DNA of 64,000 nt from Arthrobacter sp. zg-Y769 (GTDB taxonomy: Bacteria; Actinomycetota; Actinomycetes; Actinomycetales; Micrococcaceae): positions 248,001 through 312,000 of the forward strand of contig NZ_JAJJOE010000003.1 of the NCBI RefSeq assembly GCF_020907405.1, in the 5' to 3' direction. Positions 1-64,000 of the stretch are shown piece after piece. The translations under genes and the position numbers were made by a program. The number at the start of each line of letters is the position of its first letter. The first letter of the stretch is position 1. Below the pieces are notes generated by a model, which saw only the letters and a program-made list of their open reading frames with translations, searched no databases and was not told the DNA's origin.

Positions 1-207
1 GAAGTTCGGCGCGACGCGGACCGGATAGGGCACCTGCGTGCCCAGGTCCGCGCGCTTTCCCCGCAGAACACCCTGGACCGCGGATACGCAGTGGTCCAGT
101 TGCAGGACGGCTCCGTGGTGCGCGACGCCGGTACGGTCCCTTCCGCCGCACAGCTGCGGATCCGCGTGGCCGTCGGTGAGCTCACGGCCACCGAAGGCAC
201 CCGCTAG
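1..207 (+). CDS. xseA: Exodeoxyribonuclease VII large subunit, C-terminal fragment
   Basis: The window opens inside this gene; 68 C-terminal residues remain, in frame from base 1 to a TAG stop. The stretch [15 protein letters not shown] matches the conserved tail of XseA, where an LSP-x-x-TL-x-RGYA motif precedes the final beta strands. XseA is the large, catalytic subunit of exonuclease VII, which degrades single-stranded DNA into short oligonucleotides during repair. The small-subunit gene starts 58 bases downstream on the same strand, the usual xseA-xseB arrangement, which supports the call. The catalytic domain lies outside the window, so activity cannot be judged here. Confidence 0.9.
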
Positions 208-265
208 CCTGCACCCCGCTGCTCTGATCATCGAAAACATCACCGAAGACCGAAAAGGACAAGCC

Positions 266-493
266 ATGAGTGAAACACCAGCAGTACCCGCAGACATCGA
301 GGCCATGAGCTACGAGCAGGCCCGCGACGAACTCCTGACCGTAGTGTGCCGGCTCGAAACCGGCGGCGCCAGCCTCGAGGAATCCCTGGCCCTGTGGGAG
401 CGCGGCGAGCACCTGGCCAACCGCTGCGAATCCTGGCTCGAAGGCGCCCGCCAGCGCCTGGACGCGGCGCGCGGCCAGGCAACCGGCGAGTAA
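266..493 (+). CDS. xseB: Exodeoxyribonuclease VII small subunit
   Basis: A 75-residue protein, the usual size for XseB. The signature MSYEQARDELLTVVCRLETG followed by SLEESLALWERGEHLA is the typical family pattern: a helix, the E-x-G-x-SLEESL turn, then a second helix. XseB binds XseA in several copies to form exonuclease VII. The ATG at 266 is chosen because the family motif begins about 14 residues later and a purine-rich GAAAAGGA lies just upstream; a longer open frame reaching back into xseA has no family similarity. Downstream is the nested inverted repeat that separates this gene from the convergent aminotransferase gene. Confidence 0.93.
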   Translation: MSETPAVPADIEAMSYEQARDELLTVVCRLETGGASLEESLALWERGEHLANRCESWLEGARQRLDAARGQATGE

Positions 494-502
494 GGCGGGG
501 CT

Positions 503-626
503 GGGACAGCCCGTGAGCCCCGCATCGCCGAGCGAGGAACGAGCGGGGAAGCAGCGAACCAGGGTCCCTGACCGAGCCTGCGAGGCCAGGGGCGGTTCGC
601 TGCGCTAAGGGGCGGCGGGCTGTCCC
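503..626. repeat. Nested inverted repeat between convergent genes
   Basis: Outer arms GGGACAGCCCG (503-513) and CGGGCTGTCCC (616-626) are perfectly complementary. They enclose inner arms GCAGCGAACC (551-560) and GGTTCGCTGC (594-603), which in turn enclose CCCTG/CAGGG and GCCT/AGGC pairs around a GCG loop. A separate hairpin, GCGGGGCT/AGCCCCGC (495-523), overlaps the left outer arm, so two folds compete. There is no T-run, so it is not a classical intrinsic terminator, but its place between convergent xseB and the aminotransferase gene suits a bidirectional transcription barrier. Confidence 0.7.
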
Positions 627-638
627 CTGCCCTGCCCC

Positions 639-1856
639 CTACGGCTTGTAGCTGCTCAGGAACTCGCCCAGCCGGGTCATGGCGTCTTCGATGTCCTCCA
701 CATTGGGCAGCGTCACCATCCGGAAGTGGTCCGGGCGCACCCAGTTGAAGGCCGTACCCACTGACACCAGGATCTTCTGCTGCTTCAGCAGGTCCAGGGC
801 AAACTGTTCGTCGTCCTTGATCGGATAGACCTCAGGGTCCAGGCGCGGGAACAGATACAGGGCGCCCTGGGCCAGCTCGCAGCTGACACCGGGAATGTCG
901 TTGAGCATCTGGTGTGCCTTGTCGCGCTGGGCACGCAGCCGTCCGCCGGGCAGGATCAGGTCATTGATGCTCTGGTACCCGCCGAGGGCGGTCTGGATGG
1001 CGTGCTGGGCGGGAACATTCGCGCACAGGCGCATGTTCGCCAGCAGGTTGATGCCTTCGATGTAGTCCGCCGCATCCTGTTTCGGACCGGAGATGGCCAT
1101 CCAGCCGCTGCGGTAGCCGGCTATCCGGTACGCCTTGGACAGGCCGCTGAACGTCAGGCAGAGGACGTCGTCGCCGGTGACCGTTGCGGCGTTGACGTGC
1201 ACGGCGTCGTCGTAAAGGATCTTTTCGTAAATTTCGTCCGAGAAAATGATCAGGCCGTGCTTGCGGGCCAGATCCACGATCGACTTCACCACGTGCTCCG
1301 GGTAGACGGCACCGGTGGGGTTGTTCGGGTTGATCAGGACAATGCCCTTGGTACGGTCGGTGATCTTCGAAGCGAGATCGTCCACGTCCGGCCACCAGTG
1401 CTCGGATTCGTCGCACATGTAGTGCACCGCCGTGCCGCCGGCCAGGGAAACCGAGGCGGTCCACAGCGGGTAGTCCGGGGCGGGGACGAGGATTTCGTCG
1501 CCGTTGTTCAGCAGCGCCTGCAGGGACAGGGTGATCAGTTCGCTGACGCCGTTGCCCAGGTACACGTCGTCGACGTCGATGTTGTTGATGCCGCGGCCCT
1601 GGTAGTACTGCACCACGGCGGTGCGGGCGGAGAAAATGCCGCGCGAATCGCTGTAGCCCTGCGCCTTGGGCAGGTGCCGCATCATGTCCACCAGGATGGC
1701 CTCGGGCGCTTCAAATCCGAACGGCGCGGGATTGCCGATGTTCAGCTTGAGGATCCGGTGACCTGCTGCTTCCATCCGCTGCGCGTGTTCGAGCAACGGT
1801 CCACGGATGTCATACAGGACGTTGTGGAGTTTATGCGACTGCTTGAATTCTGCCAT
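639..1856 (-). CDS. alaT: PLP-dependent aminotransferase, AlaT type
   Basis: A 405-residue class I/II aminotransferase. The N-terminal LNIGNPAPFGFEAP stretch, NPNNPTGAVYP near residue 180, SDEIYEKILYDD near 205 and the PLP lysine in SGLSKAYR near 240 are the fold I landmarks. The N-terminus (HKLHNVLYDIRGPLLEHA) resembles AlaT, the alanine:pyruvate/valine aminotransferase, and the actinobacterial homologue once called AspC. The expected reaction is glutamate-pyruvate transamination in the cytoplasm. The ATG at 1856 follows AAGGAA directly, too close for a Shine-Dalgarno, but CATCCT sits six bases upstream, so the mRNA may be leaderless. It lies downstream of the osmoprotectant operon on the same strand, separated by a hairpin. 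Confidence 0.88.
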   Translation of the reverse strand: MAEFKQSHKLHNVLYDIRGPLLEHAQRMEAAGHRILKLNIGNPAPFGFEAPEAILVDMMRHLPKAQGYSDSRGIFSARTAVVQYYQGRGINNIDVDDVYLGNGVSELITLSLQALLNNGDEILVPAPDYPLWTASVSLAGGTAVHYMCDESEHWWPDVDDLASKITDRTKGIVLINPNNPTGAVYPEHVVKSIVDLARKHGLIIFSDEIYEKILYDDAVHVNAATVTGDDVLCLTFSGLSKAYRIAGYRSGWMAISGPKQDAADYIEGINLLANMRLCANVPAQHAIQTALGGYQSINDLILPGGRLRAQRDKAHQMLNDIPGVSCELAQGALYLFPRLDPEVYPIKDDEQFALDLLKQQKILVSVGTAFNWVRPDHFRMVTLPNVEDIEDAMTRLGEFLSSYKP

Positions 1857-1874
1857 TTCCTTAGGATGCCACAG

Positions 1875-1918
1875 GGCGGCGTCCCCACAGCGTATGTTTC
1901 GCTGTAGAGGACGCCGCC
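1875..1918 (-). terminator. Hairpin after the osmoprotectant operon
   Basis: GGCGGCGTCC (1875-1884) pairs with GGACGCCGCC (1909-1918), and inside them ACAGCG (1887-1892) pairs with CGCTGT (1900-1905). It lies between the stop of the binding-protein gene and the start of the aminotransferase gene. No U-run follows, so termination would be Rho-assisted or incomplete. Confidence 0.6.
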
Positions 1919-1939
1919 GTCAGCCGGGAAAGGTGCAGC

Positions 1940-2893
1940 TCAGGCCAGCCCCTTTTCCTCCAGCCAGTCCTGGGCAGCGTCTGCCGGGTCGAGCTTCTGG
2001 TCACCGCTGACGGCCTGGTTCAGGGCAATGAGGTCCTCGGTGGTCAGCTGGGCGGAAACCTCGTCCAGCACCTCCCGGGCCTCGTCACTCACGCGGTCGT
2101 CGGCGATCAGCGGGATGACCTGCTGGGCCGGCCAGTTCTGCTTCGGGTCTTCCAGGACGACCAGTCCGTTTTCCTCGATGGCGGGGGTGGTGGTGTAGAT
2201 GTCCGCCACCTGGACGTCGTCGTTCAGCAGGGCGTCAACGGTCAGTGGGCCGCCGCTGTCACCGATGGCAGTGAATTCCTTGAATTCGCAGCCGTACTTT
2301 TCCTTCAGGCCGGCCAGGCCCTGGGTCCGCTCAGCGAACTCGGCCGGTGCACCGAGGGTCAGTTCGCCGCACACCTCTGCCAGGTCCTCAATGCTCTCGA
2401 GCTGGTACTTCTCCGCCGTGGCGGCAGTGACCACCATGGCATCCTTGTCTTCGGCGTCGGAGGGCTCAAGGACCACCAGGTTCTCCGGCAGTTTCTCGCT
2501 GAGGGACTCCACGATCTCGCCGGCGTCCACCAGATCCGTTTCCGGGTCCACATGAACCAGCAACGCTCCGGTGTACTCGGGAATCAGGTCAATGGAGCCG
2601 TCCTCGAGTGCGGGCACGTAGACCTCGCGGGAGCCGATGCCGAGACGGGTCTCGGCATCGATGCCCGCCGCATTGAGGGCGCCGGCATAAATCTCGGCGA
2701 TGGTGCTGCTCTCCGGGAAGTCGGCGGATCCCACCACCAGTGCCTGCCCGGTGCTGCTGCCGGAAGCTTCCGGCGTGTTTTCATTCTCCAGCGGGTCCCC
2801 TCCTCCGCTGCAGCCGGCCAGGGCCAGGGCCATACCGCCGGCCAGGACCGCCAGGGCCTTCCGCCGTGCATTGGGGCGCGGGTGCTGCATCAT
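1940..2893 (-). CDS. Osmoprotectant ABC transporter, substrate-binding lipoprotein
   Basis: A 317-residue secreted lipoprotein: basic N-terminus, hydrophobic stretch and lipobox LAGC with the lipidated cysteine at residue 28, followed by a Gly/Ser linker. The mature domain begins ALVVGSADFPESSTIAEIYA and carries GIGSREVYVPALEDGSIDL then PEYTGALL, the pattern of OpuCC/OsmF/ProX-type binding proteins for quaternary amines such as glycine betaine, choline or carnitine. The start codon overlaps the stop of the upstream permease gene by four bases (ATGA), so the pair is translationally coupled. It is the last of four genes (ATPase, permease, permease, binding protein). The exact ligand cannot be read from the sequence. 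Confidence 0.9.
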   Translation of the reverse strand: MMQHPRPNARRKALAVLAGGMALALAGCSGGGDPLENENTPEASGSSTGQALVVGSADFPESSTIAEIYAGALNAAGIDAETRLGIGSREVYVPALEDGSIDLIPEYTGALLVHVDPETDLVDAGEIVESLSEKLPENLVVLEPSDAEDKDAMVVTAATAEKYQLESIEDLAEVCGELTLGAPAEFAERTQGLAGLKEKYGCEFKEFTAIGDSGGPLTVDALLNDDVQVADIYTTTPAIEENGLVVLEDPKQNWPAQQVIPLIADDRVSDEAREVLDEVSAQLTTEDLIALNQAVSGDQKLDPADAAQDWLEEKGLA

Positions 2894-3651
2894 TGTTTTC
2901 CTCCTTGTGCGCCGACGGCGGATACTCCGCCGCCGGTCGATTTACCGGCCGCGTCGAGGCGGCCGAGTCCTGACGGGATCAGAAAGCGCGATCCCAACGC
3001 AATCACGGCGTCCACGGCGAGCGCCAGCAGGGCAATGATGACCGCCCCGCCAAAGACCCGTCCGTAGTCCCCCACCGCCAGGCCGTCGATCAGGTAGCGG
3101 CCCAGGCCGCCCAGATTGATCGTAGCCACCACTGCCGCCGTCGCCACTACCTGAAGGGTGGCACCGCGCAGTCCGCCCAGGAGAACCCGCATGCCGTTGG
3201 GGACCTCCACCCGGAACAGTACCTGCGCTTCCGTCATCCCCAGGCTGCGGGCAGCATCGACGACGGTCCGGTCCACCGACGCGACTCCCGCGTAGGTGCC
3301 GGCCAGCAGCGGCGGGACGGCCAGGAGGACCAGCGACCAGATGGGCGGCATCAGGCCCAGCCCGGCCAGCAGGACGAACAGGGTAAGCATGCCCAGGGTG
3401 GGCAGCGCCCGCAGCAGCCCGGAAACCGCCACCACCGCAACCTGCCCGCGGCCGGTGTGTCCGATGAGTAGTCCCAGCGGAACGGCGATGAGCGCGGCGA
3501 TCAGCAGGGCCAGCCCGGTGTACTGCAGGTGTTCCAGGGTCCGTACCGGGATGCCGGCCGGGCCGGTCCAGTTGGCCGGATCCATCAGCCATTCTCCGCC
3601 CTGGCCGAGGGCGTTGGTGCTGGTGTAGTCGGTTCGGGGGATGCCCACCAT
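2890..3651 (-). CDS. Osmoprotectant ABC transporter permease (second)
   Basis: A 253-residue inner-membrane permease of the ProW/OpuCB/OpuCD family. Hydrophobic segments include GLALLIAALIAVPLGLLIGH, a stretch around LRALPTLGMLTLFVLL and a C-terminal VIIALLALAVDAVIALGS. The cytoplasmic coupling loop VVDAARSLGMTEAQVLFRVE carries the A-x-x-LG-M/A pattern that contacts the ATPase. GLGRYLIDGLAVGDY near the C-terminus is typical of OpuCD-like subunits. The N-terminal ~30 residues are polar, ahead of the first helix. It lies two bases from the preceding permease stop and overlaps the lipoprotein gene by four bases. With its partner it forms the heterodimeric channel. Confidence 0.9.
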   Translation of the reverse strand: MVGIPRTDYTSTNALGQGGEWLMDPANWTGPAGIPVRTLEHLQYTGLALLIAALIAVPLGLLIGHTGRGQVAVVAVSGLLRALPTLGMLTLFVLLAGLGLMPPIWSLVLLAVPPLLAGTYAGVASVDRTVVDAARSLGMTEAQVLFRVEVPNGMRVLLGGLRGATLQVVATAAVVATINLGGLGRYLIDGLAVGDYGRVFGGAVIIALLALAVDAVIALGSRFLIPSGLGRLDAAGKSTGGGVSAVGAQGGKQ

Positions 3652-3653
3652 GC

Positions 3654-4412
3654 CTATGCCCCCTTCAAGGCGACGTCGGGCGCAGCCGCCACCGGCGCCG
3701 GGCGGGCGGGCCGTGGCCGGCCTTCACCGTCCGTGCCGCCGCTGCCGCCGGAGCGGCGCCGTGCGCCCCTGCCGGGAGCACCGGCCCGGGTCCAGGGCGT
3801 GAGGAACCGCTGCATCAGCACCAGCAGCAGGTCCATCAGGAAGGCCAGGACAAGGGTGGCGATGATTCCCACCACTATCTCGGTCAGGAAGAAGCGGCGC
3901 AGGCCGTCGCTGAAGAAGAACCCCAGGTTTTCGACGCCGATCAGGGCCCCGACGCTGACCATGGAGATGTTGCTGACCGAGACCACGCGCAGGCCGGCAA
4001 TGAGCACCGGAACGGACAGCGGGAGGTCCACCGTCAGGAACCGGCGCAGCGGCCGGTAGCCCATGGCCACCGCGGCCTGGCGCACGCCGTCGTCGACGGA
4101 GTCGAACGCGTCGATGCCCACCCGCAGCATCAGGGCCACGGCATAGATGGTCAGCGCCACGATGATGTTGGCGAGGTCCAGGATGCGGGTTCCCAGAAGA
4201 GCCGGCAGGGTGACGAACAGGGCCAGCGACGGAATCGTGTACAGCAGTGAACCTGCGGACAGGACAAAGCCCCGGATTTTCCGCCGGCCGCGCACCAGCT
4301 GGGCCAGGGGAAGGGCAATCAGCACGCCGATGACCAGGGGCAGCAGTGACTGGTAGAGGTGCAGCCCGCTGAGCCGAAAGACGTCATCGGTGTGGGCCAG
4401 GAACCATTCCAT
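3654..4412 (-). CDS. Osmoprotectant ABC transporter permease (first)
   Basis: A 252-residue permease of the same family as its downstream neighbour. It starts MEWFLAHTDDVFRLSGLHL, then QSLLPLVIGVLIALPLAQLV and YTIPSLALFVTLPALLG. The coupling loop is DGVRQAAVAMGYRPLRRF, and the conserved IGVENLGFFFSDGLRRFF follows. The last ~35 residues are an unusual basic/Gly/Pro tail (RAGAPGRGARRRSGGSGG) that looks disordered and cytoplasmic. Its ATG lies one base before the stop of the ATPase gene, so translation is probably coupled. Role: one half of the transmembrane channel for compatible-solute import. Confidence 0.9.
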   Translation of the reverse strand: MEWFLAHTDDVFRLSGLHLYQSLLPLVIGVLIALPLAQLVRGRRKIRGFVLSAGSLLYTIPSLALFVTLPALLGTRILDLANIIVALTIYAVALMLRVGIDAFDSVDDGVRQAAVAMGYRPLRRFLTVDLPLSVPVLIAGLRVVSVSNISMVSVGALIGVENLGFFFSDGLRRFFLTEIVVGIIATLVLAFLMDLLLVLMQRFLTPWTRAGAPGRGARRRSGGSGGTDGEGRPRPARPAPVAAAPDVALKGA

Positions 4413-4413
4413 G

Positions 4414-5625
4414 TCAGCTCCCGGTCCGCTGCAGGCGTGCGGCCTCGATCAGGGCCAGGATTTCCGCCGGCCGTACGACGCCGGCCACCCGCCCTGCCGC
4501 GTCCACGGCAACGCCCAGCCCGGACGGTGAGGACAGGGCAGCGTCCAGCGCCCGGCGCAGGCTCGTACCCGCCGGATAGAGGGAGCCTCCCGGCACCAGG
4601 TCCGCGGTGCCGGTGACCGCGTCCCGGCGTCCCGGCGGCACCCAGCCAAGCGGTGCGCCGTCGGAATCCACGCATAGTGCCCATCCGCTGTCCGCCGTTG
4701 CGGTCCTGTCCGGCAGCCGGTCAGCGGTGATGAGCTGCACCGGATGCAGGGGAACTGCGTTGCCGTCCTGGAAGGACAGGTGCCGGAAGCCGCGGTCCCG
4801 CCCCACGAACCCCGCCACGAAGTCATCCACCGGCGCCCGGAGGATCTCCTCGGGCGCGGCGTACTGGGCGAGCCTGCCGCCGGTGGCGAAGACCGCCACC
4901 TTATCCCCCAGGATGGTCGCTTCATCTATGTCGTGGGTAACGAAGACGATGGTCTTGGAGAGTTCCTGCTGCAGCCGCAGGAGTTCGTCCTGCAGCTCGG
5001 CCCGCACCACCGGGTCCACGGCGCTGAAGGGTTCATCCATCAGCAGCACCGGCGGGTCCGCGGCGAGGGCACGGGCAACACCCACGCGCTGCTGCTGGCC
5101 GCCGGAGAGCTGGGCGGGGTACCGGTCCCCCAGGGCGGAGGCCAGTCCGACGACGTCGAGCAGTTCCGCGGCCCGGCGGCGGGCATCGCGCCGCGGGGTG
5201 CCGTTGAGGCGCGGAACCGTGGCCACGTTGTCCAAGACCGTCCGGTGCGGCAGCAGCCCGGAGGACTGCATCACGTAGCCCATGGAACGCCGCAGCTGCG
5301 CGGCCTTGACGGTGGAGATGTCCCGGCCGTCAACTTCGATGGTGCCCGACGTCGGCTCCACCATGCGGTTGATCATGCGCAGCGAGGTGGTTTTGCCGCA
5401 GCCGGACGGGCCAACGAAAACCGTAATGGAACCCCGCCCGATGTCCAGGTCCAGGTTCCGGACCGCCGGCGCGGCGTCGCCGTAGGTCTTGGTCACTGAC
5501 CGGAACCGGATCATCGGCTGGCCGGCTGCGGTGCCGGCGGGCGGCTCGGCGGGCGGCTCGGGGGGCGGCTCGGCGGGCGGCTCGGCGGAAACGGAACTAT
5601 CAGCGGGTTCTGGCGGCGGAGTCAT
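4414..5625 (-). CDS. Osmoprotectant ABC transporter ATPase with CBS region
   Basis: A 403-residue ATPase of the ProV/OpuCA family. Walker A GPSGCGKTT is at residues 72-80, the signature LSGGQQQRVGVARA near 170, Walker B VLLMDEPF near 190, and the C-terminal ~150 residues resemble the paired CBS region that senses ionic strength in OpuA. The start at 5625 is preceded by GGAAGG nine bases away. Residues 14-30 are a Pro/Glu/Ala run encoded by tandem 12-base repeats; the conserved domain begins at Met38, which is a possible but SD-less alternative start. First gene of the four-gene importer operon; no obvious operator seen. Confidence 0.9.
   Translation of the reverse strand: MTPPPEPADSSVSAEPPAEPPPEPPAEPPAGTAAGQPMIRFRSVTKTYGDAAPAVRNLDLDIGRGSITVFVGPSGCGKTTSLRMINRMVEPTSGTIEVDGRDISTVKAAQLRRSMGYVMQSSGLLPHRTVLDNVATVPRLNGTPRRDARRRAAELLDVVGLASALGDRYPAQLSGGQQQRVGVARALAADPPVLLMDEPFSAVDPVVRAELQDELLRLQQELSKTIVFVTHDIDEATILGDKVAVFATGGRLAQYAAPEEILRAPVDDFVAGFVGRDRGFRHLSFQDGNAVPLHPVQLITADRLPDRTATADSGWALCVDSDGAPLGWVPPGRRDAVTGTADLVPGGSLYPAGTSLRRALDAALSSPSGLGVAVDAAGRVAGVVRPAEILALIEAARLQRTGS
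5536..5583. repeat. Four tandem 12-bp copies in the ATPase gene
   Basis: Four consecutive copies of GGCGGGCGGCTC; the third has one change (GGGGGGCGGCTC). On the minus strand they encode EPP-A/P units near the N-terminus of the osmoprotectant ATPase. Such a run is prone to slippage, so copy number may vary between strains. Confidence 0.85.
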
Positions 5626-5781
5626 CGGTGCATGCCTTCCGTGGGGGTGCCGGAGTGCCGGGCAGCTCGCGACCTGCCGTGAAGCATCACGGTATTTCAC
5701 AGGTGCGGCGGTAGTCCAGCGTCATAGCGGTGCGGGATTTGTTCTGGAACGGAACGAAGAGGGACAGGACCGGGCTGCGCC

Positions 5782-6225
5782 TCAGGGTATCCGGCGGCCG
5801 GAGGCCAGCAGGCGCAGCCCCGCGTCCACCAGCTCGGTCCGGGCCAGGGCCGGAACCTCGTCCAGCGGTACCCAGGCGGCCTCGTCCGTGCTTCCGCCTT
5901 GTTCATGGTGCAGCGAGCCGCTGATGAGCGTGGCCCGGTAGATGATCCGCAGGGCGTGCAGCATCCGGGGTTCGCCGCGCATGCGTTTTTCCGCGGGGAT
6001 GAAGATGCTGTCCACGCCCAGCAGCTCCTCGAGCCGGGCTTCGTAGCCGGTTTCCTCCTGCACTTCCCGGACCGCGGCGGCGGGGGCGTCCTCGCCCCGT
6101 TCCAGTCCCCCTCCCGGGAGTGTCCAGCGGGAGTTGCCGTGCTGGTTCCAGTGCGCCAGGAGCAGCTGCCCCTCACGGACAATCACCGCATAGGCCCCGA
6201 CCCGGACGTCGAAGTCAGCGGACAT
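5782..6225 (-). CDS. NUDIX hydrolase
   Basis: A 147-residue protein with a complete Nudix box at residues 39-61: G-x5-E-x7-REVQEETG-Y, preceded by SRWTLPGG. The box binds divalent metal and places the catalytic glutamates for hydrolysis of a nucleoside diphosphate linked to another moiety. The substrate cannot be told from the sequence; the domain is the ADP-ribose/NTP pyrophosphatase type. The ATG at 6225 (MSADFDVRVGAYAV) is chosen because the fold begins there; a longer frame would run further into the upstream kinase gene. Even so the gene overlaps the kinase gene by 11 bases, so the two are probably co-transcribed. Confidence 0.88.
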   Translation of the reverse strand: MSADFDVRVGAYAVIVREGQLLLAHWNQHGNSRWTLPGGGLERGEDAPAAAVREVQEETGYEARLEELLGVDSIFIPAEKRMRGEPRMLHALRIIYRATLISGSLHHEQGGSTDEAAWVPLDEVPALARTELVDAGLRLLASGRRIP

Positions 6226-7192
6226 TGCCGGCACCCGTTGAATCCGCACCGTTGTTTCCGGCAGCCAGGAGATAGGCCACCCCGAAAACGGGGTCGGTGG
6301 TGAGGAAGCGGACATCGGTCAGTCCGGCCGCGGACAGCCTGCTGCGCAGCAGATCCTGCAGCAGCGGCTGGTGCATGCCCAGTCCCCCGCCGATCACCAC
6401 GGGCCCGGAGAGCTGCAGGACGCCGGCGACGTCGAGGATCAATCCCGCCAGGTGCCCCGCGGCCTCCTCCACGATTGCCGCTGCCGCCGGGTTCCCCTGC
6501 TGCGCTGCGTCGAAAACCAGCCCCGCCCTGCCCGCCCAGTAGCGGCGGTCGGTGGGCCCGTGGAACAGGCCGATCAGCGATTCGGGGTCCGCGACGCCGC
6601 ATTCCCGCAGCAGGGCCAGGCTCAGGGAATCCGGTGCGAGGTCAAGGTTGCGGCGGCGGAGCGTGTGGCGGACGGCTTCGCGTCCCACCCAGTAGCCGCT
6701 GCCCTCGTCACCGAGCAGATAGCCCCAGCCGCCCGAGCGGGCCTGCCGCCCGGAGCCGTCAATACCCCAGGCCACGGAACCGGTGCCGGCAATGACCGCG
6801 ATACCCTCCGAAGCTTCGCCTGCCGCGAGGATCAGCCGGGTGTCATGGATAACGTCGACGACGGCGCCGGGGACGTGCTCGGCGATCAGTGCACGCAGGG
6901 CGGCCGCGTCCCGGTCCGTGTCCACTCCCCCGGAGCCGGCTATCACCCGGCCAACGCCGTCGGTTCCCAGCGCGGCGAAAACTTCTGCGAGGGAATCCCG
7001 TGCCGCCTCCACCGGGACGTTCTGCACGTTGGCGCTGCCGGCGATGGCTTCGGCTGTCCGGATACCGCGGTGCAGGCGGATGCCGTGCGTCTTGGTGCCG
7101 CCGATGTCGAGGCCGATGGTGTCCGGCCCGGCGTCGCGGCGGCCAGGTCCCGGGTCGGAGCCGCGGGCAGCGGGAGGAGGAAATGCTTGCAT
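6215..7192 (-). CDS. BadF/NagK-family ATP-dependent sugar kinase
   Basis: A 325-residue protein of the ASKHA kinase fold. The phosphate-1 motif is TIGLDIGGTKTHGIRL near residue 25, phosphate-2 is AVIAGTGSVAWGID near 130, and GYLLGDEGSGYWVGREA follows. These are hallmarks of the BadF/BadG/BcrA family that includes eukaryotic-type N-acetylglucosamine kinase, so an amino-sugar kinase is the best guess. The adenosine motif near the C-terminus is VVIGGGLGMHQPLLQDLL. It sits between an MFS transporter and a NUDIX gene on the same strand; the small spacing suggests one transcript. The first ~23 residues are Pro/Gly/Arg-rich, so the true start could be further in. Confidence 0.82.
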   Translation of the reverse strand: MQAFPPPAARGSDPGPGRRDAGPDTIGLDIGGTKTHGIRLHRGIRTAEAIAGSANVQNVPVEAARDSLAEVFAALGTDGVGRVIAGSGGVDTDRDAAALRALIAEHVPGAVVDVIHDTRLILAAGEASEGIAVIAGTGSVAWGIDGSGRQARSGGWGYLLGDEGSGYWVGREAVRHTLRRRNLDLAPDSLSLALLRECGVADPESLIGLFHGPTDRRYWAGRAGLVFDAAQQGNPAAAAIVEEAAGHLAGLILDVAGVLQLSGPVVIGGGLGMHQPLLQDLLRSRLSAAGLTDVRFLTTDPVFGVAYLLAAGNNGADSTGAGNVR

Positions 7193-7228
7193 TCGTCCAC
7201 CCTACTTTCCCGCCGGTGCGGGGCGAAC

Positions 7229-8476
7229 CTAGCCGGCGGAGACGCGGCGCCTGTTCCGCCGCAGGCTCAGGACGGCCAGGACCAGGCAGGCGGCCGTGAT
7301 CAGGCCCGAGAACCAGGCCACCGAAACGTCCAGGCCCCAGATACCGCCCGCTGCTCCGAGTCCCAGCACCGGGATGGCGCTGCCGAGATAGGTGATGACG
7401 TAGACCGTGCTGATGATCCGGGCATGCTCGGCAGCCTCAACGGCCGCGGCAACTTCGTTGAACACCACCCGGAACGCCATGCCCTGGCCGAACCCTGCCG
7501 TCAGGCAGGCAACAGTCAGGAGCACGAGGCTTCCGGTGGCCCCGGCCACGGGAATCAGTGCGATGCCTGTGCCCATGGCTGCCAGGCCGACGGGAGCCGT
7601 GTACCGGCCGCGGATGCCGGTGAGCTGGCTGACCGCCGATGCACCCAGTGCCAGCGCTGCAAGCAGTCCGATGGCGGGGCGCCAGGTGGTGCCCGCGATC
7701 GAGGAAAAGTAGGTAGGCGCCAGGGAAAGGCAGAACCCGAAGGCCGCGAAGCTGAGGAATCCGGTGCTGGAGGCAATCCAGAACTGCGTGCGGGCGCGGT
7801 GGGAGACTGCGGGCTTGCGCGGACGCAGCATGGCCAGCGGCGGCCCTTCGGCTACGGAAATAGCCGGGCGGGCCTTCAGCATGCAGAGCGGGATCAAAAG
7901 CGCTGCGAGGACCGCGGAGTGGATGAGGAAAGGCGTCATTGTGGGCGCGGGCAGCAGGGAAAGAAGTCCGCCGATCACCGGTCCGGCCGCCACCCCGCCG
8001 GCCGATACGAGCAGGGTAAAGCGGGTGGCCCATTCGGGTTTATGCGGCAGCAGTTCGCGCAGCGCCGCCGAGCTGGCTCCGGTGGCCAGGGCCACGGAGG
8101 CGCCTTGGAGGGCGCGCCCGAGCATCAGGGCGCCGACCCCGGTGGCGGTGCCGAAAATCAGTCCTCCGGCGAGGGAAACGACGCCGGCCAGCACCAGTGC
8201 CGCACGGCGGCCGATGTAGTCGGACCAGTGCCCCACCAGCAGCAGGCCCGCGACCAGGACCAGGACATAGGAGGCAAAGGCCAGGGTCACGCCGAAGTAG
8301 GACAGGCCCAGGGACGCACCCAGCAGCGGGTACAGCGGGGTCGCAAGGTTCGCGCCGATCAGCAGCGTACTCATTACGGCCAGCGTCAGGAGCAGCCGGG
8401 GCCGGATGGCCGCGTCCCACTCCTTCCGCCTTGTGCGGGCGGCGGGCTGCATGCGCAGCTCACTGAGCACTGTCAC
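7229..8476 (-). CDS. MFS transporter
   Basis: A 415-residue polytopic membrane protein with about twelve hydrophobic segments. The loop GHWSDYIGRRAALVLAG between helices 2 and 3 is the major-facilitator signature (G-x3-D-x2-G-RR), which marks the drug/sugar exporter clades. A GTG at 8476 preceded by GGAAG is the likely start; an ATG 24 bases downstream (MQPAARTRRKE) is an alternative. It is divergent from an Lrp/AsnC-type regulator across a 133-base gap containing a dyad, which hints that the regulator controls it and that the substrate may be an amino acid or drug. Substrate unknown. Confidence 0.85.
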   Translation of the reverse strand: MTVLSELRMQPAARTRRKEWDAAIRPRLLLTLAVMSTLLIGANLATPLYPLLGASLGLSYFGVTLAFASYVLVLVAGLLLVGHWSDYIGRRAALVLAGVVSLAGGLIFGTATGVGALMLGRALQGASVALATGASSAALRELLPHKPEWATRFTLLVSAGGVAAGPVIGGLLSLLPAPTMTPFLIHSAVLAALLIPLCMLKARPAISVAEGPPLAMLRPRKPAVSHRARTQFWIASSTGFLSFAAFGFCLSLAPTYFSSIAGTTWRPAIGLLAALALGASAVSQLTGIRGRYTAPVGLAAMGTGIALIPVAGATGSLVLLTVACLTAGFGQGMAFRVVFNEVAAAVEAAEHARIISTVYVITYLGSAIPVLGLGAAGGIWGLDVSVAWFSGLITAACLVLAVLSLRRNRRRVSAG

Positions 8477-8487
8477 GGGGCACTTCC

Positions 8488-8518
8488 ATCCTATTTGTAG
8501 CTAATGCTCCTACAGGAT
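8488..8518. promoter_or_regulatory. Dyad operator between MFS and Lrp-type genes
   Basis: ATCCT (8488-8492) and AGGAT (8514-8518) flank TGTAG (8496-8500) and CTACA (8510-8514), separated by nine bases. The dyad lies just before the MFS start and about 90 bases before the regulator start. Lrp/AsnC proteins often bind such imperfect dyads near their own genes, so this is a candidate operator; inferred, not proven. Confidence 0.45.
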
Positions 8519-8609
8519 GAAGTGTCGCGGAGCAGGGAAGACACATTAGAGTGTTCTATTGATCGAATCGCTCAATATTTTTCGAGGCAGCTGACAGGAG
8601 ATGCGCTAG

Positions 8610-9086
8610 ATGGCCAATCTGGACCCGTTGGACCGCCGGCTGCTGCTGGAACTGGTGCGGGATCCAAGGGCGCAGATCAGTGACCTGAGCGAGCGGCTGG
8701 GTGTTGCCCGCAACACCGCCCAGACCCATGTCCGGCACCTGCTGCGGACCGGGGTCATCCGCCGGTCCGGCCGCGACGTCGACCTCACACAGCTCGGCTA
8801 TGACGTGCAGGCCTTTGTCACCATCGAGGTGAACCACCGCGAACTCGACGGCGTCATCTCCGGACTTCGCACACTCCCCCAGGTCCTGGAGGTGCACGAG
8901 ATCTCCGGCCGCGGCGATGTGTGGTGCAGGATGACGGCCACGGATACCCAGCAGCTGCAGCAGGCCCTGCGTTCCGTCCTTCGGATCAAGGGAGTGATCC
9001 GTACGGAAACGGTCCTGGCCCTGCATGAGCACATCCCGTACCGGACCGAACCGCTGCTGGAAAAACTGGTCCCGCCTCCGGCCTGA
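8610..9086 (+). CDS. Lrp/AsnC-family transcriptional regulator
   Basis: A 158-residue regulator. The N-terminal winged helix (MANLDPLDRRLLLELVRDPR, then ISDLSERLGVARNTAQTHV as the recognition helix region) is followed by a RAM/AsnC ligand-binding domain containing VEVNHRE-like strands, VLEVHEISGRGDVWCRM and a C-terminal IRTETVLALHEHIPY. The G-x-G-D/W pattern matches the amino-acid-sensing loop of the family. Length is typical. SD-like AGGAG lies ten bases before the ATG. It is divergent from the MFS transporter gene and a dyad lies between them, so it probably controls that transporter and itself. Confidence 0.9.
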   Translation: MANLDPLDRRLLLELVRDPRAQISDLSERLGVARNTAQTHVRHLLRTGVIRRSGRDVDLTQLGYDVQAFVTIEVNHRELDGVISGLRTLPQVLEVHEISGRGDVWCRMTATDTQQLQQALRSVLRIKGVIRTETVLALHEHIPYRTEPLLEKLVPPPA

Positions 9087-9113
9087 GCGCCCGGCCTGCT
9101 GCCCTGCAGCTGC

Positions 9114-10385
9114 CTAATGACCGGCCGCGCGGAGCAGCTGCCGGGCCGCGTCCAACCGGATCCCGGCGTTTTGGATCCGGCTCATACCCCGCCCGGCGCG
9201 GGCACCGGACACGAGGGTCAGCACGACGCCGGCAGCACGTGCGTTCAGTGCGGAGGGATCCACCGCGCCTTCGAAGACCTGCCGGTAGCCGGCGAAGGCC
9301 CGGGCCAGCTGCGGACGGGAGGGATTGGCTGCGGCGAGGACAGCCAGGTGGCCCAGCAGGCAGGCCAGGTCGTCCACCCGGTGCCCGGGGCCCAGCCCGT
9401 CCACGTCGAGCAGCCCGGTGACCGCTCCGCCGCTCAGCAGCAGGTTGCCTTCGTGGAAGTCACCGTGGACCGGCACCAGCGGCCCTGTCGGTGCCGAGGC
9501 CGCTATGTCCCGGATACCCCGGGCAAGTTCGAAGATGCCGTTTCGTTCTGCAGGAACGGCCGCTGCGGCCGCCGCGGCATAATCCGCTGTCCGCTCCGCC
9601 CAGGGCCGGCGCAGCGGCAGGTCCAGCGCTCCGGCAGGCAGTGCGTCCAGCAGCTCCAGGAGGACTTCGGGGCGCACCGGGGCGGCACCGTCGTCGACCA
9701 GGAGCCGGAAGAGGGAGGTGCCGGGCAATGCACCCAGGACCGCGGCGTCGCGTGCCGGGGCCCCAATGCCCGGCATCAGCTGCGGGGCCGGTACGCCGCT
9801 GCCCTCGAGCAGCCGGTGCCGCCGGTACAGGGCGGGCATCTGCGCCGGAGGGAGGAGCTTCAGGTAGGCCGCTTGGCCGGAATGCTGTGCCCTGACGACT
9901 GCCCGGCGGAGGGGCCGGTAGGCGGCAAGCGACAGCCGGGCCGGCCCGGCTGCGCCGAATACGTCCCTCGCCACGGCGTCGGCATCGGTGGCCCAGGGCA
10001 GGGACTGAAGCACGGGGTCATGGGGGTGGAACCAGAGGTGCAGGTCCAGCCCGGCGATCCTTGCGGCGGCGCTTTCGAACCCTGCAGGGGCTGCGGGTGC
10101 GTCCCACGGGGCATCCACAGTGGTTGCCCCGAGGTGAAGGGTCAGGGAAGCTTCGGGGGCTGTTCCGGCAGGGGCAGACCGGGTTTGGCGCCGGCTGCAC
10201 CGGACCCGGTAAAGGGCCGAGACGGCTCCCCCGGGCCGGTGGTGGGTGCGCAGGTGTTCCCAGTGCTCCAGGCTTAGCCCGCGGGACCGCAGCAGGTCCT
10301 GGAGGGGGCCCCGCATGGCGGGGCCGCCCAGAATCGAGACGGCGTCTACTGCCCGTCCGTGGCGGATCCTGTCCTCGGCCGGCAC
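9114..10385 (-). CDS. Aminoglycoside phosphotransferase (APH)-family protein
   Basis: A 423-residue protein whose C-terminal half carries the APH/choline-kinase catalytic motif VPVHGDFHEGNLLLSGG (HGD-x4-N, catalytic Asp) followed by GLLDVDGLGPGHRVDDLACL, which holds the metal-binding Asp. The N-terminal 200 residues are divergent and do not show a clear nucleotide-binding lysine. Family members phosphorylate small hydroxylated substrates; this one is unlikely to be a resistance gene and its substrate is unknown. It lies 28 bases downstream of the conserved membrane-protein gene on the same strand. The first residues (MPAEDRIRHGRAVDAVSIL) may be too long; ATG/GTG alternatives lie inside. Confidence 0.75.
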   Translation of the reverse strand: MPAEDRIRHGRAVDAVSILGGPAMRGPLQDLLRSRGLSLEHWEHLRTHHRPGGAVSALYRVRCSRRQTRSAPAGTAPEASLTLHLGATTVDAPWDAPAAPAGFESAAARIAGLDLHLWFHPHDPVLQSLPWATDADAVARDVFGAAGPARLSLAAYRPLRRAVVRAQHSGQAAYLKLLPPAQMPALYRRHRLLEGSGVPAPQLMPGIGAPARDAAVLGALPGTSLFRLLVDDGAAPVRPEVLLELLDALPAGALDLPLRRPWAERTADYAAAAAAAVPAERNGIFELARGIRDIAASAPTGPLVPVHGDFHEGNLLLSGGAVTGLLDVDGLGPGHRVDDLACLLGHLAVLAAANPSRPQLARAFAGYRQVFEGAVDPSALNARAAGVVLTLVSGARAGRGMSRIQNAGIRLDAARQLLRAAGH

Positions 10386-10413
10386 GGCAGGGTCCGCGGC
10401 CTTTGCCTGGTGC

Positions 10414-11409
10414 CTAGGCCCGCCGGCGCTGCAGGACGTCGTCGAGGTTGATCTTGCCGGTCTCCGGACGCTCCTGCTGCGCGGGCACAGCCGGTGCGGC
10501 GGCGGGACGCAGCGGCGTGTTGGCGACGGACCGCGGGGCTTCGAGGGCTATCGGCTCGGGTGCCGGACGCTCCGCCTTGGGCGCGTCAACGTACACCGGC
10601 TTGGGCAGTTCCACGGGCTGCCACGGGGTGGTGCTGGGCCGGGGCGGCGGCTGGACGGCTGCTGCTGCCACGTTCAGGGCCTCGGTGCGAAGCTCGTCAA
10701 CGGGGGCCCGGGCCGGGACCGCGCCGGCGACGGCTACGCTTTGGTCCGGCACGGCAGCTGACTCGCGGTCGAACAGGACCGTTTCGGGCTGCGGCTCGGC
10801 GTCCGGCGCTTCCGGGGCCGGAGCCTCTTCGGGCAGCGCTGCAGCGGTCCGGTCCGAAACGTAACGTGGTTCCGGTCCCATAGCTGCACGGAACGCCTTT
10901 TCCACCCGGAGCCTGCGGTCCCGCACCGCGAGCGAGCGGAGCATCGCCACCACTGCGGCTATGGCCGCCAGGCCGGCGGCAGGGAGAAGCCAGGACACGG
11001 AGGTGAAGGCCGCAAGAACCGTGCCGACAACCACGGCCAGGATGGCAAGGACGCCGGTGGCGGCCAGGGCCGTACGGCCGGTGCGGATATGGAACGCAGG
11101 AGCCGGCTGCACGGGACGCACGGCTGGCTGCCCCTGGCTATGGACCTGCATTGACCCGCCCCCGCTGGGCGTATTGCTGATGTTGTTCATAATGATCCCC
11201 TGGGACCCCTTGTCGGGTGAGGCGGGCGGGCGGATGGTGTTGGCGGCAAGACTGCGTGCGGCAGGTTGTGCTGCTGTTTGTGCTGCTGGTTGTGCTGCTG
11301 TCTGCGCCGCGGAAGTAGCTGGACGTCTAAGGAAATACGGACCCACCCACACCAGCCATAGTGCAACGGCAAGTGCCAGCACCAATGAGCTGTTTAGAGG
11401 GAAGTCCAC
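10414..11409 (-). CDS. Conserved actinobacterial membrane protein (Rv0996-like position)
   Basis: A 331-residue protein of unknown function. Residues 8-29 form an N-terminal helix (LVLALAVALWLVWVGPYFLR). A low-complexity Ala/Gln/Pro run follows, encoded by imperfect repeats near 11265-11310. A pair of helices lies near residues 130-180 (TGVLAILAVVVGTVLAAF and WLLPAAGLAAIAAVVAML). The remaining ~150 residues are Pro/Ala/Glu-rich and probably disordered in the cytoplasm. It sits next to rimJ and galU, the position taken by the conserved transmembrane protein Rv0996 in M. tuberculosis as I recall, which supports a real, conserved gene. No catalytic motif seen. Confidence 0.75.
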   Translation of the reverse strand: MDFPLNSSLVLALAVALWLVWVGPYFLRRPATSAAQTAAQPAAQTAAQPAARSLAANTIRPPASPDKGSQGIIMNNISNTPSGGGSMQVHSQGQPAVRPVQPAPAFHIRTGRTALAATGVLAILAVVVGTVLAAFTSVSWLLPAAGLAAIAAVVAMLRSLAVRDRRLRVEKAFRAAMGPEPRYVSDRTAAALPEEAPAPEAPDAEPQPETVLFDRESAAVPDQSVAVAGAVPARAPVDELRTEALNVAAAAVQPPPRPSTTPWQPVELPKPVYVDAPKAERPAPEPIALEAPRSVANTPLRPAAAPAVPAQQERPETGKINLDDVLQRRRA

Positions 11410-11490
11410 ACTTACGACGGTAGAAGCTCGGGGCCACCGGCAGGCGCATTACGTTCGGTGTGTCGGCGTGTCGCGTGGGAAAATTGTCAA

Positions 11491-12105
11491 CTAGCGTTCC
11501 CGGCGGGACTTCCATCGGTTCAACAGCCCCTCCGGCACCTCCTCGGCGGTGAGTGCAAAGCTTCGATGGTCGGCCCATTCGCCGTCGATGTGCAGGTAAC
11601 GCTCCCGCATGCCCTCGTCCCGGAAACCCAGCTTTTCGACTACCCGGAGACTCGGACCGTTCTCCGGCCTGATGTTGATTTCCATCCGGTGCAGGGCGAG
11701 GGCCTGGAAACAATGGTCCGTTGCCAGCGCCACAGCCGTCGGCACAATACCCCGGCCTGCCCTCCCCTGGTCCACCCAGTATCCGAGGGTCGCCATCCGG
11801 GCTGATCCCCAGACGATGGTGGAAACCGTCAGCTGCCCCACGATCGCCGGCGGCCGTGCAGGATCCTGCCGCTCCGTGATGAGGAACGGCAGGGCGGAGT
11901 CCTGGCGTGCCTGGCGGTTAAGGCTTCGCACCATGTCGCCGAAGGTTGGAGGCTCGCCGCCGGGCACCGGATTGCTGGCCTCCCAGGGACCCACCCAGCG
12001 GGCGTTGCGGGACCGGACGTCGGTCCATTCCCGCCGGTCCCGGTGCCGGATCGGCCGGAGAATGACGTCGTCGCTCTCCAGCGTCACCGGCCATGAAACC
12101 GACAT
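11491..12105 (-). CDS. rimJ: GNAT N-acetyltransferase, RimJ type
   Basis: A 204-residue GNAT protein beginning MSVSWPVTLESDDVILRPIR. The acetyl-CoA-binding loop region GYWVDQGRAGRGIVPTAVAL (Q/R-x-x-G-x-G/A pattern) and ENGPSLRVVEKLGFRDEGMRERYLHIDGEWADH are characteristic of the RimJ/RimL clade that acetylates protein N-termini or amino-sugar groups. The name reflects position after galU (as in M. tuberculosis Rv0995) as well as similarity; the target is not determined. The ATG at 12105 is preferred; a TTG two codons upstream directly follows the galU stop, so the two are tightly linked and probably co-transcribed. Confidence 0.82.
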   Translation of the reverse strand: MSVSWPVTLESDDVILRPIRHRDRREWTDVRSRNARWVGPWEASNPVPGGEPPTFGDMVRSLNRQARQDSALPFLITERQDPARPPAIVGQLTVSTIVWGSARMATLGYWVDQGRAGRGIVPTAVALATDHCFQALALHRMEINIRPENGPSLRVVEKLGFRDEGMRERYLHIDGEWADHRSFALTAEEVPEGLLNRWKSRRER

Positions 12106-12111
12106 GGGCAA

Positions 12112-13017
12112 TTAGTCTTCGAGGGTGCTGGTGAAATCCTTCAGCCAGTCCCGCAGGGCCGGGCCGAGGTCTTCGCGTTCGGAGGCCAGGGAAACCACTG
12201 CCTTGAGGTAGCTCAGCTTGTCGCCGGTGTCATAGCGGCGGCCGCGGAAGATCACGCCGTAGACCCCTGAGCCTTCGCCTTCGGCGGCCGCCAGCGTCTG
12301 GAGCGCGTCGGTGAGCTGGATCTCGCCGCCCCTGCCCGGACCGGTTTCTTCGAGGACACCGAAGACCGAGGGATGCAGGACATAGCGGCCGATCACGGCC
12401 AGGTTCGAAGGCGCGTCATCGACGTCGGGCTTCTCCACGAGCTTGTTGACGCGGACGTAATCCTCGCCCTCGACCACGGAGATATCCGCACAGCCGTAGG
12501 CACTGATCTGCTCCGGATCCACCTCGATCAGGGCAATAACGGATCCGCCCGTCTTGGCCTGGACTTCCACCATCGTTTCCAGCAGCTCATCGCGGGCGTC
12601 AATCAGGTCATCGCCAAGCAGGACCGCGAAGGGCTCGTCGCCGATATGCAGCTTTGCCCGCAGCACGGCGTGGCCAAGCCCCTTCGGATCGCCCTGGCGA
12701 AGGTAGTGGATTTCGCCGAGCTCCGATGCCGCCCGCACCAACGCGAGCTTGTCGAGATCGCCCTTGTCTTCCAGCGTTTTCTCGATGAAGGGAACACGGT
12801 CGAAGTGATCCTCCAGGGAGCGCTTGTTCCGCCCCGTGATCATAAGAATGTCCGGCATGCCTGCGTTTACGGCTTCTTCAACCACGTACTGAATGGCGGG
12901 CTTATCCACCACGGGAAGCATTTCCTTCGGCATGGCCTTGGTGGCGGGGAGGAAGCGTGTACCCAGACCGGCGGCGGGAATTACGGCTTTGGTTATGGAG
13001 GGGCGTGACGTCGTCAT
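12112..13017 (-). CDS. galU: UTP-glucose-1-phosphate uridylyltransferase
   Basis: A 301-residue nucleotidyltransferase. KAVIPAAGLGTRFLPATKA followed by MPKEMLPVVDKPAIQYVVEE is the GalU signature for UTP binding; LGHAVLRAKLHIGDEPFAVLLGDD is the substrate-binding/metal region, and VNKLVEKP carries the conserved lysine near residue 190. The enzyme makes UDP-glucose for cell-envelope polysaccharides, glycogen/trehalose metabolism and UDP-galactose. Length is normal. The ATG at 13017 has no SD; instead TACGCT lies seven bases upstream (13025-13030), so the transcript is probably leaderless. It is divergent from the 5-formyl-THF cyclo-ligase gene, 67 bases apart. Confidence 0.95.
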   Translation of the reverse strand: MTTSRPSITKAVIPAAGLGTRFLPATKAMPKEMLPVVDKPAIQYVVEEAVNAGMPDILMITGRNKRSLEDHFDRVPFIEKTLEDKGDLDKLALVRAASELGEIHYLRQGDPKGLGHAVLRAKLHIGDEPFAVLLGDDLIDARDELLETMVEVQAKTGGSVIALIEVDPEQISAYGCADISVVEGEDYVRVNKLVEKPDVDDAPSNLAVIGRYVLHPSVFGVLEETGPGRGGEIQLTDALQTLAAAEGEGSGVYGVIFRGRRYDTGDKLSYLKAVVSLASEREDLGPALRDWLKDFTSTLED

Positions 13018-13024
13018 AGTCGTA

Positions 13025-13030
13025 AGCGTA
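13025..13030 (-). promoter_or_regulatory. -10 box of galU, leaderless geometry
   Basis: TACGCT on the minus strand ends seven bases before the galU ATG, the same hexamer and spacing as before glmS. No Shine-Dalgarno is present. Confidence 0.65.
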
Positions 13031-13084
13031 CCTAAGAGGTCTCTGATTGCACCAAATATGCAGCCTTATGGGGACAATGGGCGT

Positions 13085-13687
13085 ATGCACACGCTGAAAA
13101 AGGACCAGGCCCGAAAGGATTTCCAGCAATTCCGCCGGGAAATGACGGACGTTGAAAGATCCCGGGCCGCCCAGGGGCTGGCCGGCGTCGGGCTGCGCGG
13201 CATTTCGGAACTGGTACCCCGGGGTGGAACCGTTGCCGGTTACCTCGCCGTCGGCACGGAACCCGGTACGGGTGCGTTGCTCCAGGGTCTGTTCCGCTCC
13301 GGTTACCGTGTGGTCCTGCCGGTGTGCGAACCCGAACGGCGCCTGTCATGGTGCTACTGGACCCCCGAAACAGAACTGGCGCCCGGGCTGCACGATTCAC
13401 TGCTGGAACCCGTTGGTGAGCGCTATGCGGCAGCCGATCTTCCCGGACTCGACCTCGTGCTCGTACCCGCACTGGCCGCTGACTCCGCAGGCGGACGGAT
13501 TGGCAAAGGCGGCGGCTACTATGACCGGTTCCTGGCCGCGCTGCGGGCGGACGGCAACCCGGCGCCGGCTGTCGCGGTGGTTTACGGGCACGAATTCGTT
13601 CCGGCGGGCAGCTTCGAAACCACTCCCCTGGACGCACCCGTGGACGCGGTGCTGACCCCTTCCGACTGGCGGCAGGTGCCGTCGTAG
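13085..13687 (+). CDS. 5-formyltetrahydrofolate cyclo-ligase
   Basis: A 200-residue protein of the 5-FTHF cyclo-ligase (MTHFS) family. Key motifs are the N-terminal KKDQARKDFQQFRREM (basic ATP/folate region), a central YLAVGTEPGTGALLQGLF, and GGRIGKGGGYYDRFLAAL near residue 140, the phosphate-binding G-x-GKGGGYYDR signature. It converts 5-formyl-THF to 5,10-methenyl-THF using ATP, recycling an inhibitory folate. The ATG at 13085 places the first motif at the N-terminus; upstream in-frame sequence overlaps galU antisense and lacks similarity. The Ruc-like zinc-ribbon gene follows, as in M. tuberculosis (Rv0992c-Rv0991c). Confidence 0.92.
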   Translation: MHTLKKDQARKDFQQFRREMTDVERSRAAQGLAGVGLRGISELVPRGGTVAGYLAVGTEPGTGALLQGLFRSGYRVVLPVCEPERRLSWCYWTPETELAPGLHDSLLEPVGERYAAADLPGLDLVLVPALAADSAGGRIGKGGGYYDRFLAALRADGNPAPAVAVVYGHEFVPAGSFETTPLDAPVDAVLTPSDWRQVPS

Positions 13688-13693
13688 CCGTTG

Positions 13694-13699
13694 TATACT
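13694..13699 (+). promoter_or_regulatory. -10 box upstream of the zinc-ribbon gene
   Basis: TATACT lies just after the cyclo-ligase stop. Its last base is the first base of the CIRCE operator, so a bound repressor would cover the promoter. No good -35 box was found at the usual distance. Confidence 0.6.
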
Positions 13700-13725
13700 T
13701 AGCACTCAAGGCTTGAGAGTGCCAA
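13699..13725 (+). promoter_or_regulatory. CIRCE element (HrcA operator) upstream of Ruc-like gene
   Basis: TTAGCACTC, nine bases, GAGTGCCAA. The left arm is a perfect CIRCE half and the right differs from GAGTGCTAA by one base; the spacer is exactly nine. It matches the two CIRCE copies before groES in this window and overlaps the TATACT box, so HrcA should repress this promoter outside heat shock. Confidence 0.88.
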
Positions 13726-13783
13726 AAGTTGATGTGCCGGGGCCCGAGGGTGCCAGGGTTTGAATGCCAGGAGGATTACCAGA

Positions 13784-14080
13784 GTGCCAACGTATGCCTA
13801 CGCCTGCAAGGATTGCTCCCATTCGTTCGATATCCAGCAGTCCTTCAGTGAAGACTCCCTGACGGTCTGCCCCGAGTGCGGCGGCCGTCTGCGTAAGAAG
13901 TTCAACAGCGTCGGCGTCGTATTCAAGGGTTCCGGTTTCTACCGCACCGATTCACGCGACGCCGCCTCCACGGTTCCGGCAGCTCCGGCCAAGGCTGACG
14001 GTGCGGCACCGTCCGCGCCCGCAGCATCCGGCAGCGGAACCCCTGCAGCTGCCGCACCCGCCGGCGGCTCCCAGTCCTAA
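13784..14080 (+). CDS. FmdB-type zinc-ribbon protein, Ruc (Rv0991c)-like chaperone
   Basis: A 98-residue protein starting at GTG 13784, nine bases after a strong AGGAGG. Cys8, Cys11, Cys29 and Cys32 (two C-x2-C pairs) form a zinc ribbon of the FmdB family. It is followed by a conserved core FNSVGVVFKGSGFYRTDSR and an Ala/Pro/Ser/Gly tail of about 40 residues that looks disordered. M. tuberculosis Rv0991c (Ruc) has the same layout and is, to my knowledge, a redox-regulated chaperone controlled by HrcA. Here a CIRCE site lies directly upstream, which supports a stress-chaperone role; the disordered tail is Ala/Pro- rather than Ser-rich. Confidence 0.88.
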   Translation: MPTYAYACKDCSHSFDIQQSFSEDSLTVCPECGGRLRKKFNSVGVVFKGSGFYRTDSRDAASTVPAAPAKADGAAPSAPAASGSGTPAAAAPAGGSQS

Positions 14081-14279
14081 ATCCTGCCGCAGGGATTGCT
14101 TCCCGGGTACTGTAATTGCCCGGGCGCGCCTCGGGTCCGGCCTCGCCGGCCCGGGTTGGCCACGCGCCACGCGCCCACTTCGCCTCCACATTGGCCATAC
14201 GGCCCGGGACTCTTCCCGTTTGCCGGAGGTGCCGGCGGCTGACCGCTGCCGACGGGGTTTCCACGGCTAGCGTGACGGC

Positions 14280-15020
14280 ATGCGTTTTCACCGTTTGTCC
14301 GCCAGCGAGTCCGCCGGCACCTCTGCCTATCCGGGTCAGCCGCCGGTCTCCCTGTACTCCGGCTCGAGAGTCCGCCGCTTTATGGTCCGCCACCGGCGCC
14401 TGCTGGCAGCCCTGGCCTGCTGCGCTGCTGCGGGTACCGCGGTTGAGGCGCTGGGACCGGAAACTTCGGACCACGCCGTCATGGTCCGGGCCGCCCGTGA
14501 TTTGCCCGCCGGGACGGTCCTGGCCGCGGGGACACTGGAAACGGTGGATGTTCCGGTTGAGGCCGTCCCCCCCGGCGCCCATAAACAGCCGGAGGCACTG
14601 GTCGGCCGACGCCTCGCCACTCCCCTGCTGCGGGGCAGCCCTGTTACGGATGTTTCCCTGGCCGGCGCCGGACTCCTGGCGGGCGCCCCGCCGGGTTCCG
14701 TGGCAGTGCCCCTGCGCCCGGCGGATCCTTCCGTTCTCGACCTGCTGGGGCCCGGGCAACTGGTCAACGTTGTTGCCGCAACGGGGTGGGAGAACCCGGG
14801 TGCGGGACATGCGGCCGGTGACGTCAGCGGTGCCGTTGTCCTGGCCGCCAGGGTACCGGTGCTGTGGGTGTCCGGGGGGAAGTCCGGGGGCGGCTGGCCG
14901 GGCAGCGGCAGCGGCGACGGCGACGGGCTGGTGGTCGTGGCTGCGGACCGGGAGAACGCGGCCCGCCTGACGGCTGCTTCCGGGTCCGGCAGGATCTATC
15001 TCGTCCTGACAGACGGGTAG
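14280..15020 (+). CDS. SAF-domain protein (CpaB/RcpC-like)
   Basis: A 246-residue protein. A polar/basic N-terminus (MRFHRLSASESAG to VRRFMVRHRR) is followed by a helix LLAALACCAAAGTAVEAL near residues 40-58, then a SAF domain: VMVRAARDLPAGTVLAAGTL with EALVGRRLATPLLRGSPVTD. SAF domains occur in CpaB/RcpC pilus-assembly proteins and in flagellar P-ring chaperones. No other pilus gene lies nearby, so a pilus role is only possible. The C-terminus is Gly/Ser-rich (near residue 205) then VVVAADRENAARLTA. It lies 200 bases after the zinc-ribbon gene with no clear promoter between. Confidence 0.78.
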   Translation: MRFHRLSASESAGTSAYPGQPPVSLYSGSRVRRFMVRHRRLLAALACCAAAGTAVEALGPETSDHAVMVRAARDLPAGTVLAAGTLETVDVPVEAVPPGAHKQPEALVGRRLATPLLRGSPVTDVSLAGAGLLAGAPPGSVAVPLRPADPSVLDLLGPGQLVNVVAATGWENPGAGHAAGDVSGAVVLAARVPVLWVSGGKSGGGWPGSGSGDGDGLVVVAADRENAARLTAASGSGRIYLVLTDG

Positions 15021-15038
15021 GGTGCTTCCCGCCGGCGT

Positions 15039-15323
15039 TTATCCCCAGTGCGGCGGGCGCTGCTCCCGGAGCCAGGAATCGGTGTCCTCCGGGCTGTCGC
15101 CCCACGCGCGGGGATCGTCCTCTTTGGCGGTCACGGGCAAAAGGCCCGCCTGCCCGCCCGCTCCGGATGAAACCGCCCGGCGGTTGCCGCGCCTGCGGCC
15201 GCCGCGCGGGGCGCCGGCCGGGGTGCCCTGCTCCGGGGCGCCGGCCGGGGTGCCCTGCTCCGGGGCGCCGGCCGCAGCGGCTTCCTCCGCCGCGGCCTTC
15301 CCGGTGACGGGTTCCTCAGTCAT
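15039..15323 (-). CDS. Small conserved hypothetical protein, partner of the helicase-like gene
   Basis: A 94-residue hydrophilic protein. The N-terminal half is Ala/Pro/Gly/Gln-rich with two 9-residue repeats; a basic patch RGGRRRGNRR follows, and the C-terminus is an acidic/aromatic motif (EDDPRAWGDSPEDTDSW, ending REQRPPHWG) that I recall in other actinobacterial small proteins of unknown function. The ATG at 15323 is preceded by AGGAG, and only three bases separate it from the stop of the large upstream helicase-like gene, so the two are co-transcribed and may form a complex. No catalytic motif is visible. Confidence 0.7.
   Translation of the reverse strand: MTEEPVTGKAAAEEAAAAGAPEQGTPAGAPEQGTPAGAPRGGRRRGNRRAVSSGAGGQAGLLPVTAKEDDPRAWGDSPEDTDSWLREQRPPHWG
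15208..15273. repeat. Two and a half 27-bp tandem repeats in the small partner gene
   Basis: Identical 27-base units at 15208-15234 and 15235-15261 and a partial copy to 15273. They encode the 9-residue unit APEQGTPAG in the small protein. The perfect identity suggests recent duplication or conversion. Confidence 0.85.
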
Positions 15324-15326
15324 CAC

Positions 15327-18300
15327 TCACTCTCCTGAGGCGCTGTCCGGAACGGATTCCGCCCTCCGTTCGCGCATCCGGCTGCTTCCGTGCGGGGTCA
15401 CTTTCGCCTGCTGGGCAGGACGGGCAGCTTTGTCCGCGCCGGGCTCGGCGGAGTCCGCAGTGCGTGGGACGGGCTGCTGACCGACGGGGGGATCCGGCAG
15501 CTCGAGGTATCGGCTCACGAGATCCGCGCAGGCGGACGGGTCGCTGAAGACCTCGATGGTCCACAGCGGCATGTAGCGCCAGCCGCGGCGTTCAAGCAGC
15601 TGCGGCCGGAGCCGGCTCCGTTCCCGGACGGACATGGCGCGGTAGCGTTCGGTGCCGTCCGATTCGATGGCCAGCGGCGCCGGCGTGCCCGTCGGGCCCG
15701 CCGAATGGGGAGCCGCGGCGACAATATCGATGGTGCCGTCGTAGTGGTCCCAGACCTTGGCCCCGCGCTCACGCAGGCGGCCCACCAGATCCGCCACCAG
15801 CGGATCCTCGTCCATGATGCCTCCGGCAGCGGGGAGTTCCTCGCGGCCGGTTTCCGGATCGAGCTCCCGCTTGATGAGCTCGTAGAAGTCCAGGGCACCG
15901 TAGCCCAGCCGCGTCCGGTCGAGGTCTGCCGGCTGGAAGCAGGTCAGCACGTGCTGTTTGTACCGTGCCCGGGTCATGGCCGTGACGAACTTCTTACGGC
16001 CGTCAGGTGCTGACAGCGGGCCGAAGTTGTGCAGGGCACGCCCGTGCGGGGTACGTCCGAAGCCGAGGGAGAAGATCACGCAGTCCCGCACCATGCCAAC
16101 GGCACGGTCCACCGGAACCACCCGGAAGGACTCGGTCTTCGCCGTGAAGAAATCGGCGGCCCACGGGAAGTTGGCCATCTGCACACGGATTGCTTCAGCT
16201 ACCCGCACGGCGTGGCGCGGGCTGGCGGTGATGACGCCGAGGGACTGGTGCGGACGGCGCCGGATGTGTTCGAAGACCAGGTCAACCACGCGGTTGACCT
16301 CCGCTGCAACACTTTCCACGCCTTCGTGGTCGGCACTGGGCATGCCGGTCCCGTCGGGCAGGTATTCCACGGAGAGGGCGCGGTGTCCGGTGGTGACTTC
16401 GTCGGCGCTCGGAACCATGGAGAGGCGGCCGCCGTAGAACGAGTCGCTCAGCTGCCGCAGCAGTGCCTTGTCGGTGCCGCGGTAAACCGTGGAGAGGCAG
16501 CGAGTGGGCAGGACACGTTCCAGCGCTTCGAAGGCACTGACCAGTTCGACGTGCTGGGGCGCCGTACCTGCGGGTTCAACACCGATCGTGAACGGCCGCG
16601 GTCCGCCCAGGCAGCTGTCACCGAAGGCAATCACCTGCGAGGCGCGGGCCAGTGCCGGAACAGCGGACTGCAGGCTGGTGGACTCGGCGTCGAGCAGTAC
16701 CACGGTGTCGAAGCGGCGGTGTTCGGGCAGGACCATCGGCAGCACGAGGGGGCTGGCAGCCCACACCGGCAGCAGGGACGAAACGAGTTCCTCGGACTGC
16801 TGGCTCAGGCTCTCCAGGGACAGCTCGCCGTCCTTGAGCAGCTCGCGCAGGTCCTCGGCAGCACCCCTTGCGGCCTGGACACCCGAGTGCCAGCGCGAAG
16901 CAAGGCTCCAGCGCAGGCGGGCGGCGCCCGAGGCAATGTGCGCGTTGTCCGCCAGCCGGTACTCCGCCTCCAGCCGGCGCAGGCTGTTGCCGTCGGACAT
17001 GGCAAGGTAGTCGTCACCGCTGATCATGGCTTCCAGGGCGGACTGCCACCATGCCAGTTCCAGCTCGTAACCCACGTGGCGGGGCTGCACCTCACGGGCA
17101 CTCAGGTCATCCAGAAGTTCACCCAGGCCCTGGGCGCGCATCTCGTCGAGCAGCAAGGTCCGTTCGGGCAGTGTTTCCAGGGTTTCGCGGTCTCCCGCCA
17201 GCTGGCTGAGCTGCTTCTCGAGTTCATCGAGCTGCAGGGAGGCCAGGTCCGGGTGGAGCGGTGTCTCGGAGAGGATGCCGGTCAGGGTGTCCAGCTGCCG
17301 CTTCACCAGCAGGTAGGAGCGGTTGATCTCGGCCAGGCCGGTGGGCACCGAGGGGTGCCGCTGGGTGGTGGCGTAGCGGGTCCAGACGGCACGCTGCTGC
17401 TGGACTTCGGCCAGCGAAGCGTGCAGGTCCGAAATGTGCACGCCGGGCCGGACATACTCCTTGGCCACGCGCCGCAGGCGGGAACGGGTCATGGAGCTCA
17501 TGTCGATGCCGCGCTCGCGCCGCCAGGAGGAAGAAGCCGTCGCCGAGATCAGGTCCGTCACCGGGCGGTCGAAAATGTCCGGGGTGAACTTGTCCAGGCT
17601 TTCCCGCACGGCAACCAGCAGTTCCAGCTGTTCGCCCCACTGGGCAAATGTTTCGCCGAGACGGATTTCGGAGTGTTCGGCCACGTCCTGGACCTTGGCC
17701 CGCAGGGCAGGCAGGTCCGCTGCAAGGGTCTGGGTCAGCGCATACGCTTCTTCCGTTTCCTTGCGGTTGAGCAGCTTGGCGCCGTACCACGGGCTGGTGG
17801 TTGCCGCCCGGCTGAAGCTGCCGAGTTCGGCGGCCCGGCGCAGGCGGCCGGAAAGTTCAGTGCGGTCGGTAATGCTGTCCAGGACGCTCCGCTTGAGCCG
17901 GACGGTGGTGGCCGGCGCCGGGTTCATGGAGGTCAGCTCGGCGAGCGACTGCATGGCCTGGTAGGGCGAGCAGCCCCAGCGGCGGCGGACGTTGTGCAGC
18001 GACTTCACGTGGTCGCGGAGCTGGTGGCGGTTTTCGAGCAAGACCTTGTGCAGGCTCTGCAGCTCAGGGGCCTGCGACTTTTCGTTGCGGACAATCGCGC
18101 GGACCAGCTGGTCCTTCAGCTGCTGCTGCGTGAGCCCGGCGTTGGCCTGCAGGACCAGGGAGCCCAGCTGCATCGCGTCCAGCTCGGAGACGAACTGGTT
18201 CAGGGTGCTTCGGCGTTCGGCCACCACCAGGACGGACTTGCCGGCATTGGCCAGCGCCGCGACGGCGTTCAGCGCGGTCTGGGTCTGGCCCGTACCGGCC

Positions 18301-19172
18301 GGCGCGGAGACTACCAGCGACTGGCCCGCGTTGACCAGGTCCAGGACTTCCTGCTGCTGCCGGTCGGCGTCGAGGATGAGGAGTTCATCCGCGGGGTCCC
18401 GCTCGTCCAGTGCCGGCAGATCCAGCGGTTCCGGAAGCGCCGGACCGGCGGAGCCGTCACGGGCGGCGTCGATCAGGGCGCGAAGGATCGGGTGGGCCGG
18501 ATCCAGCGCCGGGTCCTCGCCGAGGTCGGACAGGTCGGCGAAGGTGGAAACCAGCAGGCGGTGTTCAATGTTGATCCCGCGGACGCTGCCGGTGACGGCC
18601 CGGAGCTTTTCGAGCACCGGATGGGGATCAAAGCGGGCAGTGCCGTAGGCCAGGCGGGTGAGGGCGTCGACGTCGAGGTCCAGGCCCTGCTCGTGCTGCA
18701 GGTGGCGGACCAGGGCGGGGTTCAGTGCCGCCTTTTCGGTCAGCTGCAGTTCGTAGTCATCCTGCGAGGCGTGGACCGTCAGCGCCACCGGGGTGAGCAG
18801 CACGGGTGCGGTCAGGGACTCCGGCCGCAGCGCCTCATCCGAGGCGTAGCGCCAGGACGCCGTGCCGGCGGCCATGTAGCCGACGTCGATGCCCCGGTCG
18901 GTGCCCAGTTCGTAGATCTTGGCGCGCAGCAGGCGCCCTGCCTTCATGGCGGCACCGTACTGGTCGGGATCGCGCAGCAGGGTCGACAGGCGGGTACGGC
19001 GGCCGGCCAGCAGCTGGGCCAGGCCGGAGGGATGCGCGTGGGTCAGGTCGATGCTGTTCGCGGCGGACGGCGTGAAATGGAGCAATGTGTCCGTTCCGGC
19101 GTGCTGTCCCAATTGTCCCAGCCACGGCAGCAGGAAGTCCGAGGGATTCTCCCCGGTATTCTGCTCAGACAC
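15327..19172 (-). CDS. Large SF1-helicase-like protein with C-terminal endonuclease-like domain
   Basis: A 1281-residue protein starting at GTG 19172 after an AGAGGG-type SD. The N-terminal ~250 residues have features of DUF4011-type regions. Where an SF1 P-loop is expected there is APAGTGQTQTALN (residue ~296, Gln for the catalytic Lys). A coiled middle region follows. Motif II reads VVLLDAESTS near 824 (D-A-E-S instead of D-E-A-S), and motif V reads PVDRAVGMVRD (expected Q and E lost), while the motif VI-like TAMTRAR is kept. The C-terminal ~110 residues match MTES_1575-type nuclease domains: TIDIVAA, AIESDGTERY, RSRLRPQLLERRGWRYM and IEVFSDP, with Asp and Glu retained. It is likely a DNA-binding nuclease with a crippled ATPase; role unknown. 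Confidence 0.8.
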   Translation of the reverse strand: MSEQNTGENPSDFLLPWLGQLGQHAGTDTLLHFTPSAANSIDLTHAHPSGLAQLLAGRRTRLSTLLRDPDQYGAAMKAGRLLRAKIYELGTDRGIDVGYMAAGTASWRYASDEALRPESLTAPVLLTPVALTVHASQDDYELQLTEKAALNPALVRHLQHEQGLDLDVDALTRLAYGTARFDPHPVLEKLRAVTGSVRGINIEHRLLVSTFADLSDLGEDPALDPAHPILRALIDAARDGSAGPALPEPLDLPALDERDPADELLILDADRQQQEVLDLVNAGQSLVVSAPAGTGQTQTALNAVAALANAGKSVLVVAERRSTLNQFVSELDAMQLGSLVLQANAGLTQQQLKDQLVRAIVRNEKSQAPELQSLHKVLLENRHQLRDHVKSLHNVRRRWGCSPYQAMQSLAELTSMNPAPATTVRLKRSVLDSITDRTELSGRLRRAAELGSFSRAATTSPWYGAKLLNRKETEEAYALTQTLAADLPALRAKVQDVAEHSEIRLGETFAQWGEQLELLVAVRESLDKFTPDIFDRPVTDLISATASSSWRRERGIDMSSMTRSRLRRVAKEYVRPGVHISDLHASLAEVQQQRAVWTRYATTQRHPSVPTGLAEINRSYLLVKRQLDTLTGILSETPLHPDLASLQLDELEKQLSQLAGDRETLETLPERTLLLDEMRAQGLGELLDDLSAREVQPRHVGYELELAWWQSALEAMISGDDYLAMSDGNSLRRLEAEYRLADNAHIASGAARLRWSLASRWHSGVQAARGAAEDLRELLKDGELSLESLSQQSEELVSSLLPVWAASPLVLPMVLPEHRRFDTVVLLDAESTSLQSAVPALARASQVIAFGDSCLGGPRPFTIGVEPAGTAPQHVELVSAFEALERVLPTRCLSTVYRGTDKALLRQLSDSFYGGRLSMVPSADEVTTGHRALSVEYLPDGTGMPSADHEGVESVAAEVNRVVDLVFEHIRRRPHQSLGVITASPRHAVRVAEAIRVQMANFPWAADFFTAKTESFRVVPVDRAVGMVRDCVIFSLGFGRTPHGRALHNFGPLSAPDGRKKFVTAMTRARYKQHVLTCFQPADLDRTRLGYGALDFYELIKRELDPETGREELPAAGGIMDEDPLVADLVGRLRERGAKVWDHYDGTIDIVAAAPHSAGPTGTPAPLAIESDGTERYRAMSVRERSRLRPQLLERRGWRYMPLWTIEVFSDPSACADLVSRYLELPDPPVGQQPVPRTADSAEPGADKAARPAQQAKVTPHGSSRMRERRAESVPDSASGE

Positions 19173-19280
19173 TAGTGCCCTCTTTTCTGCACTTCCGCGC
19201 GTTCTCGACCAAATTGGCATACCTTCCAAACTATCGCGTCGGGGCGGGTTTCCCGAACATAGCAACGCGGGGGACGAAAA

Positions 19281-19307
19281 CGAGGACGGCCGAAACGGCC
19301 GTCCTCG
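19281..19307 (-). terminator. Intrinsic terminator of guaA
   Basis: A perfect 12-bp stem (CGAGGACGGCCG / CGGCCGTCCTCG) with a three-base loop, 13 bases after the guaA stop, followed on the minus strand by TTTTCGT. It also lies between guaA and the helicase-like gene, so they are separate transcripts. Confidence 0.85.
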
Positions 19308-19319
19308 GTCCCCTTTAGG

Positions 19320-20909
<1,590 letters not shown>

Positions 20910-20915
20910 GTTCCA

Positions 20916-20921
20916 AGGATA
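20916..20921 (-). promoter_or_regulatory. -10 box of guaA, leaderless geometry
   Basis: TATCCT on the minus strand ends six bases before the GTG start. No usable SD. Confidence 0.55.
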
Positions 20922-20992
20922 GTCGGCCCGCCCCCGGCCATGCACACCGCGCCGCAGCCGCCGGCGTCCGTCCCGGACGGCTGCGGACTCCC

Positions 20993-21409
20993 CTAGTAGC
21001 GCTTGGCCGCTTCAGGATGCGCTTCGAGCTCCGCCAGGACCTGCTTGTGGATCCGCCCTTCAACCACAAAGGAGAGGAACGGCACAACGCCGCCGAGCGC
21101 AATCAGGATGAACTTGGAGAACGGCCAGCGCATCAGCTGCCACAGCCGGAAGTCGGACAGCAGGTACACCACGTACATCCAGCCGTGCAGGATCAGCACG
21201 CCGATGGAGAGGTTGACGCCGCCGACGATGATCTCGGTGTCGAAGCCGTACTTGGCGATCATCTCCACTACGAGGGCGAGCAGCAGCACGCCGGTGACGT
21301 AGGAAAAGACCTTGTAGAACTTCAGGGCCGAGCGAATCTGGGCGTGGGTACCGCCGAACCGGCGCTTCTTTTTCCTCGGTGCCTTGGCGGTGCTTGCGGA
21401 TTCGCTCAC
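20993..21409 (-). CDS. DUF3817 integral membrane protein
   Basis: A 138-residue protein with a basic N-terminus ([22 protein letters not shown]) and about three hydrophobic segments: [39 protein letters not shown] and [20 protein letters not shown]. The pattern [10 protein letters not shown] with [10 protein letters not shown] matches the DUF3817 family of small actinobacterial membrane proteins, whose function is unknown. Its GTG start overlaps the stop of the SURF1-like gene (GTGA, four bases), so it is translated with that gene and may act in respiratory-complex assembly; that link is inferred from position only. Confidence 0.85.
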
Positions 21410-22224
21410 TTAGTTACCTCACTGCTGGGATGATCGTTTTCGGGTTCGGTTGCGTCGGTGTACTCGTCGTCGTACTCGTCGTCATATTCGTCGTCCTCGA
21501 GGCTGCGGTTATGCTCGTCGGCGACCAGGCGCCACCACAGGAAGACGGAGAAGCCGGCGAAAACGATCCACTCCAACGCGTAGAAGATGTTGAGCCAGTT
21601 GACCGGGGTTTCCTCGGGCTGGGCACCCACCTCCACGGTTTCCATGCCGCCTGCGTCTACCGCGGCGCCGTCAACGGTGATATCTGAAGCCGCAACGAAG
21701 GCCGAGTAGGCGGGTGCGTCCCAGAGGTTGATCAGTTCGGCGGTGGAGAGCGCGGTAACGCGTCCTTCCTCGGGCGTCGCGGGCAGCGGCGCCTCGGAAG
21801 GCAGCAGGCGCCCGACGACGGCGGCCTCACCGGCCGGGGGCTCCGTGACGTCTTCCGGGTCGGAGACCCAGCCGCGGACCACGGGGATGAATTCGCCCGA
21901 GGGTGCGCCGTCGACGTTGAAGGCGGTCACCGCCCAGTAGCCCATGTCGCCGTCCTGGAGCCGCTCCTCCACGAGGACGGACTTTTCCGGATCGAAGGAT
22001 CCCGTGAAGGAGACCATCTGGTCCGCTTCGGTTTCATACATCGGCTTACCCGGGGTAAAGGCCTCGGTCAGCGGCCGGACGTCCTCGGTGGCGCGGGGCT
22101 CGGCGGACTCCTCCGATTCGGCACTGGAAAACTGCCATTGGCTCAACAGCACAAAGACCGTCGAGATGACAAGGGCAAAAAGCAGGCCGGCGATCCAACG
22201 CGGCTGCAGGGCAGTTTTGAGCAC
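21406..22224 (-). CDS. SURF1-family cytochrome oxidase assembly protein
   Basis: A 272-residue protein with the SURF1 layout: an N-terminal helix after MLKTALQPRWIAGLLFALVI, a soluble extracytoplasmic domain with QWQFSSAE, YETEADQMVSFTGSFDP, VVRGWVSDPEDV and VGRLLPSEAPLPA, and a second helix near the C-terminus (FYALEWIVFAGFSVFLWWRL). SURF1 helps insert haem a into cytochrome c oxidase. The last ~35 residues are strongly acidic (DDEYDDEYDDEY), an unusual addition. The GTG start at 22224 has TACCGT six bases upstream, suggesting a leaderless mRNA. The DUF3817 gene overlaps its end by four bases. Confidence 0.85.
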   Translation of the reverse strand: MLKTALQPRWIAGLLFALVISTVFVLLSQWQFSSAESEESAEPRATEDVRPLTEAFTPGKPMYETEADQMVSFTGSFDPEKSVLVEERLQDGDMGYWAVTAFNVDGAPSGEFIPVVRGWVSDPEDVTEPPAGEAAVVGRLLPSEAPLPATPEEGRVTALSTAELINLWDAPAYSAFVAASDITVDGAAVDAGGMETVEVGAQPEETPVNWLNIFYALEWIVFAGFSVFLWWRLVADEHNRSLEDDEYDDEYDDEYTDATEPENDHPSSEVTK

Positions 22225-22230
22225 TCGTTA

Positions 22231-22236
22231 ACGGTA
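22231..22236 (-). promoter_or_regulatory. -10 box of SURF1 gene, leaderless geometry
   Basis: TACCGT on the minus strand ends six bases before the GTG start of the SURF1-like gene. Confidence 0.5.
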
Positions 22237-22279
22237 CTTCGTCACGCTGTAGAAAACCCAATGCCGGTCTGCAGCCGCT

Positions 22280-22819
22280 TCAGTGGTCAAAAAAGACCAG
22301 GGAGGAATTGATCAGCTCGGCAATGACCTCTGCGTCGTTGGCCCGGCGCAGGGATTCGCGGAAGGAAGGCCTGAACAGTGACCGGGCGATCGTGGCGAGG
22401 ACTTCCAGGTGATGGGAAAAGGACGCCGCCGGAGTGGCAATGAGCAGGACCACTGTTGCCGGTCCGTCGGCTGCTCCGAAATCGACGCTGTGGCCGTAGC
22501 GGGCGATGCCCACCGCGATGGAGGTTTCGTGCACATACTCGCTGCGGGCGTGCGGCAGGCCGATCCCGCCGGGCAGGCCGGTCGCCATTTGGTGCTCCCG
22601 GGCTCGGACCTGTTCGAGGAACCCCTCCAGGTTGCTGATCCGCCCGGCACGGTACAGCCGCTCCGCCAGCTGCGCGGCGGCGTCGTACCGGTCGGCCGCC
22701 TCCATGTCCAGGATCACCAGTCCGGGTTCGGTCAGCACTGCACCGGCCTCATTCAGGGTGAGCTCTGTGTTCGGTGGTTCCAAGGGGTGTTCGGCGTTCT
22801 GTGACAGGTCGCTGTTCAA
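22280..22819 (-). CDS. PTS fructose-family EIIA protein, stand-alone
   Basis: A 179-residue protein of the EIIA-Fru/PtsN (PTS_EIIA_2) family. The phosphoacceptor histidine is His90 in GGIGLPHARSEYV, and GPATVVLLIATPAASFSHHLEVLATIARSL is the family's following core. A 25-residue polar N-terminus precedes the domain. No EIIB or EIIC gene is visible around it, and the neighbours are SURF1 and glpD, so it may be a regulatory EIIA (PtsN-like) or may serve a permease elsewhere. It ends 56 bases from the SURF1 start on the same strand, and starts 38 bases after glpD, so it may be co-transcribed with glpD. Confidence 0.82.
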   Translation of the reverse strand: MNSDLSQNAEHPLEPPNTELTLNEAGAVLTEPGLVILDMEAADRYDAAAQLAERLYRAGRISNLEGFLEQVRAREHQMATGLPGGIGLPHARSEYVHETSIAVGIARYGHSVDFGAADGPATVVLLIATPAASFSHHLEVLATIARSLFRPSFRESLRRANDAEVIAELINSSLVFFDH

Positions 22820-22856
22820 GGAGCGGTCTTCGTTTCCATCGGTTGGCGGTGCCGCA

Positions 22857-24581
22857 TCAGATGCGCGGAGCTATGTCTTCGGCCTCCAGGCGGGCGGCGT
22901 CGGCACTCTTGTCATCGGGCTGCTCCTGGCTGCGGCGTTCCGCTTCGACCCGCGCGAGGTAGTGGGCAACTTCGCTTTGGACCCGTTCGAGGTCCCAGCC
23001 CAGCAGCGGAGCCATCAACTCGGCGGCCACGGGTGCGGCCGACACGCCGCGGTCAAAGGTCTCGATGGAAATACGGGTCCGCCGGGCCAGGACATCCTCG
23101 ACGTGCCGGGCCCCTTCGTGCGTGGTGGCATACACCACTTCCGCGCGCAGGTAGTCGTCGGCGCCGGGCAGCGGTTCCGCGAGGGCCGGGTCCGCCTTGA
23201 TGAGCTCCAGCAGGTCATAGGCCATGGAGCCGTAACGGTTCAGCAGATGCTCCACCCGCACCGCGTGGACCCCGTATTCCTCGGCGGTGCGGTGCCGGCG
23301 GTTCCAGGCCGCCTTATAGCCCACGGCACCCAGAAGGGGGATGGTCTGCGTGCAGCTTTCGGGGACCTTTTCATCCAGTGCCCGGGCTGCCTCATCGACG
23401 GCATCCTTGGCCATGACCCGGTACGTGGTCCATTTGCCGCCCGCGACCACCACGAGCCCCGGCACCGGATGGGCCACCACGTGTTCGCGCGAGAGCTTGG
23501 CGGTGGAGTCGTTTTCCCCGGCGAGCAGCGGCCGCAGGCCGGCGTAGACCCCTTCGACGTCCTCGCGGGTCAGCGGTGTCTTCAGCACCAGGTTCACATG
23601 CTCGAGGATGTAGTCGATGTCCGCCGAGGTGGCCGCCGGATGGGCCTTGTCCAGGTGCCAGTCCGTGTCGGTGGTGCCGATGATCCAGTGGCGTCCCCAC
23701 GGAATCACGAAGAGCACGGATTTTTCCGTCCGCAGGATCATGCCGACCGTGGACTGGATCCGGTCCTTGGGAACCACTAGGTGGACACCCTTGGAGGCGC
23801 GGACCTTCAGCTGACCGCGGTCGGTCACCATGGCCTGGGTTTCATCGGTCCAGACACCCGTCGCGTTGACCACCTGGCTCGCGGCGATATCGAACTCGCT
23901 GCCGGTTTCCTGGTCCCGGACGCGTGCCCCGACCACGCGTTCGCCCTCGCGCAGGAAGTTGACGACGGCGAGCCGGTTCACCACGGCGGCCCCGTAGTGC
24001 GAGGCGGTGCGGACCATGTTGGCAACGTACCGGGCATCGTCCACCTGGCCGTCGTAATAACGGATGGCGCCCACCATGGCGTCATCCTTCAGGCTCGGAG
24101 CCATGCGCAGTGTCTGGCGCCGGCTCAGGTGCTTCTGTACCGGCACCCCGCGGGAGTTCCCCGACGTCATGCCCAAGGTGTCGTACAGGAAGATGCCGGC
24201 CCCGACATACGGCCGCTCGATGAACCGCTTGGTCAGCGGATACAGGAACGCCACGGGCTTTACCAGGTGCGGAGCAATCCGCTGGAGCAGCAGGCCGCGC
24301 TCCTTCAACGCCTCCTGGACCAGCGCGAAATCGAGCATCTCCAGGTAGCGCAGGCCGCCGTGGATGAGCTTGGAGGAACGCGACGAGGTTCCCGATGCCC
24401 AGTCCCGGGCCTCCACCATGCCTACCTTCAGCCCCCGCGTCACCGCGTCCAGGGCTGCGCCGGCGCCGACTACGCCGCCGCCGACGATCAGGATATCCAG
24501 CTCGTTGCCTGGCTGGGTGGTTGCCCGGAGCGTGTCCATGGCGTCTATTCGGTATTCGGGGCTCAGGGCGTCCGCAGTCAT
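22857..24581 (-). CDS. glpD: Glycerol-3-phosphate dehydrogenase, FAD-dependent
   Basis: A 574-residue flavoprotein. The N-terminal Rossmann motif LDILIVGGGVVGAGAALDAV (residues ~28-47) binds FAD. RSSKLIHGGLRYLEMLDFAL is the substrate and flavin region, VNATGVWTDETQAM the conserved middle, and VVVAGGKWTTYRVMAKDAVD the second FAD motif near residue 380. The C-terminal domain holds LLNRYGSMAYDLLELI. The enzyme oxidises glycerol-3-phosphate to DHAP and passes electrons to menaquinone at the membrane. AGAGAGGA lies nine bases before the ATG. The lone EIIA follows closely, possibly in one operon; a glycerol kinase or facilitator is not in the window. Confidence 0.95.
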   Translation of the reverse strand: MTADALSPEYRIDAMDTLRATTQPGNELDILIVGGGVVGAGAALDAVTRGLKVGMVEARDWASGTSSRSSKLIHGGLRYLEMLDFALVQEALKERGLLLQRIAPHLVKPVAFLYPLTKRFIERPYVGAGIFLYDTLGMTSGNSRGVPVQKHLSRRQTLRMAPSLKDDAMVGAIRYYDGQVDDARYVANMVRTASHYGAAVVNRLAVVNFLREGERVVGARVRDQETGSEFDIAASQVVNATGVWTDETQAMVTDRGQLKVRASKGVHLVVPKDRIQSTVGMILRTEKSVLFVIPWGRHWIIGTTDTDWHLDKAHPAATSADIDYILEHVNLVLKTPLTREDVEGVYAGLRPLLAGENDSTAKLSREHVVAHPVPGLVVVAGGKWTTYRVMAKDAVDEAARALDEKVPESCTQTIPLLGAVGYKAAWNRRHRTAEEYGVHAVRVEHLLNRYGSMAYDLLELIKADPALAEPLPGADDYLRAEVVYATTHEGARHVEDVLARRTRISIETFDRGVSAAPVAAELMAPLLGWDLERVQSEVAHYLARVEAERRSQEQPDDKSADAARLEAEDIAPRI

Positions 24582-24645
24582 AGTCCAGGTTCCTCTCTAG
24601 GGTCCTGCCGTAGCTGCGTCCACTCTAGGGGCTGCCCGCCGGGAT

Positions 24646-25785
24646 TTACAGGCTGTACTGGTAGGGCGATACCAGTACTTCGATGCGCTGGAACGCCTTC
24701 AGGTCCGAGTAGCCCGTGGTGGCCATTGCCCGGCGCAGCGCACCCATGAGGTTGGAGGTGCCGTTGGTGTGGTGGGACGGCCCCCAGAGGACCTCCTTGA
24801 GCGGTCCCACGGTGTCCAGCCGGACCCTGTCGCCGCGCGGCAGCTCACTGTGGTGCGCTTCCTGTCCCCAGTGCCAGCCCTGGCCCGGCGCCTCTTCGGC
24901 GCGCGCCAGCGCGGAGCCGAGCATCACGGCGTCCGCACCCATGGCGAAGGCCTTGATGATGTCGCCGCTGGTGCCCATGCCGCCGTCGGCAATCACGTGC
25001 ACGTACCGTCCGCCGGACTCGTCCATGTAATCCCGGCGGGCCTCGGCAATGTCGGAGATGGCGGTGGCCATGGGAGCGTGGATGCCCAGCGCACGCCGTG
25101 TGGTGGTGGTCGCGCCGCCGCCGAACCCGACGAGGACGCCGGCCGCGCCGGTGCGCATCAGGTGCAGGGCCGGGGTGTAACCGGCGGCTCCGCCGACGAT
25201 CACCGGAACATCAAGTTCGTAGATGAACTGCTTCAGGTTCAGCGGCTCCACGGTCTTGGACACGTGCTCGGCCGAAACGGTGGTGCCGCGGATAACGAAG
25301 ACGTCGACGCCGGCGGCCAGGACGGTCTTGTAGAACTCCTGGGTGCGCTGCGGGGTGAGCGAACCGGCAACGGTCACACCGGCGTCGCGCATCTCGGCCA
25401 GGCGGGAGCTGATCAGTTCGGCCTGGATGGGAGCGTTGTAGATTTCCTGGAGCCGTCGGGTGGCTGCGGGGTTGAAGTTGTCGCTGCTGAGGGCGGCGAT
25501 TTCGTCCAGCAGCGGTTCCGGATTTTCGTACCGGGTCCACAGGCCCTCGAGGTTCAGCACACCGAGTCCGCCGAGCCGGCCGAGGGCAATGGCCGATGCC
25601 GGAGACATCACCGAGTCCATCGGAGCGCCGATGACCGGCATCTCGAACTGATAGGCATCAATCTGCCAGTTGATGGAAACATCCTGGGGGTCGCGGGTGC
25701 GCCGCGAGGGCACAATCGCTACGTCGTCCAGGGAGTAGGCTCTGCGCCCATGCTTGCCACGGCCAATTTCTATCTCGTTACTCAC
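24646..25785 (-). CDS. guaB3: GuaB3-family IMP dehydrogenase-related protein
   Basis: A 379-residue TIM-barrel protein of the IMPDH/GMPR superfamily without CBS domains. It begins EIEIGRGKHGRRAYSLDDVA and carries EMPVIGAPMDSVMSPASAI and VIADGGMGTSGDIIKAFAMG. The loop that in IMPDH holds the catalytic Cys (GPGSICTTR) here reads GFGGGATTTTRRALGIHAP: Thr replaces Cys. So it cannot act by the usual covalent IMPDH mechanism. Actinobacteria commonly carry guaB3 beside guaB, as here and in M. tuberculosis (Rv3410c-Rv3411c). Its role is unsettled. TAACCT lies seven bases before the GTG start. Confidence 0.9.
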   Translation of the reverse strand: MSNEIEIGRGKHGRRAYSLDDVAIVPSRRTRDPQDVSINWQIDAYQFEMPVIGAPMDSVMSPASAIALGRLGGLGVLNLEGLWTRYENPEPLLDEIAALSSDNFNPAATRRLQEIYNAPIQAELISSRLAEMRDAGVTVAGSLTPQRTQEFYKTVLAAGVDVFVIRGTTVSAEHVSKTVEPLNLKQFIYELDVPVIVGGAAGYTPALHLMRTGAAGVLVGFGGGATTTTRRALGIHAPMATAISDIAEARRDYMDESGGRYVHVIADGGMGTSGDIIKAFAMGADAVMLGSALARAEEAPGQGWHWGQEAHHSELPRGDRVRLDTVGPLKEVLWGPSHHTNGTSNLMGALRRAMATTGYSDLKAFQRIEVLVSPYQYSL

Positions 25786-25792
25786 GTTCCCT

Positions 25793-25798
25793 AGGTTA
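25793..25798 (-). promoter_or_regulatory. -10 box of guaB3, leaderless geometry
   Basis: TAACCT on the minus strand ends seven bases before the GTG start of guaB3; no SD is present. Confidence 0.6.
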
Positions 25799-25881
25799 TC
25801 CCAGTGCGCGTCCCCGGCCCGAAAGCTCCCGGTATTGGGGCCGCCGGGGCCGGGTTTTGGCGGCGGCCGGGTCCTTAACGC

Positions 25882-25924
25882 CCGAAGGGCAGCCGCTGCA
25901 TGGTGCGCAGCGGCTGCCCTTCGG
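25882..25924 (-). terminator. Hairpin after guaB (shared flank with rpsI hairpin)
   Basis: A perfect 18-bp stem around a 7-base loop, arms 25882-25899 and 25907-25924. It starts 13 bases after the guaB stop. No U-run follows. Its outer flank TCCTTAACGCC (25872-25882) is repeated at 57932-57942 next to a similar hairpin. Confidence 0.8.
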
Positions 25925-25937
25925 CAGTCAGGACGGC

Positions 25938-27509
<1,572 letters not shown>

Positions 27510-27590
27510 CTATCGTAAAACGAAAGCGGGCCCGCCCCTATTCCGTCCGGAAGCTAATACCACGTGTGAGGGATGCCACGGCAAAGCAAA

Positions 27591-27627
27591 GGCCCCGCCC
27601 CCGGAAACAGGTTCCGGAGGCGGGGCC
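27591..27627 (-). terminator. Intrinsic terminator of groEL
   Basis: A stem of GGCCCCGCC and GGCGGGGCC extended by CCGGAA/TTCCGG, followed on the minus strand by TTTGCTTTG. A shorter hairpin (CCGCACC/GGTGCGG, 27639-27656) sits between it and the groEL stop. Together they should end groEL transcription before guaB. Confidence 0.85.
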
Positions 27628-27667
27628 GGGGCCGCTTTCCGCACCGTAAGGTGCGGATCAGGGCTGA

Positions 27668-29314
<1,647 letters not shown>

Positions 29315-29318
29315 TCAG

Positions 29319-29350
29319 AAAACCCCGGCCAGAATCGTGGCCGGGGTTTT
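29319..29350 (-). terminator. Strong hairpin between groES and groEL
   Basis: AAAACCCCGGCCA (29319-29331), a six-base loop, then TGGCCGGGGTTTT (29338-29350): 13 bp, followed on the minus strand by a run TTTTCTG. It has the form of an intrinsic terminator, 9 bases after the groES stop and ~40 bases before the groEL start, so groEL would need read-through or its own promoter. Confidence 0.85.
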
Positions 29351-29359
29351 CCAGGGGAA

Positions 29360-29656
29360 CTACTTTACGACGACGGCCAGCACGTCGCGGGCGGACAGCA
29401 CCAGGTATTCCTGGCCGCCGTGCTTGACTTCGGTTCCGCCGTACTTGGAGTAAATGACTACGTCGCCTTCTGCAACGTCAACCGGGACGCGGTTGCCGTT
29501 GTCATCAACGCGGCCGGGTCCAACTGCAACTACTTCACCCTCCTGGGGCTTTTCCTTTGCAGTGTCCGGGATAACGAGGCCGGAAGCAGTGGTCTGCTCG
29601 GCTTCGAGGGGGCGGACAACAATACGATCCTCAAGGGGCTTAATAGAGACCGACAC
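29360..29656 (-). CDS. groES: Co-chaperonin GroES (10 kDa)
   Basis: A 98-residue co-chaperonin beginning [19 protein letters not shown], with the mobile-loop region [19 protein letters not shown] (residues 22-40) that contacts GroEL, and [18 protein letters not shown] near 63-80. Length is standard. It forms the heptameric lid of the GroEL cage. Transcription starts upstream at a promoter overlapped by two CIRCE operators, so HrcA should control it. The next gene, groEL, follows after a strong terminator-like hairpin, so the ratio of the two proteins may be set there. Confidence 0.97.
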
Positions 29657-29750
29657 TCGGGCTCTCCTTTGCGTAGTTTCTCACGGAATGGGGCCGTTGG
29701 TCTGGCGCTGGCCGTCGTCGCGGTGCCGGTTCGCGCTTTCCCTTCGGGAG

Positions 29751-29777
29751 TTAGCACCCTCACGTTCGGAGTGCTAA
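29751..29777 (-). promoter_or_regulatory. CIRCE element 1 upstream of groES
   Basis: TTAGCACCC, nine bases, GAGTGCTAA: one mismatch from the consensus arms. It lies just downstream of the -10 box on the groES side. Confidence 0.88.
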
Positions 29778-29782
29778 CTCAG

Positions 29783-29811
29783 ACTTTATGCAACGGTTAG
29801 CACTCGGTCAA
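29783..29811 (-). promoter_or_regulatory. groES promoter (-35 TTGACC, -10 TAAAGT)
   Basis: On the minus strand TTGACC (29806-29811) and TAAAGT (29783-29788) are 17 bases apart. The -35 lies inside CIRCE 2 and the -10 lies between the two CIRCE copies, so HrcA binding would block polymerase. Confidence 0.8.
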
Positions 29812-29823
29812 GGTGAGTGCCAG
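29797..29823 (-). promoter_or_regulatory. CIRCE element 2 upstream of groES
   Basis: TTAGCACTC, nine bases, GAGTGCCAG. The left arm is perfect; the right has two changes. Its spacer holds the groES -35 box. It starts 46 bases from CIRCE 1. Confidence 0.88.
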
Positions 29824-29888
29824 CGCGTAGCGCGTTACCTGCCCTCTCCCCCGTCCTGCCGGGCCTCAGATAATGAAGGGGGATTTGC

Positions 29889-29907
29889 TTAGGCTCTCCT
29901 AACCGGG
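29889..29907 (+). promoter_or_regulatory. DtxR/IdeR-like iron box upstream of siderophore uptake genes
   Basis: TTAGGCTCTCCTAACCGGG agrees with the 19-base consensus TTAGGTTAGSCTAACCTAA at 13 positions; TTAGG and CTAACC are exact. It lies about 80 bases before the first iron-uptake gene. It should bind the iron-loaded repressor and silence the operon when iron is plentiful. A GTTTTC/GAAAAC inverted repeat at about 29911-29936 follows. Confidence 0.6.
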
Positions 29908-29989
29908 ATAGTTTTCATTTGCGCACCATTAGAAAACATTTCTGTGACCTAATCCCCGGATAGGCACATCGACTCTCACCGGAGCCCCC

Positions 29990-30931
29990 ATGATCCCCAA
30001 GTCCCGCCTGCTGGCCGGAACCGCCCTTGTGTCCCTCCTCGCGCTCAGCGCCTGCTCCACTGAAGCAGCAGATGCCGACGTCGAGTCCGCACAGGCCTCA
30101 ACCGTGACGGTTGAGCACGCCCAGGGAAGCACCGAAGTTCCGGTGAACCCGGAGACGGTCTACACCTTCGACCTCGCTGCCCTCGATTCGATGGATGCCC
30201 TCGACATTGACGTCGACGGCGTGCCCGCCGCCAACTTCCCGGAGAGCCTCTCCCAGTACGGCGCCGAAGAGATCACCAAGATCGGCAGCATGAAGGAACC
30301 CGACTTCGAAGCGATCAACGCCGGCGCTCCGGACCTGATCATCATTTCGGGCCGGGTCGCCGACTCCTATGAGGAACTGAGCAAGATTGCCCCGACCATC
30401 GACCTGAGCGTTGACAACGCCGATTCCTGGAACTCCTTCAAGGAAAACACCCAGACCCTCGGCACGATCTTCGAGAAGGAAGACCTGGTGGAAGAGAAGC
30501 TGGCTGCCCTCGAGGGCAAGGTCGAGGACACCAGGGAACTGGCAGCCGGCGCCGGCAACGGCCTGATCGTCATGACCAGCGGCGGGGAAATGACCGCCTA
30601 CGGCGCAGGCTCGCGCTTCGGCATCATCCACGACGTCCTGGGCCTGGCACCGGCCGCCGAAGTTACGGGCGAGGGCAAGCACGGCGAATCCGTTTCCTTC
30701 AACTACATCGCGGATACCAATCCGGACCACCTGTTCGTCATTGACCGCGACGTAGCCGTCGGCACCTCCGGTGAAGCCGCCTCCGCGGTGCTCGACAACG
30801 AGCTGGTCAAGAGCACCAAGGCTGCACAGAACGAAAACATCACCATGCTGGATTCCGCCAGCTGGTACCTGGTCGGATACGGCCTGAACAACGTGGACAC
30901 CATGGTTAATACCGTCCACGACGCTCTCTAG
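29990..30931 (+). CDS. Siderophore ABC transporter, substrate-binding lipoprotein (FatB/CeuE/YclQ-like)
   Basis: A 313-residue lipoprotein: basic start, hydrophobic stretch, lipobox LSAC with Cys22. The mature part shows QGSTEVPVNPETVYTFDLA, then SMKEPDFEAINAGAPDLII and SGRVADSYEELSKIAPTIDL, the class III periplasmic-binding-protein pattern of CeuE/FatB/YclQ, which bind catecholate or petrobactin-type ferric siderophores. It is the first gene of an operon with two FecCD permeases and an ATPase, the YclNOPQ set in a different order. A DtxR-like box lies upstream and an 11-bp hairpin follows the stop, probably stabilising its mRNA. The ligand is inferred. Confidence 0.88.
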   Translation: MIPKSRLLAGTALVSLLALSACSTEAADADVESAQASTVTVEHAQGSTEVPVNPETVYTFDLAALDSMDALDIDVDGVPAANFPESLSQYGAEEITKIGSMKEPDFEAINAGAPDLIIISGRVADSYEELSKIAPTIDLSVDNADSWNSFKENTQTLGTIFEKEDLVEEKLAALEGKVEDTRELAAGAGNGLIVMTSGGEMTAYGAGSRFGIIHDVLGLAPAAEVTGEGKHGESVSFNYIADTNPDHLFVIDRDVAVGTSGEAASAVLDNELVKSTKAAQNENITMLDSASWYLVGYGLNNVDTMVNTVHDAL

Positions 30932-30949
30932 CCGCACTTCTGCGCTCCG

Positions 30950-30976
30950 TGGCCCGGCACCCGTCGTGCCGGGCCA
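30950..30976 (+). other. Intergenic stem-loop between binding protein and permease genes
   Basis: TGGCCCGGCAC and GTGCCGGGCCA form an 11-bp stem with a five-base loop. There is no U-run, and the SD of the permease (GGAGG) abuts it. It may protect the 5' segment of mRNA so that the binding protein is made in excess. Confidence 0.65.
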
Positions 30977-30998
30977 TGGAGGAACTGGATACCGATAT

Positions 30999-32039
30999 AT
31001 GACTGCCCCCGCCGTGCCGGCTGATAAACCGGCCCCCGCGTCCGCCGCCGCTCCCCAGGAACGGCGGCGCTTTCTGCGTTCAACCGCAGCACTGGTCCTA
31101 GGGGTCTGCGTCGTCGTCGTGCTGGCTGCCGTGAGCCTTTTTGTCGGCGTCGGCGACCTTTCGCCCGCCTCGCTGCTGTCCGGGGACCCCACGACGCACA
31201 TGCTGTTCTGGGCCAGCCAGCTCCCCCGCACGCTGAGCATTGTCCTGGCGGGCATGGCCCTGAGCGTGGCCGGCCTGATCATGCAGCTGATGGCCCGGAA
31301 CAAGTTCGTGGAACCCTCCACCGTCGGCACGGTGGAATCGGCCCAGCTGGGGATCCTGGCGGTCACCGTGCTGTTGCCGGGAGCCTCCATGTTCCTGAAG
31401 ATGTCCACGGCTTCGGTCTTCGCCGCTGCGGGAACTGCACTCTTCCTGCTCATCCTGCGCCGGATCCCGCTGCGCAACACACTGATCGTTCCCCTGGTGG
31501 GCATCATGCTCGGCGGCGTGATTTCCGCCGTCACCACTTTCTTCGCCTACCGCACCGACCTTCTCCAGACGCTGAACAGCTGGATGATCGGCGACTTCTC
31601 CGGCGTCCTGCGCGGCCGCTACGAACTGCTCTGGATTGTCGGCGCGCTTACCCTGATCGGCTACCTTGCGGCGGACCGTTTCACGGTCGCCGGCATGGGG
31701 CAGGACTTCACCACCAACCTCGGGCTGAATTACAACCGGGTCATGGCGCTGGGGCTGGTCATTGTCTCGCTCATCAGCGCCGTGGTGGTGGTCAGCGTCG
31801 GCTCCATCCCGTTCCTGGGCCTGATCGTGCCCAACCTGGTATCCCTGCTGATCGGTGACAACGTCCGCCGGGCCGTGCCGTGGGTTGCCGTCTTCGGTGC
31901 GGGCTTCGTCCTGCTCTGCGACATCATCGGGCGCACCATCCGCTACCCGTATGAAATCCCGGTGGGCGTAGTGGTTTCCGCCGTGGGCAGCGTCATCTTC
32001 CTCTACCTCCTCCTACGCAAGCGCGGTTCCCATGCCTGA
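30999..32039 (+). CDS. Siderophore ABC transporter permease 1 (FecCD family)
   Basis: A 346-residue membrane protein of the FecCD/BtuC family. After a 25-residue polar N-terminus come about nine hydrophobic segments; QLPRTLSIVLAGMALSVAGL with MQLMARNKFVEPSTVGTVES is the FecCD signature (R-x-P-R-x-L-x-A-x-x-x-G-x-x-L). GSIPFLGLIVPNLVSLLIGD is the cytoplasmic coupling loop region, and DIIGRTIRYPYEIPVG closes the domain. The start at ATG 30999 is preceded by GGAGG at a long distance. It overlaps the next permease by eight bases, so the two halves are translated together. Confidence 0.92.
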   Translation: MTAPAVPADKPAPASAAAPQERRRFLRSTAALVLGVCVVVVLAAVSLFVGVGDLSPASLLSGDPTTHMLFWASQLPRTLSIVLAGMALSVAGLIMQLMARNKFVEPSTVGTVESAQLGILAVTVLLPGASMFLKMSTASVFAAAGTALFLLILRRIPLRNTLIVPLVGIMLGGVISAVTTFFAYRTDLLQTLNSWMIGDFSGVLRGRYELLWIVGALTLIGYLAADRFTVAGMGQDFTTNLGLNYNRVMALGLVIVSLISAVVVVSVGSIPFLGLIVPNLVSLLIGDNVRRAVPWVAVFGAGFVLLCDIIGRTIRYPYEIPVGVVVSAVGSVIFLYLLLRKRGSHA

Positions 32040-33048
32040 TCCCTCCACCAGCGCACTGCCGGCAGCCCTCACCGAGCACCGCCGGCGTCCCGTCCGGACC
32101 GTTCCCGCCAGGTTCTGGATCATTGCCCTCGGCGTTGTCGCGGCAGCACTGGTTGCGGTGTTCATGACCATCGAGCTGCGCGGAAACCTGGGCTACGCAC
32201 TGCCGCGCCGGGCGGTCAAGGTGGGCTCCATGATCCTGGTGGCCTACGCCGTCGGGGTCTCGACCGTCCTGTTCCAGACAGTCACCGCCAACCGGATCCT
32301 GACGCCGTCGATCATGGGCTTCGATGCCCTCTACGTGCTGATCCAGACCGTCCTGGTGTTTACCCTGGGCGGCGGTGCCCTGCTGTCCCTGGGTGCGCCG
32401 ATCCGCTTCTGCCTCGAAGTGCTGCTGATGGTCGGGTTCTCGTTCCTGCTCTACCGGTGGCTGTTCACCGGCGGCGGGAAATCCCTGCACCTGATGCTGC
32501 TGGTGGGAATCGTCTTCGGCACCATGTTCCGCGGCTTCTCCTCGCTGCTGCAGCGGCTGATCGACCCGAGCGAATTCATCATCCTGCAGGACCTGTTCTT
32601 TGCCAGCTTCAACAATGTCGACGCCGCCCTGCTGGGCTATTCCGCCGCCGCCGTCGCCGTCGTCAGTGCCATCGCCTGGCGGATGCGCCATTCCTTCGAC
32701 GTCCTGGCCCTGGGCCGCGAAACCGCGGTGAACCTGGGCGTGGACCACAAGCGGGCAGTGACCGCCACGCTGGTCATCTGCTCGGTGCTCGTCGCGGTGT
32801 CCACGGCCCTGGTGGGCCCGGTGACCTTCTTCGGGCTCCTCATTGCGTCCCTGGCCTACCAGCTGTGCGCGAAGTTCCGGCACGCCTCAGTGCTGCCGAT
32901 TGCCGTCCTGCTGGGAATCATTGCCCTGGTGGGCGGCCAGCTGGTGCTCGAGCGGGTCTTCGACTTCGACACGGCGCTGAGCATCGTCATCGAGTTCGTG
33001 GGCGGCATCGTGTTCCTCATCCTGCTCCTGAGGGGAAACGTGAAATGA
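32032..33048 (+). CDS. Siderophore ABC transporter permease 2 (FecCD family)
   Basis: A 338-residue partner of the preceding permease, with about nine hydrophobic segments. VSTVLFQTVTANRILTPSIM is the conserved FecCD stretch (F-Q-x-x-x-x-N-x-L-x-x-P), and VGPVTFFGLLIASLAYQLC the coupling region (G-x-x-x-F-x-G-L). It starts inside the end of permease 1. Together they form the channel through which the ferric siderophore crosses the membrane. The ATPase gene starts 37 bases later. Confidence 0.92.
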   Translation: MPDPSTSALPAALTEHRRRPVRTVPARFWIIALGVVAAALVAVFMTIELRGNLGYALPRRAVKVGSMILVAYAVGVSTVLFQTVTANRILTPSIMGFDALYVLIQTVLVFTLGGGALLSLGAPIRFCLEVLLMVGFSFLLYRWLFTGGGKSLHLMLLVGIVFGTMFRGFSSLLQRLIDPSEFIILQDLFFASFNNVDAALLGYSAAAVAVVSAIAWRMRHSFDVLALGRETAVNLGVDHKRAVTATLVICSVLVAVSTALVGPVTFFGLLIASLAYQLCAKFRHASVLPIAVLLGIIALVGGQLVLERVFDFDTALSIVIEFVGGIVFLILLLRGNVK

Positions 33049-33085
33049 CACTGCTCCCCCTGCACCGCTCGAAAGGCCCCTCTTC

Positions 33086-33844
33086 ATGATCTCCGTCAAC
33101 GGCGTCACCAAGCGCTATTCCTCCGCCGTCGTCGTGGACGGGGTGAGCTGCGAGATCAAGGAAGGCGGCATCACCTCGATCATCGGCCCCAACGGCGCGG
33201 GCAAGTCCACGCTGCTCTCCATGATCAGCCGCCTGCTGCCCATGGACTCCGGCACGGTAGCCGTGGACGGGCTCGACGTCGTGTCCACTCCCGGCCGGGA
33301 CCTCGCCCGGAAAATGGCGATCCTGCGCCAGGACAACCAGCTCACCGTCCGCCTGACCGTCCGGGACCTGGTGGGCTTCGGCCGCTACCCGCACAACGCC
33401 GGCCGTCCGGGCCCCGAGGACAAGGTCCACATCGAGCAGGCAATGGCCTACCTGGACCTCACGGCGCTGGCGGACCGGTTTGTGGACGAACTCTCCGGCG
33501 GTCAGCGGCAGCGCGCGTTTATCGCCATGGTGCTGGCGCAGGACACGGACTACCTGCTCCTGGATGAGCCGCTGAACAACCTGGACATGAAGCACTCGGT
33601 GGAAATGATGCGGCTGCTGCGCCGGCTCACGGACGACTTCGGGAAGACCGTGGTGCTGGTCATCCACGACATCAACTTCGCCTCCTGCTACTCGGACGAC
33701 ATCATTGCCATGTGCGACGGGCGGCTGATCCACCAGGGACCGCCGTCGGCCATCATGCAGCCGGACGTGTTGAAGGATATCTACGAAATCGATATCCGGA
33801 TCGAAGAGATCGACGGAAACCGGATCGGCGTCTATTTCGCCTAG
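33086..33844 (+). CDS. Siderophore ABC transporter ATPase (FepC/YclP-like)
   Basis: A 252-residue ATPase with all motifs intact: Walker A GPNGAGKST (residues 34-42), signature LSGGQRQR near 137, Walker B YLLLDEPLNNLD near 154, and switch His in VLVIHDINFA near 190. Length and motifs match FepC/YclP-type siderophore importers. It powers the transporter made by the two upstream permeases. It is the last gene of the operon, converging on a small membrane-protein gene; no clear terminator is seen in the 91-base gap. Confidence 0.93.
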   Translation: MISVNGVTKRYSSAVVVDGVSCEIKEGGITSIIGPNGAGKSTLLSMISRLLPMDSGTVAVDGLDVVSTPGRDLARKMAILRQDNQLTVRLTVRDLVGFGRYPHNAGRPGPEDKVHIEQAMAYLDLTALADRFVDELSGGQRQRAFIAMVLAQDTDYLLLDEPLNNLDMKHSVEMMRLLRRLTDDFGKTVVLVIHDINFASCYSDDIIAMCDGRLIHQGPPSAIMQPDVLKDIYEIDIRIEEIDGNRIGVYFA

Positions 33845-33935
33845 CCGGTGCAGTATCCGTCATCCATACCGGGCAGCCAGCTAACAAAACAATGGTCCCG
33901 TCCGGTTGCGCCCCGGCTGCGTAGCACCGGGTTAC

Positions 33936-34322
33936 CTACCGCTGCGCGCCGGCCCGCCTCGCAGCTTCTTCCCGGCGCCGACGCCGGGCGGCTCTCTTTT
34001 CATCCCTTATCCATTGCGGCTGCAGGAACGGCGGCATCCAGAAACTGCCAAGAACCCCCAAAATTCCGGCGATGAACATCAGAACGATCAAGAACATGGT
34101 CACCAAGGCGTTTAGGCCGCCGTCCATGCCGAACCGTGTCAGCGGCATCAGGATAAAAGCCGCACCCAGGTACGTTGCGGCAAGCGCCGGCTCCCCGGAC
34201 ATCACAATGTTGAGACCGGTCCGATAGTGGCGGAACCTGCCGTTGTAAACGAGGAGACCGCAAAGCATAAGAATGATTCCCATCGGAATCAGGATCAATG
34301 CCACGAGAGTATTGGCGTTCAT
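33936..34322 (-). CDS. Small hypothetical membrane protein
   Basis: A 128-residue protein that I do not recognise. It has about three hydrophobic segments: TLVALILIPMGIILMLCGLL at the N-terminus, YLGAAFILMPLTRFGMD, and LVTMFLIVLMFIAGILGVLG, ending in a strongly basic tail (DEKRAARRRRREEAARRAG). The tail would lie in the cytoplasm if the positive-inside rule holds. It has no cysteine pairs or charged membrane residues that suggest a transporter. It is convergent with the siderophore operon and lies downstream of malY-like gene on the same strand. Confidence 0.6.
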   Translation of the reverse strand: MNANTLVALILIPMGIILMLCGLLVYNGRFRHYRTGLNIVMSGEPALAATYLGAAFILMPLTRFGMDGGLNALVTMFLIVLMFIAGILGVLGSFWMPPFLQPQWIRDEKRAARRRRREEAARRAGAQR

Positions 34323-34376
34323 CTATTCGGGACCCATTCAATTTGTTGTAACTCCAGTGAGGAACACGTGCGCGGG

Positions 34377-35552
34377 TCAGCCTAGTAGATTCCGCCGGCC
34401 CGCCTGACCTGCTGCTGCAGCGAGCCGCCCCACGGCCTCGGTCAGCACCTCCGGGGAGCAGGCGAAGTTCAGCCGGACAAACCCGGCGCCCTGGTGCCCG
34501 AACCTCGGCCCCGGTTCCAGCGCCACCCGTGCCCGTTCCAGGGCCACCGCCGCGGGATCATCTCCCCAGCCAAGGGCCCGGAAGTCCAGCCAGGCGAGGT
34601 AGCCCGCCGACGGCGGGGCGTATCCCGTGCCCGGCAACCTCTCCGCCAGAAGCTCGGCTAATAGGCGCCGGTTGGCGGCCAGGGACTCCATCACTCCGGC
34701 AAGCCAGCGACCGCCGTCGTTGTAGGCCGCTGCCGTAGCATGCAGGCCGAGAATGCTGGTTCGTGCCGAGACTTCCTCGGGCATGGAAGCCAGCATCAGC
34801 CGGGTCCGGTCGCTTTGGCCGATCATCGCCGCACACTTGGTACCGGCAATGTTCCACGCCTTGCTGGCGGCGGTGACGCAGAGGCCGTATTCCCGCGCGT
34901 TCTCCGAGACGGCGAGGTACGGGGTGAACTCCCCGGGCGTGTAGGTCAACGGTGCGTGGATCTCGTCGCTGATCACGGCCACGCCGTACTTCGCCGAGAG
35001 GTCCGCGAGCGCCCGCAGGGTATCGGTGGAATGAACCAGACCCAGCGGATTGTGCGGATTGCACAGCAGCAGGGCATCGGCGCCGCGGGCAAAGGCCCGC
35101 TCCAGCCCGGCCAGGTCCAATGCCCACCCGTCGCCGTCGGACAGGAGCGGTACTTCCAGCACCGTCGCATCCGCTTCCAACGGCAGCTCAAAGAACGGCG
35201 GATAGACCGGCGGAGTAATGACCACGCTGCCGTGCACGGGTACGGCCTGGCGCAGGCATTCCACAATCGCCACGCTCACGTCCGTGGTGCTCCGTACGTC
35301 TCCAGGGTCCACCGCCCAGGCCCAGGTCCGCGCGGCATACCCGGAAAAGGCCTCGGCCACAGGCTCCGGTCCGGCGATATATCCGGTGTCCGAAGCCAGC
35401 ACCCGGTCAATGATGGCCTGCTGCACCGGTCCGGCCAGCGGATAGTCCATTTCCGCCACGAACAGCGGCAGCACGTCCGCCGGATAGGTCCGCCATTTGT
35501 AGCTGGTGCGTGCCCGCAGTGCAGCCAGCGGCTCGGCGGCGATCTTCGTCAT
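34377..35552 (-). CDS. MalY/PatB-family PLP-dependent C-S lyase/aminotransferase
   Basis: A 391-residue fold I PLP enzyme. RTSYKWRTYPADVLPLFVAE opens it, and VAEMDYPLAGPVQQAI is the family's substrate-recognition start. Then come NPHNPLGLVHS, ISDEIHAPLTYTPGEFTP (Asp/Glu and His of the pocket), and the Schiff-base lysine in TAASKAWNIAGTKCA near residue 235. MalY/PatB enzymes cleave cystathionine or cysteine conjugates and may transaminate. The ATG at 35552 begins MTKIAAEPL; a TTG three codons upstream is an alternative. It is divergent from the methyltransferase gene. Confidence 0.9.
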   Translation of the reverse strand: MTKIAAEPLAALRARTSYKWRTYPADVLPLFVAEMDYPLAGPVQQAIIDRVLASDTGYIAGPEPVAEAFSGYAARTWAWAVDPGDVRSTTDVSVAIVECLRQAVPVHGSVVITPPVYPPFFELPLEADATVLEVPLLSDGDGWALDLAGLERAFARGADALLLCNPHNPLGLVHSTDTLRALADLSAKYGVAVISDEIHAPLTYTPGEFTPYLAVSENAREYGLCVTAASKAWNIAGTKCAAMIGQSDRTRLMLASMPEEVSARTSILGLHATAAAYNDGGRWLAGVMESLAANRRLLAELLAERLPGTGYAPPSAGYLAWLDFRALGWGDDPAAVALERARVALEPGPRFGHQGAGFVRLNFACSPEVLTEAVGRLAAAAGQAGRRNLLG

Positions 35553-35593
35553 GCCGCCCAACCTACAGCTAACGCCCCGTCAGGCAGAACAAC

Positions 35594-35599
35594 TAGGCT
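35594..35599 (+). promoter_or_regulatory. -10 box of the THUMP-like methyltransferase, leaderless geometry
   Basis: TAGGCT ends seven bases before the ATG at 35607. The intervening GGAGGG is too close to serve as an SD. Confidence 0.6.
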
Positions 35600-35606
35600 G
35601 GAGGGC

Positions 35607-36824
35607 ATGCCCGATACTTCCCTTGCCCATGTTCTTACCCCCGAGGGATGGCAGCTGCTGAACTCGCTTCCCCCCTATCTCGAATCCGAATCCCTGAAGC
35701 TGAACACGGACCTGCGCAAGGCCGGGCATTCCCCCGAACTCGTGGCCGCCGTCCTGACCCAGGCAAAGCTGCGGATGAAGGCCCGAGGCAAATTCGGCCC
35801 GTTCGCCGAACACATGGTCTTTACGCAGCCCGGCCTGGAGCAGGCCACCCGGCTGAACGTGGCCGCCCTGCATGCCCGCCGCTACCAGGAGGCCGGGCTG
35901 GACAAGGTCGCGGACCTGGGCTGCGGCATCGGCGCCGACTCCCTGGCCCTTGCCACCCTGGACCGGCAGGTGACCGCCGTCGAACTGGATGAAATCACCG
36001 CTGCGGCAGCCACCATCAACCTCATGCCCTGGCCGGAGGCCGCGGTGGTCCAGGGCCGCGCCGAGGAGTTCGACCTGACCGGGTACGACGGCGTGTGGCT
36101 GGATCCGGCGCGCAGGACGACGTCGACGTCGGGCACCACCCGCATCTTCGATCCGGAGGCCTTCTCCCCTCCCCTGTCCTTCGTGGAATCGCTGGCGGAT
36201 GCCGGCCTGCCCGTCGGCGTGAAAATGGGTCCGGGCATCCCGCACGAAGCAGTGCCTGCCGGCTGCGAGGTGCAGTGGGTCTCCGTGCACGGCGATGTCA
36301 CCGAGGCGACCCTGTGGTTCAACGCGCTGCGCCGCGAGGGTGTCCGGCGCGCCGCCCTGGTGATCGGCTCCGGCGGGGCAGCCGAGCTGACCTCCCCGGT
36401 GGACTACGACGCCGGTGCCCAGGATGTGGCGATCGGCCCCGCCGAGGGCTACCTGTATGAACCCGACGGAGCCGTGATCCGTGCCGGACTGGTGGCCGAC
36501 GTCGCGGCCACCCTGGACGGACATCTCCTGGATCCGCACATTGCCTACATCTGTGCCCCCGAACTGCGGGAAACCCCGTTTGCCCGGGCCTACCGGATCC
36601 TCGACGTACGCCCGTACAACCTCAAGGCACTGAAGGCATGGGTGAGGGAAAACGGCATCGGCGTCCTGGACATCAAGAAGCGCGGCATGTCCGTGACGCC
36701 GGAGGAAGTCCGCAAGGCCCTGCTGACCGGTTCGGGAAAGGGCCCAAAGAAAGCCACGCTTGTCCTCACCCGGATCGGCGAGGACCGCGTGGCCCTGGTG
36801 GTGGAACCGGTTCCGGCCGCGTAG
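35607..36824 (+). CDS. Class I SAM methyltransferase with THUMP-like C-terminal domain
   Basis: A 405-residue protein. N-terminal helices (LTPEGWQLLNSLPPYLES, LTQAKLRMKARGKFG) precede motif I VADLGCGIGADSLALA near residue 110. VAVELDE-like motif II (TAVELDEITAAAA) and GVWLDPARRTTS, which holds the D-P-A-R motif IV, follow. The C-terminal ~100 residues match the THUMP-like domain (RAYRILDVRPYNLKALKAWV, GIGVLDIKKRGM). Such proteins methylate RNA or another macromolecule, target unknown. The start overlaps nothing and is preceded by a -10 box; the gene faces the SdhL-type gene end to end. Confidence 0.87.
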   Translation: MPDTSLAHVLTPEGWQLLNSLPPYLESESLKLNTDLRKAGHSPELVAAVLTQAKLRMKARGKFGPFAEHMVFTQPGLEQATRLNVAALHARRYQEAGLDKVADLGCGIGADSLALATLDRQVTAVELDEITAAAATINLMPWPEAAVVQGRAEEFDLTGYDGVWLDPARRTTSTSGTTRIFDPEAFSPPLSFVESLADAGLPVGVKMGPGIPHEAVPAGCEVQWVSVHGDVTEATLWFNALRREGVRRAALVIGSGGAAELTSPVDYDAGAQDVAIGPAEGYLYEPDGAVIRAGLVADVAATLDGHLLDPHIAYICAPELRETPFARAYRILDVRPYNLKALKAWVRENGIGVLDIKKRGMSVTPEEVRKALLTGSGKGPKKATLVLTRIGEDRVALVVEPVPAA

Positions 36825-36854
36825 GCGGTGCGGCCCCCCGCTCCGGAAAGCGGA

Positions 36855-37667
36855 TCAGGAGCGGGAGAACTCGCTGGCTTCGCGCACCTGCTCCGGCGTG
36901 GGCCGGACACCGGTGTAGAGCACGAACTGCTCCTCGGCCTGGATGGCGATGACCTCGGCACCGGTGATCACCGGTTTCCCGGCGGCGCGGGCCGCGGCGA
37001 TCAGCGGGGTTTCGGCAGGCAGCGCGACGACGTCGAACACCACCTTCGCCCCGGCCACGGCGTCGTCGCTGAAGGCCTGAACATCCTCGTCCTGTCCGGC
37101 CATGCCCAGCGGCGTTACGTTAATGAGCAGGTCCGCGGCGGAGGTGCCCGGTTCCGCCTGCCAGGCGAAGTCGTAAAGGTCGGCAAGCGCCCGGCCGGCG
37201 GCCTCGTTGCGGGCAACCACCGTCACGTCGGAGAACCCGGCGTCCCGCAGGGCCGCTGCCACGGCCTTGGCCATGCCGCCGGAGCCGCGCAGCAGCACCG
37301 AGTGGGTGGCCGGCACCCGGTGGTCCCGCAGCAGCCGGGCGATGGCCAGGTAATCGGTGTTGTAGGCGGTGAGCACGCCGTCGTCGTTGACGATCGTGTT
37401 CACGGAATTGATGGCCTTCGCAGACGGATCCATCCGGTCCACGAGGGCAATCACGTCTTCCTTATAGGGCATGGACACGGCGCAGCCGCGGATCGGCAGG
37501 CCGCGCACCCCGGCAATGGCCTGCGCCAGGTCTGCGGGGGCAAACGCCTTGTACACGTAGTCCAGGCCCAGCTGGTCATAGAGGTAGTTGTGGAAGCGCG
37601 TACCGATATTGCTCGGCCGCGCGGCCAGGGAGATGCACAGGGTCATGTCTTTGTTCAGGATCGGCAT
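36855..37667 (-). CDS. Shikimate dehydrogenase-like protein (SdhL/HI0607 type)
   Basis: A 270-residue protein. RPSNIGTRFHNYLYDQLGL with YVYKAFAPADL, IRGCAVSMPYKEDVIALVD and INSVNTIVNDDG match the HI0607 (SdhL) subgroup rather than AroE. The catalytic lysine (SMPYKE) and Asp (YNTDYLAI) are kept, and the NADP-binding loop is LRGSGGMAKAVAAAL in place of GAGGAARA. Weak or no shikimate activity is known for this subgroup and the natural substrate is unknown. Start ATG 37667 follows CATAAT at six bases. It lies between the methyltransferase and the YbdK-type ligase. Confidence 0.87.
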   Translation of the reverse strand: MPILNKDMTLCISLAARPSNIGTRFHNYLYDQLGLDYVYKAFAPADLAQAIAGVRGLPIRGCAVSMPYKEDVIALVDRMDPSAKAINSVNTIVNDDGVLTAYNTDYLAIARLLRDHRVPATHSVLLRGSGGMAKAVAAALRDAGFSDVTVVARNEAAGRALADLYDFAWQAEPGTSAADLLINVTPLGMAGQDEDVQAFSDDAVAGAKVVFDVVALPAETPLIAAARAAGKPVITGAEVIAIQAEEQFVLYTGVRPTPEQVREASEFSRS

Positions 37668-37673
37668 CTACCC

Positions 37674-37679
37674 ATTATG
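37674..37679 (-). promoter_or_regulatory. -10 box of the SdhL-type gene, leaderless geometry
   Basis: CATAAT on the minus strand ends six bases before the ATG at 37667. Confidence 0.45.
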
Positions 37680-37829
37680 TCCGTGAGCGCGCCGCAACCC
37701 TCGGTTTCGCCGCCGGTTTCCGGGCCGAGGCCCGGTGCAAGCGCCCGCGGCTATAGGATTGGTGAGGTTCTCAACGCAATGAAGCGGGTCCGGGTACTGG
37801 AGTTGGTAACGCATAAAGCAGGAGACAGT

Positions 37830-38975
37830 TTGGAAATCGAGTTCGCCAAATCGGCCCAGTCAACACTGGGAGTCGAGTGGGAACTGGCCCTCGTGGACGG
37901 CACCACCGGAGATCTGGTCTCCGTGGCGGATGAAGTGCTGCGCGGTGTGAACGTCAATGACCCCGCGCTGCGGGAAGACGAAGAGCATCCGCACATCAAG
38001 CAGGAGCTGCTGGAGAACACCGTTGAACTGGTGACCGGGATCTGCAGTACGGTGGCGGAGGCCAAGGCCGATCTTGCCCGCTCCCTCGCGGCAGTACGGC
38101 GGGTGACCGACCCCATGGGTGTGGAACTGTTCTGTGCCGGGTCCCACCCGTTCAGCACCCCTCGCTCGCAGCCGGTCACGGACAAGGAACGCTACGCCAA
38201 GCTGATCGACCGGACCCAGTGGTGGGGCCAGCAGATGCTCATTTACGGCGTCCACGTGCACGTGGGCCTGGACAGCCGGGACAAGGTGCTGCCCGTCCTG
38301 GACGGCCTGGTGAACTACTTCCCGCACTTCCAGGCACTGTCCGCCTCCTCCCCGTTCTGGTCCGGCGATGACACGGGCTATGCCTCCCAGCGGGCCCTGA
38401 TGTTCCAGCAGCTGCCCACCGCGGGGCTGCCGTTCCAGTTCTCCTCCTGGAGCGAGTACGAGTCCTACGTCGCGGACATGTTCACTACCGGAGTCATCGA
38501 TTCCATCAGTGAAATCCGCTGGGACATCCGGCCTGTTCCGGGCCTGGGCACCATCGAAATGCGGGTCTGCGACGGGCTGGCGGATATCCGGGACGTGGGA
38601 GCCATCGCTGCCCTCACGCAGTGCCTGGTGCACGAGTTCTCCTCGATTATCGACGCCGGCGGCAGCATTCCGACGATGCCGCCGTGGCACGTCCAGGAAA
38701 ACAAGTGGCGTGCTGCCCGGTACGGTCTCGAAGCCATCGTGATCCTCGACGCCGAGGGTAACGAGAAGCTGGTCACCGACCACCTGCTTGAGGATGTCCT
38801 CCCCCGGCTGGCACCGATTGCCGCCGAGCTGGGCTGCAGCGCCGAACTGGAAGACGTCCGGACCATCATTGAGCGCGGCGCCGGCTACCAGCAGCAGCGC
38901 CGGGTCGCGGCGGAAAACGGCGGTGACCTGCGCGCCGTCGTCTTCGACGGTATCCGCCAGCTGCGCGGCGCCTAA
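37830..38975 (+). CDS. Carboxylate-amine ligase, YbdK-type (GCS2 family)
   Basis: A 381-residue protein of the glutamate-cysteine ligase type 2 family. GVEWELALVD is the N-terminal glutamate-site motif, GVHVHVGLDSRDKVLP the conserved HVHVG core, and RWDIRPVPGLGTIEMRVCDG the metal/ATP region. It is expected to join glutamate to an amine or amino acid with ATP; a weak glutamate-cysteine ligase activity is known for the group. TTG 37830 is preferred, because AGGAG lies five bases before it and homologues begin LEIEFAKS; an ATG at 37779 is in frame. Confidence 0.87.
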   Translation: MEIEFAKSAQSTLGVEWELALVDGTTGDLVSVADEVLRGVNVNDPALREDEEHPHIKQELLENTVELVTGICSTVAEAKADLARSLAAVRRVTDPMGVELFCAGSHPFSTPRSQPVTDKERYAKLIDRTQWWGQQMLIYGVHVHVGLDSRDKVLPVLDGLVNYFPHFQALSASSPFWSGDDTGYASQRALMFQQLPTAGLPFQFSSWSEYESYVADMFTTGVIDSISEIRWDIRPVPGLGTIEMRVCDGLADIRDVGAIAALTQCLVHEFSSIIDAGGSIPTMPPWHVQENKWRAARYGLEAIVILDAEGNEKLVTDHLLEDVLPRLAPIAAELGCSAELEDVRTIIERGAGYQQQRRVAAENGGDLRAVVFDGIRQLRGA

Positions 38976-38995
38976 GCACCGTTTCCTGCGCAAGG

Positions 38996-39027
38996 AAGGG
39001 CCCCGGCGGTATTCCGCCGGGGCCCTT
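38996..39027. terminator. Bidirectional terminator between YbdK-type gene and tsaD
   Basis: A 14-bp stem (AAGGGCCCCGGCGG / CCGCCGGGGCCCTT) with a four-base TATT loop, followed by CTTCGTT on the plus strand. It lies between two convergent genes and can end both transcripts. Confidence 0.85.
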
Positions 39028-39044
39028 CTTCGTTGCGGCAGGTG

Positions 39045-40127
39045 CTAGGCCCGGGCCGCTGCCACGTGGATGCTGGTGACCGGCAGTGACGGGTCCGTGC
39101 CGAAGCCGATACCCGAGGGCTCGCCGCCGGCCATGACCACCTGCGCGCCCAGCGCCGCCACCATGGCACCGTTGTCCGTGCACAGGGAAATCGGCGGCAC
39201 CCGCAGCTTGATGCCCGCCGCAGAGCACCGCTCCTCCGTCAGGGCCCGCAGCCGCGAGTTCGCGGCCACTCCCCCGCCCAGGAGCAGGTTGGTAATGCCG
39301 TGCTCCGTGCAGGCCAGCACCGCCTTGGCGGTAATCACGTCCACCACGGCTTCCTGGAAGGACGCGGCAATGTCTGCCACGGGCAGCTCGCGGCCTGCTG
39401 CCTCGTACTGCTCCACGCAGCGGGCCACGGCCGTCTTGAGGCCGGAGAAGGACCAGTCGTAGCGGTGCGGCCCCGGCGCTTCGGCGGTGCCCATGTACTT
39501 GGGCTGGGTCAGTCCGCGCGGGAAGCGGATGGCCTTCGGGTTGCCGTCCCGCGCCAGTCGGTCGATGGCCGGTCCGCCGGGGTAGCCGAGCCCGAGGATC
39601 CGGGCCACCTTGTCATAGGCCTCGCCCGCGGCGTCGTCAATGGTGGAGCCGAGCAGTTCCACGTCGCTCGTGAGGTCCGCGACGCGCAGGATCTCGGTGT
39701 GTCCGCCGGAGACCAGCAGTGCGCCGAGGTTTTCCGGCAGCGCGCCGCCGTCGAGGACGCCAACGCCCACGTGCGCCACCAGGTGGTTGATCGCGTAAAG
39801 CGGTTTTCCGGTGGCCAGCGCGAGGGCCTTGGCGGCGCTGACCCCCACCATCAGCGCCCCGGACAGCCCGGGACCGGAGGTAACGGCAATCGCGTCCAGT
39901 TCCGCGAGGCTCACGCCCGCTTCGGACAGGGCCGCCTGCAGTGCCGGGACCATCGCGTCGAGGTGCGCGCGGGAGGCGATTTCGGGGATGACACCGCCGA
40001 ACCGGACGTGTTCCTCCATGGAGGAGGACACCGTGTTGGTGAGCAGCTCGGTCCCCCGGACAATGCCGATCCCGGTCTCGTCGCAGGAGGATTCGATGCC
40101 GAGCACCAGGGGGTCGGTGCGGTTCAT
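39045..40127 (-). CDS. tsaD: tRNA N6-adenosine threonylcarbamoyltransferase
   Basis: A 360-residue ASKHA-fold enzyme. [15 protein letters not shown] opens it; the metal-binding His pair is in [15 protein letters not shown] near residue 115. [35 protein letters not shown] and a C-terminal GVAANSRLR...[12 protein letters not shown] complete the pattern. TsaD transfers the threonylcarbamoyl group to A37 of ANN-decoding tRNAs with TsaB and TsaE. Its start overlaps the rimI stop by four bases; the operon order from tsaB to tsaD is typical of actinobacteria. Confidence 0.95.
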
Positions 40128-40642
40128 TTACTGTCCTTCGTTTCTGTTGCAGTCCCGGCCGCCGCCGGAGCGCCGGACCACCCGGCCAGGGCCAGCCGCA
40201 TGATCAGGGCGGAGGCGCCGTCGCGGTAATAGCGGGGCCGGACATGGATCTGTTCAAAGCCGAACCAGCGGTACAGGCGCTGGGCACGGGGGTTGTCGTC
40301 GCGGACTTCCAGGAGCACGTCCTCGGCCCCGCGCTGCTTTGCCTCGTCAATCAGGGTGGTGAGCAGCCGCGAGCCGATGCCCCCGCCTTCGCTTTCGGGC
40401 ACGACGGCGATGGTCTGGACATCCGCGATCGGCAGCACGCACATCAGCCCGGCATAGCCGATCACTGTTCCGGCCGGGTCCACCGCCACGTAGTAGGACC
40501 GCGTGGAGGCCTGGGCCAGCTCGTCATGGAACATCTGCAGCGGCCAGGCGTCAACGGGAAACAGCCGCCGTTCCAAAGCGTCGACGGCGGGAATGTCTTC
40601 GGTGCCCATGCGCCGGATGTGCACGGCCTCCGGGGCGGTCAC
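40124..40642 (-). CDS. rimI: Ribosomal protein S18-alanine N-acetyltransferase
   Basis: A 172-residue GNAT protein of the RimI type. [20 protein letters not shown] opens the fold, [20 protein letters not shown] is the acetyl-CoA loop (Q/R-x-x-G-x-G/A), and [22 protein letters not shown] with [14 protein letters not shown] the conserved C-terminal half. It acetylates the N-terminal alanine of S18. It overlaps tsaB by four bases upstream and tsaD by four bases downstream, so tsaB, rimI and tsaD are translationally coupled. Confidence 0.92.
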
Positions 40643-41307
40643 AGGGCACGCTTCCGGGGGCCGGGAACCTTGGCATCGGAGTCGCGCAGGTACAGCGGCG
40701 TGCTGGGCAGCAGCGGCAGCCCGCGAACCAGGCGTACGACGGCGGTGCGCCCCAGCGCCGCGGCGGTCGGCTGCGCCTGGGCGAAACCCTCCACGGCGTG
40801 CAGGGCCTCCGGGTACAGGCCGGCGCCGGCGCCGTAGACAGGCAGGGCGGGAACCGCGCCGGGATCGGTCACGTGCGGGCCGTCCAGCAGTTCGGGGGTG
40901 CCGCCGGTGCTGCGGTAGGCGGCCCAGTAGACCTCTTTGCGGCGGGCGTCGGTGGCAACGGCGAACTCGTCAATGCCCAGGCGCCAGGCATCCAGGGCGG
41001 CATCGACGGCGATCGCGTCGAGGCTCATCACCCCGTGCAGCGGCTTGTCCCAGGCAAAGGCAAGGGTCCTGGCGGTGGCGATTCCGGCACGCAGCCCGGT
41101 GAAGGGTCCGGGACCCACCCCTACAACCAGGGCGTCCAGGTCCGGTCCGGCCACCCCGGCGTCGGCCAGCAGGCCGGCGATTGCGGGGGCGAGGACTTCC
41201 GCGTGGGAGCGGGTGTCTTCGCTGGCGAAGGACGCCAGAACCTCTGACTCCCCGTTGAGCAGTGCCGCACTGGCTATGGCGGAGGTATCAATGGAGAGAA
41301 TCAGCAC
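40639..41307 (-). CDS. tsaB: tRNA threonylcarbamoyladenosine biosynthesis protein TsaB
   Basis: A 222-residue ASKHA protein, MLILSIDTSAIASAALLN at the N-terminus with the phosphate-1 region, SHAEVLAPAIAGLLADAGV, and VVGVGPGPFTGLRAGIATAR as the conserved TsaB signature near residue 65-84. TsaB lacks its own catalytic metal site and serves as a scaffold for TsaD and TsaE. GTG 41307 has TAGAAT seven bases upstream, so a leaderless mRNA is likely, and transcription of tsaB-rimI-tsaD may start here. It is followed by rimI with a four-base overlap. Confidence 0.94.
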   Translation of the reverse strand: MLILSIDTSAIASAALLNGESEVLASFASEDTRSHAEVLAPAIAGLLADAGVAGPDLDALVVGVGPGPFTGLRAGIATARTLAFAWDKPLHGVMSLDAIAVDAALDAWRLGIDEFAVATDARRKEVYWAAYRSTGGTPELLDGPHVTDPGAVPALPVYGAGAGLYPEALHAVEGFAQAQPTAAALGRTAVVRLVRGLPLLPSTPLYLRDSDAKVPGPRKRAL

Positions 41308-41314
41308 GGTTCCT

Positions 41315-41320
41315 ATTCTA
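41315..41320 (-). promoter_or_regulatory. -10 box of tsaB, leaderless geometry
   Basis: TAGAAT on the minus strand ends seven bases before the GTG start of tsaB. It is a near-consensus -10 box. Confidence 0.65.
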
Positions 41321-41388
41321 CGGCGCTGTCCCCGGGGCGCTTTCCGGGGACTTTCCCGGCCGTTTTCCGGTGACCTTCGCGCGGAGGT

Positions 41389-41964
41389 TCAGCGCAGGTC
41401 GGGCGCCTGCTGCCAGCGCGGGCCGTAGCCGGCCAGCCGGATGGTGCGTTCCTCGTCGGTGTCTTCGGTGGAGAAGTCAGTGGAGAAGCCGGTGGACGGC
41501 GCTGCCCCGGCTTCCGCTTCGCCGTCCGCCTGGGACGGGGTTCCGGGACCGCCGCCGACTGCACGGATCAGGGTGATTTCCAGCCGGCTGTCGGAGAGGT
41601 GCTCCACCAGCCCCCGGCCCCACTCGACCACGGTGACGGCGCGGTCCATGGAAGCCTCGAGGTCAATGTCGTCGATTTCCCCCTCGGAACCCAGCCGGTA
41701 GGCGTCCACATGGATGAGGTCCGGTCCGGTGCCGAGGTTCGGATGCTCGCGGACCAGGACGAAGGTGGGCGAGATGATGCCGGGCCGCACTCCAAGCCCG
41801 GCGCCGAGCCCCTGGGTGAAGGTGGTTTTACCGGCACCCAGTTCGCCGGTCAGCAGCAGGAGGTCCCCGCGGCGCAGGATGCCTCCGAGGCGTTCGGCGA
41901 GCGCCTGCGTCTCTTCGGCGCCGGCGGTTCGAAATTCCGCTTCCCAGGCAGGTGCTGATGTCAC
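41389..41964 (-). CDS. tsaE: tRNA threonylcarbamoyladenosine biosynthesis ATPase TsaE
   Basis: A 191-residue P-loop ATPase. Walker A GELGAGKTT is at residues 40-48 and TFVLVREHPNLG, LIHVDAYRLGSEGEIDDID and VVEWGRG follow in the usual order. TsaE is needed for turnover of the TsaBD complex in t6A synthesis. The C-terminal ~50 residues hold a Gly/Ser/Ala-rich, acidic stretch before a conserved-looking ending, longer than E. coli TsaE. The ATG overlaps the stop of alr by four bases, and ~80 bases separate it from tsaB. Confidence 0.94.
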   Translation of the reverse strand: MTSAPAWEAEFRTAGAEETQALAERLGGILRRGDLLLLTGELGAGKTTFTQGLGAGLGVRPGIISPTFVLVREHPNLGTGPDLIHVDAYRLGSEGEIDDIDLEASMDRAVTVVEWGRGLVEHLSDSRLEITLIRAVGGGPGTPSQADGEAEAGAAPSTGFSTDFSTEDTDEERTIRLAGYGPRWQQAPDLR

Positions 41965-43229
41965 TGGGCCCGTACCGCCTGTTCCTGCCCGGCTTCGGCC
42001 GCCGGCGCAGGGGCGGGCGCTCCGGGGGCAGCTTCCAGGGCGATGGGCGGGGCCTCTGCGGGCGCGTCCCCGGCCGCCGCCGTGTCGACGTACACCCGCT
42101 GGACGCGGCCGCTGATCCGGCTGATGATCTCGTAGTTGATGCTCCCGGCTGCCGCCGCCCAGTCGTCGACGCTGGGCTGGCCCTCGCCGCCGAAGAGCAC
42201 GACTTCGCGGCCCTCGAAGGAATCCGGGGTGCCGGCAATGCCGGTCCGGTGCAGGTCAATCACCATCTGGTCCATGGCGACGCGCCCCACCACCGGATAC
42301 GTTTGGCCGTCCACCTGGACGGGTCCGCCGGTGGCGACGCGGGGGATCCCGTCGGCGTACCCCAACGGAATCAGTGCCAGCGTGGTCGGTTCCTTGGTGC
42401 GGTAGTGCAGCCCGTAGGAGACTCCCTGGCCGGCCGGCACTTCCTTGCACGCAGCGATGGTGCTTCTCAGGCTCATGGCCGGGCGCAGGCCCAGCTCCGC
42501 GGAGCTCTGCCCTGCGAACGGCGACAGCCCGTACATGCCCAGCCCGATCCGGACCAGGTCGAAGTGCGCATCGGGGCGGGACAACGCACCCGGCGTATTG
42601 GCGATATGCCGTACCTCGCGGTCCACGCCGGCGTCTTCGGCCACGGCGACGGCGTCGCGGAACTTCCGCAGCTGCTCATCGGTTTCGGGCCGGTGCGGTT
42701 CGTCCGCGACGGCGAAGTGGGAGAAGATCCCGACCACCCGGAGCAGGCCCTCTTCCTGATAGGCCAGCGCACGGCCCACGAAGGCTTCCCAGAGGTCCTC
42801 GGGGCAGCCGTTCCGCCCCAGCCCCGTGTCGATCTTCAAATGTACCCGCGCCGGTATCTCCAGGTCCCGTGCCGCCGCGACCACGGCGTCCAGGTCCCAC
42901 CCGGAAACCCCGAGATCCACATTGGCGCGGATGGCCTCACCGAATTCCGCGTCCCGGGTGTGCAGCCAGGCGAGCACGGGTTCGGTGATGCCCGCCTTCC
43001 GCAGCGCCAGTGCTTCGCTGATGTGCGCCACGCCCAGCCAGGCCGCACCGGCCTCAACAGCGGCACGTGCAGTCTCCACCGCACCGTGTCCGTACCCATC
43101 CGCCTTGACTACTGCCATAACGCGGGCGGGACTGACTACATGGGACAGATGGCGGACATTGTGCCGGATGGCGGCCAGGTCGATAACGGCGGCTCGCTCG
43201 GCCCGGGGCCGCGGTTCAGGGAAGTTCAC
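41961..43229 (-). CDS. alr: Alanine racemase
   Basis: A 422-residue PLP enzyme. The cofactor lysine is Lys42 in AVVKADGYGHGAVE; the second catalytic residue, Tyr, lies in GQGVSYGLHYRTKE in the C-terminal domain, with ALIPLGYADGIPR. It makes D-alanine for peptidoglycan. The C-terminal ~40 residues are an Ala/Pro/Glu-rich tail, extra to the family. The start overlaps the upstream acetyltransferase gene by four bases and the stop overlaps tsaE, so this forms a packed operon acetyltransferase-alr-tsaE. Confidence 0.96.
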   Translation of the reverse strand: MNFPEPRPRAERAAVIDLAAIRHNVRHLSHVVSPARVMAVVKADGYGHGAVETARAAVEAGAAWLGVAHISEALALRKAGITEPVLAWLHTRDAEFGEAIRANVDLGVSGWDLDAVVAAARDLEIPARVHLKIDTGLGRNGCPEDLWEAFVGRALAYQEEGLLRVVGIFSHFAVADEPHRPETDEQLRKFRDAVAVAEDAGVDREVRHIANTPGALSRPDAHFDLVRIGLGMYGLSPFAGQSSAELGLRPAMSLRSTIAACKEVPAGQGVSYGLHYRTKEPTTLALIPLGYADGIPRVATGGPVQVDGQTYPVVGRVAMDQMVIDLHRTGIAGTPDSFEGREVVLFGGEGQPSVDDWAAAAGSINYEIISRISGRVQRVYVDTAAAGDAPAEAPPIALEAAPGAPAPAPAAEAGQEQAVRAQ

Positions 43230-43750
43230 GTCTCCATTCTTTCATTCCCGCCCGCGTCCAGGGTCCGGTACATGATGTGCAGGCCGGTCAGGCCCTCGAC
43301 GGGATGCCGGAAGGCATCGGGCACGGTGGCGAGGATGGAGAAGCCGAGGGACTGCCACAGCCCCACCGCCCGCGTGTTGGTTTCCACCACGGCGTTGAAC
43401 TGCATGGACCGGTAGCCGCGGCGGGCGGCCTCGGCCAGCACATATTTCCCCAGGGACCGCGCCACGCCTTGGCCGCTGAACTCGGCGGCGGTCATAAAGG
43501 ACGCGTTGGCTACGTGGCTGCCGTTGCCGGACTTGTTGGGATGCAGCTGTGCGGTGCCGGCAACCCTGCCGTCCTTCTCGGCCACGAACACCACCGCAGG
43601 GGCGGGCTCCAGCCACAGCTGCCGGGCCTGCTCCGCGGTGGTTCCGGTGTCCCAGCAGTAGGTTTCGCCCGCGCGCACTATGGGTTCCATCAGGTTCCAG
43701 ATGGCCGGCCAGTCCCCGGGACGGGCCGGCCGGATGGTCAGTGCAGCCAT
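43226..43750 (-). CDS. GNAT N-acetyltransferase
   Basis: A 174-residue GNAT-fold protein. ALTIRPARPGDWPAIWNLME opens it, PNKSGNGSHVANASFMTAAE and FSGQGVARSLGKYVLAEAAR (the acetyl-CoA-binding Q/R-G-x-G/A loop) follow, and MQFNAVVETNTRAVGLWQSL is the C-terminal core. It resembles the PAT/Pat-like and phosphinothricin acetyltransferase group but the substrate is not clear. It lies immediately downstream of the aldo/keto reductase stop and overlaps alr by four bases. Confidence 0.82.
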   Translation of the reverse strand: MAALTIRPARPGDWPAIWNLMEPIVRAGETYCWDTGTTAEQARQLWLEPAPAVVFVAEKDGRVAGTAQLHPNKSGNGSHVANASFMTAAEFSGQGVARSLGKYVLAEAARRGYRSMQFNAVVETNTRAVGLWQSLGFSILATVPDAFRHPVEGLTGLHIMYRTLDAGGNERMET

Positions 43751-44797
43751 TTACGCGTCGAGGGCTGCTGCCCACAGGTTGATCTTGGAATCGACCGCGT
43801 ATTCGTCGATCCGGCTGAGCTCGTCCGCGGAGAACTCCAGGTTGTGTACGGCTGCCAGCGAGTCTTCCAGCTGCTTCACGCTTGAGGCGCCGATCAGGGC
43901 CGAGGTGATGGACGCGCTGTCGGGCCGGCTGCGCAGTACCCAGGCGATGGCCATCTGGGCCAGGCTCTGGCCGCGTGATTTGGCAATACTGTTGAGGCCC
44001 CGCACCCGTTCCAGGTTCTCCTCCGAGAGCTGGGACTGGTCCAGGGACTTTCCGGCAGCCGCACGGGAGTCCTCCGGCACGCCGTTGAGGTATTTGTTGG
44101 TGAGCAGGCCCTGCGCCAGGGGCGAGAAGGCAATGGAACCTGCACCTACTTGGTCCAGGGCTGCGAACAGGTCCGGCTGGCCGTCTTCCACCCAGCGGTT
44201 CAGCATGGAGTAGGAGGGCTGGTGGATGAGCAGCGGGGTGCCCATTTCCCGAAGGATCCGCGCCGCTTCAATAGTCTTTTCGGGCGAGTAGGAGGAGATG
44301 CCTGCGTACAGTGCCCGGCCCGAACGCACTGCCGTGTCCAACGCGCCCATGGTTTCCTCCAGCGGGGTTTCAGGGTCCGGGCGGTGGCTGTAGAAGATGT
44401 CCACGTAATCCAGGCCCATGCGTTCCAGTGACTGGTCCAGTGAGGAAAGCAGGTACTTGCGGGATCCCCAGTTTCCGTAGGGGCCGGGCCACATGTCGTA
44501 ACCGGCCTTGCTGGAGATCACCAGCTCGTCGCGGTACGGACGGAAGTCGTCCCGGAAGTGCCGGCCGAAGTTGGTTTCGGCGGAGCCGTAGGGCGGGCCG
44601 TAGTTATTCGCCAGGTCGAAGTGGGTGACGCCGAGGTCGAAGGCCCGCCGCAGGATGGCGCGCTGGGTTTCAAAGGGCTTGTCGTCGCCAAAGTTGTGCC
44701 ACAGTCCCAGCGAGACCGCCGGGAGCTGGAGTCCGCTCTGTCCAACGCGTCGGTAGGGCATGGATTCGTATCGGTTGTCCGCAGCAACATAAGTCAT
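43751..44797 (-). CDS. Aldo/keto reductase (YghZ/Gpr type)
   Basis: A 348-residue NADPH-dependent reductase. YRRVGQSGLQLPAVSLGLWH, THFDLANNYGPPYGSAETNF (catalytic Asp and Tyr), VISSKAGYDMWPGPYG (catalytic Lys), DYVDIFYSHRPDPETPLEET (catalytic His) and IPASS-type cofactor regions match the AKR14/YghZ group that reduces L-glyceraldehyde-3-phosphate and methylglyoxal. ATG 44797 (MTYVAADNR) is preferred to ATG 44806; CAGTAT is seven bases before it. The small reading frame at 44816 is divergent. Confidence 0.88.
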   Translation of the reverse strand: MTYVAADNRYESMPYRRVGQSGLQLPAVSLGLWHNFGDDKPFETQRAILRRAFDLGVTHFDLANNYGPPYGSAETNFGRHFRDDFRPYRDELVISSKAGYDMWPGPYGNWGSRKYLLSSLDQSLERMGLDYVDIFYSHRPDPETPLEETMGALDTAVRSGRALYAGISSYSPEKTIEAARILREMGTPLLIHQPSYSMLNRWVEDGQPDLFAALDQVGAGSIAFSPLAQGLLTNKYLNGVPEDSRAAAGKSLDQSQLSEENLERVRGLNSIAKSRGQSLAQMAIAWVLRSRPDSASITSALIGASSVKQLEDSLAAVHNLEFSADELSRIDEYAVDSKINLWAAALDA

Positions 44798-44815
44798 GGG
44801 CACCATACTGCCACT

Positions 44816-45103
44816 GTGTCCCGTTTACCGCTGAACACCTTCGGCAATATCCAGCAGGCCGAGCTCGTTCCTGCGCGGCAGGCTCTCCCAGTCACCCGGA
44901 CCCATGCCCGCCCGCAGGGCAGTCATCCGTTCCGGGGGCTGGAGTCCGGCATGGTGGACCGGCTGTTTGACCTGCCGGCCGTCTTTCCTGCCCCGGTGGC
45001 GGGGAACCCGGGCATCCGCACCGCCGTCGCCGCTTCCGCCGCGGAGCTGCTCGGCTCCGGAGAGCCACGCACCTTAAACGGTCCGGCCGGGGCAGTTGGA
45101 TAA
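44816..45103 (+). CDS. Possible small protein, unrecognised
   Basis: A GTG-started 95-residue open frame between divergent aldo/keto reductase and convergent treZ. It reads VSRLPLNTFGNIQQAELVPA, then ESGMVDRLFDLPAVFPAPVA, and ends LNGPAGAVG. CATACT lies six bases before the GTG. No family match known to me. The stop codon lies within the loop of the treZ terminator hairpin, so the frame could be chance; codon use is compatible with coding. Confidence 0.35.
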   Translation: MSRLPLNTFGNIQQAELVPARQALPVTRTHARPQGSHPFRGLESGMVDRLFDLPAVFPAPVAGNPGIRTAVAASAAELLGSGEPRTLNGPAGAVG

Positions 45104-45119
45104 CCGCCCCGGCCGGACC
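45080..45119 (-). terminator. Hairpin after treZ
   Basis: GGTCCGGCCGGGGC and GCCCCGGCCGGACC form a perfect 14-bp stem with a 12-base loop, just after the treZ stop. On the minus strand GTTTAAG follows. It can also close the small plus-strand frame, whose stop lies in the loop. Confidence 0.78.
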
Positions 45120-45134
45120 TTCAGCTTCGGTGCC

Positions 45135-46877
45135 CTAGCCGGCCAGGATGGCCGCGCCGTACGCGGGCAGCTGCACGGCATCGCCGTAGAGCTCAACCGG
45201 CGCGGTTTCCAGGAGGACCTCCGCCTGCCTGCCGAACGGAAGCGGCACCTCGCGCGGGGTGTCGGCAAAGTTCAGCGCCACCGCCGTCGAACCACGCTGC
45301 ATCACCAGCCAGCGGCCCACCTCGTCATACTCCACCCGGACGTTGCGCAGGTCCGGGTCCATCAGGTCGGGGGTCTCCCCGCGCAGCGCCAGGAGCCTGC
45401 GGTACAGGTCCAGCAGCCTGCCGTGATCCCCCTCTTCCACCTCGGACCAGTCCAGCTTCGAGTTGGTGAAGGTCGTCAGGTCCTGGGGGTTGGGAACCGT
45501 GGCCGGATCCCAGCCCATCCGCTCGAATTCCTTCAGCCGGCCCTCGGCCGTGGCCTTCCCCAGCTCGGGTTCGGGATGGGACGTGAAGAACTGCCAGGGT
45601 GTGGAAGCCCCGAATTCCTCGCCCATAAAGAGCATGGGGGTGAACGGCGAGGCCAGGCTAAGCACCGCGCCGAGGGCAAGCTGCTCGTACCCCAGCGTCG
45701 CGCTCAACCGGTCGCCGGCTGCCCGGTTGCCGATCTGGTCATGGTTCTGGATGGCAGTGACCAACTGGCGGGCGGTCACTACCTCCTTGTCCAGCGGACG
45801 TCCGTGACCGCGTTCCCGGAAGGAGGAGAACGTTCCGTTGTGGAAGAACCCTTCCTGCAGCACCTTCGCGAGGGCTTCGATCGAATCGAAGTCCTCGTAG
45901 TAGCCGCCGTTTTCACCGGTGAGGTTAGTGTGGGCGGCATGGTGGAAGTCGTCGGACCACTGGCCGGCGAGGCCGTAGCCGTTGACGTTCCGCGGGGTGA
46001 TGAGCCGGGGGTTGTTCAAGTCCGACTCCGCGATGAGGAACAGCGGCTTGCCCAGGTCTTCGGCACATTTGTCCGTCGCGGCAGCCATCTCCTCGAGGAT
46101 GTGCACTGCGCGTTCGTCGTGCAGGGCGTGCACGGCATCCAGGCGCAGTCCGTCCACGTGGTAGTCGCGGAACCACATCAGGACGTTGTCCACGATGTAT
46201 TCGCGGACAACGTCGGAGAGCGGCCCGTCCAGGTTGACCGAGTCCCCCCAGGTGTTCGACTTTCCCTCGGTGAGGTAGGGGCCGAACATGGGGAGATAGT
46301 TGCCGCTGGGGCCCAGGTGGTTGTACACGACGTCCTGGATGACGCCGAGGCCGGCCTGGTGGGCGGCGTCCACGAACCGCTGGTAGGCTTCGGGCCCGCC
46401 GTAGGTTTCCTGCACGGCGTACCAGAGCACGCCGTCATAACCCCAGTTGTGGGTTCCGTTGAACGCGTTGACCGGCAGCAGTTCGACAAAGCGGACACCC
46501 AGGTCCACCAGGTAGTCCAGTCGGCCGATCGCTGCGTCCAGGGTTCCCTCGGGGGTGAAGGTGCCTACGTGCATTTCGTAGATCGCGCCGCCGTCGAGCC
46601 CCGGGGAAACCCAGTCGGCGTCGTGCCACTGGTACAGATCCGGGTCAAAGGTGCGCGAAAGTGCGTGCACGCCCTCGGGCTGCCGGCGGGACCGGGGGTC
46701 CGGCACCGGGGTCTCGGCGCCGTCAATGAGGTAGCCGTAGTCAATGTCCTCGGTGAGTTCGGCGTGCTGGGCGTGCCACCAGCCGTTCTCGCCGCGGGTC
46801 ATCGACAGGTGCCGGCCGTCGGCCAGCAGCGTCACGGTGCCGGCCTTGGGCGCCCACACCTCGAAGTTGGTCCTCAT
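45135..46877 (-). CDS. treZ: Malto-oligosyltrehalose trehalohydrolase
   Basis: A 580-residue GH13 enzyme. It starts [20 protein letters not shown] (an N-terminal E-set), then [59 protein letters not shown] (nucleophile Asp), [11 protein letters not shown] (acid Glu) and [10 protein letters not shown] (stabilising Asp). It cuts the trehalose unit from maltooligosyl-trehalose. ATG 46877 is chosen because it overlaps the treY stop by four bases (ATGA), coupling the two; the longer frame has no family similarity. With glgX and treY it makes trehalose from glycogen. Confidence 0.95.
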
Positions 46878-49204
46878 TTGCCGTCCTCCCGAACAAGCAG
46901 CGCCACCGGATAGGTGCCGAACAGGTCTGCAGCTGCCAGCCGGCCGCTGCTTTCGTGCGTTTTTCCGGTAATCACGTCGCGGTAGGTGCCCGCGGCCAGG
47001 ACGACGGCGGTGTCCTGCCATCCGCCCCGGCGCTGGAGCCCCAGCGGGAGACGGGTCACCAGGGTTACGGCGCCGCCGCGGTCGAACCCGAAGAGGTTCT
47101 CGGCAGCAGATCCCTCCACCGCCACGGGGACGTACCCCGTGAACAGCTCGGGCCGGCCGTGCTTGAGCTGCAGCGCACGGGTGGTGACCAGCAGCTTCAC
47201 TGCGGCGTCCTCGTCCAGTGCGGGGGCACCGGCGTCGGCGAACGACGCCGCGACCTCGCGGCGGCGGGCAAAGTCCACCTGGCGGCGGTTGTCCGGGTCC
47301 ACCAGCGAGCGGTCCCAGAATTCCGTGCCCTGGTAGACATCGGGCACGCCGGGCATGGTCAGCTGCAGGAGCTTGGCGGAGAGCGAATTGCTGTACCCCG
47401 CTTCGCGGATCCGCTCGACCAGCGCAGTGATCACCGCATTGACGTCCGGATTATCGAATGCCGCATCAATGGCTGCATGCATCCGCTCCTCGAATTCCGC
47501 ATTGGGAGCGGTCCAGGTGGTGCTGCTGGCCGCTTCCCGCGAAGCCTTCTCGGCGTAGGCATGCGCACGTTCGCGGCTCAGCGGCCACGCGCCGACAAAG
47601 GTCTGCCAGAGCAGGTTCGCCATCGGCCCGTCATTCATCGGTGCCAGGGCATCGAGGCGGGTGAACGCTTCGCTCCACTCCTCCGGGATTTCCGCGAGTA
47701 CGGAGATCCGGGCGCGGGTGTCCTCGCTGCGCTTGGTGTCATGCGTCGTCAGGGCCGTCATGGCCGCCGGCTGTTCCAGCTGCCGGCGGAGCAGGCGCGC
47801 ATGCATCTCAAACGGTGCAACGGAGAAGTGCGCAGGGTCAGCGCCCACCTCGTTCAGTGACGTCAGGCGGGAGTAACGGTAGAACGCCGTGTCCTCAACG
47901 CCCTTGGCCATCACCATGCCGGAGGTCTGCTGGAAACGCACGGCCAGCTCACCCAGGGTGGACAGGGAAACGTCGGTTTCTCCGTCCGTCAGCGGGTTGA
48001 GCAGCGGGTGCAGGATATCCAGTGCAGCCGCAAGATCCGGACGGTGGACCTTCGCCGCAATCACGGCGTCGGTCAGGTACCCTGCGCCTTCGGGCAGGTA
48101 GCTGCGGTAGACCGGGAAGCAGGCCAGCAGTTCCGCAGTCGCGTCCGCCGCCGTTTCCGGGTCCAGTCCGCTGTCCGCCGGGAGCAGGCGCACGAGGCGC
48201 TGCACCTCGGACTGCAGCAGGTTATCCGCAATGACCCGCTTGGTGCCGTGGATCATCTCTGCGTACGGTTCCATGGGCACCAGTGCGGTCAGGGTTTCAC
48301 TGCCCGCCGGGTCCACGAACAGCCGGTCGATATCGGCCAGCGCGTCATAGCCCGTGGTGCCTTCGGTCTCCCAGTCCGCGGCGAGCTTTTCGCCCGGTTC
48401 CAGGATCTTTTCCACCAGGATGTACGCGCCGCCGGTGATCTCGCGCAGCCGGGCCAGGTAGCCCTTGGGATCGGCCAGGCCGTCCGGATGGTCGATGCGC
48501 AGGCCGTCCACGAGGCCTTCGTCGAACCAGCGCCGGATTTCGGCATGCGCCTCGTCGAAGACCCAGGGCTCTTCCACGCGGATGCCGGCCAGGGTGTTGA
48601 CCCCGAAGAACCGGCGGTAGTTCAGCTCGTTGTCCGCCCGGCGCCAGTTCACCAGCTCGTAGGACTGGCGGGCGTGCACGTCCTGCGCGCTGTCGCCTTC
48701 CGCTGCGGTTCCTTCGGCCACCGGGAAACGGTGGTCGTAGTAGTGCAGTTCGTTGCCGGCCAGCTTGAGCTGGTCCAGTTCGTTGTCGCCGTCGCCCAGG
48801 ACGGGCAGCCGCACCTTGCCGTTCCCGGCGTCCCAGTCAATGTCGAAGGCTTCGGCGTACCGGGAGCTGCGGCCTTCCGCCAGGACGGACCACCACCACT
48901 TGTTCCGGTACGGCGTGGCGATACCCATGTGGTTGGGCACAATGTCCACCAGCACCCCGAGGCCTGCCGCGTGAGCGGCGTCGGAGAGTGCCTTCAGCCC
49001 TTCCGGGCCGCCGCGGGTGGGATCGACCGTTGAGGGGTCGGTGACGTCATACCCGTGGTCGGAGCCCTCTTCGGCCGTGAGGATGGGCGAGAGGTAGACC
49101 CAGTCCACGCCAAGGTCGGCCAGGTACGGAACCAGCTCCGCGGCGTCGAACAGGGTAAAGGACGGGCGGATCTGCAGACGGTACGTGGAGAGGGGTGTCC
49201 TCAT
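46874..49204 (-). CDS. treY: Malto-oligosyltrehalose synthase
   Basis: A 776-residue GH13 enzyme. [60 protein letters not shown], the nucleophile region [13 protein letters not shown], the acid [14 protein letters not shown] and [14 protein letters not shown] with [15 protein letters not shown] are the TreY landmarks. It rearranges the reducing-end glucose of a maltodextrin to an alpha,alpha-1,1 link. ATG 49204 overlaps the glgX stop (ATGA), and the end overlaps treZ likewise, so the three genes are translationally linked. Length is a little longer than in other genera but normal for actinobacteria. Confidence 0.95.
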
Positions 49205-51381
49205 ACTGCCGCCTCGGTGTTCTGGGCCGCCAGGGCTGCGAGGGACGCGGCCACGGAGTGGTCGTGCTCCTCTTCCTCTTCGTGCGCCCGCAGGACCACC
49301 ATGGACTTGGCAGCCACGGTCAGCTGGCTGTCCGCGGCAACCGGCTCCGAATCGGCGTATTCGCCGGCGGTGTCGATGACGGTGTCCCACATGGGTGCGT
49401 ATTCCTTGGCCGGAAGGGTGATCTTCACGGCTTCGTCATGGGCGTTGAAGTAGAGCAGGAAGTTCAGGTCGGTGATCCGCTGTCCGCGTGCATCCTTGCC
49501 CGAGATTCCCTGGCCGTTGAGGAACACGCCGAGGGAACGGCTGACCGGGGTGTCCCAGTCATCCGGGGACATGGTGGAGCCGTCCTCGTTCAGCCAGACG
49601 ATGTCCGGCAGCGCCTCGCCCTCGCCGCGCCGCACGGGGCGGCCGTCGAAGAACCGGCGCCGGCGGAACGTGGGGTGCTCGGCACGCAGGGTGTTGACCG
49701 CTGCGGTGAACTCCATCAGCGGCGCATCCATCGTCTCCCAGTTGATCCAGCTCAGCTCGGAGTCCTGCGCATAGGTGTTGTTGTTGCCCTGCTGGGTCCG
49801 GCCCAGCTCGTCGCCGTGGGCGATCATCGGCACGCCCTGGGAAAGGAGCAGGGTGGCGAGGAAGTTGCGCTGCTGCCGGGCACGCAGGGACAGGACCCCG
49901 GGATCATCCGTGGGGCCCTCCACACCGCAGTTCCAGGAGCGGTTGTGGGACTCGCCGTCGTTGTTGTCCTCGCCGTTGGCGTCGTTGTGCTTCTCGTTGT
50001 AGGACACCAGGTCCTGCAGCGTGAAGCCGTCGTGGGCGGTGACGAAGTTGATGGACGCCACCGGACGTCGGGCGGAAGACTCGTACAGGTCGGCCGAGCC
50101 GGTGATGCGGGAGGCGAACTCGCCCAGCGTGGAGGGCTCTCCGCGCCAGAAGTCGCGGACCGTGTCGCGGTACTTGCCGTTCCACTCGGTCCACTGGGGC
50201 GGGAAGTTGCCCACCTGGTAGCCGCCGGGGCCAACGTCCCACGGCTCGGCGATCAGCTTGACCTGGGACACTACCGGGTCCTGCTGCACGAGTTCGAAGA
50301 AGGCGGAGAGGCGGTCCACGTCGTAGAACTCGCGGGCCAGCGTCGAGGCCAGGTCGAAGCGGAAACCGTCCACGTGCATTTCCGTGACCCAGTAGCGCAG
50401 CGAGTCCATCAGCAGCTGCAGGGAGTGCGGGTTGCCGACATTGAGGGAGTTACCCGTGCCGGTGTAGTCCATGTAGTACTTCTTGTCGTCCTCCACCAGC
50501 CGGTAGTAGGACGCATTGTCGATGCCGCGGAAGGACAGGGTCGGGCCCATGTGGTTGCCCTCGGCCGTGTGGTTGTAGACCACGTCCAGGATCACTTCGA
50601 TGCCGGCGAGGTGCAGCGCGCGCACCATGGCCTTGAATTCCTGCACCTGCTGGCCCTGGTCGCCGGTGGCGCTGTAGGTGTTGTGCGGGGCGAAGAAGCC
50701 AATGGTGTTGTAGCCCCAGTAGTTCGACAGCCCCTTTTCCTGCAGGGTCGAGTCGTTGACGAACTGGTGCACCGGCATCAGTTCGATGGCGGTGATCCCC
50801 AGCTTCTGCAGGTGCGCGATCACGGAGGGGTGGGCGACGCCGGCGTAGGTGCCGCGCTGGTCCTCGGGTACGTCGGGGTGCATCTCGGTCAGGCCCTTGA
50901 CGTGGGCCTCGTAGATCACAGACTGGTGGTACGGAACCTTCGGCTTGCGGTCGCCGTCCCAGTCGAAGAACGGGTTGATGACGACGCCCATCATCATGTG
51001 CGGGGCGGAGTCCTCGTCGTTACGCGAATGCTCGTCGCCGAAGTTATAGCCGAACAGTGCCTGGTCCCAGTCGATCTGCCCGGCAACAGCCTTGGCGTAG
51101 GGATCCAGCAGCAGCTTGTTCGGGTTGCACCGGTTGCCGTTCTCCGGATCATTCGGTCCGTCCACGCGGTAACCGTACTTCTGTCCCGGCATGACCTGCG
51201 GCAGGTAGCAGTGCCAGACATACCCGTCGACCTCGGTCAGCCGAACCTGGTGCTCGGTGCCGTCCTCATCGAACAGGCACAGGATTACGGAATCCGCCAC
51301 CTCGCTGTAGAGAGCGAAGTTGGTGCCGTTTCCGTCGTAGGTTGCGCCCAGCGGATAGGCATCTCCCGGCCAAACTTCCAT
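49201..51381 (-). CDS. glgX: Glycogen debranching enzyme
   Basis: A 726-residue GH13 debranching enzyme. An N-terminal CBM48 region ([20 protein letters not shown]) is followed by [62 protein letters not shown] (nucleophile Asp), [20 protein letters not shown] (acid Glu) and [21 protein letters not shown] (stabilising Asp). It removes alpha-1,6 branches from glycogen, giving chains for treY. Its ATG is preceded by AGGAG. It is the first gene of glgX-treY-treZ; no operator is seen in the 75-base gap to nnrD. Confidence 0.95.
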
Positions 51382-51455
51382 GTAGTGCTCCTGACTAGTT
51401 CCCTGACAACACGTAATTGATATGTCTACTTACTTTTTTACCCCAGAGTTGGAGC

Positions 51456-52988
51456 TTACTTGAATTTGCGTCGGCGCTGCTTAGTGAGATCCGCAACAAC
51501 TGCGCGAATCCGGGGCCCCAGCAGCGACGGCTGAACCGGCCCGTCGGCGGCTTCCAGTGCCCCGGCACGGCCGTGCAGGTGGGCGGCCGCTGCCGCCAGG
51601 CGGGCATAGTGTCCCGGCTCCCGCTGATCCTCCGGCGTCCGGTCGGTAGCCAGCAGCGCACCCAGGATGCCGGAGAGCGTGTCGCCGCTTCCCGCCGTCG
51701 CAAGCCACGGCGTGGCCTCGGCCTGACTGTAAAGCTCGCCCGTGGGAGCGGCCGCCAGCGTTGCCCAGCCCTTGAGCAGGACGGTGGCGCCGGTGCGTTC
51801 CGCCGCCAGGCGGGCGTACCGCACGGGATCGGCTTCGATGTCCGCCCGCCCGGCGTCTTCGCCCAGGGAACCAAGCAGCGCGGTCAGTTCCCCGGCATGC
51901 GGGGTAAGCACGACGCCGGGGTGCAGCCCGGGGCGGACGGCGCCGATCGCGTCGGCGTCGATCACTGCCGGCAGCCCCGAGGCCATGGCGTCCCGGGCGC
52001 GGCGGCGCTGGTCTTCGTCGTTGCCGGCACCGGGTCCCGCAACCCAGGCCTGGACGTGGATGTCCCCGACCTCGTCCGGACTGCACACGGCTTCGGGGTG
52101 CGCCAGGTTGATCAGCCGCGCCACGCCGTCGGGCCCCAGATAGCGGACCACGCCGACGCCGGTGGCGAGGGCGGCGCCCGTGGCCATCAGTGCGGCTCCG
52201 GGGTAAGTCTCCGAACCGGCGGCAATACCGAGGACTCCGCGGCTGTATTTGTGGTCTGCGGGTGTCGGGACCGGCAGGAGCCGCATCAGGTCATCCCCCT
52301 GCAGCCGGTAGGCGTCCGGCGTCCCGAGGTACGGGCGCAGCCCAATGTCGATGCAGCGGATTTCCCCGGCCGCCGCAGCACCCGGGCCGGCCAGCAAACC
52401 GGTTTTTACGGCGCCGAAGGTGACGGTGAGGTCCGCGTGCAGGCAGGTTCCCTGCACCTGGCCGGAATCGGCGTTCACGCCGCTGGGCAGGTCGCAGGCC
52501 ACGACCAGCGGAGCCTGTCCCCTCTTCCGCGCCGCGTTCAGCGCCTCCGCGAGCACCCGGACGGGTCCGCGCAGTCCGCCGCTGCCTCCGGTGCCCAGGA
52601 CCCCGTCCAGCACGGCATCAGCCCCAAGCGCGGCGCGGGCAAGCGCGGCTGCGTTGGAATCGGTGAGGACCAGGGTCGTTCCACCCTGCGCCCGGAAGGC
52701 CGCAAGCGCCTCGGAGTGCGCTGCACCGGAGGTGAGCACCGCCGTCGCCGCTGCTCCGCGTGTGGCCAGCCGGGCGGCGGCGTAAAGCGCATCGCCGCCG
52801 TTGTTGCCGCTGCCGGCGAGCACGGTGACTGCGGAGCCGTAGATCCGGCCGCGGCGGGCCGTCAACCGGGCAGCCGTCGCCGCGTACAGCCCGTACGCGG
52901 CAAGCTGCATGAGCTCGGCGCCCCGGCCTTCGGCCAGCAGCGGGGCCTCGGCCCGGCGGACCGCAGTTCCGGTGTACGCGCTGATCAT
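51456..52988 (-). CDS. nnrD: Bifunctional NAD(P)H-hydrate epimerase/dehydratase
   Basis: A 510-residue fusion protein. The N-terminal YjeF_N epimerase region shows GRIYGSAVTVLAGSGNNGGDALYAAARLAT and VVACDLPSGVNADSG; the C-terminal ribokinase-like dehydratase region starts near residue 240 with DHKYSRGVLGIAAGSETYPGA, VVLTPHAGELTALLG and the GSGDTLSGILGALLA nucleotide site. It repairs damaged NADHX and NADPHX. It lies just after acpS in the nnrD-acpS-glmS order shared with M. tuberculosis. Confidence 0.93.
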   Translation of the reverse strand: MISAYTGTAVRRAEAPLLAEGRGAELMQLAAYGLYAATAARLTARRGRIYGSAVTVLAGSGNNGGDALYAAARLATRGAAATAVLTSGAAHSEALAAFRAQGGTTLVLTDSNAAALARAALGADAVLDGVLGTGGSGGLRGPVRVLAEALNAARKRGQAPLVVACDLPSGVNADSGQVQGTCLHADLTVTFGAVKTGLLAGPGAAAAGEIRCIDIGLRPYLGTPDAYRLQGDDLMRLLPVPTPADHKYSRGVLGIAAGSETYPGAALMATGAALATGVGVVRYLGPDGVARLINLAHPEAVCSPDEVGDIHVQAWVAGPGAGNDEDQRRRARDAMASGLPAVIDADAIGAVRPGLHPGVVLTPHAGELTALLGSLGEDAGRADIEADPVRYARLAAERTGATVLLKGWATLAAAPTGELYSQAEATPWLATAGSGDTLSGILGALLATDRTPEDQREPGHYARLAAAAAHLHGRAGALEAADGPVQPSLLGPRIRAVVADLTKQRRRKFK

Positions 52989-52997
52989 GCGCTTGTC

Positions 52998-53348
52998 CTA
53001 GCCCTCGGCGATGACCATTGCAGTAGCCATGTCGCCGTCGTGGCTGAGGGAAAGGTGCCAGGTCCGCACACCCTTGCCCTCTGCCACGGCGGCCACCGTT
53101 CCGTCCACCTGCAGCAGCGGGGCTCCCGCGGGATCCAGCAGGACCTGGCAGTGCTGCCAGTTCATGCCGGCGGGGGCGCCGAGGGCCTTGGCCACGGCTT
53201 CCTTGGCCGCGAACCGTGCCGCGAGCGAACGCAGGTTCAACTCCCGTTCCGCCGGGGCAAACAGCCGGGCACGGAGGCCCGGGGTCCGCTCCAGCTGGCG
53301 GCCGAACCGCGGCACGTCCACTACGTCGACGCCGATTCCAATGATCAC
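52998..53348 (-). CDS. acpS: Holo-[acyl-carrier-protein] synthase
   Basis: A 116-residue phosphopantetheinyl transferase. [19 protein letters not shown] holds the metal-binding Asp, [19 protein letters not shown] the Glu/Lys site, and [20 protein letters not shown] the C-terminal His/Asp region. It transfers 4'-phosphopantetheine from CoA to acyl carrier protein. Length is standard. It lies nine bases from the nnrD start and 13 bases after the glmS stop, on the same strand. Confidence 0.93.
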
Positions 53349-53361
53349 CGGGTAACGCTCC

Positions 53362-55248
53362 TTATTCCACCGTGACGGACTTGGCGAGGTTACGCGGCTG
53401 GTCGACGTCGAATCCCTTGGCCGATGCCAGTTCGCAGGCGAAGATCTGCAGCGGCACGGTGGTCAGCAGCGGGGCCAGCAGGGTGGGGGTTTCCGGCACG
53501 TAGAAGACGTGCTCCGCGTAGGCCTTGACTGCGTCGTCGCCCTCTTCAGCGATCACGATCGTCTTGGCGCCGCGGGCACGGATCTCCTGGATGTTTGAGA
53601 CCACCTTGGCATGCAGTGAATCCCGGCCGCGGGGCGACGGGACCACCACGAACACGGGCTGGCCTTCCTCGATGAGGGCGATCGGTCCGTGCTTCAGCTC
53701 GCCGGCGGCGAATCCCTCGGCGTGGATGTAAGCCAGTTCCTTCAGCTTCAGGGCGCCTTCCATGGCCACCGGGAAGCCGACGTGGCGGCCGAGGAACAGC
53801 ACCGAACGGGTGTCCTTCATCAGCTGCGCCAGTTCCTTGATCTGCCCGGAGTTGTCCAGTACCTGCTGGATCTTGTCCGGCACCTTGGCCAGGTCCGCCA
53901 GGATGTCCTTGATCTCGCCCTGGAACTTGTTGCCGCGGATCTGTGCCAGGTAGAGGCCCAGCAGGTAGGCGGCAGTGATCTGTGCCAGGAACGCCTTGGT
54001 GGAGGCAACGGCGATTTCCGGTCCGGCGTGCGTGTAGAGAACGGCGTCCGATTCGCGCGGGATGGTGGAACCGTTGGTGTTGCAGATGGCCAGGATCTTC
54101 GCGCCCTGTTCCTTGGCGTAACGCACGGCCATCAGCGTGTCCATGGTTTCACCGGACTGGGAGATGGCCACGACCAGCGTGTTCGAGTCGACAATCGGAT
54201 CGCGGTAGCGGAATTCGTGGCTGAGCTCCACCTCGACCGGCAGCCGGCACCAGTGCTCGATGGCGTACTTGGCCACCTGCCCGGCGTACGCGGAGGTGCC
54301 GCAGGCCAGCACCATGATCTTGTTGACGTTCTTGAGTTCCTCGGGGCTGACGCGCAGCTCATCGAGGGTGAGGCGTCCGTCGACGTCGGAGCGGCCCAGC
54401 AGGGTGTCCCCCACTGCCTGCGGCTGGTCGTTGATTTCCTTCTCCATGAAGGAGTCGTAACCGCCCTTTTCGGCGGCGGCGGCATCCCAGTTCACGTGGA
54501 ACTCGGTGCCGACAGCCGGTTCGCCGTAGAAATCGGTGATCGCCACGGTGTCAGGCGTGATGGTTACCACTTGGTCCTGCCCGAGCTCGACGGCGCGGCG
54601 GGTGAAGTCGATGAAGCCCGAGACATCCGAGCCCAGGAAGTTCTCGCCCTCGCCCAGGCCGACGACGAGCGGCGAGTTACGCCGGGCGGCAACCACGGTG
54701 CCGGGCGAATCGGTGTGCACGGCCAGCAGGGTGAACGCACCTTCGAGCTGCTGGCAGGCAAGCTGCATGGACTTTGCCAGGTCCGCGTCGCCGTCACCCC
54801 GGTAGATGGAGGCCAGCAGCGCTGCGGCCACCTCGGTGTCGGTTTCGGAAACAAATTCCGCACCGGCGTCCAGCAGTTCGGCCTTCAGCTCGGCGAAGTT
54901 CTCGATAATGCCGTTGTGGATCACGGCCAGGCGCCCGTTGTCCGCGAGGTGCGGGTGGGCGTTTTCGTCGGTGGGACCGCCGTGCGTTGCCCAGCGGGTG
55001 TGCCCGATGCCCGTGGTGGCAGGGGTCAAAGGAGCGGCGGCGAGTTCTGCCACCAGGTTTGCCAGCTTGCCGGACTTCTTGCGGTACTCGATACCGAGGG
55101 GCGTGAGGACGGCGACGCCGGCGGAATCATAACCCCGGTATTCCAGCCGCCGAAGGCCTTCCATGACGACGTCGAGAGCCCCGTGCCCGCCTGCGCTAAT
55201 ACCTGCAACGGCGTCCGGGCGGCCTGCATATCCAATAATTCCACACAT
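53362..55248 (-). CDS. glmS: Glutamine-fructose-6-phosphate aminotransferase
   Basis: A 628-residue enzyme. ATG 55248 makes MCGIIGYAG the N-terminus: the catalytic Cys must be residue 2 before Met removal. [16 protein letters not shown] is the glutaminase core. SIS domains follow, with [37 protein letters not shown], and the C-terminal [13 protein letters not shown]. It makes glucosamine-6-phosphate for peptidoglycan. TACGCT lies seven bases upstream, matching galU, and no glmS riboswitch is seen. It is divergent from coaA and followed by acpS. Confidence 0.96.
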
Positions 55249-55255
55249 AGCACTA

Positions 55256-55261
55256 AGCGTA
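55256..55261 (-). promoter_or_regulatory. -10 box of glmS, leaderless geometry
   Basis: TACGCT on the minus strand ends seven bases before the ATG at 55248. The same hexamer and distance precede galU. Confidence 0.65.
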
Positions 55262-55371
55262 CCGGCCCGCGGACCGGATGCCGAAAGCATGGTGCCCTTC
55301 AGCCCGTTGCGATACCTTTGCGCGGTTCGGGCCGTTTGGGTTTGCCTGCCGTTCAGGGCAGAATTCCTAAG

Positions 55372-56352
55372 GTGACCGAACGCCATGTAAAGTCCTCCGC
55401 GGCACCGCCGCCCGAGAGCAGTTTCACTCCCTTTGTCGAGCTGGACCGCAAGACCTGGTCGCGGCTGTCACATGAGATCCGTTCCCCGCTCAACCAGGAC
55501 GACATCCTCCGGCTGCGCGGCCTCGGTGACCAGCTGAACCTCGATGAGATCAAGGAGGTCTACCTCCCGCTCTCCAGGCTGCTGAATCTGTATGTTGCCG
55601 CCGCCGGGCGCCTGCACAGTGCCACCACCACGTTCCTGGGCGAGAAGACCACCCGCACCCCGTTCGTGATCGGGGTGGCCGGATCCGTGGCGGTGGGCAA
55701 GTCGACCACTGCCCGGGTCCTGCGCGAAATGCTGCGCCGCTGGCCGGAAACGCCCAACGTGGAACTCATCACCACTGACGGTTTCCTGTACCCCAACGCA
55801 GAGCTGGAACGACGCGGCCTGATGCAGCGCAAGGGCTTCCCGGAATCCTATGACCGCCGCCGGCTGCTGCGCTTTGTCAGCGAGGTCAAGAGCGGCGCCG
55901 AGGAGGTTCGGGCCCCGAAGTATTCACACCTGACGTACGACATTGTCCCCGGCGAAGACGTGGTGGTCCGCCGCCCGGACGTGCTGATCGTGGAGGGACT
56001 GAATGTCCTGGCCCCGGCCCGGACACGCGCCGACGGGCGTTCGGGCCTCGCGCTGAGCGATTTCTTCGACTTTTCCATCTACGTGGACGCCAGGACCTCC
56101 TACATCGAGGAATGGTACGTCCAGCGTTTCCAGTCCCTGCGCACCGGGGCCTTCGCGGATCCGGCGTCGTACTTCCACCGCTACGCGGACCTGACGGATG
56201 AAGAGGCGCGGGCCACGGCCCTGGACATCTGGAAACGGATCAATGAGCCGAACCTCACCACCAACGTGCTGCCCACGAGGGGCCGCGCCCAGCTGGTGCT
56301 GACCAAGGACGCGGACCACTCCGTGAGGCGGATGCTCCTGCGCAAGACCTGA
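55372..56352 (+). CDS. coaA: Pantothenate kinase, type I
   Basis: A 326-residue kinase of the prokaryotic type I CoaA family. After an N-terminal domain ([40 protein letters not shown]) comes the P-loop [17 protein letters not shown] near residue 100, then [40 protein letters not shown], and [20 protein letters not shown], as in E. coli CoaA. It phosphorylates pantothenate, the first step to CoA. GTG 55372 is the first plausible start; CAGAAT lies seven bases upstream. It is divergent from glmS. Confidence 0.95.
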
Positions 56353-56395
56353 TCTTCGGCGCAGGCGCCCGCCCCTGCAGCGGGGCGGGCGGCTG

Positions 56396-57766
56396 CTAGA
56401 CCGCTGCTCCGGCGCCGGTGCTGAGCGCCAGGTGGGTTTCAACCGTTTCGGCGAGCCGCCGGGCCGTGTCGGCCGCTGTCTCCATATCCGCGGCCTCCAC
56501 CATGACCCGGACCACCGGTTCGGTACCCGAGGGACGCAGCAGCACGCGCCCGGTTTCGCCCAGGGCCTGCCCGGCCTGCTGGACCGCGAGCCGTACCGGC
56601 TCGTTGGTCTCCACGGCGGATTTGTCCACGCCCTTGACGTTGATGAGCACCTGCGGCAGTTTCTGCATAACGCCGGCGAGCTCTTTCAGTGTCTTGCCGG
56701 TCCGTGCCACCTGCGCTGCAAGCTGCAGGCCGGTCAGGACACCGTCTCCGGTGGTCGCATATTCCGAGAAGATGACGTGCCCGGACTGCTCTCCGCCCAG
56801 GCTGTAGCCGCCGCGGCGCATCCCCTCAAGCACGTAGCGGTCCCCCACGCCGGTTTCGATGATCTGGATGCCTGCCCCGCGGAGGGCGAGCTTGAGTCCG
56901 AGGTTGCTCATGACCGTAGCCACCAGCGCATTGTCCTTGAGCTTGCCGGCATCCTTCATGGCGACGGCCATGATTGCCATGATCTGGTCCCCGTCGACCA
57001 CCGTGCCCTCGTGGTCCACTGCAAGGCAGCGGTCGGCGTCGCCGTCGTGGGCAATGCCCAGATCGGCACCGTGCGCCACGACGGCAGCCTGCAGCTGCTC
57101 GAGGTGCGTTGAGCCGTAGCCCTCGTTGATGTTGAGTCCGTCCGGTTCGGCGCCGATGACCACTACCTCGGCACCGGCGTCGGCGAAGACCTGGGGCGAG
57201 CAGCCGCTCGCTGCGCCGTGCGCGCAGTCCAGGACGACCTTCAGGCCTTCAAGCCGGTTGGGGAGGGTCTGCAGCAGGTGGATCACATAGCGGTCTTCGG
57301 CGTCCGCAAAGCGGTGGATCCGGCCCACCTGGCTTCCGGTCGGACGCATGCTGGGAAGTGCCATTTCGGCTTCGATGGCGTCCTCGACGGCGTCATCAAG
57401 CTTCTGCCCGCCGCGGGCCAGGAACTTGATGCCGTTGTCGGGGGCGGCATTGTGCGAGGCGGAGATGACGACGCCGAAATCGGCCCCGAGGTCGGCAACC
57501 AGGTAGGCCGCGGCCGGGGTCGGCAGCACGCCGGCGTCGTAGACATCCACGCCGGAGCTGGCGAGTCCGGCCTCCATGGCGGCGGAGATGAAGTCACCGC
57601 TGATGCGCGGATCGCGGGCAACCACAGCGACCGGACGACGGCCCTGTTCCACCCGGCGGTGGCCCAGCACCACTGCTGCGGCCTGAGCGAGTCCGAGGGC
57701 AACTTCGGCGGTGATCAGCCCGTTCGCCAGCCCACGGACGCCGTCCGTTCCAAACAATCTAGTCAT
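56396..57766 (-). CDS. glmM: Phosphoglucosamine mutase
   Basis: A 456-residue enzyme of the alpha-D-phosphohexomutase superfamily. [20 protein letters not shown] opens it, [19 protein letters not shown] carries the phosphoserine near residue 100, [16 protein letters not shown] the metal loop, and [19 protein letters not shown] the sugar loop, with [15 protein letters not shown] as the phosphate-binding end. It interconverts glucosamine-6- and -1-phosphate after GlmS. GAGG lies seven bases upstream of the ATG. Downstream is convergent coaA. Confidence 0.96.
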
Positions 57767-57940
57767 TACGTATCCTCAAGCAGGTTGTAGCCACAGCGGG
57801 AGCCGCTCACGGGCAACTTACTGGCCCATTCTGCCACCGGTGCACCCCTGTCTCCGAAACGGGAAGGACCGATGCGCGTACCGGACGGGTAAATACCGGC
57901 ATCGGTGTGGCCAATCCAACTCTGCCGGCAATCCTTAACG

Positions 57941-57974
57941 CCAAAAGGCAGCCGCCGTAGCGACTGCCTTTTGG
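57941..57974 (-). terminator. Hairpin upstream of glmM, sharing a flank with the guaB hairpin
   Basis: CCAAAAGGCAG (57941-57951) pairs with CTGCCTTTTGG (57964-57974). The flank TCCTTAACGCC overlaps and precedes it (57932-57942). The form and flank resemble the guaB hairpin, so these may be members of one repeat family. Confidence 0.7.
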
Positions 57975-57991
57975 TAAAACCCTAATGCCAA

Positions 57992-58018
57992 CCACAAGCA
58001 CCCAACGGGCGCTTGTGG
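57992..58018 (-). terminator. Second hairpin downstream of rpsI
   Basis: CCACAAGC and GCTTGTGG form an 8-bp stem with an 11-base loop. On the minus strand TTGGCATT follows. It may end the rplM-rpsI transcript. Confidence 0.6.
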
Positions 58019-58029
58019 AGCCAGGCGCC

Positions 58030-58202
58030 AATTCAGCGCGAGGGCCCCGGGGCGGCGTACCGCCCGCCAAAGGGCCCCCGGGAGGGGGGAAATATGACGT
58101 GGTGGGCCCCCCCCCGGCCGCTTGCGCCGCCTCCCCCCATCCCCGCGGGTGGGCCCGGGGGCCCATCCCCCCCCCCCACGCCGCCCCGGGAAGCGCTGAA
58201 TT
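58030..58202. repeat. Long imperfect inverted repeat with C-runs after rpsI
   Basis: AATTCAGCGC (58030-58039) pairs with GCGCTGAATT (58193-58202); CCCGGGGCGGCGT (58046-58058) pairs with 58178-58190; GGGCCCCCGGG (58072-58082) pairs with 58154-58164. Runs of nine C (58107-58115) and eleven C (58167-58177) lie inside. The right arm overlaps the rpsI stop codon. It may be a real fold-back or a sequencing/assembly fault. Confidence 0.75.
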
Positions 58203-58698
58203 AGCGCTTGGAGTACTGAGGTGCCTTACGGGCCTTCTTGAGACCGGCCTTCTTACGCTCGATGACGCGGGCGTCACGAGTCAGGAAGCCTGCCTTCTTC
58301 AGGGCGGGGCGGTTGTTCTCGCGGTCAATCTCGTTCAGCGAGCGGGCAACGCCCAGACGCAGCGCGCCGGCCTGGCCGGAGGGGCCGCCGCCGTGGATGC
58401 GTGCAATGACGTCGTATGCGCCTTCGAGGTCAAGAAGCTTGAACGGCTCGTTGACTTCCTGCTGGTGCAGCTTGTTCGGGAAGTAATCCTCGAGCTCGCG
58501 GTCGTTGACGATCCACTTGCCGGTACCCGGGACGAGGCGCACGCGGGCAATTGCCTGCTTGCGGCGTCCGACGGCGGAGCCGGGGACGGTCAGGGCGGGG
58601 CGTTCCTTGACATCGGCCTGGACCGAGTCAGAGGATTCCGAGGTGTAGCTCGAAAGCTCCTCGGTGTTTTCATTCAGCTCTTCAGTGTTCTGAGCCAC
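58201..58698 (-). CDS. rpsI: 30S ribosomal protein S9
   Basis: A 165-residue protein; the conserved domain starts near residue 38 ([20 protein letters not shown]) and shows [20 protein letters not shown] and the basic tail [18 protein letters not shown] that reaches the decoding P site. The N-terminal 35 residues are an acidic Ser/Glu extension seen in other actinobacteria. It binds 16S rRNA of the small subunit. It is downstream of rplM, 39 bases apart, with a SD-like AAGGAG before the ATG; L13 and S9 are usually co-transcribed. Its stop codon is overlapped by the C-rich inverted repeat. Confidence 0.97.
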
Positions 58699-58737
58699 GA
58701 TTCTCCTTGAATTAATTTCTTAGTTGGCGGGCCAGAA

Positions 58738-59181
58738 CTACTGGGCGACCTGGTTGATTTCGTAGGTCTTGGGCTGCTGAGCGGCGTGCGGGTGCTCAGC
58801 ACCGCGGTAGACCTTCAGCTTGCTGATCTGGTCAGCAGCCAGGGAGTTCTTGGGCAGCATGCCGCGGATGGCCTTCTCAACTGCACGTACCGGGTTCTGC
58901 TCCAGCAGTTCGGCGTAGTTGACGGAGGACAAACCGCCCGGGTAACCCGAGTGGCGGTAGGCACGCTTCTGTTCGAGCTTGGCGCCGGTCAGGGCAACCT
59001 TCTCGGCGTTGATGATGATGACGAAATCGCCCATGTCCATGTGGGGAGCAAAGGTCGGCTTGTGCTTTCCGCGCAGCAGTGTTGCGGTCTGGCTGGCAAG
59101 ACGGCCTAGGACAACGTCGGTGGCGTCAATGACGTGCCACTGGCGGTTGATGTCGCCGGGCTTCGGGGTGTACGTACGCAC
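58738..59181 (-). CDS. rplM: 50S ribosomal protein L13
   Basis: A 147-residue ribosomal protein. [20 protein letters not shown] opens it, [39 protein letters not shown] and [21 protein letters not shown] are standard L13 features. It binds 23S rRNA early in assembly. It starts the rplM-rpsI unit; a good -35/-10 promoter lies about 240 bases upstream, which leaves a long leader. The neighbouring truA is transcribed on the same strand upstream. Confidence 0.97.
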
Positions 59182-59501
59182 GGTGTTTGCCTTCGTTTCT
59201 TCTTCTTAGGTGGCGCGCCGCCCATGGATGCCATGGACAGTGCAGCTTCTCTATGCGTTACCGGATGGTCAGGTGAGGACTGAATTAACCAGTGGTCCTG
59301 AGATCTCGGCTATTTCCCCGGGGCCAGGTGGCTCTGCAACTGAGCCGCTCCCGTGGGCATAGGCCTATCGAGGTAGGACACGCACAACGACTATAAACAA
59401 TAGCCTGCTTGCGTAGTCAGGTCAAAAGCTGTCCCCGCGTTATGGTTCCAGCGCCGGATATTGGATTTGCCCCTATTTTAGGGCGTGGATGCCCGGATCC
59501 G
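59182..59501. other. 320-base leader and promoter region of rplM
   Basis: No gene is seen between truA and rplM. It holds a promoter at 59397-59425, the weak CCCT/AGGG pair after truA and a leader of roughly 200 bases before rplM, which could carry translational control by L13; no known leader motif was recognised. Confidence 0.7.
59397..59425 (-). promoter_or_regulatory. Promoter of rplM-rpsI (-35 TTGACC, -10 TATTGT)
   Basis: On the minus strand TTGACC (59420-59425) and TATTGT (59397-59402) are 17 bases apart, close to the sigma-A consensus. Its strength suits ribosomal protein genes. Confidence 0.75.
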
Positions 59502-60431
59502 CTATTTGCGCTGTGCGCGGGTGAGCTCGGCCCGGCGGGCGAGATCGGCGTCGGCCGGATAACGGACTTCTTCCAGCACCAGCGGATGGGGCGGCGCCAG
59601 CAGGGACCTTGAGTCCCGGATGCGCGCGAACATCCGTTCCGCCAGCCATTGGGGGCGCCGCTCCCCCGAACCGACCAGCAGCGAACCGCCCACCAGCGAG
59701 CGGACCATGTTGTGGCAGAAGGCATCCGCCTGGATATGGGTGGTGATGACGCCGTCGGCGCCGCGGTGGAAACTGAACTCCAGGAGTTCACGGGTGGTGG
59801 TCGAGCCGATGCGCGGTTTGCAGAAGGAGAGGAAGTCCCGGATACCCAGCACGCCGGCCGCGGCTTCGTTCATCAGGTCGGTGTCCAGGGCTTCCTTGAA
59901 CCACAGAGTGGTATGCCGTGACAATGGGTCCCGGGTTTCGGGAAGGTCGCAGATGCGGTAGCTGTAGCGCCGCCAGAGTGCCGAGAAACGCGCGTCAAAG
60001 CCCGCGGGAGCCGGTACGGCGGACAGCACTTCCACTGCACCGCCGAGCGCGTCCACGGCCCTGCGCTGCAGCCCTGCCTCACGCGCAGGCATGGTCAGCT
60101 CCTTGTTGAGCACCCCGTGGAGCCTGCGCCGCAGGGAAACACCCGGATCCAGGTCCCGTCCCCGTGCGAGTTCATGCCATTCGGCCTCGGTGAGATCCAA
60201 ATGCACCACCTGTCCCCTGGCGTGGACACCGGCGTCGGTCCGTCCCGCCACGGTCGTTCGGACCGGACGGCGCAGCAGGACTGCCAGCGCGTCCTCCACC
60301 AGGCCCTGGACGGTCCGGAGCCCGGGCTGGGCGGCCCAGCCGGAGAAGGGGGCACCGTCATAAGCGAGGTCCATCCGGACGCGGAAAGGCCCGCCATCCA
60401 TTTCGGGGACGGCGGGCCTTTCAATAGTCAT
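59502..60431 (-). CDS. truA: tRNA pseudouridine(38-40) synthase
   Basis: A 309-residue TruA. RVRMDLAYDGAPFSGWAAQP, then TTVAGRTDAGVHARGQVVHL with the catalytic Asp in GRTDAGVHA near residue 60, RRYSYRIC, and FCHNMVRSLVGGSLLVGSGE near the C-terminus are the signatures. It makes pseudouridine at positions 38-40 of tRNA anticodon arms. ATG 60431 follows TAATAT at seven bases, so the mRNA is probably leaderless, and the earlier ATG at 60440 is less likely. It follows rplQ, as in M. tuberculosis. Confidence 0.95.
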   Translation of the reverse strand: MTIERPAVPEMDGGPFRVRMDLAYDGAPFSGWAAQPGLRTVQGLVEDALAVLLRRPVRTTVAGRTDAGVHARGQVVHLDLTEAEWHELARGRDLDPGVSLRRRLHGVLNKELTMPAREAGLQRRAVDALGGAVEVLSAVPAPAGFDARFSALWRRYSYRICDLPETRDPLSRHTTLWFKEALDTDLMNEAAAGVLGIRDFLSFCKPRIGSTTTRELLEFSFHRGADGVITTHIQADAFCHNMVRSLVGGSLLVGSGERRPQWLAERMFARIRDSRSLLAPPHPLVLEEVRYPADADLARRAELTRAQRK

Positions 60432-60438
60432 AGCACCC

Positions 60439-60444
60439 ATATTA
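60439..60444 (-). promoter_or_regulatory. -10 box of truA, leaderless geometry
   Basis: TAATAT on the minus strand ends seven bases before the ATG at 60431. This is the best -10 match of the leaderless set. Confidence 0.7.
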
Positions 60445-60469
60445 AGGGCACCGGGACTTCAACGAAGAA

Positions 60470-61024
60470 TTACTTCTTCTCTTCGGTCTCTTCGCTTGCT
60501 TCGACTGCCTCATCAGCGGAGTCGGCAGACTCAGCCGATTCAGCGGAATCGGCGGACTCGGCGGAGTCGGCAGACTCAGCGGAATCAGCAGATTCGACGG
60601 CCGGCGCCGGAGCGGCTGCTGCCGCTGCGGTGCTGGCTTCAGCCACTACGGACTGCTTGGCAGAAAGCGGTTCCAGGACCAGTTCGATGACAGCCATGGG
60701 AGCGTTGTCGCCCTTGCGGTTGCCGATCTTGGTGATACGGGTGTAGCCGCCGTCGCGCTTCTCGACTGCCGGAGCAATGTCGGTGAAGAGCTCGTGGACG
60801 ATGCCCTTATCGGAGATCAGGGCCAGGACGCGACGGCGGGAGGACAGGTCCCCGCGCTTTGCGAACGTGATCAGGCGTTCTGCGTAGGGACGCAGACGCT
60901 TGGCCTTGGTCACCGTGGTGGTGATCTGCTTGTGCTCGAACAGCTGCGCGGCAAGGTTGGCCAGCATCAGGCGCTGGTGTGCCGGGCTGCCTCCGAGGCG
61001 CTTACCCTTGGTGGGTGTAGGCAT
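60470..61024 (-). CDS. rplQ: 50S ribosomal protein L17, with acidic repeat tail
   Basis: A 184-residue L17. [20 protein letters not shown] with [16 protein letters not shown] and [20 protein letters not shown] is the conserved domain, ending near residue 125. The C-terminal ~55 residues are an Ala-rich link, then repeats of ESADSA and an acidic EETEEKK end. E. coli L17 is 127 residues, so this is a large acidic extension, commonly seen in actinobacteria but unusually regular here. It lies on the large subunit near the exit tunnel. It is downstream of rpoA. Confidence 0.96.
60511..60599. repeat. Ser-Ala-Asp/Glu coding repeat in rplQ
   Basis: Near-identical 9- to 18-base units encode repeated ESADSA in the L17 tail. 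Codon variants (TCG, TCA, TCC) alternate, so the repeat is kept at protein level but not exact in DNA. Confidence 0.8.
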
Positions 61025-61089
61025 TACTTTTTCTCCTCAAACGGTGCCGTGCGGTGCTCAATGGCCCGAACGGCAAGAATTTGCTTCAG

Positions 61090-62106
61090 TTAGAGCTCGT
61101 CGTCCGAGTATTCGGACTCGTCCTCTTCAATAGCTGCGGCATGTGCGGCCAGATCGAACCCGGGAGGGGAATCCTTCAGGGACAGACCCAGTTCAACCAG
61201 CTTTGCCTTCACCTCGTCGATGGACTTCGCGCCGAAGTTGCGGATGTCCATCAGGTCAGCCTCGGAGCGGGCTACGAGTTCACCCACGGTGTGGATGCCT
61301 TCGCGCTTGAGGCAGTTGTACGAACGCACGGTCAGCTCGAGGTCTTCGATCGGCAGGGCCATGTCGGCTGCCAGTGCGGCATCCGTGGGGCTCGGGCCGA
61401 TTTCGATACCTTCAGCGGCGGTGTTGAGTTCACGTGCCAGGCCGAACAGTTCAACCAGGGTGGTACCGGCAGAGGCGACGGCGTCGCGCGGTGCAATGGC
61501 ATCCTTGGTTTCAACGTCAACGATCAGGCGGTCGAAGTCGGTGCGCTGTTCAACACGGGTGGCCTCCACGCGGAAGGTCACCTTCAGGACCGGCGAGTAG
61601 ATGGAGTCAACCGGGATGCGGCCGATCTCCTGGTCACCGGACTTGTTCTGGCTGGCCGACACGTAGCCGCGGCCGCGCTCGATGGTCAGTTCGAGTTCGA
61701 ACTTGCCCTTCGAGTTCAGCGTGGCGATGTGCAGGTCGGGGTTGTGGAACTCCACGCCGGCCGGCGGAGCGATGTCCGCAGCCGTAACCACGCCGGGGCC
61801 CTGCTTGCGCAGGTACGCCACAACGGGTTCGTCGTGCTCGGAGGAAACCGAGAGGTTCTTGACGTTCAGGATGATCTCAGTGACATCTTCCTTGACGCCG
61901 GGAACCGTCGTGAACTCGTGCAGCACGCCCTCGATGCGGATGCTGGTTACAGCGGCACCGGGAATGGAGGACAGCAGGGTACGACGGAGGGAGTTACCAA
62001 GGGTGTAACCGAAACCCGGCTCCAGGGGTTCAATGATGAACCGTGAGCGGTTGTCGGCTACGACTTCTTCGGTGAGGGTGGGGCGCTGTGCAATGAGCAC
62101 TTGCAT
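61090..62106 (-). CDS. rpoA: DNA-directed RNA polymerase subunit alpha
   Basis: A 338-residue alpha subunit. The N-terminal domain shows [20 protein letters not shown] and [20 protein letters not shown] (dimerisation) and [20 protein letters not shown]; the C-terminal domain shows [20 protein letters not shown] with [20 protein letters not shown], which contacts promoter DNA and activators. An acidic tail ends it. It assembles the core enzyme. It follows rpsK after a 170-base gap, with rpsD absent, and precedes rplQ. Confidence 0.97.
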
Positions 62107-62276
62107 TTCCTTTCAGCGAGCATCCGCTATATGACGCAACACAAATGGTGGAAACGACGACGACGGGTCTTCCGCGGGCGTCTTGGACGGCTTACAGCCA
62201 GCCCGGGACCGGTGCCCTCCGGCGGGCAGCCCACGAAGTGGACTACCCGCCGGTGGAACCGGAACCGCAGTGCTGC

Positions 62277-62678
62277 TTATACGCGGCGGCGCTTCGGGGG
62301 ACGGCAGCCGTTGTGCGCGCTCGGGGTGACGTCCTGAATGGAGCCAACCTCCAGGCCGGTGGCCTGCAGCGAACGGATGGCGGTCTCGCGACCGGAGCCC
62401 GGACCCTTCACGAAGACGTCGACCTTGCGGACGCCGTGCTCCTGTGCGCGCTTAGCGGCAGCTTCAGCAGCCATCTGAGCAGCGAACGGGGTGGACTTAC
62501 GGGAGCCCTTGAAGCCAACCTCACCGGCGGAAGCCCATGAGATAACAGCACCGGACGGGTCCGTGATGGACACGATGGTGTTGTTGAAGGTGCTCTTGAT
62601 ATGCGCCTGGCCGAGCGCGATATTCTTCTTATCCTTGCGACGCGGTTTGCGGACCGCTCCACGAGTCTTGGGGGGCAT
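62277..62678 (-). CDS. rpsK: 30S ribosomal protein S11
   Basis: A 133-residue protein. [20 protein letters not shown] opens the conserved region, then [20 protein letters not shown] with [20 protein letters not shown], and [20 protein letters not shown] to the C-terminal [12 protein letters not shown]. It binds 16S rRNA at the platform. It is between rpsM and rpoA, 66 bases after rpsM. Confidence 0.97.
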
Positions 62679-62744
62679 TACTTCTCCTACAAAGAGTTTG
62701 GTTTAGGTGGCCCGGATTCGGGCCGTGGCCGAAAGACCGCTTAT

Positions 62745-63122
62745 TTAGCGGCCGGCCTTCTTCTTACCGGCAACGGTGCGCTTCGGGCCCTTACGGGTAC
62801 GAGCGTTGGTCTTCGTGCGCTGACCGTGGACGGGCATGCCGCGGCGGTGCCGGATGCCCTGGTAGCTGCCAATCTCGACCTTGCGGCGGATGTCGGCGGC
62901 CACCTCACGGCGGAGGTCACCCTCAACCTTGAAGTTGCCCTCGATGTAGTCACGCAGCTGAACGAGTTCAGCGTCGGTGAGGTCCTTGACGCGAGTATCC
63001 GGGCTGATGCCGGTCTCTACAAGGGTCTGCTCTGCACGGGTCTTGCCCACGCCGTAGATGTAGGTAAGCGCAATCACTACCCGCTTTTCGCGGGGAATGT
63101 CAACGCCAGCGAGACGTGCCAT
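62745..63122 (-). CDS. rpsM: 30S ribosomal protein S13
   Basis: A 125-residue protein. [40 protein letters not shown], the helix-rich middle and the basic [20 protein letters not shown] tail are typical; it sits in the head of the small subunit at the contact with the large one. AAAGGAG lies before its ATG. A structured leader of about 200 bases separates it from rpmJ. Confidence 0.97.
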
Positions 63123-63160
63123 ATCGGCGGTTCTCCTTTGGTTATTACCGGAGGTCTGAA

Positions 63161-63234
63161 GCAGTGCGTCCCTGTTGCCAGGTCCCCGGCCTCCGTACCG
63201 GGGGTATGCGTCACGCGTATAGACGCTGCACTGC
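63161..63234 (-). other. Structured leader between rpmJ and rpsM
   Basis: GCAGTGC (63161-63167) can pair with GCACTGC (63228-63234), enclosing a CCCCGG/CCGGGG hairpin near 63184-63201. It lies ~40 bases before rpsM. It may be a regulatory leader or part of a partial terminator; no known RNA family was recognised. Confidence 0.45.
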
Positions 63235-63323
63235 CATATTGAATTAACTACGCGTGGGCTGATCCCCTGAATCAGGAGCCCTCTTACCGGTGCCCTTTCG
63301 GACCTCGGAGCTAGAGAAGCAGA

Positions 63324-63437
63324 TTAGCCCTGGCGCTGCTTGTGGCGCGGGTTCTCGCAGATCACCATGACTCGACCGTTACGGCGAATCACCTTGCACT
63401 TATCGCAGATCTGCTTGACGCTCGGCTGGACCTTCAT
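63324..63437 (-). CDS. rpmJ: 50S ribosomal protein L36
   Basis: A 37-residue protein with the standard four zinc ligands Cys11, Cys14, Cys27 and His32 (the zinc-binding, C+ form). [19 protein letters not shown] and [13 protein letters not shown] are diagnostic. It is the smallest ribosomal protein of the large subunit. It lies 83 bases after infA on the same strand, and is followed by rpsM. Confidence 0.96.
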
Positions 63438-63520
63438 GGTTTTCCTTTGCGTGGTTGCAGGGTTGAGCTTGAACGGTCAGTGAACCGGCAGGCCGGTGCG
63501 CTGTCCGTCTTTGCAGCGGT

Positions 63521-63742
63521 TTATTTGTAGCGGTAGACGATGCGACCCCGGGTGAGGTCGTACGGGCTAAGTTCCACCACAACGCGGTCTCCTGGGAGGA
63601 TGCGAATGTAGTGTTGACGCATCTTTCCCGAGATGTGTGCGAGCACAATGTGGCCGTTGGCCAACTCAACGCGGAACATCGCGTTGGGCAGGGCCTCGTT
63701 TACCGAGCCCTCGATCTCAATGACGCCGTCTTTCTTGGCCAT
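63521..63742 (-). CDS. infA: Translation initiation factor IF-1
   Basis: A 73-residue S1/OB-fold protein: [40 protein letters not shown], and [20 protein letters not shown] then GRIVYRYK are near invariant. It binds the A site of the 30S subunit with IF-2 and IF-3. ATG 63742 starts the family; GGAGGATATG gives an SD-like box just upstream. It begins the rpmJ-rpsM-rpsK-rpoA-rplQ cluster. Confidence 0.97.
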
Positions 63743-64000
63743 ATCCTCCGCTAACGTCTGTGTCGCCGGCGGAACGCCGGCAACGGTTTTTCGAATGTGG
63801 CTGGTCTGTCCGGTCCGGGCCGCCGCATCGGCGCACAAAGCATCGAAAGCGGTCAATCCGGGCACGAATGTAGAGACAACCAACAGATAACTCTACGGGA
63901 AGACCCCCCATAAGTTAAATCGTTCCACCTGTCCAGTCCCTGAACGGGCGGTTCGGATAGCCGCCTTCCCTCCCCCGGACGCCAGGCAGGCCCCGTTCCG
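63743..64000. other. Upstream region of infA, no gene seen
   Basis: No frame of the 258 bases resembles a known gene; the next upstream gene (map or adk in most actinobacteria) must start beyond the window. A promoter-like pair is noted separately. Confidence 0.6.
63890..63918 (-). promoter_or_regulatory. Candidate promoter of infA
   Basis: On the minus strand TTAACT (63913-63918) and TAGAGT (63890-63895) are 17 bases apart. The -35 match is moderate. This leaves a leader of about 140 bases before infA. Confidence 0.45.

Follow-up and report, generated by a model that had tools for sequence, protein, structure and literature searches.

A pseudohelicase of Arthrobacter and its order as a candidate non-catalytic scaffold

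Within a window of 64,000 nucleotides of Arthrobacter sp. zg-Y769 DNA, we identified a gene for a pseudohelicase. Its catalytic motifs were lost in a lineage whose ancestor looked active, and its helicase fold appears to be kept in the predicted structure. With a probability of about 0.5, we read the gene product as a helicase-nuclease of the Hhe/ProA/PDC-S37 lineage that has been retired and now persists as a non-catalytic scaffold. Because the residues required for burning ATP are lost and yet almost all sampled genomes of the order retain the protein, often with a small conserved partner peptide, it probably performs a structural job instead of unwinding nucleic acid. The features of the locus are collected in Table 1; the frame 15327-19265 on the minus strand is open throughout, and a TTG start would give 1312 aa.

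Table 1. Features of the pseudohelicase locus, in window positions
Feature	Position	Strand	Details
Pseudohelicase gene	15327..19172	-	1281 aa from GTG at 19172, the start used in the preliminary description
Degenerate Walker A (motif I), SAPAGTGQTQ	18279..18308	-	Residues 320-329; Gln327 is codon 18285-18287
Degenerate Walker B (motif II), FDTVVLLDAEST	16677..16712	-	Residues 852-863; L858-D859 vs D-E in intact orthologues
Degenerate motif III	16587..16640	-	Residues 876-893; Gly882-Asp883 kept, Gln lost
Degenerate motif V, DRAVGMVRDC	16080..16109	-	Residues 1053-1062; Gln1056/Glu1059 positions changed, Arg1060-Asp1061 kept
Motif VI, TAMTRARYK, kept	15957..15983	-	Residues 1095-1103
Helical middle arm	16731..18068	-	Residues 400-845
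MTES_1575 (Vsr-like) nuclease-type domain	15516..15788	-	Residues 1160-1250; D1180, E1201, D1203
Small downstream ORF	15039..15326	-	95 aa; follows the pseudohelicase TGA immediately and in frame; possible starts GTG, then ATG
Conserved C-terminal tail of small ORF, EDDPRAWGDSPEDTDSWLREQRPPHWG	15042..15122	-	Family comparison with strand and side control
Convergent neighbours	12893..15020	+	Presumably MTHFS, FmdB-type zinc ribbon and SAF-domain protein; many families conserve this context
guaA	19320..20945	-	Upstream, same strand; label from sequence

ATPase motifs in the family and the order

Intact orthologues read GPPGTGKSQ, FDEAS, GDxxQLPP and VQGDERD at the motifs concerned. Alignment to them revealed the changes K327Q, D858L and E859D in the window protein, in which motif III has also lost its Gln (column 886) and motif V its Gln (1056) and Glu (1059); R929, GD 882-883, RD 1060-1061 and TRAR remain. 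The alignment thereby confirmed a preliminary description of this DNA, which had reported a Gln in the P-loop GTGQTQ (residue 327), degraded motifs II and V, and a surviving TRAR in motif VI. Neither Lys327 nor Asp858 was present in any of the 148 family orthologues recovered, a set from which one weak match (G073, E 3e-6) was left out and in which ORFs were chosen by similarity, the longest ORF being antisense at five loci. The homologue alignment that the preliminary description had proposed placed Gln327 in 116/148 of these orthologues, and Gly324 was found in all 148. In most of the family the P-loop is GTGQTQ-like, which could mean residual nucleotide binding.

Homologues were detected in 247/248 sampled genomes of the order, and the pseudohelicase is kept down to genomes under 1 Mb. 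In a 155-row alignment, which takes every fourth own-family row (37/148) and from which loci repeating a genome were dropped before counting, Lys occurred in 40 rows, all from two sister families or the outgroup, and in none of the 109 rows from eleven families; Asp883 was present in 155/155. The Walker B column is still Asp in 26 of the 109 degenerate rows (families f76, f81, f84, f86 and f88), and the P-loop is unrecognisable in most rows of f81, f84, f76 and f88. Sister families f3 and f78 and the outgroup were the only groups in which intact orthologues appeared, which sets the direction of change as from intact to degenerate. The motifs were scored in 13 of 17 families observed in the order (all except f77, f80, f82 and f87). 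On the trees, five changes are required and the hypothesis of a single loss fails. Most simply, the ancestor of eleven sampled families gave up the ATPase once, and a few other lineages did so separately.

The pseudohelicase gene is under purifying selection. Omega against the window gene was 0.043-0.166 over five comparisons (L294, a sixth, was not counted, since it repeats L007) and 0.039-0.150 in five other pairs, with guaA controls at 0.018 (L292) and 0.031 (L293); residues 1251-1312 are weakly constrained (0.18-0.41). From intact to degenerate rows, conservation drops little across residues 440-799 and also falls in non-motif blocks (40-79, 0.83 to 0.44; 240-279, 0.71 to 0.39; 800-839, 0.74 to 0.45), a contrast that is relative, the intact rows being fewer and less diverse. 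The gene represents a strong case of a selected pseudoenzyme, and the intact and degenerate orthologues in sister families allow comparison.

Nuclease domain, fold and alternative readings

The residues D1180, E1201 and D1203, which we take to be the acidic catalytic set of the MTES_1575 domain, are complete in the window protein and in 8/8 of its genus, but in only 63/148 of the family. The apparently intact nuclease of the preliminary description consequently stands locally, at the level of its residues in the genus, and not across the family. Asp1180 was found in 0/32 f4 rows, 27 of which keep E1201, and Asp1180 and Glu1201 were both found in 0/22 rows of f76, f81, f84 and f88 together. Since families without Asp1180/Glu1201 still keep the protein, the nuclease cannot be its universally retained function, and the D-E-D counts rule out an intact nuclease as general function for the family. 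In Arthrobacter, to judge from its residues, the domain may be active. The C-terminus matches PF18741 at 38.2 bits in one profile search, which marked it as above the gathering cut-off of 38.2, and at 32.8, below that cut-off, in another; the MTES_1575 Vsr REase named in PMC3710099 is of this same domain family. Glu1201 is retained by only 64/148 members of the window protein's family.

These counts weigh on the idea, advanced in the preliminary description, of a DNA-binding pseudohelicase clamp delivering a still-active Vsr-type nuclease. The complete D-E-D set of the genus argues for it, as do D1203 in 153/153 and W1229 in 154/154 scored rows and a nuclease-region omega of 0.012-0.205; the persistence of the protein where E1201, D1180 or both are missing argues against it. 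A scaffold carrying a nuclease was not borne out as stated, and we consider such a clamp rather unlikely.

Profile libraries matched the window protein best to defence proteins, namely PDC-S37 (PDLC05009, 362.8 bits; PADLOC output gives no cut-off), ProA (NF058533, 326.7 bits against an NCBIfam cut-off of 1500) and Hhe (NF042953, 144.9 against 2000), the last two lying below their cut-offs. Intact orthologues matched PDC-S37 better, at 837 and 820 bits. A DUF4011 match (PF13195, 29.2 bits against a cut-off of 22.2) covers profile positions 90-158 of 158 only. Although these scores would suit an anti-phage defence protein of the Hhe/ProA/PDC-S37 type working without its ATPase, they fall far under the NCBIfam cut-offs, both catalytic centres are changed in several families, and the near-universal, family-wise vertical distribution, often at one site, is unlike that of mobile defence genes, which are patchy; a defence role is accordingly improbable. 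Because profile libraries score the lineage as phage defence, surveys of defence may count a core gene as immunity. Among the literature matches listed, nothing describes the pseudohelicase gene or its tail, most subscription papers lying outside the search, and the available part of PMC10482375 makes no mention of Hhe, PDC or helicase.

AlphaFold predicts a UPF1/Dna2-like fold for the window protein, and the solved folds nearest to the model include the RNA helicases IGHMBP2, UPF1, Sen1 and Aquarius, with Dna2 matching equally well. IGHMBP2, UPF1 and Dna2 are SF1B helicases with active motors, whereas the window protein is without the ATP-site residues. Modelled separately, the nuclease domain was poor (pLDDT 62.2), and because the structure comparison barely tests this part, missing nuclease matches carry no weight. 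Residues 399-532 gave weak Dps/ferritin matches, which we discounted because the similarity is probably one of helices only. The RNA helicases near the model, and the precedent of yeast Utp25, given as a pseudohelicase in rRNA processing in PMC9539457, could point to an RNA-binding scaffold in ribosome assembly or RNA quality control. We accord this role little probability, given the equally good fit of Dna2 to the model and the relatives, which bear a Vsr-type nuclease domain and have a link to phage defence.

A non-hydrolysing nucleotide switch, changing shape on binding ATP or GTP without cleavage, would accord with the retention of Thr328 (128/148), Gln329 (125/148), R929 (144/148) and R1101 (147/148) in the family; it is very improbable, since none of the 148 orthologues has the Lys or the Mg-binding Asp and the loop is unrecognisable in most rows of the four families named above. 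Finally, a decaying gene or assembly error, at which the in-frame TGA parting the body from the conserved tail in the window might hint, is ruled out by conservation over 148 orthologues and by omega far below 1, and many relatives likewise have the tail on an ORF of its own. With 0/148 family members intact, the window copy is no isolated exception, and the selected pseudohelicase of the preliminary description is supported.

The small gene, its tail and the locus

The small ORF ends in a conserved acidic ...WLxEQRPPHW tail, which takes the form of an acidic stretch, W-G-D/E and then W/R-L-x-x-E/Q-R-P-P-H-W at the C-terminus. Within the family, the tail is fused to the pseudohelicase at 59/148 loci and separate at 80/148, usually in another frame than the pseudohelicase, in agreement with the coupled small gene first described; fusion of neighbouring ORFs is no proof of joint function. 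The motif was not found in 7/148 family loci, 14/32 f4, 7/8 f81, 5/6 f83, 3/3 f88 and 6/6 outgroup loci. Small ORFs carrying the tail were also found beyond the order, where no helicase homologue was seen in 19/20 neighbourhoods of tail genes. Because the tail is missing at many loci, and the helicase near these 19 of 20 genes, the two are separable. A tail search gave 56/197, a figure that is rough in both directions and misses the known tails of G372 and G787. In the window's own genome, a search for PPHW plus one residue plus a stop-like codon, a pattern that misses other tail forms, found no second PPHW-tail protein: of its 3 matches, 1 has a stop and is the small gene described here. The tail peptide offers a direct handle for pulling out a partner.

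The conserved site beside guaA, as first described, stands as a site; guaA adjacency holds in the window's family (directly upstream at 140/148 loci), but not in f4 (0/25) or f3 (0/33), the last two counts including three duplicate loci. Being specific to one family, this adjacency rules out guaA as a meaningful neighbour.

The proposed scaffold and known systems

Under the retired-helicase reading, the gene would encode a core protein passed down vertically within the order. The protein would combine an SF1B helicase fold of UPF1/Dna2 type with a DUF4011-like N-terminus and a Vsr-type nuclease domain, the nuclease having been lost later in several ATPase-retired lineages. As a scaffold it would bind nucleic acid, most likely DNA and in genome maintenance, and would do so without hydrolysing ATP. 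The long helical arm together with the two RecA-like lobes would make up a fixed clamp, which the acidic WLxEQRPPHW tail, whether fused or from the coupled ORF, would dock to a partner. A more specific and tentative proposal is that a domesticated defence-type helicase-nuclease, its motor lost repeatedly and its nuclease in places, became an order-wide core scaffold docked by an actinomycete tail peptide to a class-wide partner, a breadth suggested by the persistence, in genomes outside the order, of small ORFs encoding that peptide. If this domestication is true, the previously unnamed tail peptide and the undescribed order-wide system would be new.

In the window's genome PF12705 matches at three places, of which two lie about 3 kb from each other; we take these matches to represent AdnAB. 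Because these matches are present, simple replacement of AdnAB is ruled out, and the pseudohelicase is no substitute for something absent.

The closest known systems, PDC-S37, ProA and Hhe, are DUF4011-SF1 helicase-Vsr nuclease defence proteins with clear homology over the helicase and nuclease parts. At about 1300 aa the window protein is shorter than their models (1550-1911), and it differs from them in its lost catalytic residues, the working SF1 ATPase motifs being absent throughout the family, and in its near-universal presence in the order. RecC and AddB have helicase- or nuclease-like folds without a motor and serve as scaffolds in the RecBCD and AddAB complexes; by analogy, the proposed clamp would be comparable to RecC, AddB or Deinococcus PriA in acting without its own motor, RecC and AddB being placed in their respective complexes. 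Deinococcus PriA, according to PMC4504706, is likewise a pseudohelicase retained with its helicase chemistry lost or dispensable. PriA, Utp25 and the window protein have in common a kept helicase fold or domain, chemistry lost or dispensable, and a retained protein; PriA and Utp25 belong to other helicase families, and the lineage described here adds a nuclease domain, a tail peptide and repeated losses.

Catalytic and structural residues in the window's family

The helicase-like gene of the window is open throughout (table). The window falls within Arthrobacter sensu lato, with Arthrobacter sp. zg-Y844 (98%) and A. zhaoxinii (97%) as the best named relatives. A Pfam search gave a partial DUF4011 match (29.2 bits), weak hits to helicase profiles and a score close to the cut-off for the MTES_1575 nuclease family; NCBIfam yielded ProA (326.7 bits, cut-off 1500) and Hhe (144.9 bits, cut-off 2000), and PADLOC yielded PDC-S37 (362.8 bits). 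Homologues were matched in 149/149 sampled genomes of the window's own family (E ≤ 0.001), from which we aligned 148 fetched orthologues, excluding G073, a genome with a weak match only. The degraded ATPase motifs of the preliminary description were borne out family-wide, as both the Walker A lysine (Lys327) and the Walker B aspartate (Asp858) were present in 0/148. Position 327 was Gln in 116 orthologues, the residue already read in the window gene, and otherwise Ala (12), Gly (5), Arg (4) or another residue (11); position 858 was Leu (143) or Ile (5), and position 859 was Asp (134) or Glu (14).

Structural helicase residues were retained (of 148: Gly324 148, Gly882 147, Asp883 147, Arg929 144, Asp1061 147 and Arg1101 147), and the nuclease residues were less stable across the family (Asp1180 139, Glu1201 64, Asp1203 147; all three jointly 63). 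The residue set of the nuclease described as apparently intact is thus complete in the window's genus (8/8 members), but not in the family at large.

The gene is overlain by very long antisense ORFs, probably a high-GC effect; at the loci of five relatives (L024, L025, L032, L039 and L041) an antisense ORF was the longest ORF of the whole locus. Elsewhere in the genome, two ORFs with PF12705 matches approximately 3 kb apart are presumably AdnA/AdnB-like, and two more MTES_1575-like stretches lie in smaller ORFs, under the cut-off.

Features of the window, of its genome (G000) and of one locus outside the order
Feature	Position	Strand	Remarks
Pseudohelicase ORF	15327-19265	-	1312 aa from TTG; with the start used previously, GTG at 19172, 1281 aa
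Small second ORF	15039-15326	-	same frame, directly after the pseudohelicase TGA; ends in EDDPRAWGDSPEDTDSWLREQRPPHWG
Antisense ORF	16029-19175	+	1048 aa; overlies the pseudohelicase gene
Two PF12705 matches (L372, L374)	G000:C8:170079-174265		ORFs of 1101 and 1156 aa
MTES_1575-like stretch (L002)	G000:C12:15017-15259		
MTES_1575-like stretch (L003)	G000:C14:145254-145394		
Degenerate homologue outside the order	L416:10665-15692	-	1676-codon ORF; P-loop Lys to Arg

Distribution, loss of Lys327 and selection

The gene is part of the order's core gene set: among genomes of ≥95% completeness, a homologue was found in 247/248, covering 83/83 genera and 17 families. It was likewise found in 60/60 genomes of sister family f4 (one per genus), including genomes of 0.9-1.5 Mb, and in 184/186 of sister family f3. 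Phylum-wide, 64/396 sampled genomes matched. Of these, 53 lie outside the order and supplied the six outgroup sequences; many of the remaining matches outside the order were partial, weak or long Hhe-like. Micrococcaceae-type copies in records titled Vibrio cholerae 35D (L370), Sporosarcina beigongshangi REN13 (L360) and an Acidobacteria MAG (L311) most likely reflect contamination or misnaming.

In an alignment of 155 rows, six of them the outgroup sequences and the other 149 drawn from 13 of the order's families, Lys327 was kept in 40 rows, namely outgroup 6/6, f78 2/2 and f3 32/38, and was missing from 109/109 rows of the other eleven families. Other catalytic residues matched this pattern only partly: among the 109 Lys-less rows, the Walker B column was still Asp in 26 (f76, f81, f84, f86 and f88), Glu859 persisted in four (all f1) and the motif V Gln in eight (five of them f79). 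In f3 one copy (L291) retained Lys with motifs II and V altered. A gene tree built without the motif columns sorted the rows almost entirely by family (14 groups requiring 14 changes, minimum 13), which argues for vertical descent. On 53-row trees, five changes of the Lys state were required under both the quick model, where well-supported branches force at least four changes, and the mixture model (a minimum of three being forced, with a bootstrap range of 5 to 5). A single clade of Lys-less rows was rejected on a quick LG+G4 tree (p 0.0046 with 33 rows; 0.0081 without L416). Since the outgroup is intact, the simplest reading of the sequences would be one loss in the ancestor shared by the eleven families, a further three inside f3 and, beyond the order, one in f104, where L416 carries Glu-Asp in place of Asp-Glu; some rows are long branches, so this count is approximate.

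Omega against the window gene was 0.043 (L292), 0.058 (L293), 0.079 (L005), 0.166 (L007) and 0.164 (L008), and 0.039-0.150 in five further close pairs. The corresponding guaA values were lower (0.018, 0.031, 0.032, 0.078 and 0.066), indicating somewhat weaker constraint on the pseudohelicase, within which residues 1251-1312 were loosely constrained (0.18-0.41). Comparing 40 intact with 109 degenerate rows in residue windows, conservation fell over the motifs (320-359, 0.88 to 0.55; 840-879, 0.82 to 0.51; 1040-1079, 0.84 to 0.61; 1200-1239, 0.77 to 0.51) with only slight decreases in the middle arm (440-479, 0.58 to 0.53; 560-599, 0.60 to 0.57; 720-759, 0.65 to 0.60); this contrast is only relative, because non-motif blocks also fell (40-79, 0.83 to 0.44; 240-279, 0.71 to 0.39; 800-839, 0.74 to 0.45) and diversity is lower among the intact rows. 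Across scored rows, Asp883 (155/155), Asp1203 (153/153) and Trp1229 (154/154) were invariant.

The tail peptide and its genomic site

The tail of the coupled small gene noted previously was found at 139/148 own-family loci: in a separate ORF in 80, fused to the pseudohelicase C-terminus in 59, not found in seven and with too short a flank in two. Counted over the 146 loci with sufficient flank, the motif stood near a downstream stop codon in 139, as compared with 0/146 on the opposite strand, 0/146 upstream in sense and seven matches upstream in antisense; a looser last letter raised the finds to 142. All 142 of these tails carry the H and the first P, although the pattern also permitted A and Y, and W was present in 131; the second P was imposed by the pattern. 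Of the 80 separate ORFs, 24 can start in an ATGA/GTGA arrangement with the helicase stop. The tails tested matched no Pfam or NCBIfam model.

Tails also occurred in f3 (four fused, nine separate, 25 short flanks), f4 (two fused, 15 separate, 14 none, one short flank), f84 (5/7 fused), f86 (one fused, three separate), f78 (two separate), f79 (three separate of six), f76 (2/4), f81 (1/8) and f83 (1/6), and were not found in f88 (0/3), f85 (0/1) or the outgroup (0/6). In the class sample, 56/197 genomes matched the tail (E ≤ 0.01), 50 of them in other orders. A small ORF ended in the motif at 24 of 26 loci read outside the order, 15 of the 26 having a SAF- or FmdB-type gene inside the 1.5-kb flank; among 20 wider neighbourhoods, SAF or FmdB occurred in 13 and a helicase homologue only in L416, where it is degenerate and separated from the tail gene by a gene we take to be CBS-domain-like. 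The C-terminal part of a helicase homologue also lies upstream of the tail in L389 and L395. These tails belong to a small actinomycete protein family without a given name, ending in W-G-D/E...L-x-E-R-P-P-H-W (L380-L407, L408-L427), whose members often adjoin genes that we label SAF-, FmdB- and MscL-type.

The site itself had been described as conserved beside guaA; of the loci examined, only those of the window's family had guaA upstream. The FmdB/MTHFS/SAF context recurs in many families. Convergent FmdB- or MTHFS-type genes lay downstream in 135/148 own-family loci (10 of the other 13 have flanks under 2 kb) and 26/32 f4 loci. Such genes, or SAF-type ones, also occurred in part of f3 (flanks under 2 kb in 30/38), f78, f79, f81, f84, f76, f85 and f86, including beside intact-Lys copies (L039, L239, L248, L250 and L252), and none was seen in f83 (0/6), f88 (0/3) or the outgroup (0/6, flanks short).

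Interpretation and relation to known systems

Collectively, our findings support a pseudohelicase that lacks ATPase residues, is predicted to have an intact fold, is under selection, shows repeated losses and is linked to a tail peptide. It may act as a putative nucleic-acid clamp or scaffold, which the tail would dock to a partner.

The lineage is already known as a defence-type family, and ProA, Hhe and PDC-S37 are linked to phage defence. Defence profile libraries give strong PDC-S37, ProA and Hhe scores to this core gene and its orthologues, and automatic surveys may therefore register an order-wide core gene as immunity. Among the literature matches listed, none described this order-wide pseudohelicase or the tail. 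RecC and AddB are precedents for such a protein. The MTES_1575 nuclease domain of the lineage was given its name in PMC3710099, and in P. aeruginosa one core flank of a defence hotspot is a DUF4011 gene (PMC10250203); Utp25 is likewise a pseudohelicase precedent (PMC9539457), as is PriA of Deinococcus, in which DNA binding and DnaB contact persist without ATPase activity (PMC4504706).
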